A stretch of DNA of 64,000 nt, taken from positions 20,051 to 84,050 of the forward strand of contig AOIR01000003.1 in assembly GCA_000337115.1 (NCBI GenBank), given 5' to 3'. Each line of letters begins with the position of its first letter. The stretch's first letter is position 1. Shown here one piece after another: positions 1-64,000 of the stretch. The notes beneath the pieces were generated by a model. That model searched no databases. It saw nothing but the letters and a program-made list of their open reading frames with translations, and had not been told where the DNA came from. A program made the translations under genes and the position numbers. This DNA comes from Natrinema thermotolerans DSM 11552 (GTDB lineage Archaea; Halobacteriota; Halobacteria; Halobacteriales; Natrialbaceae).

Positions 1-87
1 GCCACCGAGGCAGCCGGCGACTGCCAACGCGCCGGTCGCTCCGATCGCCTGCATCGCCCGTCGTCGGGTGAGATTGGATTGGGTCAT
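1..87 (-). CDS. Tat-exported lipoprotein, 5' end only
   Basis: Only the first 29 codons are inside the window; the gene runs off the left edge. The translated start has a twin-arginine run (RRR at residues 8-10), a short hydrophobic stretch and a lipobox ending in AGC at residue 26, so the product should be exported folded by the Tat route and lipid-anchored outside the membrane. A Shine-Dalgarno-like GAGGAG lies about 8 nt before the ATG, and a GTATAT TATA-like box lies about 30-37 nt before it. The mature domain is not visible, so its function (solute-binding protein or other) cannot be given. Confidence 0.8.
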   Translation of the reverse strand, partial: MTQSNLTRRRAMQAIGATGALAVAGCLGG

Positions 88-368
88 TGGTCTTCTCCTC
101 ACGTGGTCGTATCGGGGATATACGTACAGGGGCATCGACGATTCTCGAGCAGTGGTAAGCGAATTGACCGTTCCCGATATATCGTGGGTATTTAAGTGGC
201 GAATCGAATACCGGATTGATTCGACCGAAAAGAGAGGTTTCAGACGGATCGAGACGGGGGAGAAATCGACAGCTGACGTCGAGTCCTCGATTTCCCGATA
301 CGAGAAGGCCCGCTCGACCGTCGGGGAGGCCGCCAGAGCGAACACGGGACGGCACGAACGGTCGGCCG
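88..368. other. Intergenic region upstream of the lipoprotein gene
   Basis: About 280 bases with the likely promoter of the leftward lipoprotein gene (TATA-like sequences near 117-124 and 189-199 on the minus strand). The open frames here are short, Arg-rich and do not look coding. Confidence 0.5.
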
Positions 369-617
369 ATGGATCCGATCGAGTTACGCGAGGCAGTGCC
401 CGTCCTCGAGTCGAGCGTCTACTGTAACTGTGGGGCCGGCGTCACCGAGCGGGGGATCGTCGCCCGACCGCTATCGACGCCTGACGCGATCCGGGCGTCA
501 ATCCACGCGTTCAACAGCGCGGCCGACGCGGACGCTGCTCGAGGCACTGTAGCGATTCGCGAAACCGGACCGGCGGAAGTCAGTCGGCGGCCTGTCGTTC
601 CTCGAGGGCGGATCTAA
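369..617 (+). CDS. Possible small hypothetical protein or gene remnant
   Basis: An 82-codon frame starting at an ATG encodes a peptide beginning MDPIELREAVPVLESS, with one CNC motif near residue 20. Early codons prefer G or C in third position, like real genes here, and the peptide is not Arg-rich as the shadow frames are. Against it, I recognise no family, I see no clear promoter, and its last 38 bases overlap the end of the leftward R2-like gene. It may be a real small gene, a decayed fragment or chance. No function is proposed. Confidence 0.25.
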   Translation: MDPIELREAVPVLESSVYCNCGAGVTERGIVARPLSTPDAIRASIHAFNSAADADAARGTVAIRETGPAEVSRRPVVPRGRI

Positions 618-1509
618 CGTCGCCGTACCGCTCGAACCGGTCGGCACCGATGTAGTCGACGGTGTCTTGCAGGTACTGGGCGAGCTGTTTGCCGATCTGT
701 TGCTGGTCGTAGCCGTCGAAGGGCTGCTCGTCGTAGATCGGGTCGGCGAGCAGTCGATTCTCGACGTACTCCTCGATGCGGGGCTCGTAGACGTCGGTGA
801 CGATGTCCGGTTCGGCCACGGCCAACTGCTGTAAGACCCAGCGGCCGTTCTCGATGTGGCGGGTCTCGTCCTGTCGGACCTTGCCGATGGCTTCCTGGAA
901 CGACTCGAGGACGATGTCCCGCCCCATTGCCTCGGCTTTCAGTTCGATCATCTGATCGAAGCTGAGGTAGCCGCCGCGGGCGAGTTGCGCCTCGACGATC
1001 CCCATGTAGTTCAGGTAGGCTTCCCCGAGGGTGTAGACGAGTTCGGTCCGGTCACCGCCGTTGATCGCCGCGAGGAGGTCATCGGCGGTGTCGTAGAGGT
1101 CGTCCGTGCTGTACCCCTGCTCCTGATAGCCGCCCTCGCGGTAGGGTGCCGTCTCCTGCGTGCCGAAGACCTCCTCGAAGTACCGGCTGAAGAGGTCGGT
1201 GTGTTTGGCTTCCTCGTAGACCTGCTGGGCCAGGTACATCTCCTCTTGGACGGTGTCGAAGGGCATCTCCTCGTTGGGCAGGGCGTCCAGCGCCATCATG
1301 TACGGCGCGAGCGTCCGGGTGACGTCCTCCTCGCCGTCGTAGAAGCCCGAACACGTCGCGAGGAACCGGTGTTGTTCCGCCTCGGTGAACGACGCCCAGT
1401 CCTCCCGATCCCGCTCGAGGTCGTACTCGTCGGGGTCCCACGTCCCCTCCCGTTTGCCCTTCCGATAGAGTTCGTACGACGTCTCTCGATCGCTGTAGTC
1501 GATTGTCAT
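580..1509 (-). CDS. R2-like di-metal oxidase (ribonucleotide reductase small-subunit family)
   Basis: A 309-residue ferritin-like protein of the class I ribonucleotide reductase R2 superfamily. Seen: a GEED segment near residue 60, EEAKH at about 99-103 (ExxH metal-ligand pair), a later Glu in the MGIVEAQ helix, and a second ExxH pair in DETRHI. This spacing and the length of about 310 fit the R2-like ligand-binding oxidases (R2lox, with a mixed Mn/Fe centre and no known reductase role) at least as well as true NrdB. No large reductase subunit lies nearby, which also favours an R2lox-type oxidase. The start is placed at MTIDYSD rather than nine codons upstream, because the upstream residues are not family-like. 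Confidence 0.8.
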   Translation of the reverse strand: MTIDYSDRETSYELYRKGKREGTWDPDEYDLERDREDWASFTEAEQHRFLATCSGFYDGEEDVTRTLAPYMMALDALPNEEMPFDTVQEEMYLAQQVYEEAKHTDLFSRYFEEVFGTQETAPYREGGYQEQGYSTDDLYDTADDLLAAINGGDRTELVYTLGEAYLNYMGIVEAQLARGGYLSFDQMIELKAEAMGRDIVLESFQEAIGKVRQDETRHIENGRWVLQQLAVAEPDIVTDVYEPRIEEYVENRLLADPIYDEQPFDGYDQQQIGKQLAQYLQDTVDYIGADRFERYGDVRSALEERQAAD

Positions 1510-1632
1510 GTGATGGCACAGCAATGTATATCGCAATGAGTGTTCCGGTCAGTTTCACGCGCGGCCGTGAGAATCAAGACTGGCGGTCGGGAATCGGCGA
1601 AAAGTGCCCGCGTCGCAGTTCGGTTTCGACCG

Positions 1633-2136
1633 CTACTCCGACGGCGACTCGGCCGACGCGGCGGCCGTCTCGAGCATCGTCTCCCGCTCGTCGAAGTAGG
1701 CCGGCGCGTCGGCGTCGGCCTCGAACTCGATGACCCGGGTCAGGGCCGTCTGGCCGTCCTCGACATCCGTAGCCAGCTCCTCGGCAAGATCGGTATAGTC
1801 GGCCGCCAGATCCTGAAACGCCTGCATCCGGGCCTGTTTGGCCTCGACGAGGAGCTGTTTCTCCTCGAGTTCCGCCTGTAACTCCTCGATCGCCGCGACG
1901 TCGACCTCGCCGGCGTCGGGGACATCGGCGGTCGAGGGGGTTTCGGTCGCCGGTACCTCGTCGGGCAGGGCCTCGAGGCGCGAGCGGATCTCGGCCATCT
2001 CGGCGTCGATCTCGTCGAGGAGGTCGTCGGCCTCCGCGGCCATCGTCTCGACGCTCCCCGAGAGCAGGCCGGCCTGCGTACGACAGTACTCGACGAGGTC
2101 GTCGACCGCGAGTGGGTCCGCGGCGTCGTCGCTCAT
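1633..2136 (-). CDS. Coiled-coil hypothetical protein
   Basis: A 167-residue acidic, soluble protein, with no signal peptide or membrane segment. Residues about 25-60 and 80-130 are rich in Glu, Leu and Ala with heptad-like spacing, predicting two long helices or coiled coils joined by a Pro/Thr-rich linker. I do not recognise a characterised family. It lies 120 bp from the R2-like gene on the same strand, so read-through from here into that gene is possible. Codon use matches its neighbours. Confidence 0.7.
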   Translation of the reverse strand: MSDDAADPLAVDDLVEYCRTQAGLLSGSVETMAAEADDLLDEIDAEMAEIRSRLEALPDEVPATETPSTADVPDAGEVDVAAIEELQAELEEKQLLVEAKQARMQAFQDLAADYTDLAEELATDVEDGQTALTRVIEFEADADAPAYFDERETMLETAAASAESPSE

Positions 2137-2265
2137 AGTCTCCCTTGGGGCTGCCGGCCGAAGTCACTTTGGTCCCGACGGTAGGGCCGGACGACGGTTC
2201 GACTCGAAGAGTCGAGACGGATCCGGACTGGATGGATAGCGGCAGCTATCGCATGTAGCGTCGTG

Positions 2266-2271
2266 AAAAAA
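2266..2271 (-). terminator. Oligo-T terminator after the cold shock gene
   Basis: Six consecutive T residues on the minus strand, 45 nt past the stop of the cold shock gene in GC-rich surroundings, fit an archaeal oligo-T transcription stop. Confidence 0.45.
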
Positions 2272-2315
2272 CGCGATCGCCGTTCGTCGCGATGAGCGAC
2301 AGCGGGCGGTCGGTA

Positions 2316-2522
2316 TTACTTGCGGACGAGGTTCGTCGCGCGGGGTCCCTTGGGGGATGATTCGATGTCGAACTCGACTTCCTGACCCTCCTCGAGGTCC
2401 GGACCGCCGACGTCTTCCATGTGGAAGAACACGTCCTCGTCGTCGTCTACTTCGTCGCTGTCAGTCGAAATAAAACCGTAGCCGCCCGTGTCGTTGAAGA
2501 AGTCAACCTTACCGTTTGCCAT
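2316..2522 (-). CDS. cspA: Cold shock domain protein
   Basis: A 68-residue single cold-shock domain, the usual length for the family. It has both nucleic-acid-binding motifs: RNP1 as GGYGFIS near residues 13-19 and RNP2 as VFFHM near 31-35. These small beta barrels bind single-stranded RNA or DNA and act as RNA chaperones. The start is the ATG of MANGKVDFF; three codons upstream (MVV) could also be read but add nothing conserved. It is single-gene, with an oligo-T stop downstream. An acidic insert, DSDEVDDDED, sits between the RNP motifs, a common salt adaptation. Confidence 0.95.
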   Translation of the reverse strand: MANGKVDFFNDTGGYGFISTDSDEVDDDEDVFFHMEDVGGPDLEEGQEVEFDIESSPKGPRATNLVRK

Positions 2523-2726
2523 TACAACCACTCGTAGTCCCGACTCGGGGATAACACTTCCGAAAGACCCGCCGTCACGGCTCGCCGTCGGAATCGGTCG
2601 TTAGTTCGGCGTACTCGTCCGTATGCCAGCGACGCGGCCGTCCGGAGAGAGCGGGCGCGACGGTGCGGCCGTCGCTCACGGAGACAAGTATTTACGCCAT
2701 GGTAACATGGGCCTACAAGCATCGCT

Positions 2727-2996
2727 ATGAAACCGTGTCACAGCTGTCAGGCGGTCATCGACGAGTATCTCCTGGATAAACAACTCGAACCCCTGCGCGA
2801 CCTCACGGTCGACGACTTCAACGTCTGTGCGGACTGTGTAACCATCGTCGCGGACGCGTGCGTGGAATGCGGCAACGCGGTGTACGTCCCTCGAGGCAAA
2901 TCCGCCACCCCCGACTACTGTCCGGCGTGTCGGTCCGATCTCATCGAGCAGACCGGCCACGACCCCGGATGGAATCGCGATCTGCCCTCGGCCTGA
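2727..2996 (+). CDS. Small double zinc-ribbon protein
   Basis: An 89-residue protein with four CxxC pairs: CHSC (4-7), CADC, CVEC and CPAC, enough to bind two zinc ions in one or two ribbons. Haloarchaea encode many such small zinc-finger proteins, mostly of unknown function. A TATA-like sequence (agtatttac, near 2689-2697) about 30 nt before the ATG suggests a leaderless or nearly leaderless transcript. It is divergent from the cold shock gene. Partner (nucleic acid or protein) unknown. Confidence 0.8.
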   Translation: MKPCHSCQAVIDEYLLDKQLEPLRDLTVDDFNVCADCVTIVADACVECGNAVYVPRGKSATPDYCPACRSDLIEQTGHDPGWNRDLPSA

Positions 2997-3045
2997 ACGG
3001 CGGTCCCGACTCGAGCGACGACGGAGCGGTCGACGTGCCGGATCG

Positions 3046-3279
3046 CTATTTTTTGTGGGTGAAGATGACGCCCTTGCCGTCGGCCGAGCCGACACAGAGG
3101 TCCAGCTGTTTCGAGAGGTTCAGACTCGTCGGGTTCTCCTTGCAGACGACGAGGTCGTCGAACTGCTCGTCACAGGCCGGGCAGGCGACCGCGACCGTGT
3201 TCTGGTAGCTCTTGATCGCCTGGTTCTCCTCGCGCAGCGTCAGCGATGCCGCGAGTTCCTCGAGATCGATCTCGTCCAT
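3046..3279 (-). CDS. Small zinc-binding hypothetical protein
   Basis: A 77-residue protein with a CPAC pair near residues 33-36 and further Cys at about 46 and 62, suggesting a single zinc site. From memory it resembles the haloarchaeal proteins annotated 'flagella cluster protein' (DUF7385), but I cannot confirm that. Its 3' end faces the preceding zinc-ribbon gene and its 5' end faces uvrA. No membrane segment or signal peptide. Confidence 0.7.
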   Translation of the reverse strand: MDEIDLEELAASLTLREENQAIKSYQNTVAVACPACDEQFDDLVVCKENPTSLNLSKQLDLCVGSADGKGVIFTHKK

Positions 3280-3504
3280 ACGTCCCGTTTCGACCCCGGC
3301 GGCATAAAGACGGGCGAAAGTCGCGACTCGCGACCTCGGACGGCTATGCGGTTCGAGGGGACGGCCTCACGGACCGATTCTGAATGTCAACGCACACCAC
3401 GGCATTGGGCTTTCAGACTCGTTAAGTTCTTCCGGCCACTGACTCAGTACAATGAATTCGACACCGTATCGCCGACCCGAACAGTCCCGATTTGCGAGCG
3501 AACG

Positions 3505-6468
3505 ATGAGCAAGGACACTATCGACGTCCGCGGTGCGGAAGAACACAACCTCAAGGACCTCGACGTGACGATCCCCCGCGAGGAGTTTACCGTCGTCACC
3601 GGCCTCTCGGGGTCGGGCAAGTCCTCGCTGGCGTTCGAGACGGTCTACGCCGAGGGCCAACGACGGTACATCGAGAGCCTCTCGGCCTACGCCCGGAACT
3701 TCCTGGGCCAGATGGACAAACCGCAGGTCGAGACCGTTGAAGGACTCTCCCCGGCGATCTCGATCGACCAGAAAAACGCCGCGAACAACCCCCGTTCGAC
3801 GGTCGGGACGGTGACGGAACTCCACGACTATCTCCGGCTCCTCTACGCACGCGTCGGCACGCCTCACTGTCCCGACTGCGGCCGCGAAGTCGGCGAGCAG
3901 AGTGCGCAAAACATGGTCGAGCGCATCCTCGAGTTGCCCGAGGGGACCAAGGCCAAGCTCGCGGCACCGGTCGTCCGCGACCAGAAGGGGGCCTTCGAGG
4001 ACCTCTTCGAGGAACTCGTCTCGGAGGGCTATGCCCGCGTCGAGATCGACGGGGAGGAGTACGACCTCACGATGGACGATCCGGATCTCGACGAGAACTT
4101 CGATCACACCGTCGACGTGATCGTCGACCGCGTGAAGGTCAGCACCGAGGACCGGCCGCGGATCATCGACAGCGTCGAGACGGCGCTTGCCGAGGCCGAA
4201 GGCGTCCTGAAGGTCATCCTCCCGGATGCATCCGAGGAGGTCGCCGCCGACCTCGGCGAGGAAGCCCGCCGAACCGGCGCGCTGGGCGAGGAACGCGAGG
4301 AGGACGACCGCTTCGTCGTCGAGTTCTCGAAGGACCTCGCCTGCACCCACTGCGGGATCGACGTCCCCGAGATCGAGACGCGTTCGTTCTCGTTCAACTC
4401 GCCCCACGGCGCGTGTCCGGAGTGCGAGGGGCTGGGCGAGACCAAGGAGGTCGACGAAGACCTCGTCGTCCAAGACGAGTCCAAGCCGCTCAAGCACGTC
4501 TTCGAGGCCTGGAGCTACAACCGGTCGTACTACCAAACCCGGCTCGACGCCGTCGCCGAACACTTCGGCGTCTCCCTGTCGACGCCGTTCGAGGACCTCG
4601 AGGAATCGATCCAGCAGGCCTTCCTCTACGGGACGGACGAGGAAGTGGTATTCAAGCGAAGCACCAAGAACGGCACCCGCCGGAAACGGAAGCGCTTCGA
4701 GGGGGTCATCCCGAACCTCGAGCGCCGCTACATCGAGACCGACTCCGACTCGACGCGGGACCACATCGAGGACTACATGTCGGTCACGGAGTGTCCGGCC
4801 TGTGAGGGCACCCGGCTCAAGCCCGCCAGTCGCGCCGTGTTGGTCGACGACACCGCAATCACGGAGATCAACGCGATGAGCATCGGCGACGCCCTCGATC
4901 ACTTCGAGTCGATGGAAGCCGACCTCACCGAGCGCGAGAAGGTCATTGCCGAAGAGATCTTAAAGGAGATCCGCGCGCGGCTGAGCTTCATGGTCGAGGT
5001 CGGACTCGAGTACCTCACGCTCGATCGGGAGGCCGCCACCCTCTCGGGCGGGGAGAGCCAGCGCATCCGACTCGCGACCCAGATCGGCTCCGGCCTCGTC
5101 GGCGTGTTGTACGTCCTCGACGAGCCCTCGATCGGGCTCCACCAGCGGGACAACGACCGCCTGCTCGACACGCTCGAGGAACTGCGCGACCTCGGCAACA
5201 CCCTGCTGGTCGTCGAACACGACGAGGAGACGATGCGGCGGGCGGACAACGTCATCGACATGGGGCCCGGCCCCGGCAAGCGCGGCGGCGAGGTCGTCGC
5301 CAACGGCTCCGTCGAGGAGGTCAAAGCGACCGAGGAGTCGATCACCGGCGATTACCTCTCGGGCCGCAAGCAGATCCCGGTGCCCGACGAGCGACGCGAC
5401 CCCGACGGCGCACTGACCGTCCTCGGGGCGCGCCAGCACAACCTGACGGACCTCGATGTCGACATCCCGCTGGGCTGCTTTACTGCAATTACGGGCGTCT
5501 CGGGTTCGGGCAAATCCACGCTCATGCACGAGGTCCTCTACAAGGGGCTGGCCCGCCAGATGAACGACAACACGAGCGTGATCCCGGGCGACCACGACAG
5601 CTTGGAGGGTCTCGAGGAAATCGAGACGGTCCGGCTGATCGACCAGTCGCCGATCGGTCGCACGCCCCGGTCGAACCCCGCGACCTACACCGGCGTCTTC
5701 GACTACATCCGCGAGCTGTTCGCCCAGACGAAACTGTCGAAACAGCGTGGCTACGAGAAGGGACGGTTCTCGTTCAACGTCAAGGGCGGCCGCTGTGAGG
5801 AGTGTGGCGGGCAGGGAACCGTCAAGATCGAGATGAACTTCCTCTCGGACGTCCACGTCCCGTGCGAGGAGTGCGACGGCGCGCGGTACAACGACGCCAC
5901 GCTTGACGTGACCTACAAGGGGAAGACGATCGCCGACGTCCTCGAGCTGTCCGTCGAGGAGGCCTACGACTTCTTCGAGTCCTCGAGCCGGATCCGCCGC
6001 CGGCTGAAGCTGCTGAAAGACGTCGGGCTGGACTACATGAAACTCGGCCAGCCATCGACGACGCTCTCCGGTGGTGAGGCCCAGCGGATCAAGCTGGCGG
6101 AGGAGTTGGGGAAGAAAGACTCGGGCGAGACGCTGTACCTGCTCGACGAACCCACGACCGGACTCCACAGCGAGGACGAGCGCAAACTCATCGACGTCCT
6201 CCACCGACTGACCGATGACGGCAACACCGTCGTCGTCATCGAACACGAACTCGACCTCGTGAAAAACGCCGACCACATCATCGACCTCGGCCCCGAGGGC
6301 GGCGAGAACGGCGGCGAGATCGTCGCCACCGGCACGCCCGAGGAAGTCGCGCGTCTGGACGACTCCCACACCGGCCGCTATCTGCGCGATCTCCTGCCGA
6401 AGATCGACCTCGAGGGGCCTCGCGGCGAGCGGGTCGAGCCCGTGACCGCGCCGATGGACGACGACTGA
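3505..6468 (+). CDS. uvrA: Excinuclease ABC subunit A
   Basis: UvrA is the damage-recognition ATPase of bacterial-type nucleotide excision repair; with UvrB it scans DNA for bulky lesions. The 987-residue protein has two ABC modules: Walker A GLSGSGKSS (about 33-41) and GVSGSGKST (about 664-672), two signatures (LSGGESQRI and LSGGEAQRI), and Walker B motifs ending in LDEPSIGLH and LDEPTTGLH. Zinc-binding CxxC pairs (CPDCG, CTHCG/CPECEG, CEECGG/CEECDG) are all present. The frame is open 150 codons further upstream, but the start at MSKDTIDVRG is chosen because the family begins there. uvrB and uvrC are not in the window. Confidence 0.98.
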   Translation: MSKDTIDVRGAEEHNLKDLDVTIPREEFTVVTGLSGSGKSSLAFETVYAEGQRRYIESLSAYARNFLGQMDKPQVETVEGLSPAISIDQKNAANNPRSTVGTVTELHDYLRLLYARVGTPHCPDCGREVGEQSAQNMVERILELPEGTKAKLAAPVVRDQKGAFEDLFEELVSEGYARVEIDGEEYDLTMDDPDLDENFDHTVDVIVDRVKVSTEDRPRIIDSVETALAEAEGVLKVILPDASEEVAADLGEEARRTGALGEEREEDDRFVVEFSKDLACTHCGIDVPEIETRSFSFNSPHGACPECEGLGETKEVDEDLVVQDESKPLKHVFEAWSYNRSYYQTRLDAVAEHFGVSLSTPFEDLEESIQQAFLYGTDEEVVFKRSTKNGTRRKRKRFEGVIPNLERRYIETDSDSTRDHIEDYMSVTECPACEGTRLKPASRAVLVDDTAITEINAMSIGDALDHFESMEADLTEREKVIAEEILKEIRARLSFMVEVGLEYLTLDREAATLSGGESQRIRLATQIGSGLVGVLYVLDEPSIGLHQRDNDRLLDTLEELRDLGNTLLVVEHDEETMRRADNVIDMGPGPGKRGGEVVANGSVEEVKATEESITGDYLSGRKQIPVPDERRDPDGALTVLGARQHNLTDLDVDIPLGCFTAITGVSGSGKSTLMHEVLYKGLARQMNDNTSVIPGDHDSLEGLEEIETVRLIDQSPIGRTPRSNPATYTGVFDYIRELFAQTKLSKQRGYEKGRFSFNVKGGRCEECGGQGTVKIEMNFLSDVHVPCEECDGARYNDATLDVTYKGKTIADVLELSVEEAYDFFESSSRIRRRLKLLKDVGLDYMKLGQPSTTLSGGEAQRIKLAEELGKKDSGETLYLLDEPTTGLHSEDERKLIDVLHRLTDDGNTVVVIEHELDLVKNADHIIDLGPEGGENGGEIVATGTPEEVARLDDSHTGRYLRDLLPKIDLEGPRGERVEPVTAPMDDD

Positions 6469-6567
6469 GACGGCGAGCGGTGTCGGCCACCGGGCCGACA
6501 CGAGGACCGCTCGCTCGGCACTCGACAGCGAACAGTATAACTGCGTTCCGTCGGAACCGCTCGAGCG

Positions 6568-6984
6568 ATGAGTCGATTGAAGACCGTCGTTCGCCGCGGG
6601 TTCACCGGCGGCGGCGTCGCGACCCTGTTGTTGGCCGGACTGTTCGTCGTCGGTGGCGAGCCGGGCGCAGTCTCGACGCTGGTTCCGGCCGGGTGGCTCG
6701 GTGCTGTCGGCGTCACGCTCTTCCTTGCAGGGACGCGAGAGCGACTCGCGATTGCCGGACGCACCGTCGGCTGGCCCCGCGTGGCCGCGGTCGGCATCTG
6801 TCTGCTCGCCGTGGGCTGTGGCGGGTTCGGCCTCACCCAACTCGGCGCGTTCGCCGTCGGAAGCGTGCCGTGGCTGCTCACGGCCGCACTAACCGTCTTC
6901 GCAGTGGGGTATTTCGGCTGGTTCGCCCGCGAGTGCTGGACCGGCGGGCGGCTGTTGGACGCGGAGATCTTCGCGGTCGAGTGA
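6568..6984 (+). CDS. Four-helix membrane protein, function unknown
   Basis: A 138-residue protein with about four hydrophobic segments (near 15-33, 40-58, 68-90 and 95-115), short loops and an acidic C-terminus. No catalytic motif or known family is evident. It starts 99 bp after uvrA on the same strand and could be read from the uvrA transcript, but a functional link is not indicated by the sequence. Confidence 0.7.
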   Translation: MSRLKTVVRRGFTGGGVATLLLAGLFVVGGEPGAVSTLVPAGWLGAVGVTLFLAGTRERLAIAGRTVGWPRVAAVGICLLAVGCGGFGLTQLGAFAVGSVPWLLTAALTVFAVGYFGWFARECWTGGRLLDAEIFAVE

Positions 6985-7132
6985 CGGGAGAGCCACAGCG
7001 GCGGGTCGTACCGGCTGTCGGTCTCGGGCCTGCCCGTTCACGATGCCGTCGTCGCCGTCGGTCCTTCGTGGCGCAACTTTCGGAGTGACGACCGGGCGTA
7101 CAGCCAAGGGGACGGACGGTCAACCCCAGGAC

Positions 7133-7492
7133 ATGGGAGAGAACGAGACACACACTGACGAACCGCCGGCGACCGAGGAGGCGCGGACGGACTCGTTCGA
7201 CCTCGAGGACGCCGAGCGGGTCCGGATCGGCGTCACGCGGGGCGAACTCGACCTCGAGATGGGGCCGCCGCGGGAGTATCCCGAGCGGGCCGATATCTCG
7301 GTGCGGCCCGAAGCGGAGGACCGCCACCGAGTCGTGCTGAGCATCGACGCGATGGCGGGGGACCACGCGACCGGCCACGCGGACGTCGAGCTGACGCCGA
7401 CGGAGGCGCGGCGGTTGCGGGAACGTCTGGGCGCGGTCGTCCGCTGGATGACCGAGGGCGACGCGCCCGGGGACGAGGTCGACTCGTCGTAA
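7133..7492 (+). CDS. Haloarchaeal hypothetical protein
   Basis: A 119-residue acidic soluble protein. The first 25 residues are Glu/Thr-rich and probably disordered; the rest (VRIGVTRGELDLEMG onward) looks like a small alpha/beta fold ending in a helix with LTPTEARRLRERL. The start is set at MGENETH because the 30 codons upstream are Arg- and Pro-rich non-coding-like sequence. I cannot assign a function. Confidence 0.65.
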   Translation: MGENETHTDEPPATEEARTDSFDLEDAERVRIGVTRGELDLEMGPPREYPERADISVRPEAEDRHRVVLSIDAMAGDHATGHADVELTPTEARRLRERLGAVVRWMTEGDAPGDEVDSS

Positions 7493-7651
7493 CGGACACG
7501 GGACTCGGCTCGCCCGTCGGGCATGGACCGCCGATCGGCACTCGGGTGACTGGTCGGCGGACGACGGCTACGAGTGGTATGAAAAGCTGTACGCCGGAGC
7601 GACGCATCGGGAGCGACGACCGGAGAGTCCGTCGGAGCCCGAACCGGGGGG

Positions 7652-8056
7652 CTACTCGGGACTCGGCTCCTGTACCCGCGAGATGTAGCCGGCCAAGTCC
7701 GATGTCGTGACCATTCCGATGACGCCTTCGTCCTCGTCGACGACGGGGATGTGGTGGAAGCCGCGTTCGACCATCACGTCGGCGGCGTCGCGGATGCTGT
7801 CCTGTGCCCCGACAGTGACGACATCCGTACTCATGTAGGTCGAAACCGGGGTCCGGTCCTTGGGCTTTCGCTCGGCGACGATCCGAACGAAGTCCGTCGT
7901 CGTCAGGATCCCCTCGAGCCGGTTGTCGTCGTCGACGACGACGACTGACCCGATCCCGTTGTCGAGCATCTCGCCCGCGGCGTCCTCGACGAGCGTATCC
8001 GGCGCGACCGTATAGACATCCGTTGACATGACTCGCGCGACGAAAATGTCTTCCAT
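7652..8056 (-). CDS. Two-CBS-domain protein
   Basis: A 134-residue protein made only of two CBS repeats: residues about 5-60 (VMSTDVYTV, GSVVVVDDDNRLEGILTTTD) and about 70-128 (YMSTDVVTV, HHIPVVDEDEGVIGMVTTSD). Such pairs form a Bateman module that binds adenine nucleotides and senses energy or redox state, usually as a regulatory partner protein. The start is the ATG of MEDIFVARV; it overlaps a 14-bp perfect palindrome, and a TATA-like box lies about 25 nt upstream, so the mRNA is probably leaderless. The target protein is not evident. Confidence 0.9.
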   Translation of the reverse strand: MEDIFVARVMSTDVYTVAPDTLVEDAAGEMLDNGIGSVVVVDDDNRLEGILTTTDFVRIVAERKPKDRTPVSTYMSTDVVTVGAQDSIRDAADVMVERGFHHIPVVDEDEGVIGMVTTSDLAGYISRVQEPSPE

Positions 8057-8092
8057 ACCGTACGGTATTCGGTAGACAATATAAGAATTGTC
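8055..8092 (-). promoter_or_regulatory. Promoter and two inverted repeats at the CBS gene start
   Basis: The start codon of the CBS gene overlaps a perfect 14-bp palindrome, ATACCGTACGGTAT (8055-8068). A second inverted repeat, GACAAT-6 nt-ATTGTC (8075-8092), encloses the TATA-like sequence TTATAT read on the minus strand. A protein bound at either site would block transcription start or early elongation. Confidence 0.5.
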
Positions 8093-8158
8093 GGACTGCG
8101 GAAGGCGTACGGAGCAGCCGAGCCGTCTCCGAGCGACCGGACGGGTGAGTGGCGCACA

Positions 8159-8166
8159 TTTAAATA
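8159..8166 (+). promoter_or_regulatory. TATA box of the AddAB-like operon
   Basis: TTTAAATA centred about 33 nt before the ATG of the first operon gene fits a haloarchaeal core promoter giving a leaderless or very short-leader mRNA. Confidence 0.6.
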
Positions 8167-8194
8167 CGAAATCGGCCATACAGGGTGACGTGTC

Positions 8195-10459
8195 ATGCCG
8201 TCCTCGCCAACCCTCGAGGGAACGTGCAAACTCCTCCCCGAACCCGCGCCCAGCGACGCTCTCCTCGCGGCCGCCGCCGACGAGTACGCCGCCCTCGCCG
8301 CCGATCACGGCCCGCGGAACGTGCTGGTGCTGAAACGGCATCCGGCGGGCCTGGCATCGCTGACCGAGGCGCTGGCCGACGCGCCCCTCGAGCGCGCCGA
8401 CGGCCCCCGCTCGCCCCGCGTCGAGTCACTGCCGGAACACGCCTCCAAGACCATCGAGGCGTACGACCCGACCCTCGACCGCCTCGAGTACGAGGAACGC
8501 ATCGAACTCATCTCGCTGGTGATCGACGGCGCGAGCCGCTCCGTCCCCGACTACCTCGAGCGCGCCGCCGACCACGAGGGGTTTTCCCGCGACGTGGGCC
8601 AGTTCCTGCTCGAGGCGACCCGCCAGCGGATCCGCCTCGCGGACCTCGACGACCCTCACGACTGTCTGGCCTTCCTCTACGCGATGAACGACCGATTCCA
8701 CGACGAACTCGCCGCGCGGGGCTACGTCGAGCGGGCGGACGTGATCCCGCGGGCGGTCGACCTGCTCGAGGCCGACGCGGACGGCCTGCGATCCCGCGTG
8801 ACGGCCGCCTTCGACGCCGTGTTGGCCGTCGAGTTCGAGGAGTACCGCCGGCTCGACCGCCGCTATCTCGCCGCGCTGTCGGCGGACGCCGATCTCGTCT
8901 GTCTCGGTGAACGCCACGCCAGCGTCGAACGGACGCGGGTCGAGCCCGGAGGAGTCGCCGACATCGCGACCGAAGCCGGGCTTGAGGTCGAACCGCTCGA
9001 GCCCCCGAGACCGAACGCCGACGGGCCGCCACACCGGGCGATCACGCGGTTCCTCGCGACCGGCGAGTCGCCGATTCGGAGCGTGGAACCGGACGACAGC
9101 AACGGACCGACGGCCGCCGACGCGACGGACGCGACGCCGGTCGGTCGGGCCCGACGGCTCCGGACCGAGACCGCTCGTGAACAGACCCGGGCGGTCGCTA
9201 CCGAGATCCAGTCGCTACGCGACCGCCACGGCTGGCCGTTCGACGAGTTCGCCGTCGCCGTCCCGCGGATCGAGCGCGTTCCCGAGACCAGACGGCGGCT
9301 CCGCGAGGCCGGCGTCCCGACGGCGACGATCGGCACTCCCTCGCTGGCCGAAGACCCCGCCGTCAACGAACTCTACGCGGTCGTTACCTGTCAGTGCGAG
9401 CGGGAACGGGACGGCGACGCACTCGAGCGGGCCGACGCCGATCCCGTCGACCCCGACCGGGACCGGCCCGATTCCCTGACTACGTCGTTGGATCGGCTCC
9501 GGGCCCGAGTGCCGGCGTTCTCGGCCGACCTGCTCGCCGAGACCGCCGGCTCGAGCGTCCGGCGTTCGCTCGAGCGCTGGATCCGGCGGACGGACCTCAA
9601 AGGGCGGATCGCCCGCGAGGAAGCGTGGGTCGACGCCCGTGAGGGCTACGAGGGTGTCCGCCGGGTTCTCGAGATCGCCGCGTTCGTCGAGGAGACGGAC
9701 CTCGTGGGGCCGGACTGGCAGGGACTGCGCCGGATGCTCCGGCGGACGATCCAGTACGACGCGCCATACGTGCATTCGGTCGAGACGCGGCCGCCGACCG
9801 GCGGCGTTACCGTCTGTGCCGTCGGCGACCTCAAATACGACTCGCGGCGGGCAGTATTCCTGCTCGATCTGACCGACGAGACCTATCCGGGCGAGCAGTT
9901 TCTCACCCAGCTGTTCCCCGGGGCGTGGCTCCGATCGATGCCGAGCTACCCCGCGGTCACCGACCCGTCGGTCGATGCCATCGCCGACACCTTCGCCACC
10001 GTCGACGCCGACGGCGTCGGCGACCGCTTCGAGACCTACCACGCACAGCGGTCCCGACGCCGGCTCGCACTCGGGGCTCGAGCCGCCGAACACGCTCTCT
10101 ATCTGTGTTCCTACGAGCGGGGGTCGGGCGGCCTGCGCCGGACCCACGACGAGTCGCGGTACTTGCAACTGATCGACGCGACGCCCGGGCTCGCCCTCGA
10201 GTCCGTCGACGCGACGGCCGGGGCGGCGATCCACGGCGAGACCGATGCCGTCGAGGCGCTGCTTTCCCAGCCGCGGGGTGAACTCGAGCGGCTCCTCCGG
10301 GAGGCGAGTACGGGGGGTGAGGCCGACCTCGGCGAGACCGAGACGCTGTTCGAGGAGATCGCGGTCGTCCTCGACGACGGCGATATCGACACGGAACTCG
10401 CCGAGGCGGTCCGGTCGCAGTTCGAGTTCGCCGCGGGCGAGGTGGTCCGGGATGAGTGA
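8195..10459 (+). CDS. AddB-like inactive helicase subunit
   Basis: A 754-residue protein that I read as the helicase-like part of an AddB/RecC-type subunit. There is no Walker A lysine loop, so it should not hydrolyse ATP. A degenerate motif II (AVEFEEYRRLDRRYLAAL) and a late strand-turn region (CAVGDLKYDSRRAVFLLDL, then DETYPGEQF) resemble helicase motifs II and V/VI of UvrD-like proteins. A low-complexity Asp/Pro segment lies near residues 405-430. It lacks the C-terminal nuclease domain normally fused in AddB; that domain appears in the next gene, which overlaps it by 8 bp. First gene of a three-gene operon ending in a UvrD-type helicase-nuclease. Assignment is by motif and context, not alignment. 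Confidence 0.65.
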   Translation: MPSSPTLEGTCKLLPEPAPSDALLAAAADEYAALAADHGPRNVLVLKRHPAGLASLTEALADAPLERADGPRSPRVESLPEHASKTIEAYDPTLDRLEYEERIELISLVIDGASRSVPDYLERAADHEGFSRDVGQFLLEATRQRIRLADLDDPHDCLAFLYAMNDRFHDELAARGYVERADVIPRAVDLLEADADGLRSRVTAAFDAVLAVEFEEYRRLDRRYLAALSADADLVCLGERHASVERTRVEPGGVADIATEAGLEVEPLEPPRPNADGPPHRAITRFLATGESPIRSVEPDDSNGPTAADATDATPVGRARRLRTETAREQTRAVATEIQSLRDRHGWPFDEFAVAVPRIERVPETRRRLREAGVPTATIGTPSLAEDPAVNELYAVVTCQCERERDGDALERADADPVDPDRDRPDSLTTSLDRLRARVPAFSADLLAETAGSSVRRSLERWIRRTDLKGRIAREEAWVDAREGYEGVRRVLEIAAFVEETDLVGPDWQGLRRMLRRTIQYDAPYVHSVETRPPTGGVTVCAVGDLKYDSRRAVFLLDLTDETYPGEQFLTQLFPGAWLRSMPSYPAVTDPSVDAIADTFATVDADGVGDRFETYHAQRSRRRLALGARAAEHALYLCSYERGSGGLRRTHDESRYLQLIDATPGLALESVDATAGAAIHGETDAVEALLSQPRGELERLLREASTGGEADLGETETLFEEIAVVLDDGDIDTELAEAVRSQFEFAAGEVVRDE

Positions 10460-11486
10460 CGCCGACGCAGCGGCCGTTCCCACGCTCTCCGTCGAGGGGC
10501 TCCGGACCGGCCTCCGCTGTCCCCGCCAGTACGAGTTCGCCCACGTCCACGAACTCGAGGGCGAGGCGACGGTCGGCGACGACCGGGTCGACCTGCTGCG
10601 GACCGCCCTCTGTGACGCGCTCCGGAGCGCCGATGCGGACCGCGAGGCCCTCGAGTCGGTCGCCGCGGACCGGCTGGGTGCCTTGTGGGCCGACCACGAC
10701 GAGCGCTTTCATTCGGCGACCCAGCGCCGCCACGAGCGGCGCGTCCTCGAGGCGACGGCCGCCGCGTACGTCGAGGCCGTCGGCATCGACCACGCCGCGG
10801 GGATCGAGCGACTCGAGGCCGAAGCGGCCGGTGGCGAACTCGTCGGACCGGGGCTCCCGCTCTCGAGTACGCTTGAACTGTCCGAGCCGAGTCTCGAGAC
10901 CGACGCGGTACGGATCGACGCGGCGGTCGACTACGTCACCGGCGACGGCTCGTCGCTCGTCGGCGTCCGATTCGTGCCGACCGTCGCGCCGCTTGGCCTC
11001 CTCCGATACCGATCGGACTGGGAGGGCGACGTCGCCGCTCTCTTTACCGACCACTTCGACCCCGAGTCGGCCGCGTTCGACCCTGCTCCCGTCGGCGCGC
11101 TCCTCGAGACGGCCGTCGTCCTCGACGGCCTCCGCGGGCTCCGCGACCGGCTCGGGCTGGGAGATCGGACCTGCCGATACGTACAGATCCCGCTCGCCGA
11201 TCGATCGGGGACGGCGGTGAACTGGGTCCGCGACGACGTCGAGACGAGCCTCGAGATCGTCGACCTGACCGACGGCTACGTCGATCACCACACCTTCGGG
11301 ATGACTCACGAGCATCGCAACGAGACCGTCGACGACCGCCTCGCGGCGGTCGCCACCGAGCTGGTTTCGGGGCCATACGACCCCACGGCGCGGTGGGCGG
11401 CGATCGAGGACCACGCCTGCCCGACGTGTGAGTACACCGTCTGTTGTCAGGACTACATCGCTCGGGAGGTGGGATTCGATGGCTGA
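10452..11486 (+). CDS. Fe-S nuclease-like protein (split AddB C-terminal domain)
   Basis: A 344-residue protein with the Cys layout of AddB/Cas4-type iron-sulfur nucleases: a lone Cys in RCPRQYEF near residue 24 and a C-terminal cluster CPTCEYTVCCQDY. In active relatives an Asp strand is followed by an ExK strand; here VDYVTGDG is followed by LVGVRF, so the usual Glu and Lys seem missing and the nuclease may be inactive. Its ATG overlaps the upstream gene by 8 bp, and its stop overlaps the next start, so the three proteins are translationally coupled. A structural or DNA-binding role beside the downstream helicase is the likely job. Confidence 0.65.
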   Translation: MSDADAAAVPTLSVEGLRTGLRCPRQYEFAHVHELEGEATVGDDRVDLLRTALCDALRSADADREALESVAADRLGALWADHDERFHSATQRRHERRVLEATAAAYVEAVGIDHAAGIERLEAEAAGGELVGPGLPLSSTLELSEPSLETDAVRIDAAVDYVTGDGSSLVGVRFVPTVAPLGLLRYRSDWEGDVAALFTDHFDPESAAFDPAPVGALLETAVVLDGLRGLRDRLGLGDRTCRYVQIPLADRSGTAVNWVRDDVETSLEIVDLTDGYVDHHTFGMTHEHRNETVDDRLAAVATELVSGPYDPTARWAAIEDHACPTCEYTVCCQDYIAREVGFDG

Positions 11487-14400
11487 GGACCGCCGCAGCG
11501 GCCCCGACCGCGATCCGACGGACGGGCTCGAGGCCGGGACCGATCGCGGCACGACCCGAGCCGACGCCGGCGACGCGCCCGGCCACGCGTTCGCGGCCGG
11601 CGTCGACCCCAAGGGCAACCAGCGGGCGGTCATCGAGAGCGACGCGGCCTGTACCTCCGTCGACGCGGGGGCCGGGACCGGGAAGACGACGACGATGCTG
11701 TTGCGGATCGAACGCGCCATCGAGCGCGGCGACGTCGACCCCGAGGACGTCCTCGTGTTGACCTTCGCCAACGAGGCCGCCGCGAGCATCCGCGACGCGG
11801 TCGCCGAGCGGCTCTCGCCCGACGCCGCCGCGGCGATCGACGTCTACACCTACCACTCGTTCTGTTACCGGCTCGTCCGCGAGTACGCCTACTACCTCGG
11901 CTATGCGCCCGACTTCGAGGTCGTCACCGAGCGCAAGCGCCGCCGGATCGTCGGCCGCCTGCTCGCGAGCAACGACTACGACTTCGCGGCCGCCTCGGCC
12001 CGCCCGGACGAGGGGACGGCCGATCTCGCCGACGCGGTCGACGACTTTATCGCCGCGATGAGTCGGGAGGGGATCACCCCCGAGCGACTCCGGTCGGCGC
12101 TACCGCCGATCCGAACCCTCGAGCTGTGTGCCGAGTTCGTCCTCTGGCTCGAGCGGACCGCCGACGCGGAGCTGTCCTTCGACAACGAGGCGCTGCGGTG
12201 GTTCAACGACGAGGACCACCTCGAGACCGCCCGCGAGTCGCTGGTCGACTACGGCAAGCTCATCGAGTACTGCCGCGAGAAGATCGCCGAAGCGCCCGAC
12301 GCCTTCCGGGCGGAGGACGTGGTTCGGGACATCGACGGCTATCTGCGGGCGCTCCAGACCTGCGTGACGAACGCGATCGAGGCGCTCGACCTCGCAGAGC
12401 CGACCACGAAACACCACCCACGAGCGCTGTTCGGCAACGAGATCTGGGGGTCGGCCACGGAACGGCTCGAGCAGACGCCCTTCGGCCGGCTCAAACACTA
12501 CGTCGAGTTCCTCCGGCTGGCCCGCCACTACACCGACGTCTACGCGGACTACCACGACCACCTCGAGGCCGAGCGGGCGCTGGACTTCGACGAACTGGTG
12601 CGGACGGCGACGGACCTGCTGGACGATGACGCCGTCGCCCCGGCAATCACCGGCCAGTGGACGCAGGTCTACTGTGACGAGTTCCAAGATACCGACGCGA
12701 CCCAGTTTTCGTTACTGACCGAACTCACCGACGGCCCCGACCGGCCGGACCTGCTCGCGATCGGCGACAAGGACCAGGCCATCTACGGCTGGCGCGGCAC
12801 CGACCGCGAGGGGCTCGACCGGCTGGCGACGACCGCGGCCGACCACCGCGGGATCGAACTCGAGCTCAACTTCCGCTCGCGCCAGGAGATCCTCGCGCTG
12901 ACAAACGCCTGTGACTACGCCCACCAGTCCTCGAAGACGCTGCGCGAACACGGCCGGACCGAGGGGACCTACGACGAGGCCGACCCGCCGGATCGCGTCG
13001 TCAAAATCGAGAGCGACGAGATTCCCCAGTCGACGCCGGAACAGGTCGCGACGACGGTCTCGCGACTCCTCAATGGAGAGGCGGAAAACGTCCCCCAGCG
13101 CTCGCTGGGCGATCTCGCGGTCATCGTTCGAACTAACCGCCACGCCCAGGCGGTGGCTGACGAACTCCGGTCGCTGCGGATCCCCTACGAGGTGTCGGGC
13201 TCGCCGCGGGGCGAGGTCTCGCCCGGCCTGCAGACGGCGCTGTCGTACCTCCGGGTGCTGGTCGACCCGGGCGCGGACGCCCACCTCCGGCGCGTGTTAC
13301 TCTATCGGTACCGGTTCTCCGAGAGCGATCTGGCGACGCTCCAGCGACGGGACGGCTCGCTGTACGACGCCGTGACCGCCGCCGAGCCATCGGCGCTCGA
13401 TCTCGAGGCACCCGACCGACTCGAGACGGTCCGGGACCACCTCGCTATCCTCGAGGAGTACCGCGACATCTATCCGCTGTCGGGGTTCGTGCGGCGGTTC
13501 AGGGACCTGACCCGGCTCGAGTGGTTCTGTACGGGCGAGGAGCGATCGGAGTTCGACCGCATCGAGCGGTTCGTCGAGGCCTACGAATCCGATGGAGTCG
13601 TCCAGTCGCTCTCGGGGGAGTTCGTGGACGCGCTCGCGGCGACGCTGCGAAGCGGCGGGGGCGACCGTACCCGGGGGAGCCACTCGGCGGACTGCGTCGA
13701 CGTGATGACGGTCCATCAGGCCAAGGGACTGGAGTTCGACACCGTCCTCGTCCCCTTCCTCTCGGACGAGGAGTGGTGCGTCGAGGGCGACTACGCCGAC
13801 CGCGCCCGGGACCGCCTGCTGGCGGCGACGCTCGATGACGACGTCGACTCGCCGCTGACGGCCGATCTGGCCGCCGACTCGGTCGCCGAGGAGTGGCGGG
13901 TCCTCCACGTCGCACTCACCCGCGCGGCGAATCACCTGTTTCTCTTCGGGTCCGAGTACGAGTACGACCCGGCCGACGGGCTCGCGGCCACGACCGCCGA
14001 CGCCTGTCTGGCCGACGAGATCGCGTGGTCGGTGACCGGCCGGCGGATGGACCTCTGGGCGTCGCTGACCGAGAGCGTCGAGCAGGTCCGGGAGACCTAC
14101 CCCGAAACCGTGGTCGACCGCACCGACGAGATCGCTGCCTCGGCCGGCGAGACACCCGGAACGATCACCTACTACGCCGGCTACGGCGACCGCCCCATCG
14201 AACCCCTCGAGACCCGCGAGGCGATCGAGACGGTCCACCGACTGGGCCGACAGCTCCGGGACGGCTCGCTGTTGCCCGCCGCCGACGCCGCGAGTCACGG
14301 CGGCCTCGAGGCGGACGCGGACGGGCGAGCGGTACCGAGCGGCCGCCGCCCGTCGGCGCTGACGACCGATACCGTCCGCTTCCCCGTCGAGACGCTCGCG

Positions 14401-15237
14401 ACCGCGACCGAGCTGCCCGTCGCGATGCGACACAGCTACTCCGCGATGGACACCCACGAGACCTGTCCGCGCAAGCACTATCTCGATCACGTCGTTCGGG
14501 CGTTCGACGATCCGCCGGCGACGGCGGAGCCGGCGGACAGGACAGTAGACGACACGGAGGGGACCGCGACGGAAACCGACGACGCGGCCTCTCGGCTCGT
14601 CGGCACCGTCTTCCACGACGTCGCCGAGGAGGCGTTCCACCGCGAGTACGAGGGTCGCGAGGCCTGGCGCGAGGCCGCCGTCCGCCAGCTCACTGCCCGG
14701 GATCTGCTCGAACACCGCGAGCCCGTCCTCGCCTGTATCGATCGGTACTTCGCGGCGACTGCGCCCGCATACGACCGGCCGGTCGCCGACTGGGAACCCC
14801 TGGCCGCGGAACTCCCGTTTTCGCTCGAGGACGTCGCGGACGTGAGCGGGGACGTGGTCGGCTACGTCGACTCGGTCCGTCGGCTCCCCGACGGCGGGCT
14901 GGCCGTGCTAGACTACAAGGCCACCGCCGAGCGGATCGCGCCCGCGGACGCCGTCCAGTTGGCACTATATCTGCGGGCCTGCAAGCAGCGGTTCGACGAG
15001 CCGATCGCCGCGGTCGGCTACGTCTACGTCGGCGACGTCGACGACCCCCGCGTCGACCTGTTCGGCCCCGACGAACTGCCGGCCTGGGAGTCGGTCCTCG
15101 AGACGCTCGCGGCGGTCGACGAGCCCTCGTTCACGGAGACGACACCGGGCGACCACTGCCGACACTGTCCGCACCGGTCGCTGGGCTGTGGACCGGACGA
15201 GTGGACGCCGGATACGGGTGTTTCGGACGACGACTGA
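11479..15237 (+). CDS. UvrD/AddA-type helicase with C-terminal Fe-S nuclease domain
   Basis: A 1252-residue SF1A helicase fused to a PD-(D/E)XK nuclease. Seen in order: Walker A GAGTGKTTT near residues 64-72, motif Ia LTFANEAA, motif II YCDEFQDTD, motif III GDKDQAIYGWRG, motif IV LNFRSRQEI, motif V VHQAKGLEFD and motif VI VALTRA, then the nuclease region with ETCPRKHYLDH, FHDVAEEAF, GYVDSV, LDYKAT and CRHCPHRSLGC. The single Cys plus CxxC-x5-C matches an Fe-S-stabilised nuclease; the Asp and DYK residues are intact, so it should cut DNA. It should unwind and resect DNA ends for recombination. Start chosen at the ATG inside the stop of the previous gene. Confidence 0.85.
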   Translation: MAEDRRSGPDRDPTDGLEAGTDRGTTRADAGDAPGHAFAAGVDPKGNQRAVIESDAACTSVDAGAGTGKTTTMLLRIERAIERGDVDPEDVLVLTFANEAAASIRDAVAERLSPDAAAAIDVYTYHSFCYRLVREYAYYLGYAPDFEVVTERKRRRIVGRLLASNDYDFAAASARPDEGTADLADAVDDFIAAMSREGITPERLRSALPPIRTLELCAEFVLWLERTADAELSFDNEALRWFNDEDHLETARESLVDYGKLIEYCREKIAEAPDAFRAEDVVRDIDGYLRALQTCVTNAIEALDLAEPTTKHHPRALFGNEIWGSATERLEQTPFGRLKHYVEFLRLARHYTDVYADYHDHLEAERALDFDELVRTATDLLDDDAVAPAITGQWTQVYCDEFQDTDATQFSLLTELTDGPDRPDLLAIGDKDQAIYGWRGTDREGLDRLATTAADHRGIELELNFRSRQEILALTNACDYAHQSSKTLREHGRTEGTYDEADPPDRVVKIESDEIPQSTPEQVATTVSRLLNGEAENVPQRSLGDLAVIVRTNRHAQAVADELRSLRIPYEVSGSPRGEVSPGLQTALSYLRVLVDPGADAHLRRVLLYRYRFSESDLATLQRRDGSLYDAVTAAEPSALDLEAPDRLETVRDHLAILEEYRDIYPLSGFVRRFRDLTRLEWFCTGEERSEFDRIERFVEAYESDGVVQSLSGEFVDALAATLRSGGGDRTRGSHSADCVDVMTVHQAKGLEFDTVLVPFLSDEEWCVEGDYADRARDRLLAATLDDDVDSPLTADLAADSVAEEWRVLHVALTRAANHLFLFGSEYEYDPADGLAATTADACLADEIAWSVTGRRMDLWASLTESVEQVRETYPETVVDRTDEIAASAGETPGTITYYAGYGDRPIEPLETREAIETVHRLGRQLRDGSLLPAADAASHGGLEADADGRAVPSGRRPSALTTDTVRFPVETLATATELPVAMRHSYSAMDTHETCPRKHYLDHVVRAFDDPPATAEPADRTVDDTEGTATETDDAASRLVGTVFHDVAEEAFHREYEGREAWREAAVRQLTARDLLEHREPVLACIDRYFAATAPAYDRPVADWEPLAAELPFSLEDVADVSGDVVGYVDSVRRLPDGGLAVLDYKATAERIAPADAVQLALYLRACKQRFDEPIAAVGYVYVGDVDDPRVDLFGPDELPAWESVLETLAAVDEPSFTETTPGDHCRHCPHRSLGCGPDEWTPDTGVSDDD

Positions 15238-15264
15238 GGCTCGGACGGGCGGAAAAAGTAGCTC

Positions 15265-17784
15265 CTACGACCGCCAGTCGAACCGTTCCGGATCGTGCGC
15301 GGCCAGCGCCGTCCGGACCGCGGCGACGTTCTCGGTTACGTCGTGGACCCGGACGATGTCGGCCCCGCGATCCGCCGCGAGCGCCGTCGCCGCGACGGTC
15401 GCCTCGAGTCGCTCGCCGCCCTCGCGGCCGACTTTGGCGAACATGGACTTGTGGGAGTGCCCGAAGAGGACGGGACAGCCGAGCGCCCGGAACTCGTCGA
15501 TCCGGTCGAGCAGTTCGAAGTTCTCGGCGGCGGATTTGCCGAAGCCGATGCCGGGATCGACGATGATCTGCTCGCGGTCGAGGCCGGCCTTCTCCGCGAG
15601 CAACACGCGCTCGGAGAGCTGGTCGATCACGTCCGCGACCACGTCGTCGTAGTCGACGTCGCGGTCGGGGACGACCGGCGCGTCGATGCTGTGCATCACG
15701 ACCAGCCCCGCGTCGTGGTCGGCGGCGACGAACCGCATCTCGGGGTCCTCGAGCCCGGAGACGTCGTTGACGATGTCCGCGCCCGCGGAAAGCGCCGCGT
15801 CGGCGACCGCGGCGCGGCGCGTGTCGACGGAGATCCGGGCATCGAGATCGGCGATCCGCTCGATGACCGGCACCACGCGCTCGAGTTCCTCGTCGACCGA
15901 AACCGGATCCGCACCGGGACGGGTCGACTCGCCGCCGATGTCGATGATATCGACGTCGTTCGCGACCATCGCTTCGGCGCGGTCGACGGCGTCCTCGAGG
16001 GCGTCGTACTCACCGCCGTCGTGGAAGCTGTCGGGCGTGACGTTCAGAATGCCCATGACGGCCGTCCGGTCGCCCCAGGGGAATCGGTGGCCCGCGTCGT
16101 CGCCTCGAGAGTCGTCCGCGGGACGGATCGTCGTCCGCGACTCGTCGCTCGCGTCGATCTCGAGGGTCGCCCGCAGTTCGCGGGCCACGTCGGCCAGCCC
16201 GTGGGGCCGCGAGCGGGCTTCGAGCGCCTCGACGAGGGATTCGAACTGCGCTACGGTTCCCATCAGGACGGCGTCGACGGCCTCGTCGTCGCGCTCGAGG
16301 CCCGACAGGGCACACTCGCCGCCCAGCCGTAGCAGTTCCTCCTTGAGGACCGACGCCTGTCGGTCCCGCAGGGCCGTCCTGACGACCCGGTGGACGGCGT
16401 CGCCGTCCAGTCGCTCGACGTCGCCCGCCGCGACGTTGGCCTCCGCGAGGGCGTCGCGGGCGTCCGAGCGGTCCCGAATCCGTTTGGGGACGTCGGTGCG
16501 AGTCCACCGGGAGCGGGCCTCCGCGACAGCGAACAGCGAGCCGGTCACGAGGACGCAGTCGTCGGCGTCGGCGTCGGCCAGCGCGGTCGCCAGCGCGTCC
16601 TGAACGGCAGCCTCGGTCCGGACGCGGCCGGCACCGGCGTCGGCGAACGCCTCGGCGAGGACCGCCGGCTCCTCGGCCCGGTCCAGCGTCGGCTCGGTCG
16701 TCACGACCGAGGCCGGCGTCGGCAGGGCGGCGGCCATCTCGCGGTGGTCCTTGTCGTGCATCGCACCGAAGACGAGGTGGAGGTCGTCGTAGTCGTACGT
16801 CTCGAGCGTCGTCGCGAGCCCGTCGCAGGCACCGGGGTTGTGCGCGCCGTCGAGGACGACCAGCGGCTCGGTATCCATCACCTCGAACCGGCCCGGCCAG
16901 TGGGCGCTGCGCAGACCGCGGGCGAGGTCGGTTTCGGAGACATCACCGATCTGACGGGAGAGGGCGGCCGCGATACCGGCGTTGACGGCCTGATGCTCGC
17001 CCAGCAGCGGAATTTCGGTCTCGAGGTCCCAGTCGTCGGCGTCGATCGAAACGGCGGCTTCGGTGTGGTTGGTCCGGCCGTCGTAGGCGACGTGGATGTC
17101 CGGTGTGGTGGGGTCCGACTCCCCCGCGGGTGAGGGGCCGACGGTGATCACGTCGCGGGCGATCTCGCGGACCGCCGCGAGCGCGTCTCCGGTCGTGCCG
17201 GTCACGAGCGGGGCCTCGCTCGGCGCGACGTGGGCCTTGTCGCGGGCGATCTCCGTGACGGTGTCGCCGAGGATGCCGGTGTGTTCCAGCGTGACGCTCG
17301 TGACCGCGCTGGCGACCGGATCGACGACGCTGGTGGCGTCGTACTTGCCGCCGATGCCGACCTCGAGGACGGCGACGTCGACGTCCTCGCGGCCGAACTG
17401 CCACAGCGCCATGGCGGTCATCGTCTCGAAGAAGGTCGGCGACTCGCCGTCGGCACCGCGGGTCGTCACGTACTCGCGAGCGGTTTCGACGAACTCGCAG
17501 ACGGCCGACCGGGGCATCTTCCGGCCGTCGATGCGGACGCGTTCGCGGAGGTCCTCGAGGTGTGGCGAGGTGTAGAGGCCGACGGAGTAGCCGGCCTCCC
17601 GCAGCGTGCGCTCGACCATTCGGGCCGTGCTTCCCTTCCCGTTGGAGCCGGCGATCTGGACGCAGTCGACGTCGTCGTGGGGGGTCCCGAGGTGGGCGAG
17701 TAGCCGGGCCGTCGACTCGGTGCCCGGCTTCGGGCGGAACCGACGCAGATCGAATAAGAAGTCCGCCGCCTCGTGATACTCCAT
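15265..17784 (-). CDS. folCP: Bifunctional folylpolyglutamate synthase / dihydropteroate synthase
   Basis: An 839-residue fusion known from haloarchaea. The N-terminal part (about 1-420) is FolC/Mur-ligase-like, with the ATP loop SNGKGSTARM near residues 43-52 and GIGGKYDAT; it adds glutamates to folates. The C-terminal part (about 560-835) is FolP: MGILNVTPDSFHDGG, DIGGESTRPGAD, SVDTRR, NDVSG, DPGIGFGK and GHSHKS, the pterin and aminobenzoate binding loops. Between them, about 430-545, lies a segment (LKEELLRLGGECALSG, VLMGTVAQFESLVEAL) resembling the N-terminal extension of some archaeal and clostridial dihydropteroate synthases. The start is MEYHEAADF, five codons inside the longest frame. 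Confidence 0.93.
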   Translation of the reverse strand: MEYHEAADFLFDLRRFRPKPGTESTARLLAHLGTPHDDVDCVQIAGSNGKGSTARMVERTLREAGYSVGLYTSPHLEDLRERVRIDGRKMPRSAVCEFVETAREYVTTRGADGESPTFFETMTAMALWQFGREDVDVAVLEVGIGGKYDATSVVDPVASAVTSVTLEHTGILGDTVTEIARDKAHVAPSEAPLVTGTTGDALAAVREIARDVITVGPSPAGESDPTTPDIHVAYDGRTNHTEAAVSIDADDWDLETEIPLLGEHQAVNAGIAAALSRQIGDVSETDLARGLRSAHWPGRFEVMDTEPLVVLDGAHNPGACDGLATTLETYDYDDLHLVFGAMHDKDHREMAAALPTPASVVTTEPTLDRAEEPAVLAEAFADAGAGRVRTEAAVQDALATALADADADDCVLVTGSLFAVAEARSRWTRTDVPKRIRDRSDARDALAEANVAAGDVERLDGDAVHRVVRTALRDRQASVLKEELLRLGGECALSGLERDDEAVDAVLMGTVAQFESLVEALEARSRPHGLADVARELRATLEIDASDESRTTIRPADDSRGDDAGHRFPWGDRTAVMGILNVTPDSFHDGGEYDALEDAVDRAEAMVANDVDIIDIGGESTRPGADPVSVDEELERVVPVIERIADLDARISVDTRRAAVADAALSAGADIVNDVSGLEDPEMRFVAADHDAGLVVMHSIDAPVVPDRDVDYDDVVADVIDQLSERVLLAEKAGLDREQIIVDPGIGFGKSAAENFELLDRIDEFRALGCPVLFGHSHKSMFAKVGREGGERLEATVAATALAADRGADIVRVHDVTENVAAVRTALAAHDPERFDWRS

Positions 17785-17978
17785 ACGAAACCACAGCACC
17801 CGGTCGTTTTAGAGTATTCCGTTCGCGGACCGCTCGCGTCGCCTCGAGGCGGCCGTTCCCGGCTGCCCGTGCGCTCCCCAGGACGGGCCAATATGTTCGG
17901 GGGAAGACCGACCCCGCCGGCCCGTCTCTCCTCCGGTACGGAATTAGGCGGACCTAGATCCCGCCGGAACATTCAGCC

Positions 17979-18350
17979 ATGCCAGCAACCGATTTCGACG
18001 CCGAACGGGCGTACGACGAGGACCAGTTCAGCGCACAGCCGGTGTTCAAAAACGACCGGATCAAGGTCGTCTGTGGCTACTTCGAGCCCGGACAGTTCAT
18101 CCCGGTCCACGCGCCGGGCAGCGACGTGACGATCTGTGTCCGGTCGGGCACGGGCGTCGTCCGCGAGGGCGAGACCGAACACGCGGTCGAACCCGACGAC
18201 ATCGTCGTCGTGGAAGCCGACGTCGACCGGGGGATTCGAGCGAGCGAGGACGAACGGCTCGAGGCCCTGCTGGTCACGAGCCCGCCGCCGACCGACGCCG
18301 AACACGACCCCGTCCGCGAGGGGTTGCGACGCGGCGTCTTCGATCCGTAG
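17979..18350 (+). CDS. Cupin-domain protein
   Basis: A 123-residue single cupin barrel. The first cupin motif is shortened: GQFIPVHAPGSDVTICVRSG has one His where metal enzymes usually have two, and the second motif (EPDDIVVVEADVDRGI) lacks the usual His. It may therefore bind metal weakly or serve as a ligand-binding fold. It is divergent from folCP and stands alone. Substrate unknown. Confidence 0.8.
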   Translation: MPATDFDAERAYDEDQFSAQPVFKNDRIKVVCGYFEPGQFIPVHAPGSDVTICVRSGTGVVREGETEHAVEPDDIVVVEADVDRGIRASEDERLEALLVTSPPPTDAEHDPVREGLRRGVFDP

Positions 18351-18410
18351 CGCGGCCGTCGTCGTGACGGCGACTCGACTCCGGTCCGGACTCGAGGCGC
18401 GACGGAAGGT

Positions 18411-18653
18411 TCACGCGCCCTGCAGCCCGGTCGGCGGGCGGAAGAACAGTCCATCGAGCAGGGCCAGTAAGGCGATGGCAACGCCACCGAGGAGGGCCGC
18501 CTCGGTGGGGAGATCGAGGACCTGCCCGACGAGCGCCGCGAGCGTCAGCGCCGTCGGAATCAGTCCGAGCAGGCAATCGTATCGGTCGATCGTCGAGAGG
18601 CGGTCGGCGATGCGAGCAACCGTATCGAGGCCAGTGATGTCTCTCCGTACCAT
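18411..18653 (-). CDS. Small two-helix membrane protein
   Basis: An 80-residue protein with a polar N-terminus of about 25 residues followed by two hydrophobic segments (about 29-46 and 50-70). No known motif. It lies between the cupin gene and the ABC ATPase gene; it is on the same strand as the ATPase but downstream of it by 152 bp, so it may be read from the ATPase transcript. Confidence 0.55.
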   Translation of the reverse strand: MVRRDITGLDTVARIADRLSTIDRYDCLLGLIPTALTLAALVGQVLDLPTEAALLGGVAIALLALLDGLFFRPPTGLQGA

Positions 18654-18805
18654 CGATTCTCACCTCCGGACGAGCGTACGATCGCGACTTACTAAAAACC
18701 ATGGGGAATCGAACGCCGTAGCTCGCCGATACGAGTCTTTCCGTGCATCTAACGCGGTTTCGGCGCGAAAAGCCGTCTCGAGGGATCGGGGGGTCGAACG
18801 GCCGG

Positions 18806-19582
18806 TCACTCGGCGCGGGGTTCGGCCGCCGTCTCGTCATGATCGCGGGTGATCTCGAGGAAGGCGTCCTCGAGACTGCGGGCGTCGCCGGTTTCGGCGC
18901 GGGTCTTGAGCCGTTCGGGGTCGTCCTCGGCGACGAGTTCGCCGTCGTGGAGGACGCCGATCGTATCGGCCAGCTCGTCGACGACCGGGAGGATGTGCGT
19001 CGAGAGGAAGATGGTCATCTCGTGGTCGGCGAGGTCGGCGATGGTGTCGCGCATCGTTCGGGCCGCGCGGGGGTCGAGCCCGCTCGTCGGCTCGTCGAGG
19101 AAGGCGACGTCGGGCTCGTGTAACACCGCCTGGATGACGCCGACCTTCTGGCGCATCCCCTTCGAGTAGTCCTCGATGCGCTTGTTCGCGTCGTCGAGCA
19201 GGTCGAACCGCTCGAGCAGCGACTCGATGCGCTCGCTGGCCTCGTCGTCGGGCAGATCGCGCAGCCCGGCGGCGTACTCGAGCTGTTCCCGGCCGGTGAG
19301 TTCGTCGTAAACCGGCGGTTCCTCGGGCAGATAGCCGATGTGGGGGGTGACCGACTCGCGGTCGACGATCGAGTGGCCGGCGACGCTCGCCGTTCCTGCG
19401 GTCGGCTTCGTCAGCGTCGTCAGTATTCGCATCGTGGTCGTCTTCCCCGCGCCGTTGGGGCCGAGAAAGCCGTAGACGGTCCCGCGCTCGACTTGCATCG
19501 TCAGATCGTCGACCGCCGTCGTGTTGCCGTACCGTTTCGTCAGGCCATCGGTTTCGATAGCGAGGGCGTCGACAGGGCTCAT
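18806..19582 (-). CDS. ABC transporter ATP-binding protein
   Basis: A 258-residue ABC ATPase. Walker A GPNGAGKTTT near residues 41-50, signature-region sequence YSKGMRQKVG, Walker B VAFLDEPTSGLDP and the switch His in STHIL are intact. The sequence type (CcmA/NatA/DrrA-like) belongs to ABC-2 systems acting on drugs, lipids, ions or export of polysaccharide. The divergent gene at 19795 encodes a large polytopic protein that is the obvious candidate permease, with a shared 212-bp promoter region. Substrate unknown. Confidence 0.9.
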   Translation of the reverse strand: MSPVDALAIETDGLTKRYGNTTAVDDLTMQVERGTVYGFLGPNGAGKTTTMRILTTLTKPTAGTASVAGHSIVDRESVTPHIGYLPEEPPVYDELTGREQLEYAAGLRDLPDDEASERIESLLERFDLLDDANKRIEDYSKGMRQKVGVIQAVLHEPDVAFLDEPTSGLDPRAARTMRDTIADLADHEMTIFLSTHILPVVDELADTIGVLHDGELVAEDDPERLKTRAETGDARSLEDAFLEITRDHDETAAEPRAE

Positions 19583-19711
19583 AGGCGTCTTTTCGTACCG
19601 CTATAGTTAAATGTGTGTCATAAGTGTCGGCCGTCAACGGCCACGGGCGACCGCCTCGAGTCGGAGCCGATTCGGCCGACCGAGCGACGCCGCAGTGATG
19701 ACAAAAACCGA

Positions 19712-19719
19712 ATATTTTA
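19712..19719 (+). promoter_or_regulatory. TATA box of the permease gene
   Basis: ATATTTTA lies about 26-33 nt before the first ATG of the mini-ORF at 19745, which would make that ATG the start of a leaderless message. Confidence 0.5.
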
Positions 19720-19744
19720 CTGAATGCGTTACGCAGGCCCGACT

Positions 19745-19795
19745 ATGAGCCCTGTCCATCCCCGCACGCTGCGATCGACTCGAGGTGATCGCTGA
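19745..19795 (+). CDS. Possible 16-codon leader peptide before the permease
   Basis: A 16-codon frame (MSPVHPRTLRSTRGDR) begins right where transcription should start from the upstream TATA box, and its TGA shares one base with the ATG of the permease (TGATG). Termination-reinitiation coupling would make permease output depend on translation of this peptide. The peptide has no recognisable function; it could equally be the remnant of the end of an older upstream gene. Confidence 0.35.
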   Translation: MSPVHPRTLRSTRGDR

Positions 19796-21465
19796 TGGGA
19801 CAAGCCGCTATCGCCCGTACGATTACCGAAACGGAGTTCCGGCGGACCGCTCGCGCTATCGCGGGCAACCGGACGCGGTTGTTTCTGATCGCGATCGCCC
19901 TGCTGATCGCGCTCGGCCCGATTACGGCAGTCGGTGTCCTCTTCCTGCCGGAATTGGGCGAACGTGCCGCCGCCGGCTCGCTGTCGGCGTCCGGCACCAC
20001 AACGATCACGGAGTTTGTCACCGGTGGAACGGCGCTCCTCTGGCTGTTTCTGGTCGTCATGGCCGTCATGCGGGCGGTCACGACGACCGCTGACGTCGAT
20101 AAGCCGGCCTTTCTCCTGTTGTCGACGTCGGTCCGCAACGCCGTCGTCGGCCTCGTCGGTGCGGAGATCGCCCGTTTTCTGACCTGGGTACTGCTGCCGG
20201 CGGTGGTGTTCGCCGCGGCGTTTGCCTCCGGTGCGGGAACTGTGGTACCCGTTCTGGTCGCGCCGCTTTTCCTAGTGGTGATCATCGCGACCGCCGTCCC
20301 GGTCGGGTTCGCCGTCGGCGTCTGGGTTCGCCACCTGATCACCGCCTACGAACCGATCGCCAAGTACCGGACGCTGCTGTTTGCCGCCTTCTGGGTCGCG
20401 TACTTCGGTGTGATCATGACCGGGGGGATCAACGAGATCGCGGCGACGCTCTTTCGGCACCTGCAGGCCAGCCCGCTGGGCTGGCCCGGCCATTTGCTAT
20501 TGGTCGGCGTCCCCATCATCGATTCGTCGATGGTCGCGATCGGTGGTGCGGCGGTCGGCTCGCTGCTCGTCGTCGGTGCCGCCCTCGTCGTCGGGACTGC
20601 CGGCGCACGGACCCACTGGTTCGCCGATGCGGCCCGAACCGAGGACGAGCCCGACCCGACCGTCGAACGGGGCGACGACCGGCTCACGGGAGCCCTCTCG
20701 GGTGTCCTCACGCGGCCGGTCCGAACCGTAGCCGTGACGGCGATCCGACGGACGAAACGCTCGCCGATCCGACTCGCGTACGTCGGCTACCCGCTGCTCG
20801 GTGCCATCGGGTTCATCCAGCAGATCATCGAGTCCGGGACCGTCCCGTCGTTCATGGTCGCGCTGTTCTGTCTGTACGTCGTCTGGGCGGCCGGGGCGCT
20901 GTTCACGCTCAATCCGCTCGGCGACCTCGGCCCGGCCCTGCCCGCCGTCGTCACGTCGACGCTCACCGGCCGGCAAGCGATCCGCGGCCGGATCGTCGCT
21001 GCTGCCCTCGTCGCCGTCCCGTTCGCGGTGGTCGTCCCGCTCGTCCTCGGGGTCGTCAGTCCCCTCTCGCTCGAGCGGACCGGCGTCCTCGTCGCCGGGA
21101 CCGTCGTCGGGGCGATCGCCACGCCGGCGCTGGCGTCGGGGATCGGCTCGGCGTTCCCCCGCTTTGGCAGCGTCAGCGTGACCAACAACCGCGAGGCGGT
21201 GATGCCGAGCAAGACCGCGTTCCTCGTCTACACGCTGGCGATCGCGCTGCCGGCGATCGCGGCCGCCGTCCTCTACCTCGAGGCCCCGGAGACGATCGCC
21301 GGCCTGCTTCGGGTCGCCACCGCGTGGACGCCGCTACCCGAGATCGAGGTCTCGGCCCGCGCGATCACGATCGGGGCCTGGCTCGTGCTGATCGGCGGCC
21401 TGCTCGCGCCGCCGCTGTCCTACCGCTACGGTGTCGAGCGGTTCGACTGGTACGACTTCGAATGA
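19795..21465 (+). CDS. ABC-2-type transporter permease-like membrane protein
   Basis: A 556-residue polytopic protein with roughly twelve hydrophobic segments, arranged as two similar halves (about 28-260 and 320-550) separated by an acidic cytoplasmic loop (RTEDEPDPTVERGDDR). The context is a divergent ABC ATPase of the ABC-2 class; together they would form an exporter of unknown substrate. The start is the ATG overlapping the mini-ORF stop; no other start is well placed. No enzyme motif is visible. Confidence 0.7.
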   Translation: MGQAAIARTITETEFRRTARAIAGNRTRLFLIAIALLIALGPITAVGVLFLPELGERAAAGSLSASGTTTITEFVTGGTALLWLFLVVMAVMRAVTTTADVDKPAFLLLSTSVRNAVVGLVGAEIARFLTWVLLPAVVFAAAFASGAGTVVPVLVAPLFLVVIIATAVPVGFAVGVWVRHLITAYEPIAKYRTLLFAAFWVAYFGVIMTGGINEIAATLFRHLQASPLGWPGHLLLVGVPIIDSSMVAIGGAAVGSLLVVGAALVVGTAGARTHWFADAARTEDEPDPTVERGDDRLTGALSGVLTRPVRTVAVTAIRRTKRSPIRLAYVGYPLLGAIGFIQQIIESGTVPSFMVALFCLYVVWAAGALFTLNPLGDLGPALPAVVTSTLTGRQAIRGRIVAAALVAVPFAVVVPLVLGVVSPLSLERTGVLVAGTVVGAIATPALASGIGSAFPRFGSVSVTNNREAVMPSKTAFLVYTLAIALPAIAAAVLYLEAPETIAGLLRVATAWTPLPEIEVSARAITIGAWLVLIGGLLAPPLSYRYGVERFDWYDFE

Positions 21466-21610
21466 GCGATGTCGGTCGATCGACTGCCGCGTCGGTTGCA
21501 CAGAATGCGGCCCCGTCTCCGCTGAAGGAGACACGAGGCGACAGCACCGATGTGCTTGGCTGGTCCGGAAAGCAAGCACACCGCGTCAGAAAGAGACGCC
21601 GAGTAGGGCG

Positions 21611-24787
<3,177 letters not shown>

Positions 24788-24840
24788 TTGTCTTGTCGAA
24801 TCGGAGTTCGCACATCGTAATAAGCCCCACGATACAGTAC

Positions 24841-24867
24841 GAATCTCGAAATCGATTTTCGAAATTC
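24841..24867. promoter_or_regulatory. Inverted repeat between carB and the histidine kinase gene
   Basis: GAATCTCGAAA-5 nt-TTTCGAAATTC: two 11-nt arms pairing at 10 of 11 positions. It sits about 15 nt upstream of the carB TATA-like box and 187 nt from the divergent kinase start, a good place for a dimeric regulator. The binding protein is unknown. Confidence 0.5.
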
Positions 24868-25053
24868 GAACCCACGGCGTCGGACGGGTGCCGGAGACAC
24901 CGGTTTCGGGTTTCGACGACCGATCTCCGCCGGTTAAGCATGAATTACGTGCGTAATTCGATCCCCGGCGCCGTTCCCGTTATCGGCGGTCATACCCATA
25001 TATGTCGGCCGAATTTCTTATCACGGCCCGTTTCCTTGCTTCGGAGCAATCAG

Positions 25054-27426
25054 ATGGTTAGGCCCGGCTCGGATCAGTTCTCTCGACCGACGACCGTTAT
25101 CTACGCCGATCCATCCACCGAACGCCGACGGCGGACGGTCGACGCCCTCGAGTCGGCAGCAAACACACTCACGGTCGTCCCCGTTGCGACGCCGACCGCG
25201 CTCCGCGACGCGCTCGCGGAGGCGTCCGAGCGCACCTGTGTCGTCACCGAACGCGACCTCGGTGGGACGAGCGCGGTGACGCTGTACGACCGGGTCACGG
25301 CCGGCGAGGAGCCGCCCGTCCCGTTCGTCCTCTACACCGGCGACGGCGACGAACTGCTCGCGAGCGACGCGATCGGGGCCGGACTGGCCGGCTACGTTCC
25401 GAGAGGTCGCGAGGATTCGCTCGAGCGATTGCTCGCACAGATCCGACGGGCCATCGAGGAGGCGGGACGCGACGAGACGGCGATCGGTCCCCGGTCGGAC
25501 GGGGCCGTCGAAACCGAGCGGGGCCGGTTTCGCTCGCTGTTCGAGAACATCCCCGATCCGGTCGTGTTGACGGTTCGTGACGACGGCAATCGAATTCTCG
25601 ACGTCAATCCGGCGTTCGAGGAGATGTTCGGGTACGACCGGGAGACGCTGGTCGGAACGACGATCGAGGATCGGCTCGTCCCCGACGGCTCGGAGCCGAT
25701 CGACGCCTACGGGGAAAGCGGTCCCGGCGGGAGCGTGACCACCATCGACGAGCGGGTGACGGCGGAGGGGCCCCGGGAGTTCCTGCTTCGCGTGTTCGCC
25801 GTCGATCTCGGCGACGAGATCCACGAGTATGCGATCTACACCGACATCGCCGCACAGAAGCGCCGGGAGCGTGACCTCGAGCGGTACCGAACGCTCGTCG
25901 ATACCGTCGGCGATCCGATGTTCGTCCTCGACGCGGACGGGCGGATCGAGATGGTCAACGAAGCGATGGCAGCCGTCCTCGGAACAACGCGTGCCGACCT
26001 CGTCGGGGATCACCCGAGCGCCTACATGCCCGACGAGGACGTCGACCGGGCGACGGCGACCCTCCGTGAGATCCTTGCCGACGAGGATCGGACGTGGGAG
26101 ACCTACGAGATGCAGTTCGAGCCCGTCGACGGCGACCCGTTGCTCGTCGAGAACAACGTCGCGCCGCTGGTCGACGAAGGCGGGACGTTCACCGGCAGCG
26201 TCGGCGTGATCCGCGACATCAGCGATCGCAAGGAGCGCGAGCGACGCATCCACCGCCTCCACGAGGGTACCCGTCGCCTGATGGCGGCCGAACGCACCGA
26301 CGAGGTCGCTCGCGTCGCGACCGAGATCGCCCGCGATGCGCTGTCGCTCGAACTCAACGCCGTCCACCTGTACGAGGAGCGGCCGACGATCCGATCCGCG
26401 TCGGCTACCGACGCGAGCGCAGGGACCGGCCGCCCCAGCGAACGACGGGACGAACACGGCGTTCTCGTCCCGGCCGCGGCGACCGACGAGACGGAAGCCC
26501 TGCTCAGGACGGTGCCAGCACTCGGCCCCGACAGCATCGCCTGGGACGCCTTCACGGCCGGGGAAACGCTCGTCCACGGCGACGTCCGCCGTGCCGATAA
26601 CGTTCGCAACCCCGAGACGCCGATGCGGAGCGAGATCCACATCCCGCTGGGCGACGCGGGGATCTTCATCGCCGGTTCGACGACGCCCAACGATTTCGAC
26701 GCCGAGACGATCACCCTCGCGCGCATCCTCGCGGCCAACGTCGAGGCCGCCCTCGAGCGGGCCCGTCGCGAGGCCGAACTCGCCGCGCGGACGGCCGAAC
26801 TCGAGCGCCAGAACGACCGCCTGGACGCCTTCGCCAGCACCGTCTCCCACGACCTGCGGAACCCGCTGACCCTCGCGGCGGGCCACCTCGAGAACCTCGA
26901 GGCCCACGTCGATAGCGAGGGCGAACGCTACCGCGAGGAGATCGACTGGGCGCTCGAGCGGATGGACACGCTCATCGAGAACGTCCTCGCGCTGGCCCGG
27001 AGCGGCCAGCACCTGACGGAGACGGAAGCGGTCGACCTCGACGAGATCGTCGAGCGGGCACACCGGACCGTCGATCCCGACCTCGACCTCGTCCACGCGG
27101 ACTCGCTCCCGACGGTCGAGGCCGATCCGGAGCGGCTGCTCGTCTGCTTCGAGAACGCCTTCCGCAACGCCCGCGAACACGTCGGCGAGGACGTGACGGT
27201 CACGGTCGAGCGGACTGCCGACGGGTTCGCGATCGCCGACGACGGTCCCGGCGTCCCGCCAGCCGAACGTACGGACATCCTCGAGTCCGGCTACAGCACC
27301 GATCCGGACGGGACCGGCTTCGGGCTGGCGATCGTCTCCGAGGCGATCGAGGCCCACGGCTGGTCGATTGCGGTCGAGGAAAGCGACGCGGGCGGGCTCC
27401 GGCTGGCCGTTTCGTTCGAGGAGTAG
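25054..27426 (+). CDS. Multi-domain sensor histidine kinase (REC-like, PAS, PAS, GAF, HisKA, HATPase)
   Basis: A 790-residue soluble kinase. Domains in order: a degenerate receiver-like region (about 10-125); PAS (about 155-270, ENIPDPVVLTV); PAS (about 280-395, GDPMFVLDADGRIEMVNEA); GAF (about 415-560); HisKA with phospho-acceptor His599 in VSHDLRNPL; and HATPase with an N box (ENAFRNAREH near 700), G1 (DDGPGVP near 730) and G2 (GTGFGLAI). No membrane segment is present, so the signal is cytoplasmic (redox, light or a small ligand). The start chosen, MVRPGSDQF, is 127 codons inside the longest frame. No response regulator is adjacent; haloarchaeal kinases are often orphans. Confidence 0.9.
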   Translation: MVRPGSDQFSRPTTVIYADPSTERRRRTVDALESAANTLTVVPVATPTALRDALAEASERTCVVTERDLGGTSAVTLYDRVTAGEEPPVPFVLYTGDGDELLASDAIGAGLAGYVPRGREDSLERLLAQIRRAIEEAGRDETAIGPRSDGAVETERGRFRSLFENIPDPVVLTVRDDGNRILDVNPAFEEMFGYDRETLVGTTIEDRLVPDGSEPIDAYGESGPGGSVTTIDERVTAEGPREFLLRVFAVDLGDEIHEYAIYTDIAAQKRRERDLERYRTLVDTVGDPMFVLDADGRIEMVNEAMAAVLGTTRADLVGDHPSAYMPDEDVDRATATLREILADEDRTWETYEMQFEPVDGDPLLVENNVAPLVDEGGTFTGSVGVIRDISDRKERERRIHRLHEGTRRLMAAERTDEVARVATEIARDALSLELNAVHLYEERPTIRSASATDASAGTGRPSERRDEHGVLVPAAATDETEALLRTVPALGPDSIAWDAFTAGETLVHGDVRRADNVRNPETPMRSEIHIPLGDAGIFIAGSTTPNDFDAETITLARILAANVEAALERARREAELAARTAELERQNDRLDAFASTVSHDLRNPLTLAAGHLENLEAHVDSEGERYREEIDWALERMDTLIENVLALARSGQHLTETEAVDLDEIVERAHRTVDPDLDLVHADSLPTVEADPERLLVCFENAFRNAREHVGEDVTVTVERTADGFAIADDGPGVPPAERTDILESGYSTDPDGTGFGLAIVSEAIEAHGWSIAVEESDAGGLRLAVSFEE

Positions 27427-27443
27427 ACGCCAAGGCGGGCGGC

Positions 27444-27980
27444 CTACAGCGCGCGGTCGTGTTCGCTCTCGAACTCCCGTTCCTGCCGGTACTGCTCGAC
27501 GAAGGCCTCGACGTCGAACTCGAGCATCTGGGACTCGAACTCGGAGACGGCAGCGTCGTCGTCGGCGTGGCTGATCGCGTGTTCCATGAGTTCGACGACG
27601 AGTTCGACGACGACCTCGTGGAGTCGGCGGGCGTCGAAGTCGGTGACCCAGACGAGCGTGTAGCCGACCGCACCGTCGTCGCTGGCGTCGTGGACGACGA
27701 CCGCCTCGGGGAACTCCTCCAGGACGACCCCCAGCAAGTGGGGGGTGCCGAACTCCTCGAACTCGTCGTCGGTGTCGATCGTCTCCCGCAGGACTGTCAC
27801 CAGCGATTCGGGAAAGAACCGAGAGGGCGGGTGGACGTCCGTGACGACCGCGTGGCTGTCCCCGCAGGGACAGTCGTACTCGCGCATCCCCAGATCGATC
27901 TCGTGGGGGTCGAGGTGTTCCCCGCAGGGTAACTCGAGCCGATCGCCGCCGTCCGCACCTGCAGCGCCGGGGCCTGCCAT
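27444..27980 (-). CDS. Haloarchaeal conserved protein (DUF5815-like)
   Basis: A 178-residue soluble protein with an N-terminal metal-site-like region (LPCGEHLDPHEIDLGMREYDCPCGDSHAV split around residues 15-43: CG, CPCG and His) and an acidic C-terminal half with long helices. From memory it resembles haloarchaeal DUF5815 proteins; the role is unknown. The start is at MAGPGAAGA, because upstream residues are Arg-rich and family-unlike. It is convergent with the histidine kinase gene and lies 38 bp downstream of the ABC permease on the same strand, so it may be co-transcribed with it. Confidence 0.7.
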   Translation of the reverse strand: MAGPGAAGADGGDRLELPCGEHLDPHEIDLGMREYDCPCGDSHAVVTDVHPPSRFFPESLVTVLRETIDTDDEFEEFGTPHLLGVVLEEFPEAVVVHDASDDGAVGYTLVWVTDFDARRLHEVVVELVVELMEHAISHADDDAAVSEFESQMLEFDVEAFVEQYRQEREFESEHDRAL

Positions 27981-28018
27981 TGCCCGCCGTTCGGCCGGAG
28001 CGGGCTTAAGGGCGACGA

Positions 28019-28891
28019 TCAGAGGTCGGTCCCGTCGAACAGGACGAGGCCGATCACCAGCGACACGAGGACCCACGCGAGCAAAACGAGGACGCCGATC
28101 TCGGGGCTCGCGTAGAACGGCTCGGCCGCGTCGGCCGCGACTTCGACGCCGGCTCCCGCCTGAGTCGGCTCGGTACCCGACGCGTCCGCGAGGTCGGGCA
28201 GCAAGGCGACGACGGTCGAGAGGTACGCCGACGAGGGCGACAGCTGCAACAGGGGGTACAGCCAGTCCGGCATCGTCGACGGGATCGTAAAGCCCTCGAG
28301 GACGTAGAGGATCCCCATCGGGATCACGTCCCAGAGCAGTTCGAAGACGACGAAGAAGCCAAGTGCCAGCGTCGTCGCCCGGGACGTCGAGCCGGTCGCC
28401 GCCGAGATGCCGACGACGATCGTCGCGTAGACGGCCGCAAACGCCAGCGTGATGAGGACGAAAAGCAGTGCCGCGGCGGCGTCGAGGTCACCGAGCAGTG
28501 CCGCACCGACCCCGAGACCGACGAGGAGGCCGACGCCCAGCCCGAACGCGAGGACGGCGGCCCGGCCGACGACCTTCCCGACGAAGACCCGCCGACGCGT
28601 GGTCGGCAGTGAAAGCAGGAGCTTGATGCTCCCGAGTTCGCGCTCCCCGGCGAGGGACTTGTAGCAGACGACGATCGCGGCCAACGGGACGAAGAGGCCG
28701 ACGAGACCGACCGTGAAGAGCAGCAAGCCGCCGAACGTCGCCGCCGTCGTCGAGCCAAGCAACGCGGGCGCTTCGACGTAGGCGTACGTCGAGACGATCG
28801 ACAGGACCACGAAGACGGTCACGAGCGCCCACAGCGCGCGCGACTGGACGGCGTCCCGGAAGTCCTTCTTCGCGACCGCAAACCAGCTCAC
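28019..28891 (-). CDS. ABC-2-type transporter permease
   Basis: A 290-residue membrane protein with about six transmembrane segments. The N-terminal amphipathic stretch FAVAKKDFRDAVQSRALW and the loop YKSLAGERELGSIKLLLSLPTTRR match the NosY/ABC-2 permease family. It begins with GTG, which overlaps the stop of the upstream ATPase gene (GTGA, 4 bp), so the two are translationally coupled and surely form one transporter. The long external loop near residues 215-265 lies before the last helix. Substrate unknown; NosY-like proteins can serve copper-site maturation or multidrug or lipid export, but no nos gene is nearby. Confidence 0.88.
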   Translation of the reverse strand: MSWFAVAKKDFRDAVQSRALWALVTVFVVLSIVSTYAYVEAPALLGSTTAATFGGLLLFTVGLVGLFVPLAAIVVCYKSLAGERELGSIKLLLSLPTTRRRVFVGKVVGRAAVLAFGLGVGLLVGLGVGAALLGDLDAAAALLFVLITLAFAAVYATIVVGISAATGSTSRATTLALGFFVVFELLWDVIPMGILYVLEGFTIPSTMPDWLYPLLQLSPSSAYLSTVVALLPDLADASGTEPTQAGAGVEVAADAAEPFYASPEIGVLVLLAWVLVSLVIGLVLFDGTDL

Positions 28892-29805
28892 GCCTCGACC
28901 TCCTGTTTCTCGGTCGTGTATCGGACGAACAGGTCCTCGAGCGACGACTCGACGACCGAGAAGTCCTGTACCGGCGCGATCTCGTCGATCGCGTGCAACA
29001 CGGCGAACTTCGAGACGCCGTCGACGGTCACCCGCAGCCGGCCCTCGTCGATCGCCGCTCGCCCGACGCCGTCGAGGCCACGCACACGCTCGAGAACGCC
29101 CTCGTCGAGCGCCGTGACGTACACGTACAGCGTCTCGCCGGTCTCGGTCGCGTCCCGGAGGCCGTCGATGGTGTCGACGGCGACGAGCCGGCCCCGATCG
29201 ATGATCGCGACGCGGTCACAGACCGCTTCGACCTGTTCCATGATGTGACTCGAGAAGAAGACGGTCGTGCCGCGGGCGTTCTCCTCGCGGATGATCTCGC
29301 GCATTTCCCGAGCGCCGTTCGGGTCGAGCCCGGTCGACGGCTCGTCGAGGACGAGCAGGTCGGGATCGCCGGCCAGCGCCATCGCCAACACCAACCGTTG
29401 GCGCATCCCCTTGGAGTAGCCGCCGGCGGGGCGGTCGGCCGCGTCGGCGACCCGGACCCGCTCGAGCAGGGCGTCGGGATCGTCGTCGACGCCTTTCATC
29501 TCGATCGCGAACTCGACGTGCCGGCGACCGCTGAGTCGGTCGTAGACGTGGTAGGCGTCCGGAAGCACACCGGTTCGCTGCCGGACGGCCAACCCCTCCG
29601 ACTGGGCGTCGTGACCCAGCACGGACGCGGTCCCACCAGTCGGTCGAGTGAAGTCGAGCAGGATGTCGATCGTCGTCGACTTTCCCGCGCCGTTCGGGCC
29701 GAGAAAGCCGAAGATTTCGCCCTCCTCGACGGTCAGATCGAGTCCGTCGACGGCGACGACGTCCCCGTACCGCTTGGTCAGTCCCTCGAGTTCAATCGCG
29801 GCCAT
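28888..29805 (-). CDS. ABC transporter ATP-binding protein
   Basis: A 305-residue ABC ATPase partner of the coupled permease. Walker A GPNGAGKSTT near residues 39-48, signature-like YSKGMRQRL, Walker B LLVLDEPSTGLDP and switch His in SSHIMEQ are intact. A C-terminal extension of about 90 residues (ETLYVYVTALDEG onward) is typical of ABC-2 ATPases of the CcmA/NosF type. The start is placed at MAAIELEGLTKRYG, 46 codons inside the longest frame, because the family begins there. Substrate unknown. Confidence 0.92.
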   Translation of the reverse strand: MAAIELEGLTKRYGDVVAVDGLDLTVEEGEIFGFLGPNGAGKSTTIDILLDFTRPTGGTASVLGHDAQSEGLAVRQRTGVLPDAYHVYDRLSGRRHVEFAIEMKGVDDDPDALLERVRVADAADRPAGGYSKGMRQRLVLAMALAGDPDLLVLDEPSTGLDPNGAREMREIIREENARGTTVFFSSHIMEQVEAVCDRVAIIDRGRLVAVDTIDGLRDATETGETLYVYVTALDEGVLERVRGLDGVGRAAIDEGRLRVTVDGVSKFAVLHAIDEIAPVQDFSVVESSLEDLFVRYTTEKQEVEA

Positions 29806-30032
29806 GACCGAGCCTCCCGACCGCCGACGGACCGAGGGATCGCGGTTGTACAGTCTGCATACGGCTTCGTGGACGGCCACTACGATAAGGATTAGCGTCT
29901 TTCCGCGGAGTCGGCTACGACGGCAACTCACGGCACGGGGCACGTGCGCCGGGGCCGCGGTCGGTCCCGAATGCGGTTACACAGGGACGGCGCGGCTCCC
30001 CCGGAACGGGACCGGCCGTCGCTGCGACGGTC

Positions 30033-30443
30033 TCAGGGCCAGTCGTCGCGGACCTCTTCGGCGTCGTCGTCCTCGTCGTCGGCGCTCGAGGCGATGATCC
30101 AGTCGGCCGCGTCGGCGGCGTCTTCGACCGCCAGATACTCCCAGTCGACCTCCTCGGCCAACTGTTCGTCCTCCTCGCTGGCTCCGACGTAGACGTAGCG
30201 TCCGGTGTCGAACTGGTCTTTGACGCCCTCGAGGCTCTCGGCTTTGCCCCGGGGCCCGGAGAAGAAGTCCTGTCGGATGCGGTTCTTTCGGGTGAAGTTC
30301 GTGACGACGTAGGTCGGTTTCTCGGAGACGACGCCGATGTACTCGGTCCACCCTCTGGCGTCTTCGAACACGCGCTCGGGCGAGGCGAGTTCCTTGAGCG
30401 CCTCGAGTTCGAACGCCAGTGTCATGTCGCTGTCGCCGTTCAT
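30033..30443 (-). CDS. Haloarchaeal conserved hypothetical (DUF7124-like)
   Basis: A 136-residue acidic soluble protein. The body (FELEALKELASPERVFEDARGW, broken here only by my reading, residues about 10-32, then GVVSEKPTY) looks alpha/beta; the last 20 residues are an Asp/Glu tail. From memory it resembles haloarchaeal DUF7124 proteins of unknown role. The start could also be the second Met (30425), which directly precedes the conserved TLAFEL. No nearby functional partner. Confidence 0.65.
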   Translation of the reverse strand: MNGDSDMTLAFELEALKELASPERVFEDARGWTEYIGVVSEKPTYVVTNFTRKNRIRQDFFSGPRGKAESLEGVKDQFDTGRYVYVGASEEDEQLAEEVDWEYLAVEDAADAADWIIASSADDEDDDAEEVRDDWP

Positions 30444-30516
30444 GCGTCATCGAAAGCGCGCACACGGGAAAACGACTTCGATACCGCCCCCGGGAAGGAG
30501 ACGGAGCCCCGGCGGC

Positions 30517-30765
30517 TCAGACCCGTTCGACGCGGAAGTAGTCCGTGAAGACGATCACCTCGCCCGGCTCGAGGTCGGTCTCGGCGGCCGAAACGGGGCG
30601 GTCCTCGGTGACGGCGCGATAGATGGCGTCCAGCGTCTCCGTCTCGAACTGATCGACGTGACGGACTGTCGCGTCCGCCGGCACGGACGGGACTCGCTCG
30701 AGTCGCACAGCAGCGGACTCGGGACGTACTGATCGGGACTGGAGTTCACTGGTCGCCATGTTCAT
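30517..30765 (-). CDS. Small hypothetical protein
   Basis: An 82-residue acidic protein starting MNMATSELQ. The C-terminal half (ETLDAIYRAVTEDRPVS, DLEPGEVIVFTDYFRVERV) has regular helix and strand character and good codon use. Two further starts are possible (TTG at 30774, ATG at 30759). It lies between the DUF7124-like gene and the oxidoreductase on the same strand. Family not recognised. Confidence 0.5.
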   Translation of the reverse strand: MNMATSELQSRSVRPESAAVRLERVPSVPADATVRHVDQFETETLDAIYRAVTEDRPVSAAETDLEPGEVIVFTDYFRVERV

Positions 30766-30917
30766 TGTTACCAAATGTACTCGTCTGTGTTAAGCGTTCC
30801 GCTTCCGGCAGTGGCGGCGGCGAGACGGGAGAACAGTTCGTCGTCGCGGAGACGCCGGTCTCTCGGTTCGATTCGTCGGAAAAGCGCCGCGAACGGATCG
30901 GAAAACGGAGGTGGCCG

Positions 30918-32156
30918 CTACTGCTCCTGCGTAGGGGCGAGTTCGTCGAGGTCGACGGACTGCTCTAAGAGGACCTCGGCCTGATCGGCGACGACGCGCT
31001 GTTCGCGCATCAGCTGTTTGAACTTGCTCTGGGGCGAGAGGTCGCCGATGAGGACGCCGCCGACGATCTTGCCGTCCTTGAAGGCGATGCGTCGCCACTC
31101 GGTGTCGCTGTATTTGCGCTCGGCGTGTTCGTCGCCGCGTGTCGGATGACCGAAAGAGAGGAACGGGAAGTCGAAGTGCGTAATGGAGTACGACGAAACC
31201 CACTGGAAACCCTCTTCCTCGGCGTCGGCGGCCATGTTGATGGCGGCGACCCGGCCCTGTTCCTTGGCCGAGCCCCACGAGCCGTTCTGGGCCTGCTCGC
31301 CCAGCAGGACGTCGTGGAACTGCGTGAGGTCGCCGGCCGCATAGATGTCGTCGACGTTGGTCTGCATGTACTCGTCGACGACGATCCCGTTGTCCTGCTC
31401 GATGCCGGCCCCACGGAGGAACTCGGTGTTGAACGACAGGCCGATAGCGACGCCGGCGAAGTCACACTCGTAGCGGTCGCCGTTGGGGTCGACCGCGGCG
31501 GTGACGCGGCCGTCGTCGTCGACCTCGAAGTGGTCGACGCCGCTATCGAAGACCGGCTCGACACCGACGCTGCGCATGCCCTCGTGCATGATCTCGGCAC
31601 CCTCGGCCGAGAGGGCGTAGCGCCACCAGCGATCACCGCGCATCAGGTAGTCGGCGTCGATCCCCTGTGCGCCACAGACCGCGGCGAAGTCGATCCCGAG
31701 CAGGCCCGCGCCGACGATGACGCCCCTGTCGGCCTCATCGGCGTGTTCGCGGATCCCGCGGGCGTCCTCGAAGGTCCAGAAGTGATGGATTCCGTCGGCG
31801 TCGCTGTTCTCGACGGGCAGTTGGGTCGGCGTTCCGCCGGTCGCCACGAGCAGCTTGTCGTAGGGGATCTCCCCGCTGTCGTGAGTGTGGACGACCTTCC
31901 CCTCCGTGTCGACGCTCGTGACGTGGGTATTGAGCGAGAGGTCGATGTCGCGGTCCTCGTACCAGTCCTCGTCGTGGATCGAGATCGGGGCTTCGGGGAG
32001 TTTGCCCTTCGCGTGTTCCTTGATGAGAATCCGGTTATACAGTGGCTCCCCCTCATCGGTGATGACGGTAATCTTCGCGTCCGGGTCCTCTTCCCGGAGG
32101 GTCTCGGCGGCCGAACTGCCCGAGATCCCGTCACCGATGATGACGTACTGAGTCAT
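30918..32156 (-). CDS. FAD/NAD(P)-dependent oxidoreductase
   Basis: A 412-residue pyridine nucleotide-disulfide oxidoreductase-like flavoprotein. It has the FAD loop GDGISGSSAAE near residues 8-18, LLVATGGTP, the NAD(P) loop GAGLLGIDFA near 148 and a second FAD site ending YAAGDLTQF. These match the NirB N-terminal/rubredoxin-reductase/ferredoxin-reductase group. The redox CxxC of thioredoxin reductases is absent, so electrons probably go to a separate protein. A TATA-like CTTTAACC lies about 30 nt upstream, preceded by a perfect inverted repeat (32219-32231). Electron partner not in the window. Confidence 0.85.
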   Translation of the reverse strand: MTQYVIIGDGISGSSAAETLREEDPDAKITVITDEGEPLYNRILIKEHAKGKLPEAPISIHDEDWYEDRDIDLSLNTHVTSVDTEGKVVHTHDSGEIPYDKLLVATGGTPTQLPVENSDADGIHHFWTFEDARGIREHADEADRGVIVGAGLLGIDFAAVCGAQGIDADYLMRGDRWWRYALSAEGAEIMHEGMRSVGVEPVFDSGVDHFEVDDDGRVTAAVDPNGDRYECDFAGVAIGLSFNTEFLRGAGIEQDNGIVVDEYMQTNVDDIYAAGDLTQFHDVLLGEQAQNGSWGSAKEQGRVAAINMAADAEEEGFQWVSSYSITHFDFPFLSFGHPTRGDEHAERKYSDTEWRRIAFKDGKIVGGVLIGDLSPQSKFKQLMREQRVVADQAEVLLEQSVDLDELAPTQEQ

Positions 32157-32218
32157 ATCCCGATGGTTCGTAATCCGGGTTAAAGTGGGTTGCTATCTCG
32201 TCTATTTTGCCGGACGAC

Positions 32219-32231
32219 AGTGTCTGACACT
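32219..32231. promoter_or_regulatory. Perfect 6-bp-arm inverted repeat upstream of the oxidoreductase
   Basis: AGTGTC-T-GACACT lies 63 nt before the oxidoreductase start, just upstream of its TATA-like box, and in the region divergent with 32395. A small operator is possible; a short arm length means chance is not excluded. Confidence 0.35.
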
Positions 32232-32394
32232 ACGAGCGTAAACTGAACGCCGAATATATTCACCAGAGTTTACCGATCTCGAGCCATCCGGCACCATTTC
32301 TCGAGCATGCAACGATTGCTGGCATCGCCGACGATCGCGGACCCTAACAGTGTTGTCCGAACCGTTCTTTAGGATATCCCCCCAATCGTCGGGC

Positions 32395-32973
32395 ATGAAA
32401 CTGCGACAGAACGCGAAACACTTCGCCTATCGCAAGGCCCTCGAGACGCCCGGGATCCGCTCGGTCGCCAACTCGGGGCTGGTTCGACTCCACACCAAGA
32501 TCTTCACCGGGAAGGCCGACCCGGCCCGCGCCGAGGAACGGAAAGCCCACCTCGACGGTCTCTTCGACGCGACGATGGACACCTACCTGCGGGCGCTCCA
32601 GGAGGGGTACTCCGAGGCCGAGGCCCGCGAGATCACCCATATCCAGGCCAACTTCGACTTCTACAACCACGGCTGGACCGAGATGATGGAGTTTCCGGCC
32701 GACGAACTCGAGGCCCATTACGACCGCTACGGCGAGTTCTTCGAGCGCTGGGACGTGACCATCGACGAGCCGCTGGGCCAGTTCGCCCCGCCGGAGGGAC
32801 TGCCCGCGGCACCGTCGACCCCCGAACGGCTCGACGATCCCGACCACCCCCACGCCGAGGGCGGGTTCGCCGACGACGTCTACGTCGAGACCGACGACGG
32901 CGAGCTGATCATCGGAGGGCAGGACGAACCCGAGGACGTCGACGTCTCACAGGTCGTCACGGACGAGGACTGA
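32395..32973 (+). CDS. Haloarchaeal conserved protein (DUF6149-like)
   Basis: A 192-residue soluble protein. Residues 1-140 are mostly helical with a well-conserved-looking core (EAREITHIQANFDFYNHGW near 77-95, EMMEFPADELEAHYDRY); the tail is acidic and probably disordered. From memory it resembles DUF6149, a family restricted to haloarchaea with no known function. The start is MKLRQNAKHF, 15 codons inside the longest frame. It is divergent from the oxidoreductase and 101 bp upstream of the MFS gene on the same strand. Confidence 0.75.
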   Translation: MKLRQNAKHFAYRKALETPGIRSVANSGLVRLHTKIFTGKADPARAEERKAHLDGLFDATMDTYLRALQEGYSEAEAREITHIQANFDFYNHGWTEMMEFPADELEAHYDRYGEFFERWDVTIDEPLGQFAPPEGLPAAPSTPERLDDPDHPHAEGGFADDVYVETDDGELIIGGQDEPEDVDVSQVVTDED

Positions 32974-33074
32974 GAGGGGCGTCGACGCTGTTCGTGTGCT
33001 TCTCCCGGTCGGCGGCAGCCGGTTCCCACACGGCTAAGTAGCCGGAGCGTTCCGGTTCGGGCAACGGCTCGATC

Positions 33075-34340
33075 ATGGCACTCGAGGGCAACGACCGATC
33101 GATCGCGGCGTTTACCATGGCCGGCCACGCGCTGGTTCACTGGTTCGAAACCTCGATTCCGATCTTTCTGGTCGTCTGGCTGGCCGAGTTCGACGCGGGC
33201 GTGAGCCTGTTCGGGGTCGTCGTCGCGCTGGGCTATGCCCCCTTCGGGATCGGCGCGTTGCCCGGCGGCGTCCTCGCGGACCGATACGGCACGAAGCGGC
33301 TCATCGTCGCCTGTCTGGCCGGGATGAGCGCCGCCTTCCTCGTTCTCTCGCTGGCGACGTCGATCTACGCGATCGCCGTCGGCCTCGTCCTGTGGGGCGT
33401 CGCCGCCAGCGTCTACCACCCCGCCGGCCTCGCGCTGATCAGCACCGGCGTCGAGGAACGGGGCACCGTCTTCGCCTGGCACGGCATCGCGGGCAACACC
33501 GGCATCGCGCTCGGCCCCTTCGTCGCCGCGACCCTGCTGATCGTCCTCGAGTGGCAACTCGTCGCCGCCCTCCTGGCCGTGCCGGGCGTCCTCGCGGTGC
33601 TGTACGGACTCAGTGCGGAGTTCGATCCCACCGCGGCCGTCGCCGACGACGTCGATGCCGGCCCCGACGACGCGCTGTCGCTCTCGGAGTTCCTCGCGGA
33701 CTCGCGGGCACTGTTCGCCAGCGCCTTCGCATTGATCTTCGCCATCGTTGCCGTCGAGGGGCTGTACTACCGGGGAATGCTCACCTACCTCCCGGAAATC
33801 CTCCACGGGCTGCCGGCCATCGAGGGACTGGTCGTTCCCGCCGGCCTCGAGGGGATCGAGCCCGCGGACTACATCTACGTCGGCCTGTTGGTCGTCGGGA
33901 TGGGCGGCCAGTACGCCGGCGGGAAACTGACCGATCGGCTCGAGCCAGCCCGCGGTCTGTTGGCGATTTTCGGCGTCCTCGCGGCGCTGGCGCTGGCGTT
34001 CGTTCCCGTGACCGGACTGGGACTGCTCCCCGTCGTCGCGCTCTGTGGCGTGTTCGGGTTCTTCCTCTTCGCGATCCAGCCGTTCTACCAGAACGCCGTC
34101 GCGGTGTACACGCCGCCGGACACCCGCGGGCTCTCCTACGGCTATACCTACCTCGGGGAGTTCGGGATCGGTGCTGCGAGCATCGCCGTCGGCGGGTTCG
34201 TCCTCGGCGAGGCGTCGCTGGCGGCGTTTTTCGGCGTGATCGCGACCTTCGCCCTCGCCGGGGCCGGCCTCTCGGTGGCGCTGCTCGCCGGTCTCGGTCG
34301 TTTCACCGGGGCCGAACGCCCCACCGGGGCGAAGGAGTAG
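33075..34340 (+). CDS. Major facilitator superfamily transporter
   Basis: A 421-residue transporter with about twelve hydrophobic segments in two halves joined by an acidic loop (EFDPTAAVADDVDAGPDD, near 182-199). The MFS loop 2-3 motif appears as GGVLADRYGTKRL near residues 65-77. The substrate is unknown. The N-terminal His/Trp-containing helix (GHALVHWFETSIPIFLVVW region) resembles the fosmidomycin-resistance/sugar-phosphate-like branch only loosely. Confidence 0.85.
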   Translation: MALEGNDRSIAAFTMAGHALVHWFETSIPIFLVVWLAEFDAGVSLFGVVVALGYAPFGIGALPGGVLADRYGTKRLIVACLAGMSAAFLVLSLATSIYAIAVGLVLWGVAASVYHPAGLALISTGVEERGTVFAWHGIAGNTGIALGPFVAATLLIVLEWQLVAALLAVPGVLAVLYGLSAEFDPTAAVADDVDAGPDDALSLSEFLADSRALFASAFALIFAIVAVEGLYYRGMLTYLPEILHGLPAIEGLVVPAGLEGIEPADYIYVGLLVVGMGGQYAGGKLTDRLEPARGLLAIFGVLAALALAFVPVTGLGLLPVVALCGVFGFFLFAIQPFYQNAVAVYTPPDTRGLSYGYTYLGEFGIGAASIAVGGFVLGEASLAAFFGVIATFALAGAGLSVALLAGLGRFTGAERPTGAKE

Positions 34341-34406
34341 CCGACACTGGGCTCCCACGCAGCGACGGGGAGAAACGCGGTCGCCGCCGCTCGCTCGAGC
34401 GGAAGA

Positions 34407-35747
34407 TTACGCGAGCCAGGTGGGCGTCTGGTACTCCGCCGTCGCTCGGTCCTCCGGCCAGATGATCTCCTGTGATCCCTCGCCGTCCTCGTTTTCCTGC
34501 CACTGGAAGTAGACCGGGTCCGGATCGGAGCTGTTGTACCGGAGATCGTGCGTGTATTGATGGTCCCGACCGTAGAACTCGACCGTCCCGGCGCTGCCGG
34601 TAAACGAAACCTCTTCGATATACGAGACGAGTTCGTCGGCGTCGAACGTCCCCGTATTCTCGACGGCGTCGGCGAACAGGGCGACCGCGTCGTACGTGTG
34701 ATAGCCGGTGTACACCGGGCTCGAGCCGTTGTAGGTGTCCTGATACGCGTTCACGAACGGCTGCGTCTTGTCGGTTCGCTCACTCTGTGCCGTCGCGCTG
34801 CTCTGACCGACCCCGAACCGACAGGCCTCGTTCGTCGCCTCGTAGTACGAGGGGAGCTGCATCGGCACGTGGATGCCGCCGAACGCGAACGGGCGCGGTT
34901 GGGGCGTGACCCAGTCCAGGAGCGCGTCGGTGCCGGTGTGGGCCGTCGTGATGAACGCCGCGTCCGCCCCGGCGGCCTCGACCTCGTCGTAGATCGCCGT
35001 GAAGTCCTCCGTGGCGGGCGGATACTGCTCTTCCATGACGACGTCGACGCCCGCGTCCGGGAGCTGGTTCTGGTAGACCTTCCACGGCTCCTCGGTCCAG
35101 TCGTAGTCCTCGACGAGGACGGCGACGGAGTTCCAGCCGATATCGTCGGCCTTGTCGGTCAGGAAGTCGACTTGCATCTGGCCGAGGTCGTGATTGTTGT
35201 TCGGCCCAACCCGGAAATGATACTTGTACTTCTCGTACTGCTCGCTGATGCGCTGGCTTACCGCCGTCGTCGCCGCACCGGACGTGAGGTGAACCGTCTC
35301 CTGTTCGGCGATGTCGTCGATGATGTTCATCAGTGCCTCGCTGGCGAAGACGCCGATCGTCACGTCCACGCCCTCCTCGAGAATGAGCCGCTGATACTGT
35401 CGCCGGGCCTCGGATGGACTCCCGTTCGTGTCGCCGACGACCAGTTCGACGTCCCGCCCGTCGATTCCGTCGTTGTCGTTGAGTTCGTCGACCGCGACCG
35501 ACGCTCCGCGTTCCATCGACCGGCCGATCTGATCGCTGTCCGGATCGGGTGCGAGCAACCCGATCCTGACCGGTCCCTCGGTAGCGCTTCCGCCGACGAT
35601 CGATTCGTACGTGCCGAGACAGCCCGCAAGCGATGCGCCGGCGGCGACTCCACCCGTCGCTCTCAAGAGCCGTCGGCGGTCGAGTGCCCGAGAACGCGAC
35701 GTCGAGTGGTCGTTCGGTTCGGTACCGTGTCCCTTGCTCCCATTCAT
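34407..35747 (-). CDS. Tat lipoprotein, branched-chain-amino-acid-type solute-binding protein (paralogue 1)
   Basis: A 446-residue type I periplasmic-binding-fold protein (LivJ/Peripla_BP_6 family). The signal has DRRRLLRATGG and a lipobox ending AGC near residue 43, so it is Tat-exported and lipid-anchored. Core motifs are VRIGLLAPDPDSD, a GDTNGSP turn, and an AEQETVHLTSGA strand that lines the ligand site. Two close paralogues follow (36206, 37885), sharing DTN-SP and PPATEDF-type segments; no permease or ATPase gene is near. Ligand could be an amino acid or amide. With the transducer at 39496, a chemoreceptor role is plausible. Confidence 0.88.
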   Translation of the reverse strand: MNGSKGHGTEPNDHSTSRSRALDRRRLLRATGGVAAGASLAGCLGTYESIVGGSATEGPVRIGLLAPDPDSDQIGRSMERGASVAVDELNDNDGIDGRDVELVVGDTNGSPSEARRQYQRLILEEGVDVTIGVFASEALMNIIDDIAEQETVHLTSGAATTAVSQRISEQYEKYKYHFRVGPNNNHDLGQMQVDFLTDKADDIGWNSVAVLVEDYDWTEEPWKVYQNQLPDAGVDVVMEEQYPPATEDFTAIYDEVEAAGADAAFITTAHTGTDALLDWVTPQPRPFAFGGIHVPMQLPSYYEATNEACRFGVGQSSATAQSERTDKTQPFVNAYQDTYNGSSPVYTGYHTYDAVALFADAVENTGTFDADELVSYIEEVSFTGSAGTVEFYGRDHQYTHDLRYNSSDPDPVYFQWQENEDGEGSQEIIWPEDRATAEYQTPTWLA

Positions 35748-35790
35748 CTTGACAAGCGTTTCTCCTTGGGTTTCTTAGTGTTTTCGCATA
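35748..35790 (-). promoter_or_regulatory. Shared leader of the solute-binding genes (copy 1)
   Basis: Read on the minus strand, the leader has GAAAC-CCAAGGA-GAAAC (35758-35774), two GAAAC units with a 7-nt spacer that holds a Shine-Dalgarno-like AAGGA, preceded by CGAAAACACTAA. The same arrangement occurs before the two paralogues. Confidence 0.6.
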
Positions 35791-36205
35791 GTTACAATCA
35801 GAATATTACTTATTGAATGACACGTGTCGATACGCATAGCAGTTCGTGCCGGTCCGCACCACCGGGCAGTCGCCGCTCGGAGCGGGACCGGGAATCGATG
35901 ACTGGCCAGGGCGAATCCGGCGACCGGATCTCGGCTCCTGCGTCGCCTACTTCCCGCCCGTATCGCTGTACTGTCGCTGGACGGACGCTCCGAACGCAAT
36001 CGATGTGGCCAAGCGCCAGCCATCGGCCTAACCGGTCGTCCGAGTTCCCATCCGAACGGATACCTCGGCGATACAGGTTGGGCCGACAAACGGGGCCGTC
36101 GTTGCTCGTCGAGACCGGTGGAAACGACGGCAGTCATCGTGAGGACCGACCGCTATCGGATGGAACCAGCGCCGAAACGGCGACAAACGGAAAAACTCGA
36201 GCGGG
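35791..36205. other. Intergenic region between solute-binding paralogues 1 and 2
   Basis: About 415 bases. The AT-rich end near 35791-35822 probably holds the promoter of paralogue 1. The open frames here are Arg/Ser-rich on both strands and look non-coding; no repeat or RNA gene was seen. Confidence 0.5.
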
Positions 36206-37543
36206 TTACAACCAGTCCGGCTGTTCGTACTCGTCGCCGTCGGCCGCGTGTTCGTCGGGCCAGATGACCGTCTGCTCGCCCTCGCCGTCGTCGGTCTCCT
36301 GCCACTGGAAGTAGACGGGATGGACGTTGCCCTCGCCGTAAATGACGTCGTGGGGGTGTGGGTCGTCCTGGCCGTGGAACTCGATGGTGCCGGTGGTACC
36401 GGTAAACGAGGTCTCCTCGAGCGGCCCGACCAGATCCGTCGACGCGACGGTCTCGCCGCGCGTGGCCGCATCCGCGAACACCTTGACCGCGTCGTACGCG
36501 ATGTAGCCGGTGTAGACCGGACTCGTCCCGCCGTGTTTGGACTGGTACGTGGAGACGAAATCCTGCGTTTTGGACGTGATCTCCGCGGTGGACACTGCAC
36601 TGGCGTAGCCGACGGCATACTCACAGGCACCATTGGTCTCCTCGTAGTACGAGGGGAGCTGCATCGGCACGTGGATACCGCCGAACGCGAACTCACGTTC
36701 GGCCGGTCGCCAGTCCTGCAAGGCCGCAGTACCGGTGTGGGCCGTCGAGATGAACGCCGCGTCGGCCCCCGACGCCTCGACGTCATCGTAGATGTCCGAG
36801 AAGTCCTCGGTCGCCGGCGGATACCGCTCCCACGTGGCGACGTCGATGTCGGTGTCCGGGAACTGGCTCTGGTAGAACGCCCACAGGCCGTCGGTCCAGT
36901 CGTAGTCTTCCGCGAGAACGGCGATGGAGTCCCAGCCCATGCTCTCGCTTTTCTCGGTCAGGAAGTCGATCTGTGCCTGTGCGAGGTTGGTCCCGTTGAT
37001 CGGCCCGACTCGGAAGTGGTACTTGTACTTGTCGTAGTCCGAGCCGACGTTCTCGCTGGCCGTCGTCGTCGCGGAGCCGGCCGTGAGATGAATCGTCTCC
37101 TGTTCGGCGATCTCGTCCATCAGCGGCTCGAGGACCTCGGTCGTCGAGATGCCGACGGTGACGTCGACGTCCTCCTCGAGGATGAGCCGCTGGTACTGGC
37201 GACGACCTTCCGTCGGACTCGCGTTCGTGTCGCCGACGACCATCTCGACGTCTCGGCCAAGCAGCCCATCGTTCTCGTTGAGTTCGTCGACGGCGATCCG
37301 AGCCCCCTGCACGATCGAGCGGCCGGTCGAATCGCTGTCCGGATCCGGTGCCAGCACGCCGATCCGAACCGGCTCGGCCTCGTCGTTCCCGACGATCGAG
37401 CCATACGTCCCGAGACAGCCCGCAAGCGATGCACCAGCGGCGATCCCGCCCGTCGCCCTCAAGAACCGTCGGCGGTCGACCCTCCGAGAACGAGACGTCG
37501 TTCGGTCGTTCGATTCCCCACCACGTCCCTTGTACGCATTCAT
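36206..37543 (-). CDS. Tat lipoprotein, branched-chain-amino-acid-type solute-binding protein (paralogue 2)
   Basis: A 445-residue paralogue of the preceding gene product with the same layout: signal VDRRRFLRATGGIAAG with lipobox AGC, mature start VRIGVLAPDPDSDS, GDTNASPTEGRRQYQR and EQETIHLTAGSA. It differs around the middle loop (DYDWTDGLWAFYQSQFPDTD region) and near the binding cleft, so ligand preference probably differs. No transporter partner is adjacent. Its leader carries the same paired GAAAC units as the others, so the three genes are likely controlled alike. Confidence 0.88.
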   Translation of the reverse strand: MNAYKGRGGESNDRTTSRSRRVDRRRFLRATGGIAAGASLAGCLGTYGSIVGNDEAEPVRIGVLAPDPDSDSTGRSIVQGARIAVDELNENDGLLGRDVEMVVGDTNASPTEGRRQYQRLILEEDVDVTVGISTTEVLEPLMDEIAEQETIHLTAGSATTTASENVGSDYDKYKYHFRVGPINGTNLAQAQIDFLTEKSESMGWDSIAVLAEDYDWTDGLWAFYQSQFPDTDIDVATWERYPPATEDFSDIYDDVEASGADAAFISTAHTGTAALQDWRPAEREFAFGGIHVPMQLPSYYEETNGACEYAVGYASAVSTAEITSKTQDFVSTYQSKHGGTSPVYTGYIAYDAVKVFADAATRGETVASTDLVGPLEETSFTGTTGTIEFHGQDDPHPHDVIYGEGNVHPVYFQWQETDDGEGEQTVIWPDEHAADGDEYEQPDWL

Positions 37544-37595
37544 CCTGACGATCGTTTCAACCTCTGTTTCTTAGTGTTTTCGAATATTACAATCA
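37544..37595 (-). promoter_or_regulatory. Shared leader of the solute-binding genes (copy 2)
   Basis: GAAAC-AGAGGTT-GAAAC on the minus strand (37554-37570) with the preceding CGAAAACACTAA and TGATTGTAA, nearly identical to copy 1. The spacer again holds a GAGG-type Shine-Dalgarno core, 17 nt before the ATG. Confidence 0.6.
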
Positions 37596-37605
37596 ACATA
37601 TTGGA

Positions 37606-37621
37606 CATATTATGTAATATG
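37606..37621. promoter_or_regulatory. AT-rich perfect inverted repeat upstream of paralogue 2
   Basis: CATATTA-TG-TAATATG, two 7-nt perfect arms, 63-78 nt upstream of the paralogue 2 start. It is a possible operator, or simply part of an AT-rich promoter. Confidence 0.35.
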
Positions 37622-37884
37622 CTACTTGGCGAGTGGGGCTCGTATCATCCGCCACCTTCGCCGCGCAGTCACTGCTCAAGGACGAAACGAGGACTGCAGT
37701 CGGCAATCACCACGTCTGGTGGCCGGATCACACCCTGCTGTCTCGTCTCGCCGTCCGCATCGCTTCGCTGCCGCTGGACGAGGTTCCGACGGACTTCGAT
37801 GGTGCCAGACAGCCACAACCGAGACGCTGGCTGTACCGCCGGCAGTCGCGAGAGAGCGATAGGCAGTTGCCTGCCGAATCCCCC
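37622..37884. other. Rest of the intergenic region between paralogues 2 and 3
   Basis: About 260 bases with no plausible gene on either strand; frames are Arg/Pro/Ser-rich. No repeat or RNA gene seen. Confidence 0.5.
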
Positions 37885-39219
37885 TCAGAACCAGTCGGGT
37901 TCGACGTAGTCGGTCGTCGAGTACGTGTCGGGCCAGATCGTCCGCTGAACGCCCTCGCCGTCCTCGTTTTCCCGCCACTGGAAGTACAGCGGATGGACGT
38001 TATCCTCCCCGTAGATGACGTCGTGGGCGTGTTCGTGGTCCGCATCGTGGAACTCGATCGTTCCGGTCGTTCCGGTAAAGGAGGTCGATTCGAGCGCACC
38101 AACCAGGCCGTCGGAATCGAACGTACCGGCCCGTTCGGCCGCATCGGCGAAGAGTTTGATCGCGTCGAACGCGATATAGCCGGTGTAGACGGGAGCGTCC
38201 CCTCCGTTTCTGTTCTGATATTCCTGAACGAACGGCTGGGTCTTGTCGGTGGTTTCAGCGGTCGGTGTCGCGAAGGCGTAGCCGGCCGCGTAACGGCACG
38301 CACCATTGACCTTCTCGTAGTACGAGGATAGTTGCATCGGCACGTGAATCCCGCCGAAGGCAAACGGCCGCTCCGCCGGTCCCCAATCCATGACGGCCTG
38401 GGTCCCGGTGTGGGCCGCCGAAACGATCGCTGCGTCGGCACCCGATCGTTCGACCTCGTCGTAGATGCCCGAGAAGTCGTCAGTTGCCGGCGGGTATCGT
38501 CGTTGCATCGCAACGTCGACGTCTACGTCACCGAGTCGGTTTCGGTACACCCGCCACAGTCTCTCGGTCCAGTCGTAGTCCTCCACGAGAATCGCAACGG
38601 AGTCCCAGCCGATTTCGCCGCCCATATCGTCCAGGAAGTCGATCTGGGTTTCGGCGAGGTTGACGTCGTTGATCGGGCCGGCACGGAAGTGATACTTGTA
38701 CTTCTCGTATTGGTCGTTGACCAACTGACTCGCCCCCGACGTCGCAGAACCGACTGTGAGATGCGGAACCTTTTGCTCGGCGATATCGTCCATCAACGCC
38801 ATCAGCACCTCGGTCGTGGCAATACCGATAGTCGCGTCTACCTTCTCATCGAGGATCAGTCGCTGGTACTGGCGGCGCGCCTCGAGCGGACTTCCGTTCG
38901 TGTCACCGAGGACCAGTTCGACATCCCGCCCGTCGATGCCTCCGTTGTCGTTGAGTTGATCGCGGGCGATCGCAGCACCGGAAACGATCGATTGCCCCGT
39001 CGGATTGCTATCCGGGTCGGGTGCCAGCACGCCGATCCGGACCGGCTCGACCTCCTCATCGCCGACGATCGATCCGGCGGTCTCGAGACAGCCCGCAAGC
39101 GAGAGTCCGGCGACACCGCCGGCCGTCGTTTTCAGCACGTGGCGGCGGTTCGGCCCGCGTGCTGGCGTATCGGTTGGAGCGCGCCCGCCGTTCCGACGGC
39201 CGCAGCTATCTTCAGCCAT
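37885..39219 (-). CDS. Tat lipoprotein, branched-chain-amino-acid-type solute-binding protein (paralogue 3)
   Basis: A 444-residue paralogue, the most divergent at the N-terminus: signal GPNRRHVLKTTAGGVAG with lipobox AGC. The mature part begins VRIGVLAPDPDSNPTG and keeps GDTNGSPLEARRQYQR, and DIAEQKVPHLTVGSA replaces the EQET of the others (a Glu-to-Lys change beside the cleft). The start is set at MAEDSCGRR; a GTG 37 codons upstream is in frame but would move the signal inward. It is divergent from the transducer gene with 276 bp between starts. Confidence 0.87.
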   Translation of the reverse strand: MAEDSCGRRNGGRAPTDTPARGPNRRHVLKTTAGGVAGLSLAGCLETAGSIVGDEEVEPVRIGVLAPDPDSNPTGQSIVSGAAIARDQLNDNGGIDGRDVELVLGDTNGSPLEARRQYQRLILDEKVDATIGIATTEVLMALMDDIAEQKVPHLTVGSATSGASQLVNDQYEKYKYHFRAGPINDVNLAETQIDFLDDMGGEIGWDSVAILVEDYDWTERLWRVYRNRLGDVDVDVAMQRRYPPATDDFSGIYDEVERSGADAAIVSAAHTGTQAVMDWGPAERPFAFGGIHVPMQLSSYYEKVNGACRYAAGYAFATPTAETTDKTQPFVQEYQNRNGGDAPVYTGYIAFDAIKLFADAAERAGTFDSDGLVGALESTSFTGTTGTIEFHDADHEHAHDVIYGEDNVHPLYFQWRENEDGEGVQRTIWPDTYSTTDYVEPDWF

Positions 39220-39250
39220 ATTGAACGGTCGTTTCGACCTCCGTTTCTTA
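39220..39250 (-). promoter_or_regulatory. Shared leader of the solute-binding genes (copy 3)
   Basis: GAAAC-GGAGGTC-GAAAC on the minus strand (39231-39247): the same 7-nt spacer, here with a perfect GGAGGT Shine-Dalgarno core, 18 nt before the ATG and preceded by CGCAAACGTTAA. Confidence 0.6.
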
Positions 39251-39495
39251 ACGTTTGCGAAGCTACCGATCTCGAAAGTATAGCATTGTGACTCGTCGAG
39301 AGCGGCAGGAGAGACATTCGTTCCAGCCACCGATACGGTTCGAAATACTTTATTTTACTATATTGTCTCGGAAGGATTGGACAAGGAGGAGGATTTCGAC
39401 TATGTGTGTGACGATGTGGAGAAACGGTGCCATTATCAGCTTCGATAACCACGCCTGACAATTTATGTACCGACGAAATCACGCGTGATCTATCC

Positions 39496-42400
39496 ATGGA
39501 TTTCGCTCGACGACTGGTGCCGACAGCTATCCGACGGCGGTACGCCGTCAAGTTCGGAATCGCGCTGTTGATTCTCGGACTCTCCGTCGGTCTCATCGGA
39601 TACGCTGCAACGGGGGCAATTACCAACCAGGTGGAGGATCGGGTGCAGAACGACCACGCGTCTGCAGCGGGACAGGAAGCACAGAGCCTGCAGATGTGGA
39701 ACGAACAGAACGAACACACGATCAGTACGATCGCCAGATCGGACGTCGTCGCCAGTGACGATCCGGAGGCGATCCAACAGCGGTTCCTCGACTGGGAGGA
39801 ACACCTAGACGCCGACACGTTCGACATCTCCTACGTCGATACCAGCAACGACACGGTCACGGCAAGCACCGACGCGGAGCTTCGTGGGACGACCGCAACC
39901 GAGATGGACAACGTGGACGCGAGCGCCTACGAGGAGGCGACCACGAACGTTCCGTGGGTCTCCGACGCCTACCTCGCCGAGGGCGAACTCGGCGAGGAGA
40001 CGACGGTGATCACGTACGTCCAGTACTCGCCCGAAACTGAGGATCGGGCGATCGTCTACACCGCCGACCTCGAGGCCTACGCGAACCAGCTCCAGGACGA
40101 GGAAGGGGTCACGACGATGGTCGTCGACGGCAACGACGAGATCATGCTCGACAACGCCGGCTACGGCGGCAACCACTCGACGCTGGGGACCGCCTACGCC
40201 GGCAACAGTAGCCTGTTAGAGTCCGCACGGACCGAGGGTGCGACGACCCAGCAGACCGATAGTTCCACACTCTCCTTCGAGAACGATGCCTACGGGTTCG
40301 GATCGGACGGCCACGACGAGTACGTCACGAGTTCCGCACGCGTGTTCGGCACCGACTGGGTCGTCGTGACCCACGAACCCGCCGATCAGGCCTTCGGGTT
40401 CGTCAACGCGGTCAACCAGTACGGGATCTACGCGACGATCCTCGGCGTCCTCATGATCGGCATGGTGGGTGCCGTCCTCGGCCGGAACACCGCCGTCTCC
40501 ATCGACCGACTGACCGACAAGGCCGGCCAGATGGAGGAGGGCAACCTCGACGTCGACCTCGAGACGAAACGGATCGACAACATCGGCCGGCTCTACAACG
40601 GCTTCGACTCGATGCGTGACGCCCTTCGCGAACAGATCCGCGAGGCCGAAGCCGCCCGCGAGGAGGCCGAACAGGAGCGCGAACGCGTCAAAGAGATCAA
40701 CGACCACCTAGAGGACAAGGCCGCCGAGTACTGTGCGGTCATGGGCGACGCCGCCGACGGCGATCTCACCGCCCGCGCGGACGCCAACAGCGACAACGAG
40801 CAGATGCAACAGATCGGCGAGGACTTCAACGAGATGCTCGACGAGATCGAGCAGACCATCGCCGAACTCAACCGGTTCGCGACCGACGTCGCGACTGCCT
40901 CCGAACAGGTGACCGCCTCGAGCGAGGAGGTCCGCTCGGCCTCCCAGCAGGTCACCGAATCGATTCAGGAGATTTCCGACGGTGCGGACCGACAGAACGA
41001 GTCGCTACAGTCGGTCAACCAGGAGATGAGCGGCCTCTCGACGACGACCGAGGAGATCGCCGCCTCCTCGAACGAGGTCGCCGACATCGCCGAACGGACC
41101 GTCAACACCGGACAGGAAGGGCAGGAAGCCGCCCAAGAGGCGATCGCCGCCATGGAAGAGATCGAGACCGAGTCCGAGTCGGCCGTCAGCGAGATCCGCC
41201 GGCTCGAGGAGGAGGTCCAGCAGATCGACGAGCTGATCAACACGATCTCCGAGATCGCCCGCCAGACCAACATGCTGGCGCTGAACGCCAACATCGAGGC
41301 CTCCCGCTCCGCGGGCGGCAGCAGCGACGACGAAGGGTTCTCCGTCGTCGCCAAGGAAGTCAAGGCACTCTCGGAAGACGTCGCCGAGGCCGCCAACGAG
41401 GCCGAGGACCGCCTCGAGGCGATCCGCGATCGGACCGAGCAGTCCGCGGCCGAGGTCGAGGGTACGAGTAGCGACATCGAGAACGCCAGCCGGCAGGTCC
41501 AGGAGGCGGTCAGCGCGCTCGAGGAGATCGCCGACCTCGCCAAGGAGACCAACGTCGGCGTCCAGGAGATCTCCGCGGCGACCGAAGAGCAGGCGGCCTC
41601 GACTCAGGAGGTCGTCGCGATGGTCGACGACGCGGCCACGATCTCCGAGGAGACGACCTCCGAGGCCGAAAACGTCGCCGCCGCCGCCGAGGAACAGACC
41701 ACTGCACTGACCGAGGTCACCAAGTCCGCCTCGAGTCTCTCCGAACAGGCTTCGCAGCTCTCGGAAGCGCTCGACCGGTTCGACACCGAGATCGACCTCG
41801 CGGACGTCGAACTCGAGTCGGCGTTCGACGTCGATACGGAACTTAGCGAGACCGAACCCGAGTACGCGGTCGACGACGCGGCCGACGAACAGGAACAGGG
41901 GATTACCTTCGATACCGACGCCGACGACACCGAGACGGCGGCAAGTCCCGGCATCGGTGACGACGACGCGCCCGCGGCCGACGCCGAGCCGACGGACGAC
42001 GACAACGACGGGGACGCCCTCGAGGCGACGCAGTCGAGCGCCGACGAAACGGACGCCGAGCCCGCGACCGCGGTCGAGGACGCCGACACCCCCGAGGAGA
42101 TCGGTGCCGAGGAGATTCTCGGCATCGAGGACGAAGCGGCGGCGGAGCCGCTGACGGACGCCGACGAAGCGACCGCGACCGACGATGTGGATCCGCTGGC
42201 CGACGCCGACGAACCGGATCCGCTCGCGGACGACGGCGAGACGGACGACCCGCTGGCCGACGCCGACGAACCGGATCCACTGGCCGACGACAGTGAGCCG
42301 GCCGAGCCGCTGGCCGACGAGACGGAATCGGCGACCGAGGGCGAACCCGCGGCCGACGAGCGTCCCGGGTTCGAAGTCGACGAGGAAGCCGACAGCGACG

Positions 42401-42540
42401 ATGCGGCCGCCGAACCGCTCGAGCCGGTCGACGACGCTGACGACACCGACGCCGACACCGACGATGGAGACGCTGACGACGGCGGAACCGACGACGACAA
42501 CGACGACGTCTTCACGTTCGGCACGACCGACGACGAGTAA
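39496..42540 (+). CDS. Methyl-accepting chemotaxis transducer with long acidic C-terminal tail
   Basis: A 1014-residue membrane transducer. Order: TM1 (about 19-41), an extracellular Cache-like sensor (about 42-305), TM2 (about 312-336), HAMP region(s) (about 337-455), then the long MCP coiled coil. The kinase-contact tip, EIARQTNMLALNANIEA near residues 585-601, is intact but followed by an SAGGSSDDEG insert where most have RAGEQG. Residues about 760-1014 form an acidic tail with repeated DPLADADEPD-type units. It should signal to CheA/CheW. It is divergent from solute-binding paralogue 3, the BasB/BasT-like layout. Start chosen at MDFARRLVP, before TM1. Confidence 0.92.
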   Translation: MDFARRLVPTAIRRRYAVKFGIALLILGLSVGLIGYAATGAITNQVEDRVQNDHASAAGQEAQSLQMWNEQNEHTISTIARSDVVASDDPEAIQQRFLDWEEHLDADTFDISYVDTSNDTVTASTDAELRGTTATEMDNVDASAYEEATTNVPWVSDAYLAEGELGEETTVITYVQYSPETEDRAIVYTADLEAYANQLQDEEGVTTMVVDGNDEIMLDNAGYGGNHSTLGTAYAGNSSLLESARTEGATTQQTDSSTLSFENDAYGFGSDGHDEYVTSSARVFGTDWVVVTHEPADQAFGFVNAVNQYGIYATILGVLMIGMVGAVLGRNTAVSIDRLTDKAGQMEEGNLDVDLETKRIDNIGRLYNGFDSMRDALREQIREAEAAREEAEQERERVKEINDHLEDKAAEYCAVMGDAADGDLTARADANSDNEQMQQIGEDFNEMLDEIEQTIAELNRFATDVATASEQVTASSEEVRSASQQVTESIQEISDGADRQNESLQSVNQEMSGLSTTTEEIAASSNEVADIAERTVNTGQEGQEAAQEAIAAMEEIETESESAVSEIRRLEEEVQQIDELINTISEIARQTNMLALNANIEASRSAGGSSDDEGFSVVAKEVKALSEDVAEAANEAEDRLEAIRDRTEQSAAEVEGTSSDIENASRQVQEAVSALEEIADLAKETNVGVQEISAATEEQAASTQEVVAMVDDAATISEETTSEAENVAAAAEEQTTALTEVTKSASSLSEQASQLSEALDRFDTEIDLADVELESAFDVDTELSETEPEYAVDDAADEQEQGITFDTDADDTETAASPGIGDDDAPAADAEPTDDDNDGDALEATQSSADETDAEPATAVEDADTPEEIGAEEILGIEDEAAAEPLTDADEATATDDVDPLADADEPDPLADDGETDDPLADADEPDPLADDSEPAEPLADETESATEGEPAADERPGFEVDEEADSDDAAAEPLEPVDDADDTDADTDDGDADDGGTDDDNDDVFTFGTTDDE
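42193..42278 (+). repeat. Direct repeat in the transducer acidic tail
   Basis: A 29-bp sequence starting ccgctggccgacgccgacg recurs exactly with a 57-bp (19-codon) period, at 42193-42221 and 42250-42278. It encodes PLADADEPD units. Perfect DNA identity suggests recent slippage or selection on repeat number. Confidence 0.75.
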
Positions 42541-42575
42541 CGACGATCGATCGGGCGATCGGAACCGCTCGAGGT

Positions 42576-42621
42576 GACGACGGCAGCCGCCGCGGCTGTC
42601 GTCGTCGTTCGCTACCTTTTT
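42576..42621 (+). terminator. Hairpin and T-run after the transducer gene
   Basis: Two 13-nt arms (42576-42588 and 42594-42606) pair with one G-T, around a 5-nt loop, followed by five T residues at 42617-42621. It lies 36 nt past the transducer stop and 26 nt before the thrB start, so it would insulate thrB from read-through. Confidence 0.6.
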
Positions 42622-42646
42622 GACTGCAGTCTGGAAAAGAATCGGC

Positions 42647-43534
42647 ATGCTCACCGTGCGGGCCCCTGCAACGAGTGCGAACCTCGGGAGCGGCTTCGAC
42701 GTCTTCGGCGTCGCTCTCGGGACGCCCGCCGACGTCGTCCGGGTCGAACGCGCACCGGAGACGACGATCTCGGTCACCGGTGCCGGCAGCGAGTACATCC
42801 CCGAAGACCCCGAGAAGAACACCGTCGGTGCGGTTGCGAAGGCGCTCGACGCCCCCGCTCGCATCCGAATCGACAAGGGGGTCCGTCCCTCGTCGGGACT
42901 GGGGTCGTCGGCCGCGAGCGCGGCCGCCGCGGCGGTCGCCCTGAACGCCCTGTACGACCGCGGTCGCACCCGGGAGGAACTCGTGCCGATCGCCGCCGAG
43001 GGCGAGGCGCTCGTCTCCGGCGAGGCCCACGCGGACAACGTCGCACCCTCGCTACTGGGCGGGTTTACCGTCGTCACCGACGACGGGGTCACGCAGGTCG
43101 ACGCCTCGGTCCCCGTCGTCGTCTGCCTCCCCGATATCTCCGTCTCCACGCGCGATGCGCGCGGCGTGGTCCCCGAGTCGGCGACGATGGACGAACTCGT
43201 CGATACCGTCGGCAACGCCGCCACGCTAGCCGTCGGCATGAGCCGGAACGACCCCGAACTCGTCGGTTCGGGAATGGCCGACACGGTCGTCACGCCCGAG
43301 CGCACCAAACTCATCGACGGCTACGATCGGGTTCGGGAGGCCGCCCTCGAGGCGGGCGCGACCGGCGTCACCGTCAGCGGAGCCGGCCCCGGGATTCTGG
43401 CGGTCTGTCATCGGCAGAATCAGCGGGCGATCGCCTCGGCGATGGTCGACGCCTTCGACGCCGCCGGCGTCGAGAGTCGGGCCTACCAGACGACCGTCAG
43501 CGAGGGGGCGACGCTGTACCGGGACGGCTCGTAG
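42647..43534 (+). CDS. thrB: Homoserine kinase
   Basis: A 295-residue GHMP kinase that phosphorylates homoserine on the way to threonine. The ATP-binding motif PSSGLGSSAAS is at about residues 83-93, the N-terminal VRAPATSANLGSGFD is the substrate/ATP-loop region of ThrB, and the C-terminal GVTVSGAGPGI is the third GHMP motif. Length is standard. The start is the ATG of MLTVRAPAT; the frame is open nine codons upstream into the T-run of the terminator. Threonine synthase is not in the window. Confidence 0.96.
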   Translation: MLTVRAPATSANLGSGFDVFGVALGTPADVVRVERAPETTISVTGAGSEYIPEDPEKNTVGAVAKALDAPARIRIDKGVRPSSGLGSSAASAAAAAVALNALYDRGRTREELVPIAAEGEALVSGEAHADNVAPSLLGGFTVVTDDGVTQVDASVPVVVCLPDISVSTRDARGVVPESATMDELVDTVGNAATLAVGMSRNDPELVGSGMADTVVTPERTKLIDGYDRVREAALEAGATGVTVSGAGPGILAVCHRQNQRAIASAMVDAFDAAGVESRAYQTTVSEGATLYRDGS

Positions 43535-43541
43535 CTCGGCG

Positions 43542-43874
43542 ATGGGAACCCGAACCGACGCGGTACTTGCGTCGATCTCGCTGGCCGGGTTCGTGATCGC
43601 GTTCGCTCACGTCGGCTCCCGGCTCTCGATTTCCTGTTTTGTACTCGGCTGTGTCGGGACGATCGGTTTCGAGCTGGTCGCGTTCCAGTACTACGGGACG
43701 GTCCGGGCGTACTGGGAACGCAGGCCGATCCAGCTCGCGGCGCTCGCGCTGTCGTTCGGTATCGTCGGGCTCGGCGTCGCGTTCGCACCGACAGCCGTCC
43801 TCTCGGCGGGGATCGGAACGCTAGTGACGTACCTGCTGTTCCTGTTTGCCGTCGTCATATCGCGTGCCAGGTAG
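43542..43874 (+). CDS. Small membrane protein
   Basis: A 110-residue protein with about four hydrophobic segments (near 9-24, 30-50, 65-84 and 88-107). It starts 7 bp after thrB, so it is very probably co-transcribed with it. No known motif; the role is not evident from the sequence. Confidence 0.65.
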   Translation: MGTRTDAVLASISLAGFVIAFAHVGSRLSISCFVLGCVGTIGFELVAFQYYGTVRAYWERRPIQLAALALSFGIVGLGVAFAPTAVLSAGIGTLVTYLLFLFAVVISRAR

Positions 43875-43999
43875 TCGAACTCTCCGGGCAGTTCGTCGAA
43901 TCGAACCGCCGTAACGACCGTCTACCACCTGGTAGGCCGCCGATTACGGATCGGAACTCGACTGATAACTATCCGTGACAGTCAGGGATCGATTCCCGT

Positions 44000-45496
44000 A
44001 TGCGGGGGGAGCTCGACGCGCCGCGGAGCGGGGGATCACCGAGGATCGAGCGGGACGCCGAAACGTCGTCCGGCGGCGTCCCGACGGATCGGGATCGAGG
44101 ACAGACACACCTGCTCGGCTACGTGTTGCTCGTCGGTATCGTCGTCGTCGGATCCGGCGCGGTCCTGTTGTTCGGCGGTTCCAGCCTCGAGGCATCCGAA
44201 TCGGCCGTCGAGATCGAACACGCCGAGCGCTCGCTGGTCGAGTTCACGCACGCGACCCGGACCGCGACCGAAACGGGCGGCGATCGGGTACCGGTGACGA
44301 TCGAGGGGCTCGATCGCGGAACGCTCGAGACGCGAGCGGACGCCGGCCGCCTGCGGATCGTCCGCGAGGACGGCTCGGGGACCGAGGTGTTGTACGACGA
44401 ACCGCTCGGAGCGGTCACGTACGCCAACGGCGACACCGAGATCGCGTCCCAGGGCGGCGGCGTGTGGCGGTCCGACGGGGATGGGACCGTCGCCGTCTCC
44501 GCGCCGCCGCTCGAGTATCGGGACGGGTCGCTGTGGTTCCCCGTCGTTCGGTTCGTCGAGACGCGGACTCGAGGGAACGCCATCGACGGCGTCGTGAGTC
44601 GGTCGGAATCGCCGACACGCGTCGGCCGGGGCGACGACCGGGCAGAGAGCGGCGACGTGCGGATCGAGATCGAGAGCGCCTACTGCGAGGGCTGGCAGCG
44701 CGAGATCGAATCGACGCTCTCCGGCGGAGTCACCGAGCGGTGTTCGGCGGGGCGGACCGACCGCGTTCGGTTCGAACTGACCGACCCGCCCGACATCGGC
44801 GGTATCGATACCGCCATCGCCGCACACGAGGTCGACATCCACCGGAACGCGCCGCCGATCGGGGGCGACGTCGACGCGGCCAGCGTCGACGGCGATCGGG
44901 TCGACGGGAGCGTCTCCGGAGCGGGCTACGACCACCCGTCGGTCGATAGCTACGTCTCCGGCCGCGTCGCGGCGTGTGAACGAACGGGGTTCGAGGAGCC
45001 CGACGACGTCCTCGAGGGCGGTCGCTACTGCGTCGAGACGCTCGAGGACGGGCACACGTTCGATACGTCCGGCGAGGATATCGAGGTCGTGGTCCGGGAC
45101 GGGATCGACGTTCAGGGCGACGATCTCCGTCAGGTGGGCGAGAACGACCTGACTCTCCTCGTGGACGGGCCGGTTTCCGTCGGCGGAAACGCCGTCGTCG
45201 GGAACGACTCCGACCCGGGCCGAACGCAGTTGCTCGTCTCGGCCGACGGCACCGTCACGACTGCGACAGGCACCCCGACGGTTGCGGGACTGGTCTACGC
45301 GCCGGACTCGAGCGTCTCGCTGCAGGGAAACCCGACGGTCCGGGGCGGCATCGTCGCCGAACGCGTTGCGGTCGGCAACGTCAGACCCGGTGGAGTCGCG
45401 TACGACGAGCGGATCGCCGCCGCGGAAGTCGCCGCCACCGGACCGCGGCTCCGGCGTCTCGGCGTGACCGCCTACGACGTGTCGCTCGAGGAGTGA
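44000..45496 (+). CDS. Pilin-like secreted surface protein (DUF7289-like)
   Basis: A 498-residue protein. Near residues 33-59 a charged DRDRGQTHLLGY precedes a hydrophobic helix (VLLVGIVVVGSGAVLLFGG), the layout of archaeal type IV pilin-like exported proteins; a classical pilin-peptidase site is not clear. The large extracellular part is acidic beta-rich sequence with four or so Cys (near 232, 246, 333 and 345), and the C-terminal third has short repeated turns (VGGNAVVGN, SVSLQGNPTVRGGIV) like polymer-forming or beta-helix domains. From memory it fits the haloarchaeal DUF7289 family. Function unknown. Confidence 0.7.
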   Translation: MRGELDAPRSGGSPRIERDAETSSGGVPTDRDRGQTHLLGYVLLVGIVVVGSGAVLLFGGSSLEASESAVEIEHAERSLVEFTHATRTATETGGDRVPVTIEGLDRGTLETRADAGRLRIVREDGSGTEVLYDEPLGAVTYANGDTEIASQGGGVWRSDGDGTVAVSAPPLEYRDGSLWFPVVRFVETRTRGNAIDGVVSRSESPTRVGRGDDRAESGDVRIEIESAYCEGWQREIESTLSGGVTERCSAGRTDRVRFELTDPPDIGGIDTAIAAHEVDIHRNAPPIGGDVDAASVDGDRVDGSVSGAGYDHPSVDSYVSGRVAACERTGFEEPDDVLEGGRYCVETLEDGHTFDTSGEDIEVVVRDGIDVQGDDLRQVGENDLTLLVDGPVSVGGNAVVGNDSDPGRTQLLVSADGTVTTATGTPTVAGLVYAPDSSVSLQGNPTVRGGIVAERVAVGNVRPGGVAYDERIAAAEVAATGPRLRRLGVTAYDVSLEE

Positions 45497-45546
45497 CCCC
45501 CCATATCGTCCGCTGTCCCGACGTACCCGTCCGGGCAGTATTACCG

Positions 45547-46320
45547 CTACTCCGTCGCGGTCCGCCAGCGGCGACCGTAGATCCGCGGGAGCGCATCGAC
45601 CTTCGAATGCCGGACGGCGGCGGGGACCGTCGAGACCCTCGTGGAGATGCTGTCCGGGAGCGGACCGTACGGGACCGACGAGACTGTGGTCGGGTTATTC
45701 GAAACGGGTTTCCGACCGGCGTAACCGGTGCCGCGCTGTTTCGACTCGTACAGTTCTTCGAACGTCGAGTGGCCGTCGATGACGCCCTTGCGAGCCACTC
45801 GTGCGCCCTTTTTTGCTTCTTGCTGAAGCGCCGCGTTCATCGCTTCCAGTTTGTTTTCGTCGATGAACGCCCGGATCTCGGCTCCCGCCACGGAGTCCCC
45901 CGACGACGCGAACGCGTCGGGACCGACGACGTCCTCGAGTTCGCGCTCGAGCTGTCGCAGTCCCCGGACGAAACCGGTGATATCGACGGTATTCCAGACC
46001 TCCTGCAGTTCGACGACGTCCCGGAGCGTACTGAGATCCAGCGCCAGATCCGGATCCCGCTCGCGGATCGCGTTCGGGAGTTCGGCCAGGTCGACGAGGG
46101 CCGGTAGCGCCGATACGTCGACGGTGTCCGGCAGCGTCTCGAAATCGATCGTTTCGAGGAGGTCGTCGACTTCCTCGACGACATCGCGGAGTTCGCTGGC
46201 CATCGTCGCCAGCGCCTCGTTCGGGGTGTCGGCGGCAATTTCCAGAAGGTGTCGTTCGGCCCCCGCGAGAAGCTGGTCGACCAGTTGCTCGATGTCGGTC
46301 GGCGACAGTGCCGAACTCAT
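45547..46320 (-). CDS. Haloarchaeal hypothetical protein
   Basis: A 257-residue mostly helical protein. Residues 1-175 are acidic, Leu-rich helices (LVDQLLAGAERHLLEIAAD onward), then a more basic Gly/Ser/Pro/Arg-rich C-terminal 80 residues (KQRGTGYAGRKPVS, ending in YGRRWRTATE), unusual for a haloarchaeal protein and perhaps nucleic-acid or partner binding. No signal peptide or membrane segment. Family not recognised. It is convergent with the pilin-like gene (50 bp). Confidence 0.65.
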   Translation of the reverse strand: MSSALSPTDIEQLVDQLLAGAERHLLEIAADTPNEALATMASELRDVVEEVDDLLETIDFETLPDTVDVSALPALVDLAELPNAIRERDPDLALDLSTLRDVVELQEVWNTVDITGFVRGLRQLERELEDVVGPDAFASSGDSVAGAEIRAFIDENKLEAMNAALQQEAKKGARVARKGVIDGHSTFEELYESKQRGTGYAGRKPVSNNPTTVSSVPYGPLPDSISTRVSTVPAAVRHSKVDALPRIYGRRWRTATE

Positions 46321-46415
46321 ACGACCGGTCGGGTCGACACGGGGAAAACGGCCGTGCTTGCGAAGAGGTGACGATCCCCGGACCGTCGGCTAACGGAAAC
46401 AGGTCCCGTCGGGAG

Positions 46416-47324
46416 TTAGACGCCGCGGTCCTGCAGCTTCTCTTCCTCGGGGAGGTCGGCGTTCGCGTCGCCTTTCATCCCCTTGCCGAGGTTCTTCGAG
46501 ATCTCGGCGAGGCGCTCGGGATCGTCCCAGTTGTTCGTCGCCTCGACGATCGCCTCGGCCATCTCGGGCGGGTTCTCTGCGCCGAAGATGCCGCTGCCGA
46601 CGAAGATGCCGTCACACTCGTGGTGCATCATCAGGGCGGCGTCGGCCGGCGTCGCGATGCCGCCGGCGGCGAAGTTCACCACTGGAAGCCGGCCCAGTTC
46701 GGCGGTCTCGTGGACCAGTTCCGCGGGCGCTTCGATCTCGCGGGCGTAGGCCTCGCGTTCCTCGTGGGTCATCCCTTCGAGTTCGCGGATCGCGCCCTTG
46801 ATCGTCCGCTGGTGGTGGACGGCCTGATTGACGTCGCCGGTACCGGCTTCACCTTTGGTGCGGATCATCGCCGCCCCTTCGTTGACCCGGCGCAGTGCCT
46901 CGCCGAGGTTGCGCGCGCCACAGACGAAGGGCGCGGTGAAGTCGCGCTTGTCGATGTGGTAGGCGTCGTCCGCCGGGGTCAGGACCTCCGACTCGTCGAT
47001 CATGTCGACCCCGATCGCCTCGAGGATCTGTGCCTCCTTGGTGTGGCCGATCCGGGACTTGCCCATCACCGGGATCGAGACCTCGTCGACGATCGCCTCG
47101 ACGTCGGCGGGGTCGGCCATCCGGGCGACGCCGCCGCGCTTGCGGATGTCGGCCGGAACGGCCTCGAGGGCCATCACGGCGACCGCGCCGGCGTCCTCGG
47201 CGATTCGGGCCTGCTCTTCGTTGACGACGTCCATGATGACGCCGCCCTTCTGCATCCGCGCGAACCCGCGCTTGACGAGATCGGTCCCGCGTCGTAGTTC
47301 TTCGAGATCGGCTGGTTCCGACAT
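46416..47324 (-). CDS. pdxS: Pyridoxal 5'-phosphate synthase, synthase subunit
   Basis: PdxS builds pyridoxal 5'-phosphate from ribose 5-phosphate, glyceraldehyde 3-phosphate and ammonia supplied by the PdxT glutaminase. The 302-residue TIM barrel is almost invariant: GVIMDVVN (Asp), [10 protein letters not shown] (first Lys), [15 protein letters not shown] (second Lys), [17 protein letters not shown] and GSGIFG for phosphate binding. pdxT is not in the window. The downstream gene at 45547 is on the same strand, 95 bp away. Confidence 0.98.
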
Positions 47325-47563
47325 ACTGCGCGCTTAGGAGTCGTCGCACTTACGCGTGTTCTTTGGGAACGGTCCGGCCGCGGACCTCGAAATCGTTTGC
47401 CTCGCCCGGCGGTCGATCGCCGCCGTTGCGCCGTCGGCCGTCGGATCGCTCGCGAGACGTTCCCGAGGCCGGCCGCGGTCACGGACCGGACCACTGCTCG
47501 AGGCAGCGCGTGCCGGTTCGGAGACCGCTACTGTTTTGCGGGTGCCGTCCGTCGCGCCGGACG

Positions 47564-48256
47564 ATGACCGCGTCGACTCGGACGGCGGAGCGCGGACGCG
47601 CGGACGACGAGGAGTCGCTCCCGGCCTATCTCGCGCCGGTCCCGAGAGCGCTCGAGGACCTCGGCCTGCGCTTTGCGTGGCTGGTCGTCGCGATCAACCT
47701 CGCGGGGACGGCCTTTGGCTTCTGGTACTACTCGGGACAGTTCGCCGGGACCGCGACCGCGCTGTGGCCCTGGGTGCCCGACAGTCCGCTCGCGACGCTG
47801 TTTATCGCGTTGGCGATCGCCGCCTGGAAACTGGGTCGCGAGCAGCCGTGGCTGACCGCGCTTGCCTTTTTCGGCAACGTCGTCCTCGGCCTGTGGACGC
47901 CGTACACGCTGCTTGCGTTCGCCGATTCCTACGCGTACCTCCCCGTCTGGATGTATCACTTCCTCTTCTGGAGTCACCTCGCGATGGTCGTCCAGGCCTT
48001 CGTCCTCCACCGGATCAGCGACTTCCCGGTGTGGGCCGTCGGCGTCGCCGCCGTCTGGTACTGGAGCAACCTGATCGTCGACTACTTCGTCCCGATCGTC
48101 GGCGAGCCCCACCACACGATCATCCCCGTCGAGCGCGCGAGGGCGATGTTCCTCGAGGCCGACGCGCTGGGCGTGATCGCCGCCGGCGAGGTCACGTTCG
48201 TCCTGCTGGCACTGTTTCTCGCGCTCGCGATCCGGGTGCAAAAACTCGAGACGTAA
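47564..48256 (+). CDS. DUF1405 membrane protein
   Basis: A 230-residue protein with about seven transmembrane segments. The conserved FGFWYYSGQF near residues 48-57 and WMYHFLFWSHL near 130-140 match DUF1405, a family found in archaea and Bacillus with no known function. The start is the ATG of MTASTRTAER; the 67 codons upstream are Arg/Ser-rich and non-coding-like. It is divergent from pdxS, though no functional link is implied. Confidence 0.85.
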   Translation: MTASTRTAERGRADDEESLPAYLAPVPRALEDLGLRFAWLVVAINLAGTAFGFWYYSGQFAGTATALWPWVPDSPLATLFIALAIAAWKLGREQPWLTALAFFGNVVLGLWTPYTLLAFADSYAYLPVWMYHFLFWSHLAMVVQAFVLHRISDFPVWAVGVAAVWYWSNLIVDYFVPIVGEPHHTIIPVERARAMFLEADALGVIAAGEVTFVLLALFLALAIRVQKLET

Positions 48257-48339
48257 ACGGGAACGGGCGGAGCGAAGCAGCGATCGACCTCGATTCGGGA
48301 CCCGAAAGGAACACGCTACTGGGGCGGCAGGACTCGGGT

Positions 48340-48975
48340 ATGTGTGCTTCGGACGCGATCGACGAGATGGACCCCGGGAAGCGAGACATCATGGAGGCGA
48401 CGTACACCGCCGTCAGTAAACACGGGTACAGCGACCTCACGATCCAAGACATCGCGGACGAGTTCGAGAACAGCAAAACACTGATGTATTACCACTACGA
48501 CGGGCGAAGCGAACTGCTCGTCGACTTCCTCGACTACGTTCTACAGCGGTTTCTCGCGGAACTTCCGGCCAGTTCGGAGTCGCCTCGAGACGAACTCGAA
48601 ACGCTCGTCGACACGCTGTTACCGACGACCGTCGACGAGGAGCCGTATCGCGTGATGCTCGCGATGTTCGAACTCCGGGTCAACGCGCCCCACGACGACG
48701 ACTGTCGGGAACAGTACCTGGCTGTCGACGACGAACTCAAATCGCATCTCACGGACATCCTCTCGCGCGGTCTCGAAGCCGGAGACTTCGAACGGATCGA
48801 TCCGGCAGTGGAGGCGGAACTGTTCCTCTCGCTGTTGATCGGAACGCGGGCACGGCGTCTCACCGTCTATGAGCCGGCAGAGTCGATCGACTCGCTCAAG
48901 GCCGCGATCGAGTCCCACATCGACCGCATCTCGGCCGACGCCGACTCGAGCGCGCCCCGAGCGGACGACGACTGA
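48340..48975 (+). CDS. TetR/AcrR-family transcriptional regulator
   Basis: A 211-residue one-component repressor. The N-terminal helix-turn-helix is at about residues 14-60 (IMEATYTAVSKHGYSDLTI, then NSKTLMYYHYDGRSELL); the C-terminal half is the helical ligand-binding domain. It is convergent with the SDR dehydrogenase 29 bp away, a common pairing in which the regulator controls the neighbouring enzyme. No clear operator was found at its own start. Confidence 0.9.
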   Translation: MCASDAIDEMDPGKRDIMEATYTAVSKHGYSDLTIQDIADEFENSKTLMYYHYDGRSELLVDFLDYVLQRFLAELPASSESPRDELETLVDTLLPTTVDEEPYRVMLAMFELRVNAPHDDDCREQYLAVDDELKSHLTDILSRGLEAGDFERIDPAVEAELFLSLLIGTRARRLTVYEPAESIDSLKAAIESHIDRISADADSSAPRADDD

Positions 48976-49004
48976 ACTGGATTCGTCGGATCGGGGCTCC
49001 CCAC

Positions 49005-49760
49005 TCAGGCGAGTTTTCCGCCTTCGACCGGAAGGGCGTGACCGTTCACGAACGACGCGTCCGCCGAGGCGAGCCACGCGACCGTACTGGCGATTTCCAC
49101 CGGTTCTGCCATCCTGTCGAGGGGCTGTTCGCCGGTGATCCGTTCGACCGCATCGGGGTGTTCCTCGAGCGATCGTTCCACCATCGGGGTCCTGACGACG
49201 CCCGGACAGACCGCATTGACGCGAACACCCCGATCGGCGTAGTTGACGGCCGCAGATTTGGTGAGCCCGACGACGCCGTGTTTGCTCGCCGTATAGGGTG
49301 CGGTCCCATCAGCTGCGAGGCCGGCGATCGAAGACGTGTTGACGATCGCACCGCCGTCCCCCTCGACGAGTTTCGGGAGTTCGTATTTCATCGACAACCA
49401 GACGCCCGTCAGATTGATGTCGAGAACGCGGTGCCAGTTCTCCGCCGTCTGTTCGGCCAGCGGCGCGTTTTCCCCCTCGATACCCGCGTTGTTGTGGGCC
49501 ACGTCGAGGCCGCCGTAGGTTTCACACGCGGTTTCGACCATCCGTTCGACGTCGTCTTCGTCGGTGACGTCGACTGACACGAAGGTCGCTTCACCACCGT
49601 CCGCTTCGATTCCGTCGACGGTCTCGGTTCCGCCGTCCTCGTCGACGTCGGCGACGACGACCCGTGCCCCTCGAGATGCGAACTGTTCTGCCGACGCCCG
49701 TCCGATACCCGATCCCGCTCCCGTTACGATCACCGTCTTCCCGTCGAATTCGTCCGTCAT
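49005..49760 (-). CDS. Short-chain dehydrogenase/reductase (SDR)
   Basis: A 251-residue classical SDR. It has the NAD(P) loop TGAGSGIG at about 12-19, an Asp after strand 2 (VVVADVDED) favouring NAD+, HNNAG, the catalytic Ser in NTSSIAG, and YTASK (Tyr, Lys) near 153-157. It is FabG-like in length and motif, so it reduces or oxidises a ketone or alcohol; the substrate cannot be read. A TATATA-type box lies about 20-30 nt before the ATG, so the mRNA is probably leaderless. The convergent TetR gene suggests inducible expression. Confidence 0.92.
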   Translation of the reverse strand: MTDEFDGKTVIVTGAGSGIGRASAEQFASRGARVVVADVDEDGGTETVDGIEADGGEATFVSVDVTDEDDVERMVETACETYGGLDVAHNNAGIEGENAPLAEQTAENWHRVLDINLTGVWLSMKYELPKLVEGDGGAIVNTSSIAGLAADGTAPYTASKHGVVGLTKSAAVNYADRGVRVNAVCPGVVRTPMVERSLEEHPDAVERITGEQPLDRMAEPVEIASTVAWLASADASFVNGHALPVEGGKLA

Positions 49761-49780
49761 ACTTGTATTGAATATTTGGT

Positions 49781-49791
49781 TAATATATAAA
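49781..49791 (-). promoter_or_regulatory. TATA box of the SDR gene
   Basis: A run of eleven A/T bases (reading TTTATATATTA on the minus strand) centred about 26 nt before the SDR start codon; strong and isolated in GC-rich DNA. Confidence 0.65.
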
Positions 49792-50157
49792 TCTTGGGTC
49801 ACTCCCTCCACAGACGACACGTTCAGACCAAACACGGTGTACTCGGTTCGGACTCGTCCCGTCTCGAAGCGATCCGGATCGCTCCGGGTCACCGAAGGGA
49901 GACAACAGCTCCTCACTATCGCGAATACCTCACAGAATCGTCCGAACACTGCCCAGTCGGGTGGGTGTCACGCCGCACGACCCTCGGTGCGAGCGCCAGA
50001 GGACCGTTCCGGTCGCCGACCGCGACGGATGGCGAAAACGGCCACACCGTTCGCGATCGAGCAGTCAGCCGCGACGAACGGCGGCAGTTAGCGAACTGCA
50101 GTACTGATTTCTCGACGTTCCAACGGGGCTCCGACGGACCCGCTTTGGGCGGCCGTT
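49792..50157. other. Intergenic region between the SDR gene and valS
   Basis: About 365 bases. The frames are Arg/Ser/Thr-rich and do not resemble genes of this organism. No repeat or RNA gene was seen. Confidence 0.5.
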
Positions 50158-52878
50158 TCAGCCCTCGAGGATGACGACCGCCGACTCGGTCTCGATCATC
50201 TCGCCCTCGCCGGAGTAGGTCCGCTCGAGTTCGACTTCGAACAGGTCGTCCTCGAGTTCCTCGCCGGCGACGCGCAACACACCGTCGTCATCGTGGTCTC
50301 GCGGCTCATCGCCGCTCGACTCGTCCGCGGAGCGTTGCTCCGCGCTCACGATCTCGTACTCGCCGCTCTCGATCCCCGAGTCGATCTCGCCGACCTTCGA
50401 GCCGAACTTCGGCCCGAGCGTCGAGTAGTCCAGATCGATCGCGGCGACCTCGGTCGAGATCTCGGGCTCGTCCTCGAGCAGAGTCAGCTCCCGCACGTGC
50501 ATCACGTTCCGGATCGCGTCCTCGAAGCCGTCGACCGGGCCGTAGACCGACACCGACTCGAGGTCGGCGTTCAGCGGCAGCTGGTTCTCGCTTTTGTACC
50601 GGCGCAGCGCGGAGATGACCTCCATGGCGGTCTCGCCGGCCTCGAGATCGGCCTCGTATCCCTGCGGTGCGGGCCAGTCGCGGACGTGGATGCTGCTGTC
50701 CTCGAGGGCCGCCTCGCCGTCCGCGTAGACGGCCTGCCAGATCTCCTCGGTTGCGTGGGGCAGGAACGGGGCCCAGAGTTCGAGGAAGGTCCGGTGGGCC
50801 GTCCGCAGCGCGTACTGCGTCGACGGGTTGTCCTCGCGGGTCTTGGCGATCTCGAGGTAGTCGTCACAGAACGTGTTCCAGAAGAAGGTCCGCAGGCGGT
50901 CGCGGGCCTTCGCGAACTCGTAGTCCTCGAAGTGGGCGGTCAGATCCGCGACGGCGTCGTCGAGTTCCGCCAGCAGCCAGCGGTCGATCGCCTCGAGGTC
51001 GGCGGGTTCGTCGGGCTCGCGCGGTGCGAGGGTGTCGACGAGCTTCGAGGCGTTCCAGAGCTTCCGGAGGAGTTTTTCGCCCGCGGTGAGGTCCTTCTCC
51101 TGGTACGGGAAGTCGTCGCCGACGGCGGCGCTTGCGGCCCAGAACCGGACTGCGTCGACGGGATACTCCGCCAGGACCTCGTCAGGGGCGACGATGTTCC
51201 CTCTCGATTTCGACATCTTCTCGCGGTTCTCGTCTAAGACGTGGCCGTTGATCATCGTCGCGTCGAAGGGCACCTCGCCGGTGTGTTCGTAGCACTTGAC
51301 GATGGTGTGGAACAGCCAGAAGGAGATGATGTCGTGGCCCTGCGGACGGAGATCGAAGGGGTAGAGTTCGGGGTTGTCCATCGTGAACGCCTCGCTGTCG
51401 GCGTCCCAGTCCCAGCCGGCGTTGATCAGCGGCGTCAGCGAGGAGGTCGCCCACGTGTCGAAGACGTCCTCCTCGGCGACGAACTCGTCGTGACCACACT
51501 CCGGACAGTGATCGACGGGCGGGTCGTCGCTCAGCGGATCGACCGGAAGGGCCTCCTTCTCGGCCATGACCTCGTGATCGCAGTCGGCACAGTACCAGAC
51601 CGGGAACGGGATCCCCGAGTCGCGCTGGCGCGAGATCAGCCAGTCCCACTCGAGGCCCTCGATCCAGTGCTGGTAGCGAGAGAACATCTTTTCGGGGTAC
51701 CAGTCCATCTCCCGGCCGGCCTCGAGGTACTCCTCCTTGTGATCGAGGATCTCGACGTACCACTGCTTGGAGACGCGGTACTCGACGGCGGTGTCACACC
51801 GCTCGTGAACCTGCACGGCGTGGGTGATCTCCCAGCGGTCGCGCAGGGAACCCTCGGCCTCGAGGTCCTCGACGATGGCCTCGCGGGCCTCCTCGGTGGA
51901 CATGCCCTCGTAGTCGCCGGCGAGGTCGGTCATCGTCGCGGACTCGTCGATGGCCACCCGCAGCGGCAGGTCGTGGGCTTGGTACCACTCAATGTCGTTC
52001 TGGTCGCCGAAGGTACAGCACATCACGACGCCGCTGCCTTTCTCCATGTCGACGCGTTCGTCCTCGATGATCGGCACCTCGTGGCCGAAGATCGGGATGC
52101 GAGCGGTCTCACCGACGAGGTCCTGGTTCTCCTCGTCGTCGGGGTGGACGAAGACGGAGACGCAAGCGGGGATCAGCTCGGGGCGCGTCGTCGAGATAAT
52201 GAACTCGTCGCGGTCCGTCCCGTCGCTCGCGAGTTCGAACGCGATGTCGTTGAAGTGCGAGCCCCGTTCGTCGTCTTCCATCTCGACCTGCGAGATGGCC
52301 GTCTCGCACTCGGGACACCAGATCGCGGGCGCTTTCTTCCGGTACTCGCGGCCCTTCTCGTAGAGATCGAGGAAGGACAGCTGGGAGATTCGCTGGACGC
52401 GGGGTTCGATCGTCTTGTAGGTGTTGTTCCAGTCGATCGAGGTCCCGAGGTTCTGCATCTTCTCCGTGAACTCGGCCTCGTACTCCGTACAGACCTCGCG
52501 GCAGAGTTCCTGGAACTCCCGGCGCTCGTAGTCCTGATGGCGAATGTCCAGTTCCTTCTCGGTCAGGCGCTCGCTCGCGATCCCGTTGTCGTCGTAGCCG
52601 AAGGGAAAGAGGACGTCGCCGTCGGCCATCCGCTGGAATCGCGCGGCGAAGTCCTGCAGGGTCGAGCCGTAGAGATGGCCCATGTGCAGGCTCCCCGAAA
52701 CCGTCGGCGGCGGGGTGTCGATCGCATAGACCGTGTTGGGGTCGCGCTTCTCGTCGCCGTCGTAGGCGTAGACGTCCGAATCGACCCAGCGCTCCTGCCA
52801 GCGCGACTCGACCGCCTCGGGGTCGTAGCCGCCCTCGAGGCTCGGTGCGTCTTCCTGGTCGGGCGCATCCATGCTCAT
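50158..52878 (-). CDS. valS: Valyl-tRNA synthetase
   Basis: A class I aminoacyl-tRNA synthetase charging tRNA-Val, 906 residues. HIGH appears as HMGH in TPPPTVSGSLHMGH near residues 54-67, and KMSKS as KMSKSRGN. The editing domain lies between (about 190-340), Cys-rich zinc sites include CPECETA and CPECGHDEF, and an anticodon-binding domain follows at about 640-780. The C-terminal region is acidic with a coiled-coil-like end. The start is MSMDAPDQ; the second Met (52872) is an equal alternative. Confidence 0.97.
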   Translation of the reverse strand: MSMDAPDQEDAPSLEGGYDPEAVESRWQERWVDSDVYAYDGDEKRDPNTVYAIDTPPPTVSGSLHMGHLYGSTLQDFAARFQRMADGDVLFPFGYDDNGIASERLTEKELDIRHQDYERREFQELCREVCTEYEAEFTEKMQNLGTSIDWNNTYKTIEPRVQRISQLSFLDLYEKGREYRKKAPAIWCPECETAISQVEMEDDERGSHFNDIAFELASDGTDRDEFIISTTRPELIPACVSVFVHPDDEENQDLVGETARIPIFGHEVPIIEDERVDMEKGSGVVMCCTFGDQNDIEWYQAHDLPLRVAIDESATMTDLAGDYEGMSTEEAREAIVEDLEAEGSLRDRWEITHAVQVHERCDTAVEYRVSKQWYVEILDHKEEYLEAGREMDWYPEKMFSRYQHWIEGLEWDWLISRQRDSGIPFPVWYCADCDHEVMAEKEALPVDPLSDDPPVDHCPECGHDEFVAEEDVFDTWATSSLTPLINAGWDWDADSEAFTMDNPELYPFDLRPQGHDIISFWLFHTIVKCYEHTGEVPFDATMINGHVLDENREKMSKSRGNIVAPDEVLAEYPVDAVRFWAASAAVGDDFPYQEKDLTAGEKLLRKLWNASKLVDTLAPREPDEPADLEAIDRWLLAELDDAVADLTAHFEDYEFAKARDRLRTFFWNTFCDDYLEIAKTREDNPSTQYALRTAHRTFLELWAPFLPHATEEIWQAVYADGEAALEDSSIHVRDWPAPQGYEADLEAGETAMEVISALRRYKSENQLPLNADLESVSVYGPVDGFEDAIRNVMHVRELTLLEDEPEISTEVAAIDLDYSTLGPKFGSKVGEIDSGIESGEYEIVSAEQRSADESSGDEPRDHDDDGVLRVAGEELEDDLFEVELERTYSGEGEMIETESAVVILEG

Positions 52879-53201
52879 GCTCTCACCGCCCGTCGCGGGC
52901 GTCGTCGATCCGTCGAAGTTCGAACGTGCAGTCGATCGTCGTCCATAGAGCGGTCGTTGTGCTGTGAATGCTGGTCGGCGACAATACATCCGTCGAAACG
53001 GGGTGGGAATGCGGGGCTACGGGGCCCCTACGAAAACGGTGCCGCACGGGCCGTCGAACGGGTCGTTCGCCGCGACGGACTCGATCATACGTCTCACTTG
53101 CCCCGGGAACGGTGTTAGGTGTTTCGTCGTCCACTGTCGATCGCTACTCGGAGAATTACCGGTCTTCTACTCGTTCACCCAACCACTATACTAGTCGAGT
53201 A
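52879..53201. other. Intergenic region upstream of valS
   Basis: About 320 bases. The left half holds the probable valS promoter; from about 53130 onward base composition turns AT-rich and continues into the small gene at 53202. No gene or RNA was seen. Confidence 0.5.
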
Positions 53202-53465
53202 TTATCGATTGAGGTATCGCACATGCGCCAAAGAGAACAGCGTCGAAATTGCTGCTATTGAGAGTAATACTGTGAGTAGAAGCTGATTCGAAAGATAGGT
53301 GTAATATCCGAGGAGTGAGAACGCCACAGCAGACAGAATTCGACTACTGTCTCTTCGCTCGGTATGTAGATGCAGATACAGGCCGAGAGACGCGATAACA
53401 AGCGAAATAGGAACGATCACCCATGGATCTCCGAGACCGGAGATACCTCCGAAAGCCTCTCGCAT
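53202..53465 (-). CDS. Small membrane protein in a low-GC patch
   Basis: An 87-residue protein with about three hydrophobic segments (near 15-33, 43-60 and 62-78), an ATG start and codons using A or T in third position far more than its neighbours. Composition suggests recent arrival. No known family; short overlapping frames on the other strand are less convincing. Confidence 0.5.
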   Translation of the reverse strand: MREAFGGISGLGDPWVIVPISLVIASLGLYLHLHTERRDSSRILSAVAFSLLGYYTYLSNQLLLTVLLSIAAISTLFSLAHVRYLNR

Positions 53466-53546
53466 ACAGATATGAAATCAATTTCTATTCTGAAGTAACT
53501 TTTGTCTATATCATGGTCTGTCGAAGAAAATCAACCGCCGAGGATC

Positions 53547-54449
53547 TCATTCGTCTGCATCGTCGTCCGAGTGGGCCCGCACCCACAGTTCGCCGATCCG
53601 GGAGAGTCGCGTCCGATAGGATTTCCCGTGTTCCTCGCGCTCGATGTAGCCCTTGCCGCCCGGCCCCAGCCGGTCGACGTTGTAGATGACCTTCGAGCGG
53701 AAGCTGTCGGTGTACTCCTCGTTGAGTTCGCGGGCCAGCGACTCCGCGAGTTCCGAGACGGAGTCGAACTCGCCGTCCTCGCCGAGCTTGTAGAGGATGA
53801 GTTCCTCGAAGGGCTTGACGTTTGAGAAGGAAGCGACCGGTAACTCGACGATGTGCTTGCCGTCGATCTCTTTCGCGCCGATCGTTGTCCCGCGCTCGTC
53901 GAACTCGGCCAACAGGTCCCGCGCGCTCTCGAGGCGGGTCGCGATCCGGTCGTCTTCGGGGTCGTCGTCGTTCCGGAGGTCCTCGAGCAGGGCGCTCTGC
54001 TCTCGCAACTCCTCGGCGAGTTCCGTCTCGAGGTACTTCTCGGGGGCGGTGTAGTAGGTGTGGATCCCCTCGCGGTCCTCCTGGCGCTCGACCATCAGCG
54101 AGTGGGCAGCGTTGGCGAAGGCGAAACTCACCGTCCGGGGCATCGCGGCGACGTTGACCCAGACCTCGTTGCCGGCGTCCAGTTCCGCAGTAATGAGTTC
54201 GTAGGCCTGCTCGAAGGCGTCGTCGTAGTCGTAGACGTCCTCGAGGACGAACCGATCGGTGTCGGCCCCCAGCAGGTTCTTGAAATCGGTCTCGAGTTTC
54301 TGAGAGAGGTGGCGGGAGTACTCGACGTTGGCCTCGCTCCCGACCGCGCCCTCGAGCAGAATGACGCTGTCGACGTCGATCTGATCGCGGACCAGCGGCG
54401 CGATCAGCCGGTCGTAGTCGAAGCCGACCGGGACGATGTGGGTTTGCAT
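53547..54449 (-). CDS. HFX_2341-family regulator with CARF-like and winged-helix domains
   Basis: A 300-residue protein. The N-terminal 130 residues look like a Rossmann-type sensor (HIVPVGFDYDRLIAPLV, then VWVNVAAMPRTVSFAFANAAHSL); such folds in this family resemble CARF domains that bind cyclic nucleotides in Csa3-type CRISPR regulators. The middle is acidic and helical; the C-terminus (about 205-295, YKLGEDGEFDSVSELAES onward, LGPGGKGYIEREEHGK) is a winged helix with wing. No CRISPR array or cas gene is in the window. From memory this matches the 'HFX_2341 family transcriptional regulator' (DUF6293). Confidence 0.8.
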   Translation of the reverse strand: MQTHIVPVGFDYDRLIAPLVRDQIDVDSVILLEGAVGSEANVEYSRHLSQKLETDFKNLLGADTDRFVLEDVYDYDDAFEQAYELITAELDAGNEVWVNVAAMPRTVSFAFANAAHSLMVERQEDREGIHTYYTAPEKYLETELAEELREQSALLEDLRNDDDPEDDRIATRLESARDLLAEFDERGTTIGAKEIDGKHIVELPVASFSNVKPFEELILYKLGEDGEFDSVSELAESLARELNEEYTDSFRSKVIYNVDRLGPGGKGYIEREEHGKSYRTRLSRIGELWVRAHSDDDADE

Positions 54450-54499
54450 GGCTGGGGATTAGACGGGGCCGATACAAAACCCCTCGAATCTCGGCCGCG

Positions 54500-54727
54500 T
54501 CACTCGGTCAGCGGCATGATGATCCCGAACACGAACGGCGACGCGAATCCGATCGCGAAGCCGACGAGTGCCATCGCGAACAGCAGCGTGTTCTCCCACT
54601 GCGGGAGCGAGCCGAAGAGGGCGTGACCGACCAGTTCGGTCCCCGTTCCGACGACGAAGAGCGCGAGGCCGACAAAAAAGCCGGTCTTCGTCAGTTTCGA
54701 ATAGTTCCGACCGCCGTAGTGTGCCAT
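54500..54727 (-). CDS. Small two-helix membrane protein
   Basis: A 75-residue protein with two hydrophobic segments (about 16-37 and 49-71) and a Tyr/Lys-rich N-terminus (MAHYGGRNYSKLTK). The conserved-looking N-terminus and typical codons suggest a real haloarchaeal small protein. Function unknown. Confidence 0.65.
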   Translation of the reverse strand: MAHYGGRNYSKLTKTGFFVGLALFVVGTGTELVGHALFGSLPQWENTLLFAMALVGFAIGFASPFVFGIIMPLTE

Positions 54728-54776
54728 GGTTGGGTGATCACGCCCCGATCACCTAATTATTACGACAGAGCGACGG

Positions 54777-55415
54777 TCAGTCGCCGTCGGCGGCCTCGAG
54801 GTCGAGCCCCCGGAAGAGGTCCACGATCGCCTCGCGATCGCGGGCCGGATCGACGTCGAGGGCGGCCGCCAGCAGGTCCGACTCGGGGGCCTCGAGCGGG
54901 AGGAGGCCGCCGGCCAGCGTGTAGGACTCGCCGTCGGGCCAGACCGCGGCGTGGACCTCGGCGTCGATGGTCGCGGAGTCGTCGTCGGGCGTCCCGTCGT
55001 CGGTCGCCGCGTTCGCATCGATCGGGTACGCGGCCTCGAGGACCGTCAGGTGGCCGATGGCCCCGTCGGGCCGGTCGATGTACTCGTTTGCGCGTTCCGC
55101 GCCGACCTCGATCCTGTCGTCGGCGAGCGTCTCGACGACGCCGTCGCGGGCCTTCGGGGCGGCCAGCTCGAGGGCGTCGCCGGGGTCGAGCCCGATCGCC
55201 GAGAGGGAGGGGCTGATCGCGAGGTCGACGGTGAACAGCGACCGGGCCGGAACCGAGCCGTCGGCGCGGAGCCGCTCGAGGGCGTCGGCGGTCGGCCGGT
55301 GGCGGAAGACGGCCGTCTCGGCGGTGATCGTGGCCAGCGAGAGACTCCGGTCGTCGGTCCGGCCGCCGACGTGGTGCCAGTCGTCGGCCACTGCGGGCGG
55401 CAGATCGATAGCCAT
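54777..55415 (-). CDS. Hypothetical protein
   Basis: A 212-residue acidic soluble protein with alternating short strands and helices (TADALERLRADGSVPARSLF, LLPLEAPESDLLAAALD). No signal peptide, membrane segment or catalytic motif seen. It lies between a small membrane gene and the symporter on the same strand, 48 bp downstream of the symporter stop, so it may be transcribed with the symporter. Confidence 0.6.
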   Translation of the reverse strand: MAIDLPPAVADDWHHVGGRTDDRSLSLATITAETAVFRHRPTADALERLRADGSVPARSLFTVDLAISPSLSAIGLDPGDALELAAPKARDGVVETLADDRIEVGAERANEYIDRPDGAIGHLTVLEAAYPIDANAATDDGTPDDDSATIDAEVHAAVWPDGESYTLAGGLLPLEAPESDLLAAALDVDPARDREAIVDLFRGLDLEAADGD

Positions 55416-55462
55416 CGCCGACGGATACGACGGCGGGGCGGTTCAGCGTGGCGGTTCGCGGG

Positions 55463-56941
55463 TCAGTCCGCGCCCAGTCGATCGAAGTAGATCGCGCGGC
55501 GCTCCTCGGCCGCCGGCGACGTGACCAGTGAGACGGCGACGGTGACGACGAGGCTCAGCCCCATTCCGACGATGCCGGCCGTCCAGCCGGCGTAGGAGCC
55601 GGGGACGACGGCGAGGAAGAGACTCGAGAGGTAAAAGCCCTGACTGGCGAGGATGCCGGCGGTGATACCGGCCCGCGTGATCGACCGCCAGTAGAGCGCG
55701 AGCAGGACCGGCAGCGCGAGCTGTGCGAAGCCGCTGAACGCGGCCTCGCCGAGTTCGAACAGTCCGGCCGGCCGGAGCAGGCTGCCGAGAAACGCCGCGG
55801 TCGCGAAGAGGACGACACCGCCGCGGGCGATCAGGTCCTCCCGGCGGTCGGAGAGGTCCCGTTCGACGAAGGGTCGGTAGAGGTCCCGCGTGAAGTACGA
55901 CGAGCCCGAGAGCAGCATCGAGTCCGAAGAGGACATCATCGCGGCCATCGCGCCGGCGATGACCAGCGCGGCGAACCAAGTCGGCGTGTACTCCGCGAGG
56001 ACCAGTGGCAGGACGTTCGCGCCCTCGGGGACCGCGACCTCGAGGCCGGCGGCCCACGCGCCGAGCATGAACGACGGAACGAACAGGAGGACACACAGGA
56101 TCGGCCAGAGGGCAAAGGTACGCTTGAGTACGGTTTTCGAGCCCGCGGCGAAGAAGCGCTGGTTGACCTGCGGGAACATCGCGACGCCGAAGCCGATCGT
56201 GATCGCCGTCGAGAGGATCCACTTGACGGTGTAGTAGTCGCTGCCAAGCGAGAGGAAGCCGGCGGTGTCCGGGTTCGACGCCAGCGCCTCGGTCGCGGCG
56301 CCGGGGCCGCCGACGGCCGACAGCACCCACAGCAGCGCGACCCACGTGGTCACGAGCATGAAGACACCCTGTAACGTGTCGGTCCAGGCGATCCCGCGCA
56401 TCCCGGCGGCGACGACGTAGAGGATCATGAACGCGGTGATCAGCCCGGCCCCCGCGGCGTAGGAGACCGCGCCGTTCGTGAGTGCCTCGAGGGCGGTGCC
56501 GGCCCCGACCTGCTGGAGCATGACGTACGGAAAGAGCCACATGAGGCTCACGGCGGCGACGAGTCCGCGAAGCCACCGCGAGCCAAAGCGGTCGCCGAGC
56601 ATCTCGCCGAGAGTGACGTAGCCGTGTCGCCGGCCGAGCAGCCACTGCTTGTAGCCGATCACGTACCAGAGAACGGCGAAGATGATCCCGTCCATCAGCC
56701 CCATGACGAGGATCCACTCAGGGCCCTGCGCGTAGGCGACGGTCGGGCCGGCGAAGAAGGTAAACGCCGACAGCAGCGTTGCGAACGTCGTAAAGAGCAA
56801 GACGACGGTTCCGAGGGTTCGACTCGCCAGATAGAAGTCCTCGGCCGTGCGGTCGGTCAGCCGGTAGGCGACCAGCCCGACGGCGAGAGCCAGCAGCAGG
56901 TAGCCGACGATGATCGACAGCTGGATCGCGACCGCGTTCAT
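55463..56941 (-). CDS. Sodium:solute symporter
   Basis: A 492-residue SSS-family symporter with about thirteen hydrophobic segments and the N-terminal DRTAEDFYLASRTLG loop typical of the PanF/PutP type. The GPTVAYAQGPEWI region and Ser/Thr-rich TM8-like stretch (MMSSSDSML) fit Na+ sites. It starts 4 bp inside the stop of the DUF3311 gene (ATGA), so the two are coupled; DUF3311 proteins commonly accompany such symporters. A regulator gene lies divergently. Substrate unknown (organic acid, amino acid or vitamin). Confidence 0.9.
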   Translation of the reverse strand: MNAVAIQLSIIVGYLLLALAVGLVAYRLTDRTAEDFYLASRTLGTVVLLFTTFATLLSAFTFFAGPTVAYAQGPEWILVMGLMDGIIFAVLWYVIGYKQWLLGRRHGYVTLGEMLGDRFGSRWLRGLVAAVSLMWLFPYVMLQQVGAGTALEALTNGAVSYAAGAGLITAFMILYVVAAGMRGIAWTDTLQGVFMLVTTWVALLWVLSAVGGPGAATEALASNPDTAGFLSLGSDYYTVKWILSTAITIGFGVAMFPQVNQRFFAAGSKTVLKRTFALWPILCVLLFVPSFMLGAWAAGLEVAVPEGANVLPLVLAEYTPTWFAALVIAGAMAAMMSSSDSMLLSGSSYFTRDLYRPFVERDLSDRREDLIARGGVVLFATAAFLGSLLRPAGLFELGEAAFSGFAQLALPVLLALYWRSITRAGITAGILASQGFYLSSLFLAVVPGSYAGWTAGIVGMGLSLVVTVAVSLVTSPAAEERRAIYFDRLGAD

Positions 56942-57201
56942 CGGCGCTCACCTCTGACGTCGGCCCCGTCCCGCGAGACGTCGCTCGAGCCGTCACCGGC
57001 CGTTTCGATGCCGAGACCCCAGGCCCGCTGGGCGAACAGCCAGAAGGCGGCCGATGCGAGGCACATCCAGCCGACGTGCCACCAGAGCCAGACCGGCAGT
57101 CCGGCGACGACGGTCGAAGAACCCCACAGGAACCACGGCACGGTCAGTCCGGCGAGAACGACCGCGGCTGCGAGCCATGGCAACAGTGCTGTCCGGTGCA
57201 T
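56938..57201 (-). CDS. DUF3311 small membrane partner of the symporter
   Basis: An 87-residue protein with two hydrophobic segments (about 6-25 and 33-58) and a GLPVWLWWHVGW motif, matching DUF3311. It overlaps the symporter start by 4 bp and probably is a small subunit or assembly partner. A longer frame exists upstream to 57690, but its Arg-rich residues are not family-like. Confidence 0.85.
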   Translation of the reverse strand: MHRTALLPWLAAAVVLAGLTVPWFLWGSSTVVAGLPVWLWWHVGWMCLASAAFWLFAQRAWGLGIETAGDGSSDVSRDGADVRGERR

Positions 57202-57377
57202 GTCGAACCGTTCGTCCCGACATGGGTAGTTCTTGCCTTTCGAAGACCGATATCGAAGAGATATATTCATCGATAGGACAGCCGCATCGCGTCTTGCGGT
57301 TTCCAGTAGGTGAAATCGGTCTTTCACCGAGGAAAAAGAGTATATGTGTTTGACATCGAAGAGGAATTGACACCCGT

Positions 57378-58199
57378 ATGGCTCGTCTATTTCCCTTTCG
57401 CTCCGAACCGAATGCCGAGGAAGGCACACCCCGCGTCGTCGATCTCGAGGGGGAGGACGCCGACGCGGTCTTCGCCGCACTCTCGTCGACGACGGCACGG
57501 CGGATCTACGCACACCTAGACGGCGAGCCGGCGACCCCGAGCGATATCGCCGAAGCGGTCGATTCCTCGATTCAGAACGTCCGCTACCACCTCGAGAAAC
57601 TCGAGGACGCGGGGCTGGTCGAAATCGTCGATACGTGGTATTCCTCGCGGGGCAACGAGATGAGCGTCTACGCGACGACCGACGGGCCACTGATCGTGAC
57701 CAGCGACGAGTCCCGCGCGACGCGGCTCAAGGAGGCGCTCTCGCGGCTGCTTGGCGGCGTCGGCGTGCTGGCCGGCGGAAGCCTGCTGGTCCAGTACGCG
57801 GCGACGCGGTGGCTCGGACCCACGGACGGGCAGCCGACGGACGATAGCGGGGCACAGCCCGTCGGGGCGGACGGTGGGGCCGACGACGGCTCGAGCCCCA
57901 AATCGACCGAGGACGGGAACGATATGGGGACGGCAGACGTTGGCGAAAACGGCAACGGAACCGCCGGCGATGCGGGTGCGGACGGTGCCGACGGTGATGT
58001 GGGTGCAGACGGTGCCGACGGCGACCTCCTCGAGAACGCCACGGACAACGAGACGGTCGGCAACGTTGCCGACGGCGGCGCGGAAGTGGCGGATGCGGTC
58101 TTCGGAACCGTTCCGCCGGGACTGCTGTTTTTCCTCGGCGGGTTGACCGTGCTGCTCGCGGTCGCGGCCTACTGGTACTGGTACCGACCGGCGTACTGA
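57378..58199 (+). CDS. Membrane-tethered ArsR-type winged-helix regulator
   Basis: A 273-residue protein. A winged helix occupies about residues 30-105 (STTARRIYAHLDGEPATP, then SSIQNVRYHLEKLEDAGLVE). After it come a first membrane segment (about 120-142), an acidic Gly/Asp/Asn linker of about 95 residues with GADGADGD repeats, and a second segment at the C-terminus (FLGGLTVLLAVAAYWYWYR). The DNA-binding part would face the cytoplasm and the linker the outside. It is divergent from the DUF3311/symporter operon, so it is the best candidate to regulate it. Confidence 0.85.
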   Translation: MARLFPFRSEPNAEEGTPRVVDLEGEDADAVFAALSSTTARRIYAHLDGEPATPSDIAEAVDSSIQNVRYHLEKLEDAGLVEIVDTWYSSRGNEMSVYATTDGPLIVTSDESRATRLKEALSRLLGGVGVLAGGSLLVQYAATRWLGPTDGQPTDDSGAQPVGADGGADDGSSPKSTEDGNDMGTADVGENGNGTAGDAGADGADGDVGADGADGDLLENATDNETVGNVADGGAEVADAVFGTVPPGLLFFLGGLTVLLAVAAYWYWYRPAY

Positions 58200-58411
58200 G
58201 GGAGTACGACCGCCCGCTGCCGGAGATTTCGGCCGAGGCAGTCAAGCGGGTCTCCGTCTCGCTCTCTCACACGCACGTCCCAAAGTTGGCGGACGCGGAC
58301 CACGTCCGCTACAGTCAGGAGCGAGATGAGGTCGCGCTCCTGGATCACGTAGCGCACCTCGAGCAACCCCGGCGCTATCTCGCGGCCGAGCGATCGACCA
58401 CGAACGGTTAG
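58199..58411 (+). pseudogene. 5'-truncated DUF7344-type winged-helix gene remnant
   Basis: A frame open from before 58199 to TAG at 58409-58411 reads REYDRPLPEISAEAVKRVSV, then LSHTHVPKLADADHVRYS and ending RRYLAAERSTTNG. The HVPKLADAD segment matches the C-terminal helix-wing of DUF7344 proteins; an intact member lies at 62466 (VVLPKLAGADVLEYD). No ATG, GTG or TTG start lies in frame before that motif, and the upstream part of the domain is missing where the previous gene ends. It is best read as the tail of a gene that lost its 5' half. Confidence 0.55.
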
Positions 58412-58534
58412 TGCAGCCAGCGACGACCGCGCCCTCGCGGGATCACACGAGACGAGTCACGGAGTGTCCGACCGGGAGCCGGGATGCAAGGCTGGCACGG
58501 GTCAACAGCTATTTGCCTTTCACGAACGAAATCG

Positions 58535-58543
58535 TATATAAAT
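58535..58543 (+). promoter_or_regulatory. TATA box of dnaG
   Basis: TATATAAAT, a near-ideal archaeal TATA box, lies 54-62 nt before the dnaG start, predicting a short leader of about 30 nt. Confidence 0.65.
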
Positions 58544-58596
58544 CGGTCTCTGTACGCGTTTCCCGCGTCACCGCCCCTCACGGGGACAGATCTCCC

Positions 58597-60033
58597 ATGG
58601 AAGACACCTCGAAATACCTCATTCACGCGGACGTGACGGCCGACGGGGTCGTCGAACGCAGCGACGTCGTCGGTGCCATCTTCGGCCAGACGGAGGGCCT
58701 GCTCGGCGACGACCTCGACCTTCGCGACCTCCGTCAGTCCGGCAAAGTCGGCCGTATCGACGTCGAAATCACGAGTACCGGCGGCCAGTCACACGGCCAG
58801 GTAACCATCGCGACGAGCCTCGACAAAGTCGAAACCGCCACCCTCGCGGCCGCCTTCGAGACGATCTCGCGGGTCGGGCCCTGTCGGGCCGCCCTCGAGA
58901 TCCGCGAGATCGAGGACGTCCGGGCGGCAAAGCGAAAGGAAGTCGTCGACCGGGCGAAAGAACTGCTTCGGACGGGCTTCGACGACACGATCATGTCCTC
59001 CGACGAGATCCTCGCGGAGGTCCGCCAGCAGGTCCGCGTCGAGGACATCACCGAGTACGAGGGGCTGCCCGCGGGTCCCCGGGTGACGGACAGCGACGCC
59101 ATCATCGTCGTCGAAGGACGGGCAGACGTCCTCACGCTGTTGAAATACGGCATCAAAAACGCCATCGCCGTCGAGGGGACGAACGTCCCCGACGCGGTCG
59201 CCGAACTCACCCGCCACCGTACCGTCACGGCCTTCCTCGACGGCGACCGCGGCGGCGACCTGATCCTCGAGGAACTCGCACAGGTCGGCGACATCGACTA
59301 CGTGGCCTTCGCCCCGGCCGAGGGCTCCGTCGAGGATCTGGACCACCACGAACTGTTCGCTGCCCTCCGGAACAAGGTCCCCTACGACACCGTCGCCGAA
59401 CTGAACGAACCCCGGGAGGCGGTCGCCGCGACCGACGGCAGTGCGACGCCGTCCCCGCCGCCGTCGGACGCCGGACCCGACGCGACCGACCGTCGAGAGA
59501 CGACGGCCACGACCGAGACCGGGGCCGGCGACGGGGCGACCGCCGCCGATACCGACCCGACGCAGCCGGCGAAAGCGAAGACCGAACGGACGGCCACGAC
59601 CCGATCGGCGGACAAGTCCGAACCGAACCGAACCGGTGCGGAGTCGTCCCCGGAATCCGGCGGTGACCGGACGGCCGCTGACGAGGCCGAATCGGACGAC
59701 GATCGCTCACCGGAAACCGTCTACGGCCACGCAGCCGCCGTCGTCCGTGCGGAGACCGACCGCGTTCGGTTCCTCGACGGCGACGGGGAGACGATCGACG
59801 AGGTTCACGCCGGCGACGCGTACGACGCCCTCGAGGACCTCGAGCCGGTGCCGACGACGGTCGTCCTCGACGACGCCTTGGGACAGCGGCTGCTCGATCT
59901 GGCGGCCGACCGCGGCGTCGACCGGATCGTCGCCCGCTCGCTCGGGCAGTTCACCAAACGGCCGACGGCCGTCCGGATCCACGCGATCGACGAGATCGCC
60001 GAGCGACCGCCGGAGACGAACAAGAGCCACTGA
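58597..60033 (+). CDS. dnaG: Archaeal DnaG primase
   Basis: A 478-residue bacterial-type primase homologue as found in all archaea, linked to the exosome and to primer synthesis. The TOPRIM core has VVEGRADV (Glu near residue 173) and LDGDRGGD (Asp215, Asp217), the metal-binding acids. An N-terminal part (1-165, MEDTSKYLIHADV) is typical for the family. Residues about 272-372 are a low-complexity Thr/Asp/Ala/Pro linker, longer than usual, before a C-terminal domain. The start is the ATG after a strong TATA box; the 62-codon extension upstream is rejected. Confidence 0.95.
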   Translation: MEDTSKYLIHADVTADGVVERSDVVGAIFGQTEGLLGDDLDLRDLRQSGKVGRIDVEITSTGGQSHGQVTIATSLDKVETATLAAAFETISRVGPCRAALEIREIEDVRAAKRKEVVDRAKELLRTGFDDTIMSSDEILAEVRQQVRVEDITEYEGLPAGPRVTDSDAIIVVEGRADVLTLLKYGIKNAIAVEGTNVPDAVAELTRHRTVTAFLDGDRGGDLILEELAQVGDIDYVAFAPAEGSVEDLDHHELFAALRNKVPYDTVAELNEPREAVAATDGSATPSPPPSDAGPDATDRRETTATTETGAGDGATAADTDPTQPAKAKTERTATTRSADKSEPNRTGAESSPESGGDRTAADEAESDDDRSPETVYGHAAAVVRAETDRVRFLDGDGETIDEVHAGDAYDALEDLEPVPTTVVLDDALGQRLLDLAADRGVDRIVARSLGQFTKRPTAVRIHAIDEIAERPPETNKSH

Positions 60034-60163
60034 ACCGGGTTTCGTACTGATCGCAGGCGAGTCGTGGGCCGGGTGGACAGTGCTGGCAGTGGCTCCGACG
60101 GCGTCCTCACCGGCCGGGAGCGGTCCGAACCGTTGATAGGCGGCGAGTGCCGAGCGGCCGGTA

Positions 60164-60337
60164 ATGGCACCACCCGCGACCGCCGCGCTCGCGCTGCTCG
60201 GCGTCTGGATTCTCGTGACTCTGTGGGCAACGACGACCGCCGCCAGAGGGCAAGCGCGGGCCGACGATCGATTCGGTCTCGAGGAACAGTCCGAACAGTC
60301 ACTCGAGGAGCCGTCGTTCTCGACTGCGGACGACTGA
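60164..60337 (+). CDS. Small single-helix membrane protein
   Basis: A 57-residue protein with one hydrophobic segment (about 7-22, ALALLGVWILVTLWA) and an acidic C-terminal tail (DRFGLEEQSEQSLEEPSF, from residue 37). Haloarchaeal codon use, acidic tail and a position just downstream of dnaG support it. Function unknown. Confidence 0.5.
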   Translation: MAPPATAALALLGVWILVTLWATTTAARGQARADDRFGLEEQSEQSLEEPSFSTADD

Positions 60338-60367
60338 CTCGTGTGCCGGTTTTCGTCCACGCCAACG

Positions 60368-61693
60368 TCAGCCGAGGAGAGGAACGACCATCACCAGCGC
60401 GGCGCTGGCGAGCGCGCCGGACAGCGTCGCGAGGAAGTTCACGCTCTGATTACCCAGCAGCGGCCCCTCGAGGGTCGCCCCGAGGAGGCTGTCGACGGTC
60501 ATCCCGACGACGCCGGCCGCGACGACGATCGCCCCGCCGACGAGGTCGATCTCGGGGAAGACGCCGGCGGTGATGGCGGCGACGACGGTCGCGCCCGTGA
60601 GACCGGCGAGTTCGCCCTGCCAGGTGACGCCGCCGTCGGTGCCTGGTTCGACCGGCTCGAGCGTCGTGATAAGCCGGGGGCGATCGAAGACGCTACCGAT
60701 CTCGCTCGAGAGGGTGTCGCTCATTGCGGTCGCGATCGAGCCGGCGAAGGCGAAGAGGAACAGGTCGGGTTCGTGGGGGAGCAACCCGGCGTCGCTGGCC
60801 GCGTAGCCGAGGACGGCGACGAGCGCGACCGCGGCGTTGCCCAGGACGTTGCCGCTGCCGCGGGCCCCGTTGTTGTCCTCGGCGACACCGAGTTCCGTCT
60901 TGCGGTCGTACCGGAACTTCGTCGAGAGGCCGCCGATGGCGAAGAAGGAAACGAGGACGGCGACCCAGCCGTACCCCCCGAGAACGATCGTCAGCAAGAC
61001 GAGCAAGACGCCGGTGAGCATCCCGGCGATCGAGGCCGTCTCGAGGGCGTAGGAGGCGTAGCCGAGCGCGACCGTGACCGCGAGCGCGACGACGATCTCG
61101 AGGCGGCCGATTGAGGGGCCGAGTTCGGCGAGCAGCCACAGCAGGAGGCCGACCGAGAGGACGACGATCGGGTCGTCGGACCGCAACAGCATGTCCCGGA
61201 GCAACGCGCCGAGAACGGCACCGCTCGCGGCCAGAAAGACGACGACCGGCAGCGCCGCGGCGACGGGATCGCCGGCGAGAGCCCGCGTCCCCGCCAGTCC
61301 GGCGACGGCGGCCAGGCTCCCCGCGAGACAGAAACCGGCGACGCGAACGACGTCGTTGTCCGTCCGGAGCCTGACGAGTTGCTCGCCGAGATTACCGTAG
61401 CCGACCAGCAGGATCGTCCCGACGAAGACGGCGACCGGCATCGACGCCGCGGTCGCGATGAGCCCGAGGGCAACCCCCGCGAGGACGAACGTGATCAGGC
61501 CGTACAGCCGCGCGTCCTCGTAGTCGCCCGGGTAGGCGAGCAGGTCGAACAGCGCCCCCTCGGGGACGAGGTAGGCCCCGAGCAGGACGACGCCCGCGAC
61601 GGCGGCACCTACCTGCGGACCGAAGAGCGGCACGGCGAGCGAGAGCGTACAGAGCGCCGCGAACACGCCGGCTCGCCGAACGGGTGCTGTCAC
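60368..61693 (-). CDS. DUF92 family membrane protein
   Basis: A 441-residue polytopic protein with roughly eleven to twelve hydrophobic segments. The C-terminal half has the DUF92/TMEM19 signature region: FFAIGGLSTKFRYDRK, RGSGNVLGNA, ATAMSDTLSSEIGS and LAGLTGA, plus DSLLGATLEG. The function of the family is not established; in some archaea and plants it is linked to lipid phosphates (phytyl phosphate kinase VTE6 belongs here), so a prenyl phosphate role is possible. The cis-prenyltransferase genes are next door. Confidence 0.85.
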   Translation of the reverse strand: MTAPVRRAGVFAALCTLSLAVPLFGPQVGAAVAGVVLLGAYLVPEGALFDLLAYPGDYEDARLYGLITFVLAGVALGLIATAASMPVAVFVGTILLVGYGNLGEQLVRLRTDNDVVRVAGFCLAGSLAAVAGLAGTRALAGDPVAAALPVVVFLAASGAVLGALLRDMLLRSDDPIVVLSVGLLLWLLAELGPSIGRLEIVVALAVTVALGYASYALETASIAGMLTGVLLVLLTIVLGGYGWVAVLVSFFAIGGLSTKFRYDRKTELGVAEDNNGARGSGNVLGNAAVALVAVLGYAASDAGLLPHEPDLFLFAFAGSIATAMSDTLSSEIGSVFDRPRLITTLEPVEPGTDGGVTWQGELAGLTGATVVAAITAGVFPEIDLVGGAIVVAAGVVGMTVDSLLGATLEGPLLGNQSVNFLATLSGALASAALVMVVPLLG

Positions 61694-61852
61694 GATATCG
61701 ATCCCTTTCTGTGGCGGTTACTTCAAGCTTCGTGAACCGCTCGAGGCGGGTATTACCGCACTCAGCGGCCCCACTCCGGACGAATCGGCCGGCCGTCGAA
61801 CGACCGGTCCGAACCCGTAACCGGTATAGCAGCCGCCGAGAAAATCGCCGGT

Positions 61853-62458
61853 GTGGGACTGTACGAACGGTACCTCGCCTTTCGGATCCGGCGTCACGAC
61901 GGCGACCCGCCCGATCACGTCGCGCTCGTGATCACCGAACGCGATCTCCTAGAACGGGGAGCCTACGAGACGCTGACCGATTTCTTCGAGTGGGCCACGG
62001 AGTACGCATCGCGGATTACGGTCTACGTGAGCGTCCTTGACGAGGCCGCGGTGCCGGCCCTGCAACGGGAACTCGAGACGATCGATGCGCCGCGGCCGGT
62101 CGCGGTTCGCGGCCCGGGCGATCGGGCCCGGGCCGACGCGCCGATCCGAATCGGGATCGGACTCGGCGGGAAACACGAGTTCACCAGCGCGGTCCGGACG
62201 CTAGCCGAACGGGTCGAAGCGGGCGAGTTAGCGCCCGACGAGATCGACGACGACAGCGTCGAGGACCATCTGATCTTCCCGTCGGAGCCGGACCTGGTGA
62301 TCAAGACCGGAGCCGAACGGCTCTCGGATTTCATGATCTGGCAGTCGGTCTACTCGGAACTGTACTTCACCGACGTGAACTGGCGGAACTTCCGCAAACG
62401 GGACTTCCTCCGGGCGGTCCGAGAGTACTGTAACCGGTCGCGGCGGTTCGGCCGCTGA
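61853..62458 (+). CDS. Degenerate cis-prenyltransferase homologue, probable accessory subunit
   Basis: A 201-residue protein starting at GTG, related to undecaprenyl diphosphate synthase. It keeps the C-terminal half: KTGAERLSDF, the dimer-interface WQSVYSELYFTD and the C-terminal RRFG (RxG motif). It lacks the N-terminal catalytic loop: where active enzymes have HVA-IMDGNRRWA, this one has HVALVITERDL, with about 20 residues missing. The full enzyme homologue at 62925 has the loop but lacks WQ-YSELYFT and RRFG, so the two look like halves of one heteromer, as with NgBR/DHDDS in eukaryotes. Homology is clear; the partnership is inferred. Confidence 0.85.
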   Translation: MGLYERYLAFRIRRHDGDPPDHVALVITERDLLERGAYETLTDFFEWATEYASRITVYVSVLDEAAVPALQRELETIDAPRPVAVRGPGDRARADAPIRIGIGLGGKHEFTSAVRTLAERVEAGELAPDEIDDDSVEDHLIFPSEPDLVIKTGAERLSDFMIWQSVYSELYFTDVNWRNFRKRDFLRAVREYCNRSRRFGR

Positions 62459-62465
62459 TCGCGGG

Positions 62466-62858
62466 TCACGGGGACGCGTTCGGCCCCGATCGGTCGGGCA
62501 GCGATGGGTCCGTGAACGGATCCGCGGCCGCGACGACCGGGCGCTCGAGACGGATTCGACCGGTTTCACCGTCGTACTCGAGAACGTCCGCACCCGCGAG
62601 TTTCGGGAGGACGACGTGGACGAGCGACGCTTCAACGGTCCGCTCGTCGGCGCCGTCCCGGTCGGCGACGACGGCGGCCAATTCGGTGACCGAAACCGGT
62701 GGTTCGGCCGCCGATAGCGCGTGCAAGGCGAGACGCGTCCGCGGGTTCGCGAGGAGCGTGTATGCCTCGTCGAGCGGGACGTTCGTCAGCCGAACGAACC
62801 GTTCGACGTCGACTGGAGGGGCGGTGTTCGGAGTCGGCATCACGACTACTACTGCCAT
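62466..62858 (-). CDS. DUF7344-type winged-helix protein
   Basis: A 130-residue haloarchaeal protein. After a short tail it has a winged-helix domain (VPLDEAYTLLANPRTRLAL near 27-45, then VHVVLPKLAGADVLEYD near 80-96) typical of DUF7344. It probably binds DNA, but no target is known. Start alternatives are 62858 or the second Met at 62840. It sits between the two cis-prenyltransferase homologues, on the strand of the second. Confidence 0.75.
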   Translation of the reverse strand: MAVVVVMPTPNTAPPVDVERFVRLTNVPLDEAYTLLANPRTRLALHALSAAEPPVSVTELAAVVADRDGADERTVEASLVHVVLPKLAGADVLEYDGETGRIRLERPVVAAADPFTDPSLPDRSGPNASP

Positions 62859-62924
62859 AATGACAGTGAAATGTCTTCTGGTGGCTGAAGTAGTCGTTAC
62901 CGGTGGGGACGAGAATCGGTGCGG

Positions 62925-63857
62925 TCAGTCCGCGGCCTGACTACCCGAGTCACCGGCCTCGAGATCGTCGGCGTCGGGCCGTTCGGCGGAGGGCAGCGAG
63001 TCGCGGAACCGATCGACGATCGCTCGGGCCTCGGCGAGTTCGGTCTCGCTGACGGCACCGAGCAGGGCCAGCGCGCGCCGGGCGCGGGTCCGCCGCCACG
63101 ATTCCGCCCGGTGTTCGTAGGTTCGGATCCCCCGGAGGAAGTCGGCCTTGGAGAACTCCGGCCAGTAGGGTGTACAGAAGAAGACGGCCGCCTCGTTGCC
63201 GTTGGCGTGCCAGGGCAGGAAGTTCGAGGTACGCTCTTCGCCGGCGGGTCGAATTATCAGGTCGACGTCCCGGATCGGCCGGTCGTATAGCCGGCGTTCG
63301 ATGTCCTCGATGTCGATCTCCTCGGGGTCGAGGTCGCCCGCCTCCACGTCCGCGGCGACTCCGCGGGTGGCCTCGAGCAGTCGCGAGCGACCGCCGTACG
63401 CAAGCGCGATGTTGAGCGTGAACCGGTCGTAGTCGTGCGTGCGGCGTTCGGCGTATTCGACGGCGTGTTGGACCCGCTCGGGGAGCATGTCCGTCTCGCC
63501 GATCACGCGAATGCAGACCTCGTTGTCGTGGACGCGGTCGGCGTCCGCGAACTCGTGGAGTTTCTCACACAGCAGGTCGAACAGCGCCTCGTTTTGCTCG
63601 TCGGGACGGTCGAAGTTCTCCGTCGAGAACGTGTACAGCGTCAACTCCTCGACGCCGATGTCCTGACACCACTCGAGGACGTGTTCGGTCGTCTTGGCCC
63701 CCGCACGGTGGCCTTCGTGGGCATCGCTGCCCCGCTTGCGGGCGTATCGTCGGTTGCCGTCTTGAATGACGGCGACGTGGGTCGGCGCACCCGACACTTC
63801 GCGGGCGAGCAACCGCTCGTACGCCGCGTCGACGCGTTTTCGGAGCCACCGCTTCAT
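62925..63857 (-). CDS. uppS: Cis-prenyltransferase (undecaprenyl/dolichyl diphosphate synthase type)
   Basis: A 310-residue enzyme that extends isoprenyl diphosphates in cis, giving the long carrier lipid for protein glycosylation. It has the catalytic loop HVAVIQDGNRRYA near residues 27-39, TLYTFSTENF, ALAYGG and the diphosphate-binding IRPAGEERTSNF. Missing are the WQ-Y-ELYFT interface (here WHANGNEAAVFFC) and the C-terminal RRFG. An extra C-terminal acidic tail of about 45 residues follows. The partner at 61853 carries the missing parts. Start at MKRWLRKRV rather than six codons upstream. Confidence 0.92.
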   Translation of the reverse strand: MKRWLRKRVDAAYERLLAREVSGAPTHVAVIQDGNRRYARKRGSDAHEGHRAGAKTTEHVLEWCQDIGVEELTLYTFSTENFDRPDEQNEALFDLLCEKLHEFADADRVHDNEVCIRVIGETDMLPERVQHAVEYAERRTHDYDRFTLNIALAYGGRSRLLEATRGVAADVEAGDLDPEEIDIEDIERRLYDRPIRDVDLIIRPAGEERTSNFLPWHANGNEAAVFFCTPYWPEFSKADFLRGIRTYEHRAESWRRTRARRALALLGAVSETELAEARAIVDRFRDSLPSAERPDADDLEAGDSGSQAAD

Positions 63858-64000
63858 TACTCGAAGGAAGGTCACCGACGCGTATGTGTCTTGCGTGTCC
63901 TTCTCCGAGCGCGAAACCGATTTGATACCGTGTATCGAGACGGGTAAAATCCCGCCGAACGACGGGTCGATCGGCCCGTCCGAACCGTGACGGCTTTGGG
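63858..64000. other. Upstream region of uppS to the window end
   Basis: The last 143 bases contain the uppS promoter region (leftward); no further gene is evident before the window ends. Confidence 0.4.

Follow-up and report, generated by a model that had tools for sequence, protein, structure and literature searches.

Convergent cis-prenyltransferase genes of Natrinema thermotolerans as predicted partners in one heteromeric enzyme

Two cis-prenyltransferase (cPT) homologues adjoin in the window, the 64,000-nucleotide stretch of Natrinema thermotolerans DNA analysed here, which raises the question of whether they act as two synthases or as two subunits of one. The prediction that we develop is that haloarchaea use a two-subunit cPT, in which the second uppS-like gene would encode a non-catalytic partner and not a second synthase. 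Haloarchaea are genetically tractable and their dolichol-based glycosylation is well studied.

Division of the cPT motifs between two proteins

We named the two proteins NON (61853..62458, plus strand, 201 aa), a non-catalytic cPT homologue and predicted partner subunit, and CAT (62925..63857, minus strand), a catalytic cPT subunit with a C-terminal extension and no RxG motif. The initial annotation had placed both in a single interval, 61853-63857; both ORFs are indeed present there, but the strands were omitted and the genes are convergent, so that NON and CAT do not form one operon. NON begins at a GTG whose position is common to aligned Halobacteria orthologues. The longest CAT ORF begins at GTG 63875, upstream of the ATG at 63857, which we take as the start in agreement with orthologue starts (e.g. 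MKRWLRRR in L046 and MKRWLRQR in L053). CAT matches nearly all of Pfam PF01255 (profile 1-216/219, E 2.6e-67) and NON only its C-terminal half (profile 117-219, E 1.6e-25); likewise, comparison with E. coli UPPS gave a match across the whole domain for CAT (E 1.7e-43) and over the C-terminal half for NON (E 7e-25). Beyond these two, the genome yielded no PF01255 gene.

The motifs of the family are shared out between the two. Profile alignment to CAT showed that, at the site of the catalytic DGNRR loop, NON reads HVALVITERDLL (61916..61951, plus strand). It retains WQSVYSELYFTD, the ELYFTD segment (62357..62374, plus strand), in which E169, F172, T173 and D174 are invariant in 42 phylum-wide sequences, and a C-terminal end, RSRRFGR, with R-F-G (the RxG motif) at 62444..62452 (plus strand); neither R198 nor G200 varies among 25 Halobacteria or across the same 42 sequences. 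CAT carries VIQDGNRRYA, with the DGNRR substrate-binding and catalytic loop at 63747..63761 (minus strand) invariant in 21 Halobacteria CAT, together with RPAGEERTSNF and PWHANGNEAAVFFC, and both ELYFT and RxG are absent from it. The initial annotation had described the motif content of both proteins in these terms, and the ORFs bear it out.

The same division recurs across the phylum, and it is therefore not a matter of chance. None of 198 distinct NON sequences contains DG[NS]R, and their C-terminal end has RxG in 195, with RKFGK in the remaining 3. The DGN loop is found in 144 of 147 CAT, the 3 misses being truncated ORFs, and RxG is absent from the homodimer position in 21 aligned Halobacteria CAT. 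An RxG pattern after WPxF occurs in 6/147 CAT phylum-wide; most of the six are chance strings, and 1-2 are plausible. Within NON, R195, R197, R198, G200, W163-Q164 and E169...D174 are invariant or nearly so in 25 Halobacteria; the 42 phylum-wide sequences share 23 invariant columns, mostly in the C-terminal half and including R197, R198 and G200.

Several variants were observed alongside these patterns. An Archaeoglobi-type CAT (L069, from genome G349 of family f15) ends in ...RTWQVRRFGGQKYK, with RRFGG near the homodimer position, which could be a vestige or have arisen by chance. In the R-x-G-G-E-x-R-x-S motif, the RTGG of nearly all other aligned Halobacteria corresponds to RPAG in the window CAT. 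A NON from the haloarchaeal genus g27 (L183:2675-3427) carries a mid-protein acidic insertion of some 30 residues, and in several genomes of this genus NON was found as two matched pieces. Two highly diverged NON, L198:2886-3377 (G250) and L181 (G217), still end in RRFGA and RRYGR.

AlphaFold2 modelled NON (pLDDT 85.2, pTM 0.83) with the cPT fold over its whole length, residues 1-201. The model superposes on a DHDDS chain with a VIA Z of 13.9 (rmsd 3.5, 192 aligned) and on an NgBR chain with 13.0 (rmsd 4.2, 176 aligned), tied with bacterial UPPS. The CAT model, built on ten sequences and of only moderate pLDDT (72.1) with a low-confidence C-terminal extension, matches cPT chains including DHDDS at VIA Z 22-24. 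As models, both speak to the fold and not to pairing.

Orthology with the Methanosarcina mazei pair and co-occurrence in the phylum

Genome G447 holds exactly three PF01255 genes, and the third protein agrees with MM_0014 of M. mazei (PDB chain) at 217/219 residues, from which we take G447 to be M. mazei or a near strain. In our tree, NON forms a single clade (100/100), as does CAT (90/87), and the MM_0014-type sequences form a separate one (100/100); of the other two G447 proteins, one falls inside the NON clade and one inside the CAT clade. PMC8131916, citing Emi et al. 2019, reports a heteromeric cPT composed of M. mazei MM_0618 and MM_1083, with C45-50 products, which bears out the heteromeric M. 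mazei enzyme mentioned in the initial annotation. Because the window proteins share their clades with these M. mazei paralogues, for which that paper reports a heteromer, the two pairs are orthologous catalytic and non-catalytic subunits within a shared phylum. By this clade membership, the window pair is the haloarchaeal orthologue of a known heteromeric enzyme type and nothing new in kind. The two differ in setting: the Methanosarcina genes are unlinked, whereas those of the window are convergent neighbours beside a DUF92 gene.

Two kinds of self-sufficient cPT served for comparison. The homodimeric E. coli UPPS is alike in fold but has both motifs in a single chain, and neither protein of the window pair unites a DGN loop and RxG in this way. 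MM_0014 works as a homodimer without RxG and with a TLGG tail, according to PMC8131916. Terminal TLGG is present in 13/13 MM_0014-type sequences; CAT has neither this terminus nor membership of the MM_0014/MA1831-type clade.

PF01255 genes were detected in 242/242 Halobacteria genomes, nearly always in exactly two copies, and a NON match was likewise found in 242/242. By our own count from the phylum table, 225 of 247 genomes have two copies, 14 have more than two, 5 have one and 3 have none. The NON profile matched 45 of 48 hand-picked phylum genomes, the match being weak in a few (e.g. G250); the 3 misses belong to family f18, where PF01255 is wholly absent. Including one genome from the class survey (G071), six genomes have a single copy, CAT in G315, G350 and G386 and NON in G071, G381 and G394. 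All six are in at least 80 contigs and the three with CAT only are 86-89% complete, so these are sporadic drafts with a pattern such as assembly gaps would give. The initial annotation had suggested surveying whether genomes that lose one gene also lose the other, and the answer agrees with its reading: a single partner is seen only in sporadic drafts, and family f18 is without both. The f18 genomes (G248, G257 and G266), with no PF01255 gene at all, are 86-91% complete. One or two extra PF01255 genes occur in haloarchaeal G067, G194, G225 and a few others, and in these three named genomes the extra gene is a second full-length CAT-type match.

Gene neighbourhood

Upstream of NON and head-to-head with it, across a 159-base intergenic region, lies the gene for a DUF92 (arCOG02245) membrane protein (60368..61693, minus strand; PF01940, E 3.9e-57), single-copy in the genome and a putative prenyl-lipid kinase. 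This head-to-head arrangement was found at 30/30 loci of the same family, 40/44 of other Halobacteria, 12/25 of other classes and 12/80 named loci (Methanoperedens, Methanocellales and Halobacterium), and CAT stands tail-to-tail with NON at 23/30, 31/44, 11/25 and 9/80, respectively, both sets of counts including loci whose flanks are too short to decide. At the tail-to-tail loci, the gap between NON and CAT is down to a few bases or gives way to small overlaps.

DUF92 includes plant VTE6, a phytyl-phosphate kinase. The activity of VTE6 is stated in PMC10849223. The DUF92 protein of the window is probably a prenyl-lipid kinase. Its N-terminal half, about 200 aa, is unmatched; Pfam did not find in it the Sec59-like N-terminal domain that HHpred reportedly detects in a Methanosarcina DUF92 homologue (PMC5898192). 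We rejected the DUF92 link as a novelty, because the DUF92 (arCOG02245)-uppS gene context, and a predicted function as a kinase of isoprenoid metabolism, were already described by Makarova, Galperin and Koonin in 2015 (PMC5898192). The neighbourhood is the same, with the difference that here DUF92 is head-to-head with the non-catalytic subunit specifically, which ties the predicted partner NON to a conserved putative prenyl-lipid kinase.

Between NON and CAT lies a DUF7344 ORF (62466..62858, minus strand; PF24035, E 1.6e-12), which the initial annotation had regarded as unrelated. This view holds: DUF7344 was detected at 18/30 loci of the family but at no locus of the other sets examined, and the gene is a local, lineage-specific insertion that stands outside the enzyme.

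A predicted heteromer and its counterparts

Read from sequence, these observations make it very probable that NON and CAT are subunits of one heteromeric cPT. The complementary motifs, the near-perfect co-occurrence (242 Halobacteria and about 200 other phylum genomes) and the conserved tail-to-tail order all argue for it and, together with the M. mazei orthology, support the single haloarchaeal synthase put forward in the initial annotation, with the physical association, the activity and a dolichol-type product as its inferred parts. In such an enzyme, the CAT pocket would bind the allylic primer and IPP, and CAT would elongate the chain; NON, unable to catalyse, would dock on CAT by the face that cPT dimers ordinarily use, and its C-terminal RxG would act in trans by entering the CAT active site, where it would complete the IPP/Mg site. 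The enzyme would thereby yield a polyprenyl diphosphate, which would give rise to the dolichyl phosphate carrier of archaeal glycosylation. Against a heteromer stand the RxG-less MM_0014 homodimer, the convergent orientation of the genes, their separation in Methanosarcina and the RRFGG of the L069 CAT.

The first of these points opens another reading, in which CAT would be a self-sufficient RxG-less homodimer like MM_0014, where RxG is dispensable, and NON would work independently, for example in a lipid-binding or regulatory role with the DUF92 kinase; NON lies next to DUF92 more often than next to CAT (40/44 head-to-head versus 31/44 among the Halobacteria loci). We regard this as improbable: the M. 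mazei orthologues of NON and CAT form a heteromer, as stated in PMC8131916, CAT has no TLGG tail and is placed apart from the MM_0014 clade, and the co-occurrence of the two genes is nearly without exception. A homodimeric CAT is conceivable, yet it would leave unexplained both the near-absence of NON loss and the retention in NON of an RxG that has no evident use save in a partner's active site. That NON might instead be a paralogue in decay or a pseudogene and serve no function, as the loss of its catalytic loop and its faster evolution than CAT could suggest, is scarcely credible given a match in every one of the 242 Halobacteria genomes and the invariant, mostly C-terminal columns shared across the phylum.

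The predicted heteromer resembles the eukaryotic DHDDS/NgBR (Rer2/Nus1) enzymes in that an RxG-less catalytic subunit is joined by a partner with a terminal RxG and no DGN loop. The conserved RxG of NgBR is critical for activity (Grabinska et al. 2017, listed as reference 27 of PMC8131916) and takes part in IPP binding (PMC7839719). The initial annotation had the roles split exactly as in NgBR/DHDDS; the division of motifs stands, but "exactly" does not, since NON retains the bacterial-like ELYFTD that is lost in human NgBR (TEIVSL). NON, at 201 aa and with a model that fits the cPT fold from residue 1, also has no counterpart of the N-terminal membrane domain of NgBR. At the loop site, LVITE is common to human NUS1 and NON, and PVHMGLVITEVE of human NUS1 (letters of the PDB chain) corresponds to PDHVALVITERD of NON.

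What is at stake in this comparison is whether the heteromer represents one invention or two. NgBR/NUS1 and NON gave a full-length profile match with E 5e-5, and the N-terminal half of NUS1 scored 17.9 bits against the NON N-half profile, where the best of 1000 shuffles reached 6.5, versus 6.0 against that of CAT. The AU test did not reject a grouping of NON with NUS1 (p 0.27), nor any of the finished alternatives, and with a NUS1 branch length of about 9 the tree is uninformative on this point. It is conceivable, although we think it rather unlikely, that a single ancestral non-catalytic subunit gave rise both to the archaeal one and to NgBR/Nus1, the eukaryotic heteromer being inherited from archaea and not reinvented.

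Closer to the window pair, a heteromeric cPT of Archaeoglobus fulgidus, from Halobacteria's own phylum, is said to have been described by Sompiyachoke et al. in 2022 with a catalytic/non-catalytic split as here. We found a NON/CAT pair in family f15, which we take to be Archaeoglobi; the A. fulgidus heteromer belongs to a thermophile, whereas the window pair is haloarchaeal.
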